In this document: one piece after another, positions 1-34,677 of the stretch | How the letters are laid out: every line of letters starts with the position of its first letter | Position numbering within the stretch: position 1 is the stretch's first letter | From: an uncultured Lachnospiraceae bacterium | GTDB lineage: Bacteria > Bacillota > Clostridia > Lachnospirales > Lachnospiraceae | Reading direction: 5' to 3' | Length of the DNA stretch: 34,677 bases | Assembly: GCA_946620235.1 (NCBI GenBank) | Contig: CAMONC010000008.1 | Coordinates: 1-34,677, forward strand | Notes under the pieces: model-generated | Databases searched by the model: none | Seen by the model: the letters and a program-made list of their open reading frames with translations, nothing else | Told to the model about the DNA's origin: nothing | Translations under genes and position numbers: made by a program

Positions 1-8
1 GGCAATGA

Positions 9-47
9 GTACGCGAACCGGAGCTGAAATCGCTGATATTCGCGTAC
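9..47. repeat. 39-bp repeat with 9-bp inverted ends, copy 1
   Basis: The unit begins GTACGCGAA and ends TTCGCGTAC, so its ends form a perfect 9-bp inverted repeat around a 21-base centre. It matches the copy at 63-101 except for one base (CGCTGA versus CGCCGA). The two copies are separated by 15 bases. It lies upstream of the tRNA promoter and no gene is visible here. It could be an intergenic palindromic repeat or a pair of protein binding sites; the window edge hides whether more copies lie to the left. Confidence 0.8.
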
Positions 48-62
48 AGGCACAGACCATGT

Positions 63-101
63 GTACGCGAACCGGAGCTGAAATCGCCGATATTCGCGTA
101 C
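63..101. repeat. 39-bp repeat with 9-bp inverted ends, copy 2
   Basis: This is the second copy of the GTACGCGAA...TTCGCGTAC unit, with a single substitution in the centre relative to copy 1 and a 54-base start-to-start period. It ends 13 bases before the -35 box of the tRNA promoter, so a role as an operator or as a transcript end of an upstream gene is possible. No T-run follows the hairpin on the + strand, so it is not a standard intrinsic terminator. Confidence 0.8.
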
Positions 102-114
102 TTCAAAAAAAGAC

Positions 115-143
115 TTGCATTTTATGGCCGGACTTGATATTAT
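115..143 (+). promoter_or_regulatory. Sigma-A type promoter for tRNA-Glu
   Basis: TTGCAT (115-120) and TATTAT (138-143) are separated by exactly 17 bases. The predicted transcription start is near 150, about 40 bases before the mature tRNA. The position directly upstream of the tRNA makes this the best promoter candidate in the intergenic region. Confidence 0.6.
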
Positions 144-187
144 AGTTAAGCGTTCGTGTTCTGAAACGGATGCAGGCACGTATCTGT

Positions 188-259
188 GGCTCGTTGGTCA
201 AGCGGTTAAGACGCCGCCCTCTCACGGCGGAAACAGCGGTTCGATTCCGCTACGGGCTA
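188..259 (+). tRNA. tRNA-Glu (anticodon CTC)
   Basis: The sequence folds as a complete cloverleaf. The acceptor strands are GGCTCGT and ACGGGCT. The anticodon stem CCGCC/GGCGG encloses the loop CTCTCAC, giving anticodon CTC. The T-arm AGCGG-TTCGATT-CCGCT is canonical. The overall sequence (TTGGTCAAGCGGTTAAGAC) resembles Firmicutes tRNA-Glu. The first acceptor pair would be G-U, which is slightly unusual. The 3' CCA is not encoded. A hairpin terminator follows 18 bases downstream, so this appears to be a single-tRNA transcription unit. Confidence 0.93.
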
Positions 260-277
260 CTATAGAGTTATCGTTTT

Positions 278-307
278 AAGTGGGCTTTTACGAGCCCACT
301 TAATTAT
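278..307 (+). terminator. Intrinsic terminator after tRNA-Glu
   Basis: AAGTGGGCT (278-286) pairs with AGCCCACTT (293-301) around a 6-base loop, followed by TTAATTATTT. The 9-bp stem sits directly after the tRNA. The T-tract is interrupted by A residues. It separates the tRNA transcript from the rimP operon. Confidence 0.7.
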
Positions 308-334
308 TTCCCGGGAAGCTCCGGCCGTTTTCGA

Positions 335-373
335 TAAGGAAACAAGCTAAGGAAGCAAGCTAAGGAAACAAGC
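335..373 (+). repeat. 13-bp tandem triplet abutting the rimP start codon
   Basis: Three head-to-tail 13-base units, TAAGGAAACAAGC, TAAGGAAGCAAGC and TAAGGAAACAAGC, end exactly at the base before the rimP ATG. Each unit carries a Shine-Dalgarno-like AAGGA, so the leader offers three potential ribosome docking sites, only the last of which is at normal spacing. Copy number could vary by slippage. Confidence 0.85.
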
Positions 374-844
374 ATGTCAAAACATACTGACTACGAACAG
401 AAAACAGAAGAACTGCTCCGTCCGATAACAGAAGAATACGGGGTGGAGATATACGATATCGAGTACGTCAAAGAAGGTGCGGATTACTACCTCAGGGCGT
501 ATATAGATAAAGAGGATGGTGTAAACATCGGAGATTGCGAGAATGTGAGCCGTGCTCTTTCGGATGCTCTTGATGCCGCTGACTTCATACCTGATGCATA
601 TATCCTCGAGGTGTCGAGTCCCGGACTGGGCCGGAAGCTCACCAAGGACAGGCATCTGGACCGGAGCATCGGAGATGAGGTGGACATACGCTTCTACAAG
701 CCACCCGATGGTTTTAAGACCAAGGAACTCTCCGGAGTGCTTGAAGGATATGATCCCGAGCATATAATCGTGACCATAGACGGTGAGCAACGGGAGTTTG
801 AACGTAAATCCATATCACAGATCAGACTTGCGTTTGATTTCTAA
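374..844 (+). CDS. rimP: Ribosome maturation factor RimP
   Basis: RimP helps assemble the 30S ribosomal subunit in the cytoplasm. The 156-residue product has the family's usual length. It shows the N-terminal helical start, the conserved segment VSRALSDALDAADFI and the family signature EVSSPGLGRKL near the middle, then a C-terminal beta-barrel-like portion. The ATG at 374 is preceded by AAGGAAAC in the last unit of the 13-bp triplet. It is the first gene of the classic rimP-nusA-ylxR-ylxQ-infB-rbfA cluster, which independently supports the assignment. No promoter is obvious in the 70 bases before it. Confidence 0.95.
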   Translation: MSKHTDYEQKTEELLRPITEEYGVEIYDIEYVKEGADYYLRAYIDKEDGVNIGDCENVSRALSDALDAADFIPDAYILEVSSPGLGRKLTKDRHLDRSIGDEVDIRFYKPPDGFKTKELSGVLEGYDPEHIIVTIDGEQREFERKSISQIRLAFDF

Positions 845-885
845 ATAAACAGATCAGATTAACTTAATTCTAAGGAGGATTAAAA

Positions 886-2118
886 ATGAGCACTGATAAT
901 ACCGCAGCCGAGCTTAAGCTTGCGTTGGACATGTTGGAGAAGGAGAAGGAGATCAGCCGTGACGTCCTTTTTGACGCCATCGAAGGATCACTTCTTAAGG
1001 CATGCGCCAACCATTTCGGCAAGTCCGATAACTTCAAGGTGGAGATGGACAGGGAGACCTGTGAGTATCATGTATATCTCCAGAAAGAAGTTGTTATGGA
1101 GGTCTCCGACCCTGCTACTCAGATAAGCAAGGCTGAGGCGAAAGAGGACAATCCCAAGGTTAAGGTCGGTGACATTGTGGATATAGAGGTACAGTCCAAG
1201 GAGTTTGGACGTATCGCAGCGCAGAATGCAAAGAGCTACATACTCCAGATGATCCGTGAGAAAGAAAGAGACGCGATCTACAGCCAGTATGTCGGCAAGC
1301 AGAGAACCGTAGTCAGCGGTATCGTACAGAGACGTGTCGGTGAGAATCTGACCATCAATCTCGGCAAGACGGATGCCATCCTCAATGAGAATGAGCAGGT
1401 TAAGAGCGAGAACTTAAGACCGAACGACAGAGTTAAAGTATATGTTCTCGAAGTCAAGAAAACCGAGAAGGGTTCCGCCAGAATACTGGTGAGCCGTACA
1501 CATAAGGATCTTGTTAAGTGTCTTTTTGAATCAGAGGTTGCAGAGATCCAGGACGGTACCGTAGAGATCAAGGCTATCGTCAGAGAACCCGGCAGCCGCA
1601 GCAAGATCGCCGTATGGAGCAACAATCCCGATGTGGATGCGGTAGGTGCCTGCGTAGGTGTGAACAGCTCCAGAGTTAATTCCGTGGTAGACGAGCTCAG
1701 AGGCGAGAAGGTAGATATCGTTAACTGGGATGAGAACCCCGGCCGCATGATAGAGAATGCACTCAGTCCCGCCAGGATCGTAGCAGTGTTCGCCGATCCC
1801 GAGACCAATATAGCCAAGGTGGTTGTGCCGGATGATCAGCTGAGTCTGGCTATCGGCCTTAAAGGACAGAATGCACGTCTGGCCGCTAAGCTGACCAACT
1901 ACAAGATCGATATCAAGGACGAGACACAGGCTAAGGATGCTCCCGGCTTCAGATACGAGGACTACATGTTCGATGAAGATGAAGAAGAATATGATGAGGA
2001 GTATGAGGGGGAATACGCTGAGGACGGCGAGTACGACGAAGAATACGCCGACGAAGCCGATACGGACGCTGAGGAAGCGGATACAGCGGATTCCGATGAT
2101 GCTGACGGCGAGGAATAA
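886..2118 (+). CDS. nusA: Transcription termination/antitermination protein NusA
   Basis: NusA binds RNA polymerase and nascent RNA and modulates pausing, termination and antitermination. The 410-residue protein has an N-terminal polymerase-binding domain (about 1-130), an S1 domain (about 135-200, VVSGIVQRRVGENLTINLG), and two KH domains with GVNSSRV near residue 255 and GLKGQNARL near 322. It lacks the repeated C-terminal acidic domains of the E. coli protein, as usual in Firmicutes, but ends in about 50 residues made almost wholly of Asp, Glu, Ala and Tyr from residue 361. The start is supported by a strong TAAGGAGG. Its TAA stop overlaps the next ATG (TAATG). Confidence 0.96.
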   Translation: MSTDNTAAELKLALDMLEKEKEISRDVLFDAIEGSLLKACANHFGKSDNFKVEMDRETCEYHVYLQKEVVMEVSDPATQISKAEAKEDNPKVKVGDIVDIEVQSKEFGRIAAQNAKSYILQMIREKERDAIYSQYVGKQRTVVSGIVQRRVGENLTINLGKTDAILNENEQVKSENLRPNDRVKVYVLEVKKTEKGSARILVSRTHKDLVKCLFESEVAEIQDGTVEIKAIVREPGSRSKIAVWSNNPDVDAVGACVGVNSSRVNSVVDELRGEKVDIVNWDENPGRMIENALSPARIVAVFADPETNIAKVVVPDDQLSLAIGLKGQNARLAAKLTNYKIDIKDETQAKDAPGFRYEDYMFDEDEEEYDEEYEGEYAEDGEYDEEYADEADTDAEEADTADSDDADGEE

Positions 2119-2378
2119 TGAGAGAACCCGCAAGACTGTGTGTGGCCTGTCGTACCAGCGCGAGAAAGAGTGATCTGATCCGTCTGGTACGTACTCCGGA
2201 GGGAGAGGTCGTAATAGATGTCAAAAAAAGATGTGAAGGGCGAGGTGCTTATATCTGTCCGAACGAAGCCTGCATTGAACTTGCTCGGAAGAAGCACAGC
2301 CTGGACAGGGCACTGAAGTGTCACGCATCAGATGATATATATGACAGTTTGAAAGGAATGGTACATGAGCAGACCTGA
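2118..2378 (+). CDS. rnpM: RNase P modulator RnpM (YlxR, DUF448)
   Basis: This 86-residue protein belongs to the YlxR/DUF448 family. The B. subtilis member has been reported to bind RNase P RNA and modulate its activity, hence RnpM. Visible family marks are the N-terminal REPARLCVACR, the central segment VIDVKKRCEGRGAYIC and a helical tail. The start codon overlaps the nusA stop as TAATG, which implies translational coupling. The last 14 bases overlap ylxQ. The position between nusA and infB is the canonical one. Confidence 0.92.
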   Translation: MREPARLCVACRTSARKSDLIRLVRTPEGEVVIDVKKRCEGRGAYICPNEACIELARKKHSLDRALKCHASDDIYDSLKGMVHEQT

Positions 2379-2676
2379 CAAAGTATTGTCGCTACTCGGT
2401 ATCGCAATGAAAGCCGGAAAGGTAGTGTCGGGAGAAACATCCACCGAATCGGCCGTAAAGAGCTTACAGGCTTTTCTGGTCGTGATCGCGGAAGATGCAT
2501 CCGACAATACCAAAAAGCATTTTACTGATATGTGCAGATACAGAGATATACCCATCATAACCTACTCCACCAGGGAGGCACTGGGTAGAGCCATAGGTAA
2601 GGACTACCGGTCCAATCTGGCAGTTACAGATGAAGGGTTGGCGGACGCGGTCATTCAAGCGACACGTCCCGTATAA
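2365..2676 (+). CDS. ylxQ: L7Ae/L30e-family ribosomal-associated protein YlxQ
   Basis: A 103-residue L7Ae-fold protein of the YlxQ type, an RNA-binding family that recognises kink-turn-like RNA. The sequence shows [15 protein letters not shown] near the start and the core strand/helix pattern [16 protein letters not shown] followed by [18 protein letters not shown], all typical of the family. It starts inside the 3' end of rnpM (14-base overlap) and ends 16 bases before infB. Its exact cellular role is not well established. Confidence 0.92.
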
Positions 2677-2692
2677 AGGAGGAGGAGAGCAT

Positions 2693-5413
2693 ATGAGAGT
2701 ACATGAGTTGGCTAAACAGCTGGGCAAAGAAAGCAAGGATGTCATCAGCTGGATGAAAGATAACGGAATAGAGGGAAAGACAGCGGCCAGTTCGATAGAT
2801 GAAGAGACTGCAGCCAAGGTTACGGCAGCTTTGGGCGGCGGAAGTGCACCTAAGACTGAAACCAAGTCAGCTCCTAAGAAAGCCGCATCTGCTAAGAAAG
2901 ATGAAGCACCTGCGACAGAAGCAGTCAAAGCACCTGCTTCCGAGGCAGCCAAAGCACCTTCGACCAAGCCCGCACCTGCCGAAGGCGGTGCTGTACCGGC
3001 CAAGAAGCCGGCACCTGCAGACGGTGAGGCACCGAAGAAAAAAAAGAGCAAGATAATCATTGTAAGCAATGCCAATAATTCACGAATGGGCGGGCCTGCA
3101 AATCGCGGAAACGGACAGCAGCGCCCCGGAGGACGTCCTCAGGGCAGAGACGACGGGCATCATACTTTGATCAGATCCAGTGTGCGACCGAGCCAGGTCA
3201 ATGATGAGCCCTATGAAGTAAGGCAACGTCAGATGCAGGAGCGCAAGGAAGCTGAGAGAAAGGCTTCCAAGGCCGTAACTACGGAGGTCACCAACAACAA
3301 TGAAACAACCTTTAAAAAACCCGATCGCCCGACAAGTACGGTCGTTACAGCAACTCTTAAAGAAGGCACAAAAACTGAAGCTCCTCGCAGTCGTGCTGAT
3401 AGGAACAGCGGTAATAGCGACAGAGGCAGCAAACCAAATGCAGGGACGGACAATAGATTTAAGCCGGGTGCAGCTCCCGGAGCAGGTAACGCACCTCAGG
3501 GACAAGGCAAAGACGGAGGCCGCAAAGGTAAAGGATCAGGTTCAAAAGACCAGCGGTCACGTAAGGACCATATCTACGAGGACGACGACTTCGGAAAGAA
3601 CGGAAAAGGCTCCAGTAAGTTCGTAAAGCCCGAGAAAAAGGAAGAGACGGTTGAGGAACAGATCAAAGTCATCACTCTGCCCGAGACCATGACTCTTAAG
3701 GAACTGGCTGACAAGATGAAGATGCAGCCTTCTGTGATCATCAAGAAACTTTTCCTGCAGGGACAGGTGCTGACCGTCAATTCGGAGATATCATACGAGG
3801 AAGCCGAGAATATAGCGATAGAGTTCGATATCATCTGTGAGAAGGAAGTTAAGGTTGATGTGATCGAGGAACTTCTGAAGGAAGATGAAGATGCAGCCGA
3901 GGATATGGTTGCCAGACCTCCGGTCATCTGCGTTATGGGTCACGTCGATCACGGTAAGACTTCACTGCTCGATGCCATACGTAAGACCAATGTCACCGAC
4001 CGTGAGGCAGGCGGTATCACACAGGCTATCGGTGCTTATACAGTCAATATCAACGGCAGAAGCATTACTTTCCTTGATACGCCCGGACATGAAGCATTTA
4101 CGGCCATGCGTATGCGTGGTGCGAATTCCACCGATATTGCCGTACTTGTAGTGGCAGCCGATGACGGTGTCATGCCCCAGACCATAGAGGCTATCAACCA
4201 TGCAAAGGCAGCCGGTATAGAGATCATCGTAGCCATCAACAAGATAGATAAGCCCAATGCAAACATAGACAGGGTTAAGCAGGAACTGACCGAATATGAG
4301 CTGATCCCCGCAGACTGGGGCGGATCGACCGAGTTCGTTAACGTTTCGGCCAAGTCCGGAGAGGGCATCTCGGATCTGCTCGAGACCATACTGCTGACCG
4401 CTGATATTCTGGAACTCAAGGCAAATCCCAATCGTAAGGCCAGAGGTCTCGTGATCGAGGCCGAGCTGGATAAGGGACGCGGCCCCGTAGCTACAGTGCT
4501 TGTACAGAAGGGAACACTGCATGTCGGAGACTTCATATCCGCAGGTGCATGTCACGGTAAAGTACGTGCCATGGTGGATGACAAGGGGCGCAGAGTTAAG
4601 GTCGCCGGACCTTCCACTCCCGTGGAGATTCTGGGTCTGTCCGATGTGCCCAGTGCAGGTGAGGTATTCATAGCTCACGAGAACGACAAGACAGCCAGAA
4701 GCTTTGCAGAGACATATCAGGCTCAGCATAAGGAAGAAATGCTGGCAGAGACCAAGAGCCGCATGAGTCTCGATGATCTGTTCAACAAGATTCAGGAGGG
4801 TAACCTCAAGGAACTTAACATCATCATCAAGGCCGATGTTCAGGGTTCTGTGGAAGCTCTGAAGACTTCACTGATGAAGCTCTCCAATGATGAAGTACTG
4901 GTTAAATGCATTCACGGCGGCGTAGGTGCCATCAATGAGTCCGATGTAACCCTTGCGAGTGCATCCGATGCGATCATCATAGGATTCAACGTACGCGCCG
5001 ATGCCCAGATCAAGGACACAGCCGACAGAGAAGGTGTGGATATCAGGCTTTACAAGGTCATCTATCAGGCTATCGAGGATATCGAGGCAGCCATGAAGGG
5101 TCTGCTTGCACCCGTATACGAAGAAAAGATCATCGGCCATGCAGAGATCCGTCAGATATTCAAAGCTTCTTCGCTGGGCAATATCGCCGGTTCATATGTG
5201 CTTGACGGTGAGATCACCAGAGGATGTATGGTACGTATCACCAGAGAGGGTGAGCAGATATTTGAGGGCAACCTGGCATCCCTCAAGAGATTCAAGGATG
5301 ACGCCAAGGAAGTTAAGGCCGGATTCGAGTGCGGTCTGGTATTCGAGGGATTCGATGCCATCGCCGAGTTCGATCAGGTTGAAGCATATATCATGGTAGA
5401 GGTACCCAGGTAA
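2693..5413 (+). CDS. infB: Translation initiation factor IF-2
   Basis: IF2 is the GTPase that brings initiator tRNA to the 30S subunit and promotes subunit joining. The ORF track starts at 2630, but the ATG at 2693 is preceded by AAAGGAGGAGGAG and gives the standard N-terminus [17 protein letters not shown], so I take 906 residues. In order: an IF2N domain, a Lys/Ala/Pro- then Gly/Arg-rich linker to about residue 315, a second IF2N-like domain ([16 protein letters not shown]), the G domain with GHVDHGKT near 415, DTPGHEAF near 462 and NKID near 515, then domains II to IV. The stop overlaps rbfA as TAATG. Confidence 0.97.
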
Positions 5414-5781
5414 TGCGTAAGAACAGTATCAAAAATACACGTATCAACGCAGAAGTGCACAGGGAACTTGCCGACATCATCAGATCGGAGATCAAGGATC
5501 CCAGGATCGCTCAGTTCACATCGGTAACTGCTGTTGAGGTGGCTCCCGACCTGAAGACCATGAAAGCGTGGATCAGTGTGCTGGGCGATGAGAAAGCACT
5601 GGATGATACGATCAAAGGTTTGAAAAGTGCAGAGGGTTTCGCCAGACGTGAGCTGGCGAGACGCATCAATCTGCGCAATACACCGGAGATAACATTCATT
5701 CCGGACGATTCGATAGCTTATGGCATCGAAATGACTCATAAGATAGATGAGGTTACAGGGTCACAGGATGGATCTGTATAA
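5413..5781 (+). CDS. rbfA: Ribosome-binding factor A
   Basis: RbfA binds the 30S subunit and assists 16S rRNA 5' end maturation. The 122-residue protein has the usual size and the KH-like pattern: RINAEVHRELADIIRSEIKDPR, then VTAVEVAPDLKTMKAWISVLG, then the conserved region ELARRINLRNTPEITFIPDDS. It begins inside the infB stop codon (TAATG overlap) and its last 14 bases overlap the preferred start of the following DHH phosphoesterase, indicating coupled translation. Confidence 0.95.
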   Translation: MRKNSIKNTRINAEVHRELADIIRSEIKDPRIAQFTSVTAVEVAPDLKTMKAWISVLGDEKALDDTIKGLKSAEGFARRELARRINLRNTPEITFIPDDSIAYGIEMTHKIDEVTGSQDGSV

Positions 5782-6715
5782 AGAGTGCGAAGGTGCAAAA
5801 AAAATAGCGGTCAGCGGACATATCCGTCCCGACGGCGACTGCGTGGGCTCCTGTATGGCTATAGCTCTTTATCTGCGCAAACGTATGCCGGAGGCCGAAG
5901 TAGATGTGTATCTGGATGAGGTTTCGGATATTTTTAACTGCATTCCCGGAGTCGACGGTATTCTGCATGTGGCAAAAAAAGACATAACATACGATATTTT
6001 TATTTGTGCCGATTGTGAACCCGCCAGAATGAGCTTCGGGCACGAATTGTACAAGTCTGCGACCAAGACCATAAACATTGATCATCATATCACCAATGTT
6101 CCCGGCGGGGGAGATGTGAACTACATATATCCCGAATCGGGATCGGCTGCGGAACTGGTCTATGAGGTACTCGAACACGATCATCTGGATCATGATATAG
6201 CTCTGCCCATATATATAGGAATCATTCATGATACGGGGGTATTACAGTACTCAAACGTCAGGCCACAGACACTTCTGACAGTTGCCGATCTGATGAAGTA
6301 TGACCTGAATTTCCCGGAGATAATACGGAAAACCTTCTATGAGAAAACATATATCCAGAGCCAGATTCAGGGACGCGCGCTGCTTGAGAGCATGATCTTC
6401 ATGGATGGCAGGTGTGTAGTCAGCGTAGTTGACAGGAAGACGATGGACTTCTACGGAGCTGACAGCAGAGATCTGGAGGGAATAGTTAATGTCATGAGGA
6501 ATATACGCGGCATCGACTGTGCGATATTCATGTATGAGCTGGGAGTTCAGGAGTATAAGGTCAGTCTGAGAACTTCGGAAGCAGTAGATGCGGCAAAAGT
6601 TACGACCGTATTCGGCGGTGGCGGGCATGACCGTGCTGCCGGGGTGACAATGCGCGGCACCTACCATGACGTGATCAATAATCTCAGTAAAGAGATAGCC
6701 AAGCAATTAAGCTGA
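5768..6715 (+). CDS. nrnA: DHH/DHHA1 phosphoesterase, NrnA-type oligoribonuclease/pAp phosphatase
   Basis: NrnA-family enzymes degrade very short RNA oligonucleotides and often dephosphorylate 3'-phosphoadenosine 5'-phosphate, using Mn2+. From the ATG at 5768 the product is 315 residues and opens with the normal family start. Metal-binding motifs are visible: GHIRPDGDCVGS (residues 17-27), DHH at 105-107 and the DHHA1 substrate-binding signature GGGGHDRAAG at 283-292. An upstream ATG at 5747 would add seven residues; I prefer 5768 because of the family N-terminus. It overlaps rbfA by 14 bases. Family membership is certain, the exact substrate is inferred. Confidence 0.9.
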   Translation: MDLYKECEGAKKIAVSGHIRPDGDCVGSCMAIALYLRKRMPEAEVDVYLDEVSDIFNCIPGVDGILHVAKKDITYDIFICADCEPARMSFGHELYKSATKTINIDHHITNVPGGGDVNYIYPESGSAAELVYEVLEHDHLDHDIALPIYIGIIHDTGVLQYSNVRPQTLLTVADLMKYDLNFPEIIRKTFYEKTYIQSQIQGRALLESMIFMDGRCVVSVVDRKTMDFYGADSRDLEGIVNVMRNIRGIDCAIFMYELGVQEYKVSLRTSEAVDAAKVTTVFGGGGHDRAAGVTMRGTYHDVINNLSKEIAKQLS

Positions 6716-6746
6716 TCGACGCACTTTACCACACATTTCTGCAGAT

Positions 6747-7667
6747 ATGCTTAACGGTATCATAAATATATACAAGGAGCCCGGATATACGTCACATGAT
6801 GTTGTGGCGAAGCTTCGCGGGATCACACATCAGAAGAAGATCGGTCATACAGGCACGCTGGATCCGGATGCGGAGGGCGTGCTGTGTGTATGCATGGGGG
6901 CAGCAACTCGGGTATGTGACATGCTTACGGATGCCACCAAGCAATATGAGGCCATATGCCTGCTGGGAGTCGCGACCGACACTCAGGACACATCAGGACA
7001 GGTACTTACAGAGAAACGCGTGAATGTGAGCGTGGATGATGTGCGCACCTGTATCTCGGGTTTTATCGGTGAGATCGATCAGATACCGCCGATGTTCTCG
7101 GCGCTCAAGCGGGACGGTAAGAAACTCTATGAGCTGGCTCGTGCCGGTATAGAGGTTGAGAGGGAACCCAGACGGATCACCGTGTATGATATCGAAGTTA
7201 TAAGCGTTGATCTGCCCGAGATCACCATGAGGGTGACATGTTCGAAGGGAACGTATATCAGGACTCTGTGCAACGATATCGGTGAAAAACTCGGATGCGG
7301 AGCCTGCATGAAACACCTGACGAGGACACGTGTCGGAGATTTTGATTTAAGCACATCGCATAAGCTTGCAGAGATAGAAGAACTGGCACATGAAGAACGT
7401 ATATCAGATGTGCTGATCCCTGTCGCCGATGTTTTCGCCGATCTGCCCGTTGCAACGGTTACGGAGGCAGGTGCAAAGAGAGCGGTTAACGGCAATCTGC
7501 TGGATATTAAAGATGTCGTGACCGACGCCGATAGTTTACATAACATCAAACAGACTGACGCCGAACGGATCAGGGTTGTCGGTCCGGATGGATTTTTTTA
7601 CGGAATATATGCATATGATCTCGCCGACAGGAAATATCACCCGGTGAAGATGTTTCTGTGCCCATGA
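6747..7667 (+). CDS. truB: tRNA pseudouridine(55) synthase TruB
   Basis: TruB converts U55 in the T-loop of tRNAs to pseudouridine. The 306-residue product begins MLNGIINIYKEPGYTSHDV and contains the catalytic motif GHTGTLDPDAEGVL with the nucleophile at Asp39. Further conserved blocks are QIPPMFSALKRDGKKLYELAR and CSKGTYIRTLCNDIG, and a divergent PUA-like C-terminus. The start lacks a clear Shine-Dalgarno sequence. One copy of the 13-mer AGTTTACATAACA (7533-7545) lies in the C-terminal region, where it encodes SLHN. The stop overlaps the start of ribF. Confidence 0.95.
   Translation: MLNGIINIYKEPGYTSHDVVAKLRGITHQKKIGHTGTLDPDAEGVLCVCMGAATRVCDMLTDATKQYEAICLLGVATDTQDTSGQVLTEKRVNVSVDDVRTCISGFIGEIDQIPPMFSALKRDGKKLYELARAGIEVEREPRRITVYDIEVISVDLPEITMRVTCSKGTYIRTLCNDIGEKLGCGACMKHLTRTRVGDFDLSTSHKLAEIEELAHEERISDVLIPVADVFADLPVATVTEAGAKRAVNGNLLDIKDVVTDADSLHNIKQTDAERIRVVGPDGFFYGIYAYDLADRKYHPVKMFLCP
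7533..7545 (+). repeat. Interspersed motif, form A (AGTTTACATAACA), in truB
   Basis: Exact 13-mer, + orientation, read in truB as AGT TTA CAT AAC (SLHN). It sits in the variable C-terminal region. The TTA leucine codon looks uncommon among these genes. One of four identical 13-mers in the window. Confidence 0.85.
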
Positions 7668-8593
7668 AGATAATATCAGGTATCACTGAGTTTCAATTAG
7701 ATAGTCCTTCAGCCGTAGCAATAGGCAAGTTTGACGGTGTTCACCTGGGACACAGGCTTCTGCTTGATCGTATAATTGCGGCTTCCGACCGAAATCCGGA
7801 CGTTAAAAGCGTGGTTTTTACTTTTAATCCGTCCCCGGAGAGCCTTTTTGCCGGACAGGCACTTAAGGAACTTACGACCATATCTGAGAAAAGGCTGATC
7901 TTTGACCGCATGGGAGTGGATGTTCTCATTGAGTTTCCTATGAATCATCAGACAGCTGCCATCCGAGCGCATGATTTTACGCAGCGGTATCTGGTGGAGC
8001 GCATGTGTGCGTCCCTTATCGTGGCAGGCAGTGACGTGACTTTCGGATATATGGGAGAGGGTAATGCCGATACTCTGATCAGATTGGGCAGAGACTACGG
8101 TTATGAGTGTGAGATCATAGATAAGGTCACCTATAAGGGGGTTCCCATCAGTTCCACACGCATCAGGAATGCGATCGAGGCCGGAGAAATGGAGCAGGTG
8201 ACGGCGATGCTCGGTTTCCCGTACAGGATATCGGGATTCGTCACACACGGCAGGCATTTAGGCCATGAGATAGGCATGCCTACCGCAAATGTGATCCTGG
8301 CTCCCGATAAAATGACCGGTCCCAACGGAGTCTATTATTCCCGTGTATATACGGCTGACGGTGTGTTCCACGGCATTACAAATGTCGGAGTCAAGCCCAC
8401 TGTCATGAATGACGAGCTTCTGTGCTGTGAGAGTTTTCTGTATGATTTTGACAGAGATATATACGGAGAGTACATTGAAGTGGAGCTGCTTAAGTTCGTC
8501 AGACCCGAGCGGCGATTTGACTCCCTGGATGAGCTGAAGGAACAGATGCAGAAGGATATTGAGGGTGGTCGTGCTTTCCACCGTATGGCATAA
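7664..8593 (+). CDS. ribF: Bifunctional riboflavin kinase/FAD synthetase
   Basis: RibF phosphorylates riboflavin to FMN and adenylates FMN to FAD. The N-terminal FAD synthetase domain shows GKFDGVHLGH near residue 20 and SSTRIRNAIEAG near 165. The C-terminal riboflavin kinase domain shows GRHLGHEIGMPTANV, then GVKPTV and ESFLYDFDRDIYGEYIEVEL. The ORF track begins at a GTG at 7658, two codons upstream; I use the ATG at 7664, which overlaps the truB stop (ATGA). The product is about 309 residues, the family's normal size. It closes the translation/cofactor cluster. Confidence 0.95.
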   Translation: MKIISGITEFQLDSPSAVAIGKFDGVHLGHRLLLDRIIAASDRNPDVKSVVFTFNPSPESLFAGQALKELTTISEKRLIFDRMGVDVLIEFPMNHQTAAIRAHDFTQRYLVERMCASLIVAGSDVTFGYMGEGNADTLIRLGRDYGYECEIIDKVTYKGVPISSTRIRNAIEAGEMEQVTAMLGFPYRISGFVTHGRHLGHEIGMPTANVILAPDKMTGPNGVYYSRVYTADGVFHGITNVGVKPTVMNDELLCCESFLYDFDRDIYGEYIEVELLKFVRPERRFDSLDELKEQMQKDIEGGRAFHRMA

Positions 8594-8594
8594 T

Positions 8595-9458
8595 ATGACG
8601 GATATTTTGGTCAAATTTGATACCTGGCTTGCAAGCATCGGAATACTTGGCGGATTCATCAGATTCGCCTTGGCCGCTGTGTGGGCCATTTTTGTGGTCA
8701 GTCTGATATTTCGCATAGGCAGGGCCTTTTTCTCAAAGAAACTGAAGATGCATAATCGCATACAGGTACGTTTCGTGGAGAACATACTGCGTATAGCGGT
8801 TATTTTGGTCGCTGTATTCTGGGTGTTCAATACCGGCAGTACCGCGGATCATTTTGGCAAGGTACTGTTTCAGGGAACAGCTATCGTGGGTGCGATCATA
8901 GGTCTGGCGGCCCAGCCGGTCATTTCCGATCTGTGCTGCGGCATTATGATCAGTGTATGCAAACCGTTCGAGATAGGTGACCGTATCGAGCTTCAGTCCG
9001 GAATAGCAGGACAGGTAAAGGATATCACTATCCGTCATGTGGTTTTGCAGGGCATAGGTACGACGGATGTCATCATCCCCAACAGCGTGATCAATTCAAT
9101 GGCTGTCACGAATTTAAGCCATGGAAACGGGATAAGATCGCTGTTCATGAGATTCCATATTGCCTATGGGAGTGATGTTGAGAAAGCACTGGAAATATTA
9201 TACAGTATCGTTATAGATAGCCCGTATACGGTACCCGCACATCCCGAGGGAGCAGGCATAGATTACAGTCCGGCATATTTTATGGAATATGCGGACTCCA
9301 GTCTGGTCATCGCTACTACGGTGTATTATGAGCCGAGTACCGGACTCGGAGATCTGAAGAATGATATCAATCTGCGGGTATATAAAGCATTCGCTGAAGC
9401 CGGTATCGAGATACCATACAACTACATGAACGTCGTTATGCACAACGAAAAGGAATAG
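8595..9458 (+). CDS. MscS-family small-conductance mechanosensitive channel
   Basis: These channels open under membrane tension and release solutes during hypo-osmotic shock. The ORF track starts at a TTG (8559) inside ribF; the ATG at 8595, one base after the ribF stop, gives a 287-residue protein with a standard topology. Two N-terminal membrane helices are followed by a pore helix (about 95-125, GTAIVGAIIGLAAQPVISDL), then the MscS beta domain (KPFEIGDRIEL, DVIIPNS) and a cytoplasmic C-terminal domain. Immediate adjacency to ribF suggests it rides on the upstream transcript. Confidence 0.93.
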   Translation: MTDILVKFDTWLASIGILGGFIRFALAAVWAIFVVSLIFRIGRAFFSKKLKMHNRIQVRFVENILRIAVILVAVFWVFNTGSTADHFGKVLFQGTAIVGAIIGLAAQPVISDLCCGIMISVCKPFEIGDRIELQSGIAGQVKDITIRHVVLQGIGTTDVIIPNSVINSMAVTNLSHGNGIRSLFMRFHIAYGSDVEKALEILYSIVIDSPYTVPAHPEGAGIDYSPAYFMEYADSSLVIATTVYYEPSTGLGDLKNDINLRVYKAFAEAGIEIPYNYMNVVMHNEKE

Positions 9459-9474
9459 AAGGTATTAGAAACAT

Positions 9475-10758
9475 ATGATTGTTAAATCAGGATTCAATAA
9501 ATTTATGCCGCTGATCTGCACATTGTGTGTTATCACCACGTTGAGTTTATCCTGCATGGATGTGTATGCTGCCGAGGATAAAGCGGATACAGGTTCACGT
9601 CATGCCGGTTTTGAATGGGGATCCGGACTGTTTTCGAGTGCGATAAAAACTTCCGAAGGTGTCGGCAATACCGACAGCACCGGAACAGAAGTGACCACGG
9701 TCCGCGAAGTTCTCAGTCTGGTCGGCACGGAATCTCTGTCCGGTGTTTATGCTGCACATAATGATGAAAATGACGATACCGAAGCCGAAGCGGATTCTTC
9801 TGTCGAGACAGCCAGGGATGCACTCAACAATACAGAGATGTCTGCGGGAGCAGGGTCACTATTCGGACGTAAGACCGCGGAAGAATATCTGGCCGCCAGA
9901 GAAGCTGCAGAAGGGGCCTGCTGGGGATATACGAATCTGGGCATATCAGATGTGTCCGATAATCTGAATATCCGTGCCATTCCCGGTGAGGACGGTAAAC
10001 TGGTAGGTAAACTTCCCAAAGATGCAGCCTGTGAAGTACTTGAGACCGAAGGCGACTGGACTCATATCACTTCCGGAGAAGTCGATGGTTATGTTAAAAG
10101 CGAGTATCTGCTGACCGGCATTCAGGCCAGACAGAGAGTCAGGGAGTTTGTCACGGATGTTGTCAAAGTAGGTGCTGACGGACTGAATGTTCGTGAGGAG
10201 CCCAGTACCGATTCTCCTGTTGTTACGCAGGTAGCTACAGGTGAGATTCTTGATTATGTCGGTACCGAGGGAGACTGGGTAGCCGTATTGCTGGATGATG
10301 AGACAGTATATGTATCATCCGATTATGTGGAGGTAACGAGCGATCTGCGTACCGCGCTTACCATGACAGAGGTGCTGTACGGGGAAGGCGTATCAGATGT
10401 CAGAGCCGCTCTGTGTAACTATGCTCTTCAGTTTGTCGGCAATCCTTATGTATGGGGCGGAACGAGTCTGACCAGAGGAGCCGACTGCTCGGGATTCGTG
10501 TTGAGTGTATTCAAGAACTACGGAGTGTCACTACCTCACTCATCGCGTGCTCAGGCCAGCATGGGTACGTCGATCAAACTGGCCGAAGCAAAGGCCGGTG
10601 ATCTCGTTTTCTACGGTAACGGACGGCGCATAAATCATGTGGCTATATATCTGGGCGGAGGCAGAGTAGTACATGCATCCAATCCCAGAACCGGCATAAG
10701 GGTATCCAACGTTGGATATCGTACTCCGGTGAAGGTAGTAAGAGTACTGTACGATTGA
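9475..10758 (+). CDS. Secreted SH3-SH3-NlpC/P60 peptidoglycan hydrolase
   Basis: A predicted cell-wall endopeptidase that would cleave peptide stems of peptidoglycan. The 427-residue protein has a signal peptide (hydrophobic stretch to about residue 32, ending VYAAEDK), a low-complexity linker, two bacterial SH3 domains (about 158-225 and 230-295, each with an LNIR/LNVR motif) and a C-terminal NlpC/P60 domain. The catalytic residues are visible: Cys338 in GADCSGFV, His388 in NHVAIYLGGG, and His in RVVHASNP. It starts 16 bases after the MscS gene. SH3 domains likely bind the wall. Confidence 0.94.
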   Translation: MIVKSGFNKFMPLICTLCVITTLSLSCMDVYAAEDKADTGSRHAGFEWGSGLFSSAIKTSEGVGNTDSTGTEVTTVREVLSLVGTESLSGVYAAHNDENDDTEAEADSSVETARDALNNTEMSAGAGSLFGRKTAEEYLAAREAAEGACWGYTNLGISDVSDNLNIRAIPGEDGKLVGKLPKDAACEVLETEGDWTHITSGEVDGYVKSEYLLTGIQARQRVREFVTDVVKVGADGLNVREEPSTDSPVVTQVATGEILDYVGTEGDWVAVLLDDETVYVSSDYVEVTSDLRTALTMTEVLYGEGVSDVRAALCNYALQFVGNPYVWGGTSLTRGADCSGFVLSVFKNYGVSLPHSSRAQASMGTSIKLAEAKAGDLVFYGNGRRINHVAIYLGGGRVVHASNPRTGIRVSNVGYRTPVKVVRVLYD

Positions 10759-10779
10759 TCTCACTGATTCGGGTGTGAA

Positions 10780-13700
10780 ATGTCTGTCAGATTTGTCTGC
10801 GGGCCTTCCGGCTCGGGGAAAAGTACATATATTCAGCATAAGATCATAGAAGAATCCTTGACTGATCCGGAGCGAAAGTATCTGCTGATCGTTCCGGATC
10901 AGTTTACTATGCAGATGCAGAAACGCCTGATCGAACTGCATCCGCATCATGCTTTTTCCAATATAGAAATACTGAGCTTCTCCAGACTGTCTCATCGTAT
11001 TCTCGAGGAGACGGGCGGTGCCGTGCCGGTTCTGGATGATACCGGCAAGAGTCTGATCATCCGGCGTATAGCCGAGGATGTGAAACCTCAGCTCACCGTC
11101 ATGTCGGGCAGACTTGATCGCATAGGCTTCATTCATGAGGTCAAATCCGCCATATCCGAGTTTATGCAATACGGTCATGATCCGGATTCAATTCATCGAA
11201 TGATCGAGAACATTCAGGACCGACCGACACTCGCACATAAACTTCATGATCTGGAGATCATATACAGGGCATTTATGGCTTATAAGGCCGATTCCTATGT
11301 AACGAGCGAGGAAACACTCGATATAGTGCGCAGGAACCTGCACAGATCGATGCTCGTGAAAGGTGCAGTTATCGCTTTTGACGGATTTACCGGTTTTACA
11401 CCTATCCAGGAGAGCGTTATACAGGAACTGATGGTCCTGACTGACAGGGTGTATTTTGCTTTTACCACTGAGGACGGTGCTGACCCTCATACACAGGTGG
11501 CACCGGAAGACATGTTCCATTTGTCATGGAGATCGGTGAACAGACTGTCAAAACTGGCAGATGAGGCCCGTGTACCGGAAGAGGATCCCATTATCTTAAG
11601 TCTGACAGGAAAAGGAAACACCACGGTTGACATAACACCACAAAAATCCGCAGATCTTGTTTCCCTTGAGAGAAATCTGTTCAGGTATCCCATTCATCAA
11701 TATACCGAAAAGCCCGGATCGATCCGTATATACAGAGCATCGAACATAATGGAGGAGATCACGGATACCTTTCAGCGTATCTCGACATTGATCACCGGGT
11801 GCAGGTACAGATACAGAGATATAGCCATAGTGGTTGGAGATATGGCATCCTATGCGGATGGCATTTCGAGGACAGCAGCTGCTCTGGGCATACCCGTGTA
11901 TATGGATTACAGCCGTTCTGTATTGCTCTCGCCGTTTATAGAAGCGATTCTTTCGGCGTATGAAGTGCTCAGATCCGATTATTCGTGTGAGAGTATCATC
12001 CGTCATATGCGTACCGGTTTCGGCCCTTTGAGCATGGAAGAGACGGATGAACTCGAGAACTTCCTGATGGCACGCGGAATTCGCGGCAGGCGTGCATTTG
12101 ACCGTGTCTGGACCTGCGCAGAACCGGATACCGGGAATGGTACGGAGGAGGCTTCGATCAGACGTGTCGAAAAGTATCGTAGACTCAACACCATTCGAGA
12201 AAAAGTGAAAGATCACTTTGCGAGTTTACATAACACCGAAACGACTATCCGGTCGTATTCCGAAAGGTTATATGACTTTATGTCGTCGGGAGGTATGTAT
12301 GAAAGACTCATGAACATGGCCGCTCGGTTTACAGAAGAGGGTGACCGTGCTTCTGCCATGCAGTATGAACAGGTATTTGACCGTGTATGTGAGCTGCTCG
12401 ATCAGATAGTTACTTTGACAGGGGACAGCTGCGTAGATGCAGATGAGTTCAGACATATACTGGAAGCGGGACTCGGTGAGATACGGCTCGGTATCATTCC
12501 GGGTGAGAGCGATCAGATAATGGTGGGCGATATCATCCGTACCAGACTGGAATCCGTCAGGGTACTCTTTCTATTGGGTGCCAATGATGAGAATATCCCG
12601 GGCAGGATGTCGACCGGAGGGATCATATCCGATCCGGACCGGGATTACCTGAACGGAATGGAAGGTATGGAACTTGCCCCCACTCCGCGTGAACAGATAT
12701 TCACACAGAGACTGTATCTCTATATGAACATGACCAAGCCCACAGATGGGTTGATCGTGTCATACAGAGCTTCAGACGAAAAAGGTTCGCCGATCCAGGC
12801 CTCATATCTGATCCATATGTTATGTAAACTATTTCCCGGCGTTTCTCATTTCAGATCCACTGAAACACATACGGTTGACGGCGTTATCGCACCTGCAGAC
12901 AGACTCTCCGTAGCCGGCGTGTGCGCGGATATGATGAGAGAATATGCCGGTGACAGACTGAGCGGACCGGAGAAAGAGCGGCTGTCGGTATTGTGTCGGG
13001 TGATGGAGTCGAGCGGTGATGCGGATATTCTTGATGGCATCCGTCACATGAGCACTCTGCATTATAACCATACCCCCCTGTCTGCTGCGCTTGCCGAAGA
13101 TTTATACGGTTCGGTGATGCAGACTTCGGTGAGCAGACTGGAGAGATTTGCCGGATGTGCTTATGCCCATTTCCTGAGCTATGGTCTGATGCTGAGGGAA
13201 AGGTCAGAGTATTCTTTTGAAAACAACAATATGGGTGATGTATATCACCGGGCTCTCGAGGAGTTTTCGAAAAGGGCCTGTGAAGAAGCCTCGGGCTGGG
13301 ATGGCTTAAGCGATGCGGATGCGGATGCCTGGGTGGATGAGATCATGGACAGACTCATCGACACATACGGTGACACCATATTGATATCCAACAATCGCAA
13401 CATAGCCATGAGCAACAGACTCCGCAGGATCGTAAAGAGAAGTGTGGACACTATAAGATACCAAGTCGGAGCAGGGAAGTTCATTCCGACATTTTTTGAG
13501 CATGGCTTCAATGAAAAGAGGACATATAAGACAGATGACGGCACAGAGAGGTCATATCGTCTGACGGGCAAGATAGACCGCGTGGATATATGTGAGACGG
13601 AGCAGGATAAGTACCTGCGCATAGTGGATTATAAGTCCGGAAATAAGGATTTTAATATAGCTGCACTGTATCACGGACTGATGATGCAGCTGACTGTATA

Positions 13701-14244
13701 TATGGATATAGCACTTAAGATAACGACCGATACCATACCCGCGGGCATGCTGTATTATCATATGGATGACCCCGTGGTGGATGCGGATGAGAGTATATCC
13801 GATGAGGAAGCACGTGATCTGGTCCGCCGCGATCTCCGCATGAAGGGTGTGGTAAACAGTGATCCCGATATAGCAAAACTGATGGACGGTTCACTTGATG
13901 CCGGTATCAGATCAGACGTCATTCCTCTGGCCTATACCAAAAATAATACGCCTGACAGATACTCAAAGGCATACTCGACGGAAGAATTGAAACTGATGCT
14001 CGGATATGCCGAGAAAAAGATGGATGAGCTGACTTCCGCGATTATGGATGGCTGTATAGATGTCCATCCTTCATACATGAAAGGCTCGGATGCTCCCTGC
14101 AAATGGTGCGATTATGCATCGGTGTGTCATATAGCCTCACGTATACCCGGGTATGATAAGTCGGAGTACAGCGATGATCCGGATACTATTCCGAATATCA
14201 TGAGAAAAGCCGTATCCGGCGATAAGGATAGTGATGGGAATTGA
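10780..14244 (+). CDS. addB: AddAB helicase-nuclease, subunit AddB
   Basis: AddB, with AddA, resects double-strand DNA ends for RecA-dependent repair. The 1154-residue protein begins with a Walker A motif (GPSGSGKS, residues 8-15), has an inactivated helicase-like core, and ends with a RecB-type nuclease domain: TGKIDRVDICE, then IVDYKSGNKDF near 949 and MMQLTVYM. The iron-sulfur cluster cysteines are present: Cys793 in FAGCAYAHF and Cys1107, 1110 and 1116 in CKWCDYASVC. Two copies of AGTTTACATAACA lie inside it in opposite orientations (12223 and 12818). The end overlaps addA by 11 bases. Confidence 0.95.
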   Translation: MSVRFVCGPSGSGKSTYIQHKIIEESLTDPERKYLLIVPDQFTMQMQKRLIELHPHHAFSNIEILSFSRLSHRILEETGGAVPVLDDTGKSLIIRRIAEDVKPQLTVMSGRLDRIGFIHEVKSAISEFMQYGHDPDSIHRMIENIQDRPTLAHKLHDLEIIYRAFMAYKADSYVTSEETLDIVRRNLHRSMLVKGAVIAFDGFTGFTPIQESVIQELMVLTDRVYFAFTTEDGADPHTQVAPEDMFHLSWRSVNRLSKLADEARVPEEDPIILSLTGKGNTTVDITPQKSADLVSLERNLFRYPIHQYTEKPGSIRIYRASNIMEEITDTFQRISTLITGCRYRYRDIAIVVGDMASYADGISRTAAALGIPVYMDYSRSVLLSPFIEAILSAYEVLRSDYSCESIIRHMRTGFGPLSMEETDELENFLMARGIRGRRAFDRVWTCAEPDTGNGTEEASIRRVEKYRRLNTIREKVKDHFASLHNTETTIRSYSERLYDFMSSGGMYERLMNMAARFTEEGDRASAMQYEQVFDRVCELLDQIVTLTGDSCVDADEFRHILEAGLGEIRLGIIPGESDQIMVGDIIRTRLESVRVLFLLGANDENIPGRMSTGGIISDPDRDYLNGMEGMELAPTPREQIFTQRLYLYMNMTKPTDGLIVSYRASDEKGSPIQASYLIHMLCKLFPGVSHFRSTETHTVDGVIAPADRLSVAGVCADMMREYAGDRLSGPEKERLSVLCRVMESSGDADILDGIRHMSTLHYNHTPLSAALAEDLYGSVMQTSVSRLERFAGCAYAHFLSYGLMLRERSEYSFENNNMGDVYHRALEEFSKRACEEASGWDGLSDADADAWVDEIMDRLIDTYGDTILISNNRNIAMSNRLRRIVKRSVDTIRYQVGAGKFIPTFFEHGFNEKRTYKTDDGTERSYRLTGKIDRVDICETEQDKYLRIVDYKSGNKDFNIAALYHGLMMQLTVYMDIALKITTDTIPAGMLYYHMDDPVVDADESISDEEARDLVRRDLRMKGVVNSDPDIAKLMDGSLDAGIRSDVIPLAYTKNNTPDRYSKAYSTEELKLMLGYAEKKMDELTSAIMDGCIDVHPSYMKGSDAPCKWCDYASVCHIASRIPGYDKSEYSDDPDTIPNIMRKAVSGDKDSDGN
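12223..12235 (+). repeat. Interspersed motif, form A, in addB (+)
   Basis: Exact 13-mer AGTTTACATAACA, again read as SLHN in frame, between a helix (EKVKDHFA) and TETTIRSYSERL. The downstream bases ACACCGAAACGACT resemble those after the truB copy (ACATCAAACAGACT). Confidence 0.85.
12818..12830 (-). repeat. Interspersed motif, form A, in addB (-)
   Basis: Exact reverse complement TGTTATGTAAACT, 595 bases from the + copy in the same gene. Here the DNA is read as MLCKL, so the protein sequence is unrelated to that of the + copies. Confidence 0.85.
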
Positions 14245-17200
14245 GTTTACCGTAGATCAGAAAAAAATAATAGAAGCCAGGGACTGCAGCCTGATAGTGT
14301 CCGCAGCTGCCGGAAGCGGTAAGACAGCTGTGCTCGTGGAGCGCATCATAGGTCTGATCACAGATCCGGAGAACCCCGTTGATATAGACACATTACTGGT
14401 GGTTACCTTTACGAATGCTGCTGCGGCACAGATGAAGGATAAGATACGCGAAGCCATTACAAAGCGTCTGGAGGAAACACCGGATGATGCAAATCTGTTG
14501 AGACAGTCCACTCTGATACACAATGCGAGGATTTCGACCATAGATTCCTTCTGTCAGTATGTATTGCGCAATTCTTTTGCTGACATTGATATAGATCCCG
14601 GATTTCGTATCGCCGAACCGGGCGAGAATTCGCTGCTCGAAGCCGATGTACTTGACCGTCTTATCGAGGAAAAGTACGGGAGCGGAGACGAGGAGTTCCT
14701 GTATATGGCGGATCATCTGGCTCCAGGCGCACGTGATTCAGGAGTGGCCGATGCGGTGTCTCATATATACAAGGTGGCTGAATCCGATCCCTGGCCTTAC
14801 GAGTGGCTGAAGATGCGCATGCGGGATCATGCTATACCCGAAGGCGGGGGACTGCCTGATGAGATAGTATCCCGGATACGTGACAGGGTTAAAAAAACAA
14901 TATCAATAACGCTTGATATCTATGAGAAAGCCCTGAACCTGGCTGATATCGGGGGTCTCCATGCCGACTATATCAGAGTGATCGAAACGGAGAGAGATGC
15001 CCTTAAAACCATTTACGGAAGTATCGAGAGTGATGAAGCCATCAGCTATGATGAAATGGTTCATCTGGTCGGAACACTGACTTATGAAGCTCTTTCCCGC
15101 AAATCCAATCCCGATGAGGATAAGGTGATAAGGGAACGGGTCAGGAATATGCGTACCCGGGCCAAAACCGGAATGGAGAAGTTAAAGGACTCATATCTGT
15201 CAACCACATCCGCCGAAGCGGCAGACAGGATAAGGGCCTGTGAGCGTACCGTTTCCGCCCTGTGCCGGCTGACCATGGACTATATGGATGCACTCCGGGA
15301 AGCCAAAGCCGACAGAGGCATACTTTCTTTTGCGGACTGCGAACATTATGCGCTGGATATACTGGTACGAAGATGTGACGACGGAAGCTGGGAATTCACT
15401 GACGCCGCATCTCAATACAGGAGCTTCTTCAGTTATGTTTTCATAGACGAATATCAGGACTCCAACATGATCCAGGAGCTGATACTGTCAGCGGTATCCG
15501 GGGAGAGTGAAGGCAAATATAACCGCTTCATGGTAGGTGATGTCAAACAGTCGATATACAGGTTCAGACAGGCTGAGCCCGAGATATTCATAAGCCGTTA
15601 TCATGAATACGGATATGAAGATAAAGACAGACGAAAGATTGACCTGAACCGTAACTTCCGCAGCCGCAGTCAGGTTCTGGATTCGTGTAATGCACTTTTT
15701 GAACGTGTCATGACCGAGGCTGACGGGGGAGCGGATTATGACGAGCATGCATCGCTCAAGTACGGCGCCGGCTATCCCGAGGCAGGAGAAAACGATCATA
15801 CCACTGAACTTGTATTTACCAATGCCTCCGAAGGAGTGTCTTCGGACCGGGCCATGACGGAGGGGGAGGCGATCGCGCGGCGTATCGATGCTCTGATGGC
15901 CGACGGCATGACGGTATGGGATTCGGATGCAGGGAGCATGCGTCCCCTCAGATACGGGGATATAGTCATCCTGTACAGGGCAAGCATTCCGGATGCCGAA
16001 TGTTATAAGCGTGTTCTCGAGAGCCGGTCGATCCCCGCACAGCTCACGGGAAGCTCTGGATACTTCGCTACTTACGAGATATCGACACTGATGAATCTGC
16101 TTCGGATCATAGTCAATCCCCTGCAGGACATTCCTTTCTATGGGACTATGGAATCGGTTATAGGTGGTTTTACACCTGAGGAGATCGCACGTATAAGTCT
16201 GGCTTACAGACAGTCACTTCCCGAGGGTGTATACCCCGGAGAGGGCTACATGTATGAAGCCTGCCGTCTGGCAGCTTCGGAGGGAGATGAGAAAGTGGGT
16301 GTATTTCTCAATATGCTCAACCGGTATCGTGAACTCTCCGAATATACGAGTGTCGATGAACTGCTCAGTGCGATACTGAATGATACATCTTACAGGACAT
16401 TGATGCTGGCGATGCGCGGAGGCCCCAGACGAGTGGCCAATGTGGATATGCTCATACGCAAGGCGACCGATTTTGCGGGAACATCATACTTCGGCTTGTA
16501 CAATTTCATTCGTTACATCGATCTGATGAAGAAGGCCGAAACAGATGACGACGAGGCCGAAGCTCCTGGTGAGATGATGGATACCGTCAGGATCATGAGC
16601 ATACATAAAAGCAAAGGGTTGGAGTTTCCGGTCGTCATAGTCGCCAGAGAGGGGAGCGAATTCAATCTGCAGGACTCCAGAAGTACGGTGATATGCGATC
16701 ACAGAGCAGGTATAGGTATCAAGCATATCAATACCCGTAAAAGGATCAAATACGACAATCTGATGTACCGGTATGTGGCCGATTCGATAATCGACCAATC
16801 CGTTGCCGAAGAGATGCGCATACAGTATGTTGCCATGACCAGAGCCAAGGAAAAGCTTATCATCATGGCGACCTTGAAGGATGAGCGCGGAAAGAACGAC
16901 CCCGACACGGATTTTTCCAAACTCGTTATCAAAAGACCTGATAAGCCGGCCGCATATATAGACTGGTATCTGCAGTGCCTGTGTGATGAACTGGATACTG
17001 ACCGGCTGGAGGTAACATGCGAGCACAGATCGGAACCGTCTCTGCATATCACATATTACAAATCCGATATGTCCGATGAAACCGGAGCGGCTGACTCCTT
17101 AATGGGAGCGATTGATACGGAGGTCCGCATGCGGGAACTGGCTGATATATCAGGCATCGATGATGCCGGTGGAGAGGCCGATCCGTACAGAAATTACCTG

Positions 17201-17980
17201 AACGGGATATATTCATATGAGTATCCTCACACGGATCTGAGCGGACTCTATACCAAAACATCCGTGTCAGTGCTCAAGCATGCGGCGATGCCCGAAGAAG
17301 CACCCGCACATGAGCTGATTCGCGGAGAGATAGATGATACCGCTGAAGGAACGGAGGCTTATACGGCTCCGGTACCCCGGTTCATTTCCGGTACAGCCGA
17401 CAAACCCGGGGCTACAGTCAGAGGTTCGGCGTTCCACAGGATAATGGAACTGTTTGATTTTTGTAGTTTACATAACACAAAAACAGCCGCTTCGTCCGTC
17501 TCGGCAGGTGTCGCTGCAATTATCGCAGCCGAAGAACTTTCCGCTCAGATCGAAAGAAGTACGGCAGACGGAACATTATCCGAAGTGGAGAAGCGTATCC
17601 TGGATGATCCGGGAGAATCCGGGCGTATCGTAAAATTCCTGGAAAGTGATACCGCCTCCCGTATGGCACGGGCACAGGAGGCAGGCAGACTGTATCGCGA
17701 AGCACCTTTTATGATGGGGATACCGGCCTCGCGTGTCGATGAGAGATTTCCGGATTATGAAACAGTACTCATTCAGGGTATTATTGATGTATATTGGATA
17801 GAAGATGACGGTGCGGTGATCCTGGATTACAAGACAGACCGTGTCCACAGTGCATCCCGTCTGACAGATCTCTACAGGACTCAGCTGGACTACTACGGAT
17901 ATGCTCTCGAGCAGATGCATATCCCGGTGAAGGAAAAGCTTATTTACTCGTTTGAACTTGGAGAGATCATATCCCTCTGA
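14234..17980 (+). CDS. addA: AddAB helicase-nuclease, subunit AddA
   Basis: AddA is the UvrD-like 3'-5' helicase and nuclease subunit of AddAB. I use the ATG at 14234 rather than the GTG three bases upstream, giving 1248 residues. Helicase motifs in order: SAAAGSGKTAVL (about 21-32), FIDEYQDSN near 402, GDVKQSIYRFRQAEP, MSIHKSKGLEFPVVIV near 788 and YVAMTRAKEKLI near 866. The C-terminal nuclease motif AVILDYKTDRV is near 1197, with GSAFHRIMEL upstream. It overlaps addB by 11 bases, as expected for a coupled pair. A copy of AGTTTACATAACA (17465) encodes SLHN after MELFDFC. Confidence 0.96.
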   Translation: MGIEFTVDQKKIIEARDCSLIVSAAAGSGKTAVLVERIIGLITDPENPVDIDTLLVVTFTNAAAAQMKDKIREAITKRLEETPDDANLLRQSTLIHNARISTIDSFCQYVLRNSFADIDIDPGFRIAEPGENSLLEADVLDRLIEEKYGSGDEEFLYMADHLAPGARDSGVADAVSHIYKVAESDPWPYEWLKMRMRDHAIPEGGGLPDEIVSRIRDRVKKTISITLDIYEKALNLADIGGLHADYIRVIETERDALKTIYGSIESDEAISYDEMVHLVGTLTYEALSRKSNPDEDKVIRERVRNMRTRAKTGMEKLKDSYLSTTSAEAADRIRACERTVSALCRLTMDYMDALREAKADRGILSFADCEHYALDILVRRCDDGSWEFTDAASQYRSFFSYVFIDEYQDSNMIQELILSAVSGESEGKYNRFMVGDVKQSIYRFRQAEPEIFISRYHEYGYEDKDRRKIDLNRNFRSRSQVLDSCNALFERVMTEADGGADYDEHASLKYGAGYPEAGENDHTTELVFTNASEGVSSDRAMTEGEAIARRIDALMADGMTVWDSDAGSMRPLRYGDIVILYRASIPDAECYKRVLESRSIPAQLTGSSGYFATYEISTLMNLLRIIVNPLQDIPFYGTMESVIGGFTPEEIARISLAYRQSLPEGVYPGEGYMYEACRLAASEGDEKVGVFLNMLNRYRELSEYTSVDELLSAILNDTSYRTLMLAMRGGPRRVANVDMLIRKATDFAGTSYFGLYNFIRYIDLMKKAETDDDEAEAPGEMMDTVRIMSIHKSKGLEFPVVIVAREGSEFNLQDSRSTVICDHRAGIGIKHINTRKRIKYDNLMYRYVADSIIDQSVAEEMRIQYVAMTRAKEKLIIMATLKDERGKNDPDTDFSKLVIKRPDKPAAYIDWYLQCLCDELDTDRLEVTCEHRSEPSLHITYYKSDMSDETGAADSLMGAIDTEVRMRELADISGIDDAGGEADPYRNYLNGIYSYEYPHTDLSGLYTKTSVSVLKHAAMPEEAPAHELIRGEIDDTAEGTEAYTAPVPRFISGTADKPGATVRGSAFHRIMELFDFCSLHNTKTAASSVSAGVAAIIAAEELSAQIERSTADGTLSEVEKRILDDPGESGRIVKFLESDTASRMARAQEAGRLYREAPFMMGIPASRVDERFPDYETVLIQGIIDVYWIEDDGAVILDYKTDRVHSASRLTDLYRTQLDYYGYALEQMHIPVKEKLIYSFELGEIISL
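17465..17477 (+). repeat. Interspersed motif, form A, in addA
   Basis: Exact 13-mer AGTTTACATAACA read as SLHN within FCSLHNTKTAASS, in a linker between the GSAFHRIMEL motif and the rest of the nuclease domain. Confidence 0.85.
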
Positions 17981-17996
17981 TATTTGTGGTTTGATT

Positions 17997-18890
17997 ATGG
18001 GCAGATCGTTCAAAAAAGTCATATATGTTTTGATGCCTTTTCTGGCGTATTATATCGTTCATGATGTGACCAGATTCTTTATGATGTATGTTCTTCAGCT
18101 TATTTCTTCGATGAATGCCGGAGTATACTCATATATCAGGGCTCATGACACTTTTGTTTCGGGTTTTATATCCCTTTTGGATATGCTCCTGGGGGCATTG
18201 GTACTGATCATCCTTATGAAAAAGGATGAAGAGGAACTATCAATCTGGGATTATGTAAACCTGAACGGCATCAGCTTTTACAGAAAAGACCGTATACATC
18301 CCGCGTGGTTCAGCTGGGTGCTGCTCACGATCCAGTCCATCAGCATGGCGCTCGGGATAAATATCCTGATCAAGCTGTCGGGACTGATGAATATATCATC
18401 CTACAGTGAGACTTCGGGAGCTCAGTATTCGATCCCGGTCTGGTTCGGATTGCTGCTTTACGGAGTGATTTCTCCCGGGGTTGAGGAACTGCTTTTCAGG
18501 CTGATATTCTACGGACGTATGAAGAGACGTTTTCATATAGGCATAGCAGTGGTTGTCAGCTCGATGTTCTTCGGATTGTATCACCGCAATCTTGTACAGG
18601 GGATATACGGATTCGCAATGGGTGTGCTCATGTGTATGGCATGTGAGTATGTTCATACCGTGATCGGAGCTCTTCTGATGCATTCGGCAGCCAATCTGAC
18701 TGTATATCTGCTGGGGATCACCGGCGTGCTCGGAAAACTTGATTCACCCGTCTGCTGTATCATATTCATATGCATCGGATGCCTTACCGTTGTGGCCGAA
18801 ATCTTCTACAGCAGACAGTCTGTGAGACGTTTCGGCGCGATCGAAGGCATCGATCATGTCGGTTGTTTCTACGTGGATCCCTTGTTATAA
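17997..18890 (+). CDS. CPBP-family intramembrane glutamic endopeptidase
   Basis: A membrane protein of the CPBP (Abi/CAAX protease-like) family. In other bacteria relatives process prenylated or bacteriocin-type peptides or confer immunity; the substrate here is unknown. From the ATG at 17997 the product has 297 residues and about eight hydrophobic segments. The three family motifs are present: EELLFRLIFYG (EExxxR), FFGLYHRN (FxxxH) and LLMHSAANL (HxxxN). The ORF track start at 17952 lies inside addA and would disrupt the usual N-terminus. It starts 16 bases after addA. A copy of GGTTTACATAA (minus orientation) lies in the coding sequence at 18248-18261. Confidence 0.9.
   Translation: MGRSFKKVIYVLMPFLAYYIVHDVTRFFMMYVLQLISSMNAGVYSYIRAHDTFVSGFISLLDMLLGALVLIILMKKDEEELSIWDYVNLNGISFYRKDRIHPAWFSWVLLTIQSISMALGINILIKLSGLMNISSYSETSGAQYSIPVWFGLLLYGVISPGVEELLFRLIFYGRMKRRFHIGIAVVVSSMFFGLYHRNLVQGIYGFAMGVLMCMACEYVHTVIGALLMHSAANLTVYLLGITGVLGKLDSPVCCIIFICIGCLTVVAEIFYSRQSVRRFGAIEGIDHVGCFYVDPLL
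18248..18261 (-). repeat. Interspersed motif, form B (GGTTTACATAATCC), in CPBP gene
   Basis: Minus-orientation copy, read on the + strand as GGATTATGTAAACC and translated DYVNL. It shares the GTTTACATAA core with all other copies but has G before and T after the core. Confidence 0.8.
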
Positions 18891-18891
18891 T
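18863..18891 (+). promoter_or_regulatory. Sigma-A type promoter for the GPH symporter gene
   Basis: TTGTTT (18863-18868) and a perfect TATAAT (18886-18891) are 17 bases apart, inside the last codons of the CPBP gene; the -10 box overlaps its TAA stop. The predicted start is near 18898, leaving a leader of about 44 bases with the ribosome binding site GAAAGGA before the ATG at 18942. Confidence 0.65.
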
Positions 18892-18941
18892 AATTGTTAG
18901 TATCTTTTTATTCTGCTTTTTTCACTGAAAGGACACAACTT

Positions 18942-20309
18942 ATGAAAGAACTCAAACCCATTACCAATAAATTATTGTGGATATTCGCTGTTGGTCAGTT
19001 CGGATGGAGCCTGTTGTCGGGCGTGGTATCAAACTGGATGGTATATTATTACACAGGCAGTCCGGATGCACAGAATCCCAATACAGGCCTGTTCGCATCA
19101 GGCATAACCCAGGAGCCGATACTTTTTAAACTCACTCTTTTCGGACTGGTTCTTGCGGTAGGACGTATATTTGATGCCATTACCGACCCGCTGATAGCAG
19201 GATGGTCCGATCGCAGCAATTATAAGAACGGACGCCGCATACCTTTTATGCGTGCCATGGCTGTGCCGTTTGCACTGTGTACCATAGGTCTGTTCGTTAT
19301 CCCCCAGACCGGGATCGTGGCTGTCAATGATGTACTTCTGTTTGCACTTCTTATCGTGTTCTATCTGTTCATGACGATGTTCTGCACTCCTTACAATGCC
19401 CTGATCGCAGAGCTCGGTGACACCCAGCAGCACAGGATCAACGTTTCCACGTATATTTCATTTACTTTTATCGTCGGTCAGAGCATATCCTTCCTGCTTC
19501 CGAACCTCGCGGGGGCACTTGAGGGTGCGGTGGGACAGAAGGGTTCCATCCGTCTGGCGGTAGCCATTATGGCTTCCATAGCATGTGCAGCCATGCTGAT
19601 TGCCGCGTTCTATATCAATGAGCGCGATTACATCGATTCGAAACCCAGTGAAACGAAACCTTTCAGCTCACTTATCAAGACTTTTTCCAACGGACAGTTC
19701 CGCAGGTTTGTATACAGTGATGTGATCTATTTCTTTGCACTTACCCTGTTTCAGACCGGACTCGCTTTCTATGAGACCAAGCTTATGGAGATCGAGGATA
19801 CCTGGACATTCGTGCTGACCGCCACCATGACGGCCATAAGTGTCTGCCTGTATCCTGTAGTCAATATTCTGGCGAAGAAGATCGGCAAGAAAAATCTGAT
19901 CATTATCGGTTTCTTTTCTTATTGTGTTGTATTTGCGATCACTGCTGCATGCGGAAAAGGACTGCACTGGGGCTTCATAGTGGCTGTCACGGCAGCAGTG
20001 CCGATGGCTATCCTCGGCATACTGCCTCAGGCTTGCGTGGCCGATGTTGCGGAGCTTACACGACTTGAGACCGGTGAGGACAGAAGCGGTATGTTCTTTG
20101 CCGCACGAACATTTGCATTTAAGATGGGCCAGGCACTTGCCATGGTAATCTTCACATCCGTGACGGTATCCCAGACCACAGGCAGCTACAGGGCAACTGC
20201 AATCATCGCCTTTGTTACCTGTCTCATCGGAGCACTTCTGTTCTTTGCATTTAATGAAAAGATGATCCTGGGGCGTATTCGTGAACTCAGAGGAAGCGAC
20301 GAGATCTGA
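18942..20309 (+). CDS. GPH-family (MelB-like) sugar:cation symporter
   Basis: A 12-helix transporter of the glycoside-pentoside-hexuronide:cation symporter branch of the major facilitator superfamily, importing sugars or glycosides with Na+ or H+. The diagnostic family stretch is LAVGRIFDAITDPLIAGWSDR near residues 70-90, followed by KNGRRIPFM. The ATG at 18942 has GAAAGGAC at good spacing, so I drop the 16 upstream residues of the ORF track; 455 residues remain, the family norm. Its TGA stop overlaps the next ATG (TGATG), tying it to the TPR lipoprotein. The sugar cannot be read from the sequence. Confidence 0.88.
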   Translation: MKELKPITNKLLWIFAVGQFGWSLLSGVVSNWMVYYYTGSPDAQNPNTGLFASGITQEPILFKLTLFGLVLAVGRIFDAITDPLIAGWSDRSNYKNGRRIPFMRAMAVPFALCTIGLFVIPQTGIVAVNDVLLFALLIVFYLFMTMFCTPYNALIAELGDTQQHRINVSTYISFTFIVGQSISFLLPNLAGALEGAVGQKGSIRLAVAIMASIACAAMLIAAFYINERDYIDSKPSETKPFSSLIKTFSNGQFRRFVYSDVIYFFALTLFQTGLAFYETKLMEIEDTWTFVLTATMTAISVCLYPVVNILAKKIGKKNLIIIGFFSYCVVFAITAACGKGLHWGFIVAVTAAVPMAILGILPQACVADVAELTRLETGEDRSGMFFAARTFAFKMGQALAMVIFTSVTVSQTTGSYRATAIIAFVTCLIGALLFFAFNEKMILGRIRELRGSDEI

Positions 20310-21358
20310 TGCTTAAGAAAACGCACGTTATTAACCGCATACTCATCTTTGCAGCCTGCATGTTTGTGCTGACATCATGCGGTAATGAGGAGATGTCCTA
20401 TACCGATACCGGCATGGCGGCTATCGAGGAACTTGATTATACCGGTGCCCTCGAGGCGTTTGATTCCGCACTGGAGGCCGGTGAGAATGAAAGGCTCATA
20501 CTGCGCGGGCAGGGTATGGTCTATATGGCACAGCTCAGATATGATGAGGCCATAGAGGCATTCATACGTGCTCTGAACTTAAGTACCGGGGTCCCGGAGG
20601 ACCTGGATTACGATATCAATTATTACCTGGCAGCGGCATATTATAAGTCGGGTCGTCTGCCTGAGGCAAAGGAGGTATACGATTCCATACTGGCTCTTCG
20701 TGATGATGAGTATGACGCTTATTATCTCAGGGGGATCGTATTGCTTGAAAGCGGGGATTATGAATCTTCGATCGCAGATTTCCGCAAAGCGATCAGTATC
20801 AACAATAATGACTGTGACATGATCGTGGATGTGTATCAGGTGCTTGCCGCACAGGGATATAAGGAAGCGGGACGGGAGATCATCAGTGAGTGCATAGCAT
20901 CCAAATCGGATATTTCGGACTATGACTATGGACGTTTTGAGTATTATCTGGGCAACTATGATTCAGCCAAAACCTACCTGGAGAATGCTGACAAAGGTGA
21001 CTCGGCTCAGATAACACTGTTTCTTGGACGCACATACGAAGCACTGGGCGATTATAACTACGCCATAAGCCTCTACAATACATATCTGGATAAGAATCAC
21101 AATGCACCGAACATCTATAACCAGATGGGATTGTGCCAGATGAAGATGGAGAGATATTCCGAAGCCCTCAGCTCATTTCAGGCAGGCATGAATACCGAAG
21201 ACAAATCGATCATGCAGACACTCAAGTTCAATGAGGTCGTGGCTTACGAATATATGTATGAGTTCAGGACAGCGGCGAACCTGATGAAGGATTATATAGC
21301 CCTGTATCCGGATGATGCCGCGGCATTGAGGGAGTATGAATTCCTCAAGACGAGATAA
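20309..21358 (+). CDS. TPR-repeat lipoprotein
   Basis: A 349-residue lipoprotein with a hydrophobic N-terminus ending in the lipobox VLTSCGN (lipid-modified Cys at about residue 24), so it should be anchored to the outer face of the membrane. The rest is a run of tetratricopeptide repeats, with units such as YTGALEAFDSALEAGENERL, YDEAIEAFIRALNLS, LPEAKEVYDSILALRDDEY, YESSIADFRKAISINNND, GDYNYAISLYNTYLDKN and YSEALSSFQAGMNTED. TPR arrays mediate protein contacts; the partner is unknown. It starts within the stop codon of the GPH symporter gene, which implies coupled translation. Confidence 0.88.
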   Translation: MLKKTHVINRILIFAACMFVLTSCGNEEMSYTDTGMAAIEELDYTGALEAFDSALEAGENERLILRGQGMVYMAQLRYDEAIEAFIRALNLSTGVPEDLDYDINYYLAAAYYKSGRLPEAKEVYDSILALRDDEYDAYYLRGIVLLESGDYESSIADFRKAISINNNDCDMIVDVYQVLAAQGYKEAGREIISECIASKSDISDYDYGRFEYYLGNYDSAKTYLENADKGDSAQITLFLGRTYEALGDYNYAISLYNTYLDKNHNAPNIYNQMGLCQMKMERYSEALSSFQAGMNTEDKSIMQTLKFNEVVAYEYMYEFRTAANLMKDYIALYPDDAAALREYEFLKTR

Positions 21359-21413
21359 GATAAAGATCAGGACAGGATCAGATTACGATTTAGACAGTGG
21401 AGGATCATGAGAT

Positions 21414-22355
21414 ATGATCAACAAGTTAACCGACAGGATCAAAAAGACCGGGGCACCCATAGTTGTAGGGCTGGATCCGAACCTTAAATTTGTTCCGGAA
21501 CAGATTAAAAAAGCCGCATACTCAGAGCTCGGTGAAACTCCCGAAGGCGCCGCTGAGGCGGTATGGAGGTTCAACAAAGCCATAGTTGATGCGGTATACG
21601 ATCTGATACCTGCTGTCAAACCGCAGATAGCCATGTATGAGCAGTTCGGCCTGCCCGGCATGGCGGCTTATAAGAAGACCATAGATTACTGTCATGATCG
21701 CGGACTGATCGTCATAGGGGATGTGAAGCGCGGAGATATCGGATCGACATCCGAATCATACGCGATCGCACATCTGGGACATATAAAGATCGGATCGACA
21801 GAACATGCTCTTTTTGACGAGGATTTTGCCACGGTCAACCCCTATCTGGGCAGCGACGGTGTCAAGCCCTTTATAGATGTGTGCCGTGCGGAGCATAAGG
21901 GCATCTTTGTGCTGGTCAAGACATCCAACCCTTCCAGCGGCGAGTTTCAGGACAGGCAGGTCGTTGCGGAAGACGGCAGAACTCGCAGACTGTATGAACT
22001 TGTCGGAGAGCAGGTGGATGCATGGGGTTCCGATCTGATGGGTGACGGATACAGCTATGTGGGTGCCGTAGTGGGGGCCACATATCCCGAGGAGGGACGT
22101 ATCCTGCGGGAGATCATGCCCAAGGCATATATACTCGTGCCCGGTTATGGGGCTCAGGGCGGACGCGGTGCCGATCTGGTCCATTTCTTTGATAAAGACG
22201 GCCTCGGTGCGATAGTCAATTCTTCCAGAGGCATAATAGCCGCATATCAGAATGAAAAATATACATCATACGGTCCCGAAGCACACGCAGATGCATCGCG
22301 TGCCGCAGTGGAAGATATGATAGCCGATATCCGCGGAGCATTGGAAAGCAGATAA
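21414..22355 (+). CDS. pyrF: Orotidine 5'-phosphate decarboxylase (long, type 2 subfamily)
   Basis: PyrF decarboxylates OMP to UMP, the last step of de novo pyrimidine synthesis. The 313-residue product is of the longer subfamily. It shows VGLDPNLKFVPEQIKKAA near residue 18, the catalytic segment VIGDVKRGDIGSTSESYA near 100, NPYLGSDGVKPF and a C-terminal phosphate-binding part with VNSSRGII. The ATG at 21414 follows GGAGG at a spacing of about ten bases. Other pyr genes are not nearby, so in this organism pyrF sits apart from, or at the edge of, the pyrimidine cluster. Confidence 0.95.
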   Translation: MINKLTDRIKKTGAPIVVGLDPNLKFVPEQIKKAAYSELGETPEGAAEAVWRFNKAIVDAVYDLIPAVKPQIAMYEQFGLPGMAAYKKTIDYCHDRGLIVIGDVKRGDIGSTSESYAIAHLGHIKIGSTEHALFDEDFATVNPYLGSDGVKPFIDVCRAEHKGIFVLVKTSNPSSGEFQDRQVVAEDGRTRRLYELVGEQVDAWGSDLMGDGYSYVGAVVGATYPEEGRILREIMPKAYILVPGYGAQGGRGADLVHFFDKDGLGAIVNSSRGIIAAYQNEKYTSYGPEAHADASRAAVEDMIADIRGALESR

Positions 22356-22357
22356 GC

Positions 22358-22654
22358 ATGAAAAAAAGATCATTTAAACAGAATATAGCCCTGATTGGGG
22401 TGATACTTATTGTGATAATGATCCTGGCGACATTGATCACGGCTTTCGCCGATCCGACAGGCAGATACTTCAGAAGCTGTCTGATAGTTACGATAGCCCT
22501 TCCGATCGCATTATGGGTGTTCATGTGGGCATACGGAGCCATGATGCATAAGCACACTCCGGCAAGTTTTGATCTGGGCGGCACTGATAAGCCTCCCGCA
22601 ACAGACATCCCGGAGGATGCAGGGACGGATACTGAAACTGATGAGCAGAAATAA
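22358..22654 (+). CDS. Small two-helix membrane protein, function unknown
   Basis: A 98-residue protein that I do not recognise. A basic N-terminus (MKKRSFKQN) precedes a first hydrophobic helix (about 9-31, IALIGVILIVIMILATLITA) and a second (about 42-62, LIVTIALPIALWVFMWAYG). The last 30 residues are hydrophilic and acidic with many Thr, Asp and Pro. It starts two bases after the pyrF stop and its end overlaps the next gene by 14 bases, so it is probably a real gene in the same operon. Confidence 0.7.
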   Translation: MKKRSFKQNIALIGVILIVIMILATLITAFADPTGRYFRSCLIVTIALPIALWVFMWAYGAMMHKHTPASFDLGGTDKPPATDIPEDAGTDTETDEQK

Positions 22655-23777
22655 TGATGATACAAAGAGCCTGACGATACGTAAGTACCGGATCAGGCTC
22701 ATATTGACTGCAGTCGGATTGATTATGACCGGGTTTTATCATCTCACCAAACTGAATGAGGAACTGGCCCGGAATATCTACATGCATTTCATCAGGCCGC
22801 TTCACGACTCGCTGGCAGACCTGTGTGACGGTACGGATACAGCTGTTATTGAAGTGATCATAGCGTGCCTGTGTGTCGTGCTGGCTGTATACCTGATACT
22901 GACCTTGGTTTACATAATTCACCATCTGTTTTCGTTAAGAGATCTTGTCGGCGCTCTTTTGTCGTTAGTGATCACGTTCATCATGACGGCATCCCTTATA
23001 TACGGCGGTTTCTGCATACTCTGGGGATATTATTATTTTGCCCCGGGAGTATCCGAGATATGCGGCATAGTACCAGATCCCGCCGGTGTGCTTCATGAGG
23101 AACTGGTAGCGACGGATGAATATTTTGTGAATCTGGCCAATGAATACAGCGTAAAAGTTTCACGCGATGACGAAGGCGGATTTATTTATTCCGCCGATCC
23201 TTATGAACATTCACAGGTCCTGTATGATGCCGTGTCCGTCGTTTTTCCCGGTTTGGAGGCCCCGGTTCACAAACCCAAAGCAGTGCGTTTTTCACGGATA
23301 ATGAGCTATATGGATTTTACCGGATTCTTTTCCCCGTTTACGGGGGAGGCATGTATCAATGCCGATTCCCCGGAGTGTATGACACCGGCGACCATAGCAC
23401 ATGAGCTGGCACACCAAAGGGGCATAGGCTCTGAAGATGAGGCGAACTTCATCGCCGTGATCACGTGTCTGGAGGACGGAGATCCCGATCAGGTGTATTC
23501 CGCAAGTCTGCTGGCTTTGATACATCTTCAGAATGCTTTGCTTAAGAGTGGAGACAGGGACGAATGGCAGCGGATCAAAGATACATATTCTCCGGGTGTG
23601 CAGGCGGATCTTGACCGGAATTCGGAGTATTGGTCCAAATACAGGGATACTGTTATGTATAAAGCGACAACCGAAACTTATGACGCATTTTTGAGATCAT
23701 ATGATCAGGAACTTGGTCGTGAGACATATGGGGCCTGTGTCGATCTTTTGGTGGCGTATTACAGCAACATATGGTAA
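22641..23777 (+). CDS. DUF3810-type membrane protein with HELAH metallopeptidase motif
   Basis: A 378-residue membrane protein resembling the DUF3810 family. I use the ATG at 22641 (MSRNNDDTKSL), not the ORF track start at 22569. Three hydrophobic segments lie in the first 150 residues (IRLILTAVGLIMTG, VIIACLCVVLAVYLILTLVY, LVGALLSLVITFIMTASLIY). The soluble part carries MTPATIAHELAHQRGIGSED: an HExxH zinc-binding site followed by a glutamate-containing GIGSEDEANF that could provide the third ligand. It overlaps the small membrane protein by 14 bases. A 14-mer GGTTTACATAATTC lies at 22907-22920 in a membrane helix. Protease activity is inferred, not shown. Confidence 0.8.
   Translation: MSRNNDDTKSLTIRKYRIRLILTAVGLIMTGFYHLTKLNEELARNIYMHFIRPLHDSLADLCDGTDTAVIEVIIACLCVVLAVYLILTLVYIIHHLFSLRDLVGALLSLVITFIMTASLIYGGFCILWGYYYFAPGVSEICGIVPDPAGVLHEELVATDEYFVNLANEYSVKVSRDDEGGFIYSADPYEHSQVLYDAVSVVFPGLEAPVHKPKAVRFSRIMSYMDFTGFFSPFTGEACINADSPECMTPATIAHELAHQRGIGSEDEANFIAVITCLEDGDPDQVYSASLLALIHLQNALLKSGDRDEWQRIKDTYSPGVQADLDRNSEYWSKYRDTVMYKATTETYDAFLRSYDQELGRETYGACVDLLVAYYSNIW
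22907..22920 (+). repeat. Interspersed motif, form B (GGTTTACATAATTC), in DUF3810-type gene
   Basis: 14-mer identical to the copy at 26108. It is read as LVYIIH inside a membrane helix, a third reading of the same core. Confidence 0.8.
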
Positions 23778-23788
23778 AATAATGGGAG

Positions 23789-23855
23789 TGCAAAGGGCAC
23801 ATATTGATTTTTTTTGATAAATTATGGTTTTTTCTGAACCTTTTGTGTCTTTGCA
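23789..23855. other. Long-range inverted repeat before the SEC-C gene
   Basis: TGCAAAG (23789-23795) plus CACA (23798-23801) can pair with TGTG (23844-23847) plus CTTTGCA (23849-23855) with a small internal bulge, enclosing about 42 bases rich in T runs. It fills the 108-base gap between the DUF3810-type gene and the SEC-C gene. It could be part of a leader structure or a poor terminator; a local GTGC/GCAC hairpin before the T-run is an alternative. Confidence 0.4.
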
Positions 23856-23885
23856 TGAGTCTTTATTATCAAAGGAAGCATGATT

Positions 23886-24398
23886 ATGGCTACAACATTG
23901 CTTAAGAAGTGGCGCGACATGGCGTATTCGGAGACAGCTAACAAAGGCGATCTCCAACGACTCTGGCAGGATTACTTCCAAAAGGAGAAAGATATATACG
24001 CCGAACTTCTTCAAACACCCGACACGGTAGTGAAGGGCACTGTGAAGGAACTCGCAGAGAAGTACGACACAGACATTTTAACGATGACCGGTTTTCTGGA
24101 TGGCATCAACGATAGCCTTAAGGAGCCGAACCCCATCGAAGAGATGGATGAAGAGACGAAAGTCAACCTGGGTTTCGATCTCGAACTTCTCTACAAGAAC
24201 ATGGTAGCAGCCGACGCTGATTGGTTATACCAGCTGGAACAGTGGAATGACATCTTCGACGAGGAGAAGCGCAAGGCTCTCTACAAGGAGCAGAAGTCAT
24301 CAACCACAGTCCGTAAGGAAGCAAAGATCTATCCCAATGATCCCTGCCCCTGCGGAAGCGGTAAGAAGTACAAAAAGTGTTGCGGCAGGAACGCGTAG
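23886..24398 (+). CDS. SEC-C motif zinc-binding protein
   Basis: A 170-residue soluble protein whose last 25 residues are a SEC-C zinc finger, [18 protein letters not shown], with the CxC and CC ligands intact. The SEC-C motif is found at the end of SecA, where it binds zinc and SecB or ribosomes, and in many small proteins. The preceding 140 residues are mostly helical, acidic and Trp/Tyr-containing, and I do not recognise them. The ATG at 23886 has AAAGGA at a proper distance, whereas the ATG at 23880 is too close to it. Thirty bases separate it from the CAP lipoprotein gene. Confidence 0.85.
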
Positions 24399-24428
24399 CA
24401 GACAGTTAAGAAGGGAGAAGATGCACAG

Positions 24429-24989
24429 ATGAAAAAAGTATTATCACTTTTATTAGTAGGTGCAATGGTAATCGGAATCGTTGGATGCGGATCGGCATCA
24501 GGAGAGCTTTTCTCAACAGCAGCAACACGTGAATGGTCAGCAGATGATGCTAATCACGTCTTTATGGATGATGAAGCTATAGCTCTGGCACAGTCGGTAG
24601 CTGCAAACGGTGCTGAAGGTGCCGCAAACATGAGAGCTCAGGCTAAGGCTGCTCTTGATGGTTGCAATGCTCAGAGATCTTCTGCAGGACTCGGATCGAT
24701 GACCTGGAGTGACGGACTTGAGCAGGCTGCCATGGTTCGTGCACAGGAGATAGTTACCACATGGTCACACACCAGACCGAACGGAAGTGACTGGTGGACA
24801 GTAAACTCCAACCTCATGTATGGTGAGAACCTGGCAAAGGGTTACAGCACAGCAGATGCAGCAGTTGCAGCTTGGATGGCATCACCTACACACAAGGCCA
24901 ATGTTATGGACGGCGGATTCAAGACTTGCGGTATCGCAATCTACGAAGTAGGCGGCACATGGTATTGGGCAGAGGAATTCGGTTATTGA
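24429..24989 (+). CDS. CAP-domain (SCP/PR1-like) lipoprotein
   Basis: A 186-residue surface lipoprotein. The N-terminus MKKVLSLLLVGAMVIGIVGCG has a clear lipobox with the modified Cys at residue 20. The CAP domain occupies about 75-186: NAQRSSAGLGSMTWSDGLEQ, then the motif TWSHTRPNGSDW, the MYGENLAKG segment and AAWMASPTHKANVMDGGFK, ending with WYWAEEFGY. The His and Glu residues of the CAP cavity are present. Bacterial CAP proteins are secreted and of largely unknown role. A GGGAG ribosome binding site precedes it and a strong terminator follows at 25025. Confidence 0.93.
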   Translation: MKKVLSLLLVGAMVIGIVGCGSASGELFSTAATREWSADDANHVFMDDEAIALAQSVAANGAEGAANMRAQAKAALDGCNAQRSSAGLGSMTWSDGLEQAAMVRAQEIVTTWSHTRPNGSDWWTVNSNLMYGENLAKGYSTADAAVAAWMASPTHKANVMDGGFKTCGIAIYEVGGTWYWAEEFGY

Positions 24990-25024
24990 TTATCGGTTCC
25001 GGATTTCATACATACTGAATACAG

Positions 25025-25056
25025 GGGATGTGCTATAATTAGCACATCCCTTTTTT
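25025..25056 (+). terminator. Strong intrinsic terminator after the CAP lipoprotein gene
   Basis: GGGATGTGCTA and TAGCACATCCC form a perfect 11-bp stem with a 4-base loop, followed directly by six T residues. It ends the SEC-C/CAP transcription unit. Confidence 0.93.
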
Positions 25057-25063
25057 ATCTGCA

Positions 25064-25164
25064 AATGACCCACGGGGACGGAGTCACTGGTTCATTTTAT
25101 AAATGCCCCACGGGGACGGACAGTCACTACATGAACCCGGCGGTTCATGGGTTCATTTTATGGG
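25064..25164. repeat. REP-like GGGGACGG repeat pair with embedded hairpin
   Basis: Two copies of CCACGGGGACGGA...GTCACT...GGTTCATTTTAT lie back to back (about 25064-25100 and 25101-25160). The second carries an additional perfect hairpin, CATGAACC (25130-25137) and GGTTCATG (25142-25149) around CGGC, which the first lacks. GGGGACGG-cored intergenic repeats are common in Clostridia and resemble REP elements mobilised by REP-associated tyrosine transposases. They fill the gap between the CAP terminator and the sortase gene. Confidence 0.75.
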
Positions 25165-25191
25165 AAAATAAATACCGGGAGCGGACTTGAT

Positions 25192-26085
25192 ATGGCTAAA
25201 GAGAAGAATACCGACAAAAAAGAAGGATCTGAGAAAAAAGAAAAAGTATATAAGGTGCTGGACATTCTTATACCGGTTGTGTGTATAAGCGTGTTTGTTT
25301 TCAGTGGTTTTAATCTGTTTAGGATATACAGATCGTACGCCGAAGCCGATGCCATATACAACGGTCTGGCACTGATGGCCAATCATACTGCCGGGACGCA
25401 GGAGGAGCAGGTGGCCGTAGCGATGGAGGAAGCGGGTTTTCCGTATCTGAATGTGGATCATGAGGGCTTGCTCAAGATCAATCCGGATTATAAGGGATGG
25501 CTGTATTTTCCGTTACTTGATATCAGCTATCCGGTCGTGTACGGTGATGAAGCTCAGTCCTATCTGAATAAGACTTTTGACGGAACACCCTCCAAAAGCG
25601 GTGCCATATATATAGATGCCTGGTCTAATCCGGATCTGAAGGATATGACTACACTGATCTACGGTCATAATATGCGTAACGGTTCCATGTTCGGAAGCCT
25701 GAAGCGCATTCGTAATGAAGAGGGACTTGTTGATCAGGATCCGTATTTCTACTATTACACCCCCACGATAGCCTATAAGTGCCATATATTCGTATACTAT
25801 CTGGAGAATGCGAACGGCATGACCTACAAGTATCCGACTGATAACAGAACCTATGATCAGTATATGGACTATATCCTGGAGAAGAATGAATACGCAGACG
25901 GACCGAATAATGTTGATATAGCTCACCGACCGAGAATACTTTCGCTTTCCACATGCTCCGGCTTCCATTCGGGCAAGAGAACGGTCATTCATGCGGCTAT
26001 AGAGGATTCGTATAAGATCGGGGATAACCTGATCGTTGATGACTCCTTTGGTGATGCTGTCGAAACGGATATAACCCAAAGGTAG
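25192..26085 (+). CDS. Class B sortase
   Basis: Sortases are membrane-anchored transpeptidases that attach surface proteins to the wall or build pili. The 297-residue protein has a basic N-terminus, one membrane helix (about 28-45, ILIPVVCISVFVFSGFNLF) and an extracellular catalytic domain. Catalytic residues are visible: His159 in YGHNM, Cys255 in LSTCSG and Arg263 in GKRTVIHA. The MFGSL sequence and the extended C-terminal helix region fit class B. The ATG at 25192 follows GGGAG; the ORF track start at 25147 lies within the REP-like repeat. No obvious substrate gene is adjacent, but the surface protein at 32340 is a candidate. Confidence 0.92.
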   Translation: MAKEKNTDKKEGSEKKEKVYKVLDILIPVVCISVFVFSGFNLFRIYRSYAEADAIYNGLALMANHTAGTQEEQVAVAMEEAGFPYLNVDHEGLLKINPDYKGWLYFPLLDISYPVVYGDEAQSYLNKTFDGTPSKSGAIYIDAWSNPDLKDMTTLIYGHNMRNGSMFGSLKRIRNEEGLVDQDPYFYYYTPTIAYKCHIFVYYLENANGMTYKYPTDNRTYDQYMDYILEKNEYADGPNNVDIAHRPRILSLSTCSGFHSGKRTVIHAAIEDSYKIGDNLIVDDSFGDAVETDITQR

Positions 26086-26107
26086 CATCAAACCTGCATC
26101 AGCAACC

Positions 26108-26121
26108 GGTTTACATAATTC
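26108..26121 (+). repeat. Interspersed motif, form B, upstream of the TraX-GGDEF gene
   Basis: Intergenic copy of the exact 14-mer GGTTTACATAATTC, ending 12 bases before the ATG at 26134. It occupies the place of a ribosome binding site or short leader. Confidence 0.8.
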
Positions 26122-26133
26122 TGGGCAGATTTA

Positions 26134-28347
26134 ATGGATCGGAAGTTTTCCCTTAACAGAACTCAACTCAAACTCATAGCCATTGTTTCAATGGTGATAG
26201 ATCATGTCGCCTGGGGGTTTGTGGATTTCTACTCACCTTTGGGGCAGTTCATGCATGTGCTCGGTCGCTTCACGATCCCGATCATGTGCTTCTTTATAGC
26301 GGAAGGCTTCCGCAGGACTCATGATCTGAGGCAGTACATCTACCGTATGGCCTCTGCGGCCGTATTCACGATCATTCCCTTTTATCTTTTCTTCGGACAC
26401 GAGTACGGATACAGGCAGAACATAATATTTGATTATCTGCTTGGCCTTCTGATGCTGACCGTTCTGGAGAAGACGAAGTGGAGCAGAGCGGCTAAGATAC
26501 TTGCCGTTGCCGTACTTTTCGGCGTATCGGTCACTGTGGGCGGCTGGATCATCACACCTTCAATGTTTATCCTGGTGTTCTATTACGGACGCGATTGGAA
26601 GCAGAAGGTTAAGCTGTTCGTGACAGTCAATGTGGTGACTGTATTAAGCATAGAGACTGCCATATTCCTGAATTCCAGATTTCACTTCATGGAATATGAC
26701 TGGACATGGTGGTCGATGTTGTATCTGCTTGGTTTTATGCTTGCACTTCCGGTTCTTTCTCTGTATAACGGCGAGAAAGGTTCGGACAGACCGGGCAGTA
26801 AGTTCTTCTATATATTCTATCCGGCTCACTTCATTATACTGTGGGCGGTACAGAAACTGACAGTAGGGTATGACAGTTTATACGGACTGTATCTGGGCAT
26901 ACATATCCTGGTGATCGTGGTCATTGTGATCATGCTTGAGGGTGTGCTGAGATCGCAGGCCAGCCGCGGACAGAATGCCGTAGCTATTTTTCTGGTGAGC
27001 GGGGCAGTGTATGTTTGCGGGTTTGTTTTAGAGATACTGGCCTCCTCGGCTGACGGGTATTATCTTGCATGTATCGTTCAGTATTTCGGTGAGTATATCA
27101 TGCTCATATCCATACTGTTGTTCATTTCCGAAGCCTGCAGGGTGTCTACTCCCAGATTTGTATATCTGCTGCATATCGTAGTGTCTCTCGGTTTGATGTA
27201 TGCACTTGTCACCACGCGTGAGACCGGCTTCTTCTATTCATATATCGGGGTTAACAACGAAAATGTGATAGGGCGTCCCGAACTTGTTCATGCCACCGGT
27301 TTCTGGCTTTCACTGACGTTCATGGCGGTCATATGCCTGGAGATAATCATCTTTGCCTGCTTTGTATTCCTCAGAGGCTCGAAGATAGAAAAGAGACGTA
27401 TGATACTCATACTCTGTGCGATGGTGTCGTGCTGGATGCCCATATTGATCACGGCTACGGGAATAACCGGAGGGTTCGAGATCCCGGCGATAGGTATGCT
27501 GGCTGCAGGCGGATTCATGTATGCCAGCCTGTTCAGATACGGAGCTCTGGACTCGGTTGCTCTGGCGAGTGAGAATGCCCTGGAAAAGGCGCATGAAGGT
27601 ATCCTTGTGTTGGATGATATGTATAGAGTCAGCTTTCATAACCGCATAGTGGATGATATCATAGGCGAATTGAGCCACAGCGCGGATCTCAGAGATCATG
27701 AAGTGGTCGGCAGGATCCTGAACGGAGAGATCAATCATATCGATGTGGCGGACAGAGTTTACGAGGTCACTCTGGAAGAACTGAAGAGCGGAAAACTCAC
27801 TCAGGGAACCATGATCTGGTTTCTCGATGTTACGGAACATATACAGAACCTTCGGAATATGCAGGAACTGGCTCATCATGATCCGCTGACGGGATTATAT
27901 AACAGGGGATATTTTAAAAAGATCGTCGATGATGAGGTGGCAGAAGGTCGTCGGGGCTGCTTTCTTATGATGGATATGGATAATTTCAAGATGGTGAACG
28001 ATCGATATGGCCATCAAAGAGGGGACTCAGTACTCATAAATCTGGCCGCCATACTGAATGAGTATCCCGATGATGAACTGTATGCATGCCGTGTGGGCGG
28101 TGATGAGTTCTGTGCGTATATACGCAATAATACCGATAAAGAGTACATAACAACTGTTATAGACAATATCATGAACAGGTTTAATCGCACTTTCCGCTCG
28201 GAAGATGATATCAGATGCACCATCTCGATAGGCGCTGTCATCAATGATGATGCAGATTCTCTTATGGATTGTTCGACCATGTATTCCCATGCAGATAAGA
28301 AGCTGTATGAAGCCAAGGAGTCAGGCAAGAATACTTACAGGATGTAA
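26134..28347 (+). CDS. TraX-7TM-PAS-GGDEF fusion: membrane diguanylate cyclase with acyltransferase-like N-terminus
   Basis: A 737-residue multidomain membrane protein. Residues 1-240 match the TraX/acyltransferase-3-like family (LNRTQLKLIAIVSMVIDHVAWGF, MHVLGRFTIPIMCFFIAEGF, YPAHFIILW). A second group of seven or so helices (about 255-470) resembles the histidine-kinase N-terminal 7TM sensor. A PAS-like segment (about 475-570, GILVLDDMYRVSFHN) leads to a GGDEF domain (about 575-737) with an intact active site GGDEF at 655-659. A clear RxxD inhibitory site is not seen. It would make c-di-GMP in response to an unknown signal. The start has no strong ribosome binding site; GGTTTACATAATTC lies just upstream. 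Confidence 0.88.
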   Translation: MDRKFSLNRTQLKLIAIVSMVIDHVAWGFVDFYSPLGQFMHVLGRFTIPIMCFFIAEGFRRTHDLRQYIYRMASAAVFTIIPFYLFFGHEYGYRQNIIFDYLLGLLMLTVLEKTKWSRAAKILAVAVLFGVSVTVGGWIITPSMFILVFYYGRDWKQKVKLFVTVNVVTVLSIETAIFLNSRFHFMEYDWTWWSMLYLLGFMLALPVLSLYNGEKGSDRPGSKFFYIFYPAHFIILWAVQKLTVGYDSLYGLYLGIHILVIVVIVIMLEGVLRSQASRGQNAVAIFLVSGAVYVCGFVLEILASSADGYYLACIVQYFGEYIMLISILLFISEACRVSTPRFVYLLHIVVSLGLMYALVTTRETGFFYSYIGVNNENVIGRPELVHATGFWLSLTFMAVICLEIIIFACFVFLRGSKIEKRRMILILCAMVSCWMPILITATGITGGFEIPAIGMLAAGGFMYASLFRYGALDSVALASENALEKAHEGILVLDDMYRVSFHNRIVDDIIGELSHSADLRDHEVVGRILNGEINHIDVADRVYEVTLEELKSGKLTQGTMIWFLDVTEHIQNLRNMQELAHHDPLTGLYNRGYFKKIVDDEVAEGRRGCFLMMDMDNFKMVNDRYGHQRGDSVLINLAAILNEYPDDELYACRVGGDEFCAYIRNNTDKEYITTVIDNIMNRFNRTFRSEDDIRCTISIGAVINDDADSLMDCSTMYSHADKKLYEAKESGKNTYRM

Positions 28348-28374
28348 ACTGCTGTTAATACGGAAGGCGAGTAT

Positions 28375-28403
28375 TTGCTTTTTTGCATAAATGTATATAT
28401 AAT
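28375..28403 (+). promoter_or_regulatory. Sigma-A type promoter for the amino-acid transport operon
   Basis: TTGCTT (28375-28380) and TATAAT (28398-28403) are 17 bases apart. The predicted start is near 28410, giving a leader of about 55 bases ahead of the binding protein ATG at 28466. It is the first clear promoter after the diguanylate cyclase gene. Confidence 0.65.
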
Positions 28404-28412
28404 TACCTGTAT

Positions 28413-28429
28413 TGTTGCATATGGCAACA
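28413..28429. promoter_or_regulatory. Inverted repeat at the start of the transport operon transcript
   Basis: TGTTGC and GCAACA form a perfect 6-bp inverted repeat around a 5-base centre, placed just after the predicted transcription start. This is a typical place for a repressor operator, but the repeat is short and could also be a small 5' hairpin. Confidence 0.35.
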
Positions 28430-28465
28430 CAGATAGCCTCAGGGCTTATTACGGAGGAGAACATT

Positions 28466-29242
28466 ATGAAGAAGAAAATCTTATCACTGGCGCTTATTGC
28501 GGTATGTATGCTCGGTCTGGTCGCATGTGGCTCAGGCAGTGCTTCGGACAATTCCGATGCAGCTTTCACCACTGTAAATAAGGGCGTGCTCACCATGGCA
28601 ACCAACGCATACTTCCCGCCTTATGAGTATTATGAGGGAAGCGAAGTCGTGGGCATAGATGCCGAGATCGCAAAAGCCGTAGCAGACAAGCTTGGTCTTA
28701 CTCTTAAGATCGAGGATATGGAATTTGATTCCATCATAACAGCGGTAAGTGCGGGCAAGGCTGATATGGGCCTGGCAGGTATGACCGTGACCGAAGAGCG
28801 TAAGCAGAACGTTAACTTCTCAGACACTTATGCTACCGGTGTACAGGTTGTCATCGTTCCCGAGGGATCTGATATCAAGACTGTGGATGATCTGCAGGGT
28901 AAGAAGATCGGCGTTCAGCTGGCTACAACCGGTGATATCTATTGCTGTGATGACTTCGGTACCGAGAATGTCGAGGAATACAATAAAGGTAATGACGCTG
29001 TTATGGCTCTGCTGTCCGGCAAGATCGATGCAGTGGTTATCGATAACGAGCCCGCCAAGAACTATGTGGCTGTTAATCCCGGCCTGACCATTCTGGATAC
29101 AGAGTATGTAACCGAGGAATATGCAGCAGCACTTAATAAGGAGAACACAGCTCTTCTTGAGGCAGTAAACGGCGCACTTGCAGAGCTTAAGGCAGACGGT
29201 ACTCTGGATGCCATCATTCAGAAGTATATTCCCGCAAACTGA
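28466..29242 (+). CDS. Amino-acid ABC transporter substrate-binding lipoprotein
   Basis: The extracellular solute-binding component of a polar amino-acid importer (SBP family 3). The 258-residue protein starts at an ATG with GGAGGAG upstream; the ORF track start at 28412 is 18 codons too long. The signal sequence ends in the lipobox GLVACGS. The mature part opens VLTMATNAYFPPYEYYEG and contains GIDAEIAKAVADKLG, IITAVSAGKADMGLAGMTVT and ERKQNVNFSDTY, all typical of this family. It is the first gene of a four-gene transport operon. The specific amino acid cannot be read with confidence. Confidence 0.94.
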   Translation: MKKKILSLALIAVCMLGLVACGSGSASDNSDAAFTTVNKGVLTMATNAYFPPYEYYEGSEVVGIDAEIAKAVADKLGLTLKIEDMEFDSIITAVSAGKADMGLAGMTVTEERKQNVNFSDTYATGVQVVIVPEGSDIKTVDDLQGKKIGVQLATTGDIYCCDDFGTENVEEYNKGNDAVMALLSGKIDAVVIDNEPAKNYVAVNPGLTILDTEYVTEEYAAALNKENTALLEAVNGALAELKADGTLDAIIQKYIPAN

Positions 29243-29250
29243 TATTGCTC

Positions 29251-29264
29251 GGTTTACATAAAAC
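29251..29264 (+). repeat. Interspersed motif, form B variant (GGTTTACATAAAAC), before the permease gene
   Basis: Intergenic copy in the 31-base gap between the binding-protein stop and the permease ATG. It shares GGTTTACATAA with the other form B copies, then differs. Confidence 0.8.
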
Positions 29265-29273
29265 AAGTGAGAT

Positions 29274-29993
29274 ATGAATAGTTTTATAGATAAGTTTACA
29301 CTTGATTTCATTACCGACGACAGATGGAAATTCATCACAAAAGGCCTGGGCGTGACCTTGGAGGTCACTGCCTTGGCTCTTATTTTTGGTGTGATCATCG
29401 GTTTGATCGTCGGAATCATCAGATGTGCTCATGATCAGCAGAGCGAAAACGAGAGAAGAGGAGTGCGTGGCGCTGTCCTGAACTTCCTCGATCTGATATG
29501 CCGTATATATGTGACGGTCATCAGAGGTACCCCCGTACTGGTTCAGCTGCTCATCATGTACTTCATCATACTCGTATCAGCTCAGTCCAAGGTGGTCGTT
29601 GCCGTAGTGACATTCTCCGTAAACAGCGGGGCTTATGTGGCAGAGATATTCAGGGGCGGCATCATGTCTATCGATAAGGGACAGATGGAAGCAGGACGTT
29701 CTCTCGGACTTACTTATGTGCAGACGATGATCTATACGATAATCCCACAGGCGATGAAGGCGTGTCTGCCCGCTCTTGCGAATGAGATGATCGCGCTGCT
29801 CAAAGAGACGTCTATCTGCGGATACATAGGCCTGAATGAACTTACCAGAGGCGGCGACATCATCAGGGGTACGACTTTTGATGCACTGCTTCCGCTTTTC
29901 GCCGTGGCACTCATATATCTGGGATTCGTTATGCTGCTGACCTGGCTTATATCATTACTGGAGAGGAGGCTGCGTAAGAGTGATAATCGTTAA
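29274..29993 (+). CDS. Amino-acid ABC transporter permease
   Basis: A HisM/GlnP-type inner-membrane permease of 239 residues. It shows the family's N-terminal helix ([21 protein letters not shown]), the [18 protein letters not shown] segment and the cytoplasmic coupling loop [28 protein letters not shown] that contacts the ATPase. The 31-base gap after the binding-protein gene holds a copy of GGTTTACATAA. The 3' end overlaps the ATPase gene by 14 bases. Confidence 0.95.
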
Positions 29994-30702
29994 AGACCTC
30001 CATAAATATTTTGATGATAATCATGTGCTCCGCGGGATCAACTACGAGATAGATAAGGGCGAGAAGATCGTTATCATAGGTGCATCGGGCTCAGGCAAGT
30101 CGACATTCCTGCGCTGCTTGAACCTGCTTGATACCCCTACCAGCGGACATATATGGATGGACGGAGAGGAGATTACCGATCCCAAGGCGGATGTGAATAT
30201 GATCCGACGCAAGATGGGCATGGTCTTCCAGCATTTTAATCTGTTCAATAATCTCACGATCATGGACAATATCACGCTTGCTCCGACCAAACTCAAGCTT
30301 CAGTCTGTCGAGGAGGCCCGTGAGAATGCACTGACCCTTCTGGACCGCGTCGGCCTGAAAGAAAAGGCTGATGCTTATCCCTCACAGTTATCGGGCGGTC
30401 AGAAACAGCGTATTGCGATCGTCAGATCACTGGCCATGAATCCGGAGGTGATGCTCTTCGACGAGCCGACTTCCGCGCTGGATCCCGAGATGGTAGGAGA
30501 GGTTCTGCAGGTCATGCGTGAACTGGCCGATTCGGGTATGACCATGGTTGTTGTGACACATGAGATGGGATTTGCCAGAGAGGTGGCCAGCAAGGTACTC
30601 TTTGTTGATGAGGGTATCATTAAAGAAGAAAATACTCCGCAGGAGTTCTTCAATAATCCTCAGGATGCGAGGCTACAGGAATTCCTGTCCAAAGTATTGT
30701 AG
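29980..30702 (+). CDS. Amino-acid ABC transporter ATP-binding protein
   Basis: A GlnQ-type ATPase of 240 residues that powers the importer. Walker A is GASGSGKS (residues 34-41), the ABC signature LSGGQKQR is near 136, and Walker B is [11 protein letters not shown]. The start is a GTG (29980), supported by GAGAGGAGG ten bases upstream and by the family N-terminus [11 protein letters not shown]. It overlaps the permease gene by 14 bases. It is followed directly by the NSS transporter gene. Confidence 0.96.
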
Positions 30703-30714
30703 ATGGAGACTGAT

Positions 30715-32145
30715 ATGACTGAAGGTATGAACAATTCTACTGAAAACGCAAATGAAACCAAGAGCAGGAACTCGTTTACGGGTTCCATAGGCTTCGTTCT
30801 GGCCGCCGCAGGCAGTGCGGTAGGACTGGGCAATATATGGAGATTTCCCTATCTGGCAGCGCGCGATGGCGGCGGACTGTTTTTGGTGATCTATCTCGTA
30901 CTGGCTCTGACCTTCGGATTTACACTGCTTACCAGTGAAGTTGCGATAGGCCGTATGACCAAGCAGAGTCCTCTGACGGCATATAACAGACTTTCCAAGG
31001 GATTTAAACCTCTGGGCATCATGGCCTGTATCGTTCCGATGATGATCATGCCGTATTACTGCGTGATCGGCGGATGGGTAGTGAAGTATTTCCTGGCTTT
31101 CCTTACCGGTTCGGGTACGGCTGCCGCGGAAGACGGATATTTCGGTGGATTTATAACCGATACTTCGACACCGGTGGCCATGACTATAGTATTCCTGCTG
31201 CTGACCATGGTTGTCGTGCTTGGCGGTGTTGATAAGGGTATAGAGAGATTCTCCAAGGTCGTTATGCCGCTGCTCGTCATCCTGATCGTGGCAATATCGA
31301 TCTTTGCACTGACCATATCGTATACGGATGAGGCAGGTACTGTGAGGACAGGCCTTGAGGGACTGAAGGTTATGGTGGTTCCCGATCTGTCGGGACTGAC
31401 AGTGCGCAGTTTCTTCTCGACCCTGATGGATGCCATGGGACAGCTGTTCTACAGTCTGAGCATTGCCATGGGTATCATGGTCGCATACGGTTCATACATG
31501 AGAGATGAGGATAATCTGTCCAGGTCGATCGGTCAGATAGAGGTTTTTGATACCGGCATAGCCTTTCTGGCAGGAGTTATGATCATCCCCGCGGTATATG
31601 TATTTATGGGAAGAGAGGGCATGGAAGCATCCGGCCCCGGACTGATGTTCGTATCTCTTCCGAAAGTATTTGCAAGGATGGGTACTATAGGCAACTTCAT
31701 AGGTGCACTGTTCTTTGCATTGGTTCTTTTTGCAGCACTTACGAGTTCCGTATCCATACTGGAGGCCATTGTATCAAGCTTCATGGATCAGTTTAAGATG
31801 AAGCGTGTCAGTGCCACAATGACAGAGGGCGTGATCGCACTTATCTTCGGACTGCTGGTATGCTTCGGATACAATAAGCTGTACTTTGAGGTGGAACTTC
31901 CGAATGGTGCCATAGCCCAGATCCTTGATATCATGGATTACGTCAGCAACAACCTGCTGATGCCGATCGTAGCTATTCTTACCTGCCTGCTCATAGGATG
32001 GATCATCGGTCCCGATAAGATCATAGGAGAGATTACGAAGAACGGAGAATCCTTCCGCAGACGCGGACTCTATAAGGTTATGGTCCGTTTTGTGGCACCG
32101 GTTATGCTGGTTGTATTGCTTCTGAAAGCCATCGGAATAATATAA
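30715..32145 (+). CDS. Neurotransmitter:sodium symporter (NSS/SLC6) family transporter
   Basis: A Na+-dependent amino-acid symporter of the LeuT fold. The ATG at 30715 has GGAG six bases upstream; an in-frame ATG at 30703 abuts the ATPase stop but has no ribosome binding site. The 476-residue protein has about 12 helices and the family hallmark GSAVGLGNIWRFPYLAARDG in helix 1, where substrate and Na+ bind. It lies in the same operon as the amino-acid ABC importer, suggesting coordinated uptake of related amino acids by an ATP-driven and a Na+-driven system. A terminator follows 45 bases after the stop. Confidence 0.94.
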   Translation: MTEGMNNSTENANETKSRNSFTGSIGFVLAAAGSAVGLGNIWRFPYLAARDGGGLFLVIYLVLALTFGFTLLTSEVAIGRMTKQSPLTAYNRLSKGFKPLGIMACIVPMMIMPYYCVIGGWVVKYFLAFLTGSGTAAAEDGYFGGFITDTSTPVAMTIVFLLLTMVVVLGGVDKGIERFSKVVMPLLVILIVAISIFALTISYTDEAGTVRTGLEGLKVMVVPDLSGLTVRSFFSTLMDAMGQLFYSLSIAMGIMVAYGSYMRDEDNLSRSIGQIEVFDTGIAFLAGVMIIPAVYVFMGREGMEASGPGLMFVSLPKVFARMGTIGNFIGALFFALVLFAALTSSVSILEAIVSSFMDQFKMKRVSATMTEGVIALIFGLLVCFGYNKLYFEVELPNGAIAQILDIMDYVSNNLLMPIVAILTCLLIGWIIGPDKIIGEITKNGESFRRRGLYKVMVRFVAPVMLVVLLLKAIGII

Positions 32146-32189
32146 ACTGCATTTTGTGTATAAATATTTACAAATTGTGAACTTTTTAG

Positions 32190-32227
32190 ACTCCTCAATA
32201 CGTCTTTTGTATTGAGGAGTTTTATTT
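32190..32227 (+). terminator. Intrinsic terminator of the amino-acid transport operon
   Basis: ACTCCTCAATAC and GTATTGAGGAGT form a perfect 12-bp stem around a 7-base loop, followed by TTTATTT. It closes the four-gene operon. Confidence 0.93.
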
Positions 32228-32339
32228 CTGGGTTTATTGCGCCCGCAGGTAAAACGTTTTCGAAACCCTCAAACAGAGAGAAACACAGATAAACTGAGAG
32301 AAAAGAGTACTTACACACAAAGAGAGATTGGAGATTGAG
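32228..32339 (+). promoter_or_regulatory. Leader region of the large surface protein gene
   Basis: This gap must hold the promoter of the following gene because a strong terminator precedes it, but I see no convincing -35/-10 pair. It contains a short palindrome TTTCGAAA and a purine-rich stretch (CAGAGAGAAACACAGAT, AGAGAAAAGAG) before the ribosome binding site TTGGAG. The purine-rich part may keep the leader unstructured. No known riboswitch fold was recognised. Confidence 0.45.
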
Positions 32340-34677
32340 ATGAAGAAGAGAAGGAAAACCAAGCTTTGGAAAAAGGTCCTGGTAGGATTCATGTCCGCCA
32401 CCATGTTCCTGGGAAACCTGAGCAATCTTTCGATAGAGGCATTTGCCGCTACGGATGATGTGCTGTACGGTGAGGAGGAAGCGGTCGATACAACGGATGT
32501 TGAAACCGCACCCCCGGTGGTTGAGGAACTTGAACCGGAAGTTGAACAGGAGCCGGAAGAAGTCGTATATTATACGGTTTCTTATTATGATTCCGAGGGT
32601 ACTCTGATCGGAAGCTCGGAGTTTGCCGAAGGCTCGGGACTGAGTCTGCCAGCTGTCGATGGTGTTGCTTATTGGACGGATGCCGACGGAGTAGAATATT
32701 TCGAAGGCGATGAAGTTTATGACAATCTCTCTCTCTTTGCTGTAGTTGATGATATAGAAGAAGAAGTAATAGTTGATGAAGATCTTCCCGAAGATCAGGT
32801 ACTGGTATATGCAGTGCTCAAGGATACCGCGGGCGAGTTTATAGATGAGTTCCGTATCACCGAGGATATGTATCTTGCACCCGAGGAGGACAATGATGCT
32901 CCCGCGATCGACGAATATGAGTTCAAAGGCGCTCAGATTGATATGACCCCGGTTACCGAGGTTCTTGTGGATGAGACCGAGGACGGACTACTGGTATATA
33001 CGGTTGACGGTGTGGAGCTTGAGGCGGATGCCGATATCGAGCTCGTATATGAGTCGACAGCATTTGACTACACTGTATCTGTAGAAGTTGTTGACGAGGA
33101 CGGTGCCCTGATCAAGGGTTACGAGACAGCAGAGCTTCCCGAAGCCTTAGAAGGTACCCTAGACCTGGCGGATGCAGGTAATGCTCCGATAGAGGTTGAG
33201 GGTTATGAATATGTAAAGGCTGCTATCGGTGATGAGACAGTATACTCAGTGACCATAGAGCCTACAGATGCTTATTATGAGACCGATAACGGATTTGTGG
33301 ACATCGAGTCCGATCTGCTGATCACTCTGGTTTATGCCGAGAGTGCGGTTGCGACCAACCTGACAGCTACGATCGTTGATGAATTCGGCGATGAGATAGA
33401 TGAGCAGTACACGGCGATGGAACTGCCGGAGTTTGATGCGGACGGCATACTTGTTCTGGATGATCCGGAGCTTCCTCCCGTTGAGGATGTGAAGGTTAAG
33501 ACAGGTCTGTTCAGATCCATTAAGTACACCTATGTTAAATCTGTCATTATCGACAGCAAGACGAACAACAATACCGTTATTTCCGCTCTTAAGGCTGAAG
33601 GAGCCACCGGAGGCCTGGGTACATTCTATTCATATACCACCGACGGCGAGACCTGGACTAAGATCAAAGAGGATACCACGGTACTGTTTGAGTACAGTGA
33701 CGGCAAGAAGACTACCTATACATATGAAGACGGTTACGTGAGGGTGACCGCTACACTTCAGCATGCAAATGCCGTGCCTGATGATGCATACTTCGCAGTA
33801 ACTCCTCTGACAGCAGGATCGGGCTATGATGTGGACACCTATATCGACGCACTGAACGCAAAGGCAGATACCCCTGCGGATTCCGAGGACTTCAAATATA
33901 CCGTAGAGAATACACTGCTCTATGACATAGCTTTCTATACAGATGAAACCATGACCGAGGAGATCGAGCCTGCAGACGGCATGGTGAAGACAGAGATCAC
34001 TTTCCTCCAGAACCAGTTAAAAGATGAACTTGAAGCGGATGATAAGGCGGAACTGATGATCAATCATTTAAGCCTGGCTGAAGGTGCGGTTGAAGAGGCC
34101 GGTACTACCGCCAATGCAAATGTTACAGTTGGCAGTATCAATGTAGAGCCTGTAGCTGCGGAAGTATCTGTCGCAGGTGAGAGTGTTGCATTTTCTACAG
34201 AGGGATATTCGGTATTTACGATATCTTCTCCCTCTATAGGCAAGAAGATCAAAATCGAATTCACAACAGCAGACGGAGCTCCCGTATCTTCCGATAAGCT
34301 TCCATCCGCATATCTCTATGTTTATAAATTTGATGATCAGAACCAGCATGCATTGATCGCACTGGACGGCTCTGTCGGCTCATTTGCGGATGGAGTGCTT
34401 ACTGTAGATGCCGAATTATTAAAGAACAGCAATCTCAGGTCATTTACTTATGGCTCGGATCTTTCCAAATCGTATGGTGTTGAGATCTGGCAGCTCACCA
34501 GTCCTGATAAGGCATCTTCCGCAAATATAAACAGCACTTATGATATGAACAACTTCGTAAAGAGGGTGTACAACTCTCCGTATGAAGAACGCTCCGAACT
34601 GGTAGATATGTATGATTTTGAGTTCCCTGTGGACGATCTTTCATCCACGAGCTCGGACTATGTGATCACTGCCAGAC
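32340..34677 (+). CDS. Large acidic secreted surface protein, partial at 3' end
   Basis: I translated this frame by eye: it is open from the ATG at 32340 to the window edge (779 codons), so the ORF track omitted it for lack of a stop. The start has GGAG six bases upstream. A basic N-terminus (MKKRRKTKLWKKVLVGF) and hydrophobic core end in LSIEAFAATDD, a likely signal-peptidase site. The mature part is very rich in Asp and Glu. Four related beta-type segments begin near residues 77, 153, 241 and 337 (for example YYTVSYYDSEGTLIGSSEF, VSVEVVDEDGALIKGYE), resembling MucBP/InlB-like adhesin repeats. It is probably a wall-anchored adhesin; the sorting signal would lie beyond the window. Confidence 0.85.
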   Translation, partial: MKKRRKTKLWKKVLVGFMSATMFLGNLSNLSIEAFAATDDVLYGEEEAVDTTDVETAPPVVEELEPEVEQEPEEVVYYTVSYYDSEGTLIGSSEFAEGSGLSLPAVDGVAYWTDADGVEYFEGDEVYDNLSLFAVVDDIEEEVIVDEDLPEDQVLVYAVLKDTAGEFIDEFRITEDMYLAPEEDNDAPAIDEYEFKGAQIDMTPVTEVLVDETEDGLLVYTVDGVELEADADIELVYESTAFDYTVSVEVVDEDGALIKGYETAELPEALEGTLDLADAGNAPIEVEGYEYVKAAIGDETVYSVTIEPTDAYYETDNGFVDIESDLLITLVYAESAVATNLTATIVDEFGDEIDEQYTAMELPEFDADGILVLDDPELPPVEDVKVKTGLFRSIKYTYVKSVIIDSKTNNNTVISALKAEGATGGLGTFYSYTTDGETWTKIKEDTTVLFEYSDGKKTTYTYEDGYVRVTATLQHANAVPDDAYFAVTPLTAGSGYDVDTYIDALNAKADTPADSEDFKYTVENTLLYDIAFYTDETMTEEIEPADGMVKTEITFLQNQLKDELEADDKAELMINHLSLAEGAVEEAGTTANANVTVGSINVEPVAAEVSVAGESVAFSTEGYSVFTISSPSIGKKIKIEFTTADGAPVSSDKLPSAYLYVYKFDDQNQHALIALDGSVGSFADGVLTVDAELLKNSNLRSFTYGSDLSKSYGVEIWQLTSPDKASSANINSTYDMNNFVKRVYNSPYEERSELVDMYDFEFPVDDLSSTSSDYVITAR

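Follow-up and report, generated by a model that had tools for sequence, protein, structure and literature searches.

TraX of the F plasmid, a membrane enzyme and probably an acyl-transferase, is required for the N-acetylation of F-pilin, and no account of a role for the TraX family (PF05857) outside conjugation was found in the literature. The locus described here raises the question of what such a protein does when it forms the front end of a membrane-bound diguanylate cyclase. It lies in a 34,677 nucleotide stretch from an uncultured Lachnospiraceae bacterium (contig CAMONC010000008.1), the whole of which is called the window below, and its features are as follows:

25023-25052, strong hairpin of terminator type with 13 pairs and a T tail, separating a CAP-domain protein gene from the sortase gene
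25147-26085, + strand, sortase gene (PF04203), 48 nt upstream of the fusion gene
26134-28347, + strand, TraX-7TM-PAS-GGDEF fusion gene, one uninterrupted open reading frame of 737 aa with an ATG start and with orthologues
26158-26850, + strand, TraX domain (residues 9-239; Pfam PF05857, E=1e-31), nine predicted membrane helices, N-in/C-out
26170-26205, + strand, motif K13-x10-H24 (KLIAIVSMVIDH) in the first TraX helix (TMH1), presumptive counterpart of the AT3 R/K-x10-H motif by hhalign register
26908-27555, + strand, HisKA_7TM region (residues 259-474; PF16927, E=1.2e-15), seven helices, N-out/C-in
27571-27843, + strand, PAS-like domain (residues ~480-570), from its predicted strand/helix order and a Foldseek match to 5xge
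27871-28332, + strand, GGDEF diguanylate cyclase domain (residues 580-733; PF00990, E=6.8e-36)
28096-28110, + strand, GGDEF active-site motif (residues 655-659), invariant in 59 fusions

A preliminary description had proposed a TraX-like N-terminus joined to a 7TM-PAS-GGDEF protein with an intact GGDEF motif, and had suggested that the parts be searched separately; our analysis bears this out. The TraX match of the window protein (111 bits, cut-off 25) spans profile positions 2-216 of 217 and is highly significant when this part is searched alone against Pfam (E=4.9e-33), and the fusion's parts score separately too. HisKA_7TM (58.5 bits against a cut-off of 28.6) and GGDEF (123.9 bits) likewise exceed their cut-offs by a wide margin. 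The PAS assignment comes from predicted structure and from some of the orthologues (PAS_8 matches in 4 of 44), as no Pfam PAS model matches the window protein; a sequence search of the PDB with this protein returned GGDEF matches only, and NCBIfam GGDEF-type models only. All three Pfam domains are present in every one of the 44 aligned orthologues, which excludes an assembly artefact, so a TraX domain built into the front of a diguanylate cyclase is confirmed as a real fusion.

A scan of genome contigs found 80 loci, nearly all in Lachnospiraceae, that carry this TraX part, 58 of them as fusions in addition to that of the window; the comparisons below are of 59 fusions. Of the 58, L036 is disrupted close to the C-terminus, and a contig end truncates L059 and L069. 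The survey of Lachnospiraceae that had been proposed found the architecture to be recurrent, in 20 of 397 sampled genomes (about 5%; 18 canonical, and two degenerate, G029 and G288). A class-wide sample gave 3 of 391 genomes, all three of them Lachnospiraceae, and no fusion was found outside this family in the genomes sampled from the class; in other families TraX and 7TM-PAS-GGDEF occur, but on different proteins, and at none of ten such loci in other Clostridia (seven 7TM-PAS-GGDEF, three TraX) are the two halves adjacent. The carriers form part of a branch of Lachnospiraceae from gut and rumen that includes the cultured Butyrivibrio proteoclasticus P6B7 and B. hungatei DSM 14810, and five of six congeners have the fusion (G001 does not). 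The congener orthologue L036 (G003:C31:131234-133435) has in-frame stops near its C-terminus, inside the GGDEF domain, whereas some other congeners have an intact copy.

The TraX family is present in 277 of the 299 Lachnospiraceae genomes sampled for it, and the earlier statement that TraX relatives normally stand alone agrees with the ordinary matches listed, since nearly all of these fall in reading frames that are about 215-370 aa long. The window's own genome encodes a second, stand-alone TraX of 330 aa (contig C59, L119:3042-4034, minus strand), which is very divergent from the fused TraX and adjoins an S-adenosylhomocysteine-hydrolase-like gene. At seven other loci, from several Lachnospiraceae (L136, L137, L139, L142, L147, L148 and L163), an ordinary TraX gene begins within a few bases after a gene of about 560-660 aa that, by eye, looks to be of the glycogen-debranching type, and is followed by a gene of about 180 aa (MKAWQHLRTINHHKWLVMKHCFKVG...); this arrangement is a possible clue to the function of TraX in Bacillota.

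In a tree of the TraX parts the ordinary stand-alone proteins are all on one side of a branch with 100/100 support, and one stand-alone group (99/96) is nested among the fusions. A tree that unites the fusions without this nested group is rejected by the AU test (p=0.03, a modest value, from a tree that left out the degenerate proteins and with the root assumed to lie among the ordinary TraX proteins). The simplest history suggested by the tree would be a single fusion event, after which the 7TM-PAS-GGDEF half was lost once. A phage origin was rejected, as no phage record has one place that covers 80% of the fusion protein, and plasmids carry only distant TraX copies, mostly in Enterococcus.

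The window protein has 16 predicted membrane helices, with both termini inside. In the AlphaFold models (mean pLDDT 86 for the whole protein; pLDDT 93.7 and pTM 0.91 for TraX) TraX has nine membrane helices, the second of them kinked, and the next module has seven, spanning residues 249-469; only about five residues lie between helix 224-243, with which TraX ends, and helix 249-272, with which the 7TM unit starts. The density of lysine plus arginine per residue is 0.19 in the loops expected inside versus 0.05 in those expected outside (mean of the 59 proteins), and therefore TraX should be N-in/C-out, the 7TM unit N-out/C-in, and the GGDEF domain cytosolic. TraX is without the tenth helix of the TmAT superfamily (PMC12423673), so that the fused TraX ends on the very side from which the 7TM unit has to start. 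HisKA_7TM is above cut-off six times in the window's own genome, in frames of different lengths, and so is a reused sensor module. Foldseek matches listed for the whole model are PAS/GGDEF proteins, the best being PAS-GGDEF crystal structures, among them the PAS-GGDEF-EAL protein 5xge. With the TraX model alone no PDB structure matched at E<=0.001 (best E=0.5); because no similar solved structure was returned, the idea that this fold binds acyl-CoA draws on motifs and profile similarity.

Conservation within the fusion is highest in TraX. Among the 59 proteins 49 of its 242 positions are >=97% identical, against 6 of 216 in 7TM, 4 of 101 in the PAS-like part and 19 of 162 in GGDEF, and its mean pairwise identity is 58% versus 36-41% for the other parts. 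H24 is present in all 59 fusions and in all stand-alone TraX proteins including that of the F plasmid, R71 in 58 of the 59 and K13 in 51; H24, G44-R45, R71, Y229 and H232 are common to the fusions (all or nearly all), the stand-alone proteins and F-plasmid TraX, and the window protein has each of the residues that stand-alone TraX and F-plasmid TraX both conserve, K13, D23, H24, G44, R45, R71, Y229 and H232. The K13-x10-H24 spacing agrees with R/K-x10-H, a motif known from AT3 acyltransferases (PMC7448272), and the profiles of TraX and of the AT3 proteins of relatives are in register over TMH1-3 (hhalign P=5e-5, 65 columns), an alignment that pairs K13 and H24 with the AT3 arginine and histidine. 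We regard these conserved residues as the presumptive acyl-transfer set.

At the other end of the protein D614, N622, D631, R653 and D657, the metal/GTP-binding and GGDEF residues, are invariant in the 59 fusions, and a canonical RxxD I-site is present in none of them. Both observations speak against control in the reverse direction, in which c-di-GMP or GTP bound to GGDEF would regulate acyl transfer by TraX; GGDEF domains can in principle bind c-di-GMP and a fusion is compatible with either direction of signal flow, but we consider this very improbable.

The reading that we favor, tentatively and with slightly less than an even chance of being right, is that a TraX/TmAT acyl-transfer unit, acting through acyl-CoA occupancy or acyl transfer, provides the input to a membrane-bound diguanylate cyclase. 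TraX fits as an input in that it is N-terminal, the usual place of a sensor domain in diguanylate cyclases, and that the topology is compatible. Cytosolic acyl-CoA would enter the TraX bundle past K13 and R71 at the inner face, and H24 would handle the acyl group towards the outer face, with or without its transfer to an outside acceptor. Occupancy or turnover would then alter the bundle, which is tightly joined to the 7TM relay, and the 7TM-PAS unit would shift GGDEF dimerisation and thereby c-di-GMP synthesis, as known PAS-GGDEF proteins suggest. The domain order, the fit of the topology, the acyl-transfer-type residues, the cyclase motifs and the repeated linkage of the TraX clade to signalling genes (below) are computational results. 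A more specific version, an acyl-CoA "transceptor" in which TraX carries acyl-CoA from the cytosol across the membrane (in these fermenters it might be acetyl- or butyryl-CoA), its turnover or occupancy directly governs c-di-GMP synthesis, and the degenerate copies are receptors without catalysis, seems to us unlikely. The caveats to TraX as an input include the following: a plain enzyme would show conserved catalytic residues too, and Q replaces K13 in 8 of the 59 fusions.

The main rival is a bifunctional protein in which TraX acylates an exported molecule (cell-wall glycan, lipid or protein) in its own right, the cyclase only makes c-di-GMP where and when TraX works, and the 7TM unit is the sensor. 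The intact acyl-transfer-type residues of the 59 fusions speak for it, and separate 7TM-PAS-GGDEF proteins of about 510-540 aa exist in other Clostridia, so TraX is not needed for such a cyclase; against it, the neighborhoods of the fused genes showed no conserved genes for a substrate or a surface polymer. We judge it doubtful, though a serious possibility, and two groups of relatives bear on it.

The first group is the degenerate fusions. Genome G288 has two tandem TraX-7TM-GGDEF proteins without PAS (L115:3904-5805 and 5830-7764), in which K13 is E/V, H24 is kept/N, R45 is K/G, R71 is C/Q and H232 is Q/P, respectively (for the second the Pfam TraX match is not significant and the assignment is from the alignment), and G029 has one TraX-7TM-GGDEF protein with a PAS-like stretch and the changes K13Q, H24L, R45F, R71K and H232V. 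All three have thus lost most of the catalytic set and retained 7TM and GGDEF, as is expected if the TraX module can signal without catalysis, and the retention of a degenerate TraX in fused form in two lineages argues against the bifunctional enzyme. These proteins are on very long branches of the tree and could have a different role. They also suggest a pseudo-enzyme receptor, in which the fused TraX fold binds a small ligand and is purely a sensor that carries out no acyl transfer, and the "ammonium transporter" chain of PDB 8qj3 is an example of a membrane module of other role preceding GGDEF. The presumptive catalytic set is, however, invariant or nearly so in the window's clade, which is stricter than ligand binding needs, and we think a pure receptor quite improbable.

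The second group is the nested sub-clade that has retained TraX and lost the 7TM-PAS-GGDEF half. The persistence of TraX after the cyclase half was lost is a point in favor of the bifunctional enzyme, but the detached TraX is still found beside signalling genes: in six of six loci it adjoins one on the same strand, overlapping or at most 40 nt away. The neighbor is a hybrid histidine kinase gene in L053, L056, L057 and L072 and a membrane EAL (c-di-GMP phosphodiesterase) gene in L094 and L097 (by Pfam in L094, by tblastn in both). By contrast, ordinary stand-alone TraX has a same-strand signalling neighbor at 0 of about 51-56 loci. The six loci are one clade with about two independent contexts, so their linkage is suggestive rather than statistical proof. 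About a dozen fused genes in one sub-clade are directly followed by a hybrid kinase gene of about 1050 aa, whose kinase domains were verified in L079. At L079:3242-5455 the fusion itself is in two frames (294 and 427 aa) with the break inside 7TM, followed by the 1050 aa kinase gene. Together the degenerate fusions and the detached TraX genes favor a role for TraX as the module that feeds a signal into a membrane signalling protein. The window's own genome encodes PilZ proteins, which are likely c-di-GMP effectors; no c-di-GMP-I riboswitch was found in the window, and the lack of a match in the genome as a whole is uninformative since the control also matched nowhere.

The preliminary description had linked acylation of a surface molecule, or sensing of an acyl donor, to c-di-GMP, and had taken the upstream sortase to indicate a surface-assembly context. 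The first idea fits the recurrent fusion and its conserved catalytic-type residues; the sortase is indeed present, but the context drawn from it is not supported. Upstream of the fusion gene the window has the CAP-domain protein and the sortase; on the downstream side come a solute-binding protein of the amino-acid type and then transporter genes. No terminator was detected between the sortase and fusion genes, and since the hairpin precedes the sortase the two may be co-transcribed in the window. Such a same-strand pair, 48 nt apart and kept in four near relatives (L034, L035, L036 and L038), could be taken to mean that the TraX-cyclase and the sortase act on one surface protein. In the neighborhoods of the other ~54 fused genes, including that of the congener L098, no sortase was found, so it gives no general clue; sortase linkage as a general context is rejected, and we give joint surface assembly next to no credence.

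The TraX-GGDEF architecture is apparently undescribed: the preliminary description had raised the possibility that it was already common and described, and it is not rare, at the frequency given above, but a literature search found no description (most subscription journals were outside its coverage, and a description elsewhere is possible). Modular membrane-sensor diguanylate cyclases are already well known, and what is new is the TraX input module. If the favored reading is true an acyl-transfer unit joins the list of c-di-GMP signalling inputs, and either the supply of acyl-CoA or an acylation reaction may directly set a lifestyle signal of the cell; if the transceptor version is true, a surface/motility decision takes its cue from central carbon flux. 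The fused cyclase would report, from within the protein itself, on the binding or activity of TraX, and the cultured Butyrivibrio carriers make testing practical.

The fusion can be compared with four known systems. F-plasmid TraX is of the same Pfam family and has in common with it the K-x10-H motif, the G-R pair, the TMH3 arginine, the TMH9 tyrosine and the terminal histidine; unlike the fusion, it is a stand-alone protein of 248 aa that has no signalling domains and has pilin as its known substrate (acetylation of pilin is an activity known from F-like TraX only), and nothing in our analysis points to pilin as a substrate of the fusion. The TmAT/AT3 proteins (OafB, OatA, HGSNAT, VanT) are similar in the R/K-x10-H motif of TMH1, the TMH3 arginine (R71) and the TMH1-3 profile, and TraX has been placed as a borderline, nine-helix TmAT member on structural alignment (PMC12423673). 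Fusions are known among them, AT3-SGNH and the AT3-racemase VanT (PMC12423673, PMC7448272), with hydrolase, racemase and other domains as partners; GGDEF is not mentioned in these two papers. The stand-alone 7TM-PAS-GGDEF proteins of Clostridia are the same module as the C-terminal two thirds of the fusion, are without TraX, and have no TraX gene beside them in the loci examined. Finally, the ammonium transporter with GGDEF (PDB 8qj3) likewise has a membrane protein of another biochemical role before its GGDEF domain, and the fusion differs from it in having a TraX unit and a separate 7TM relay.
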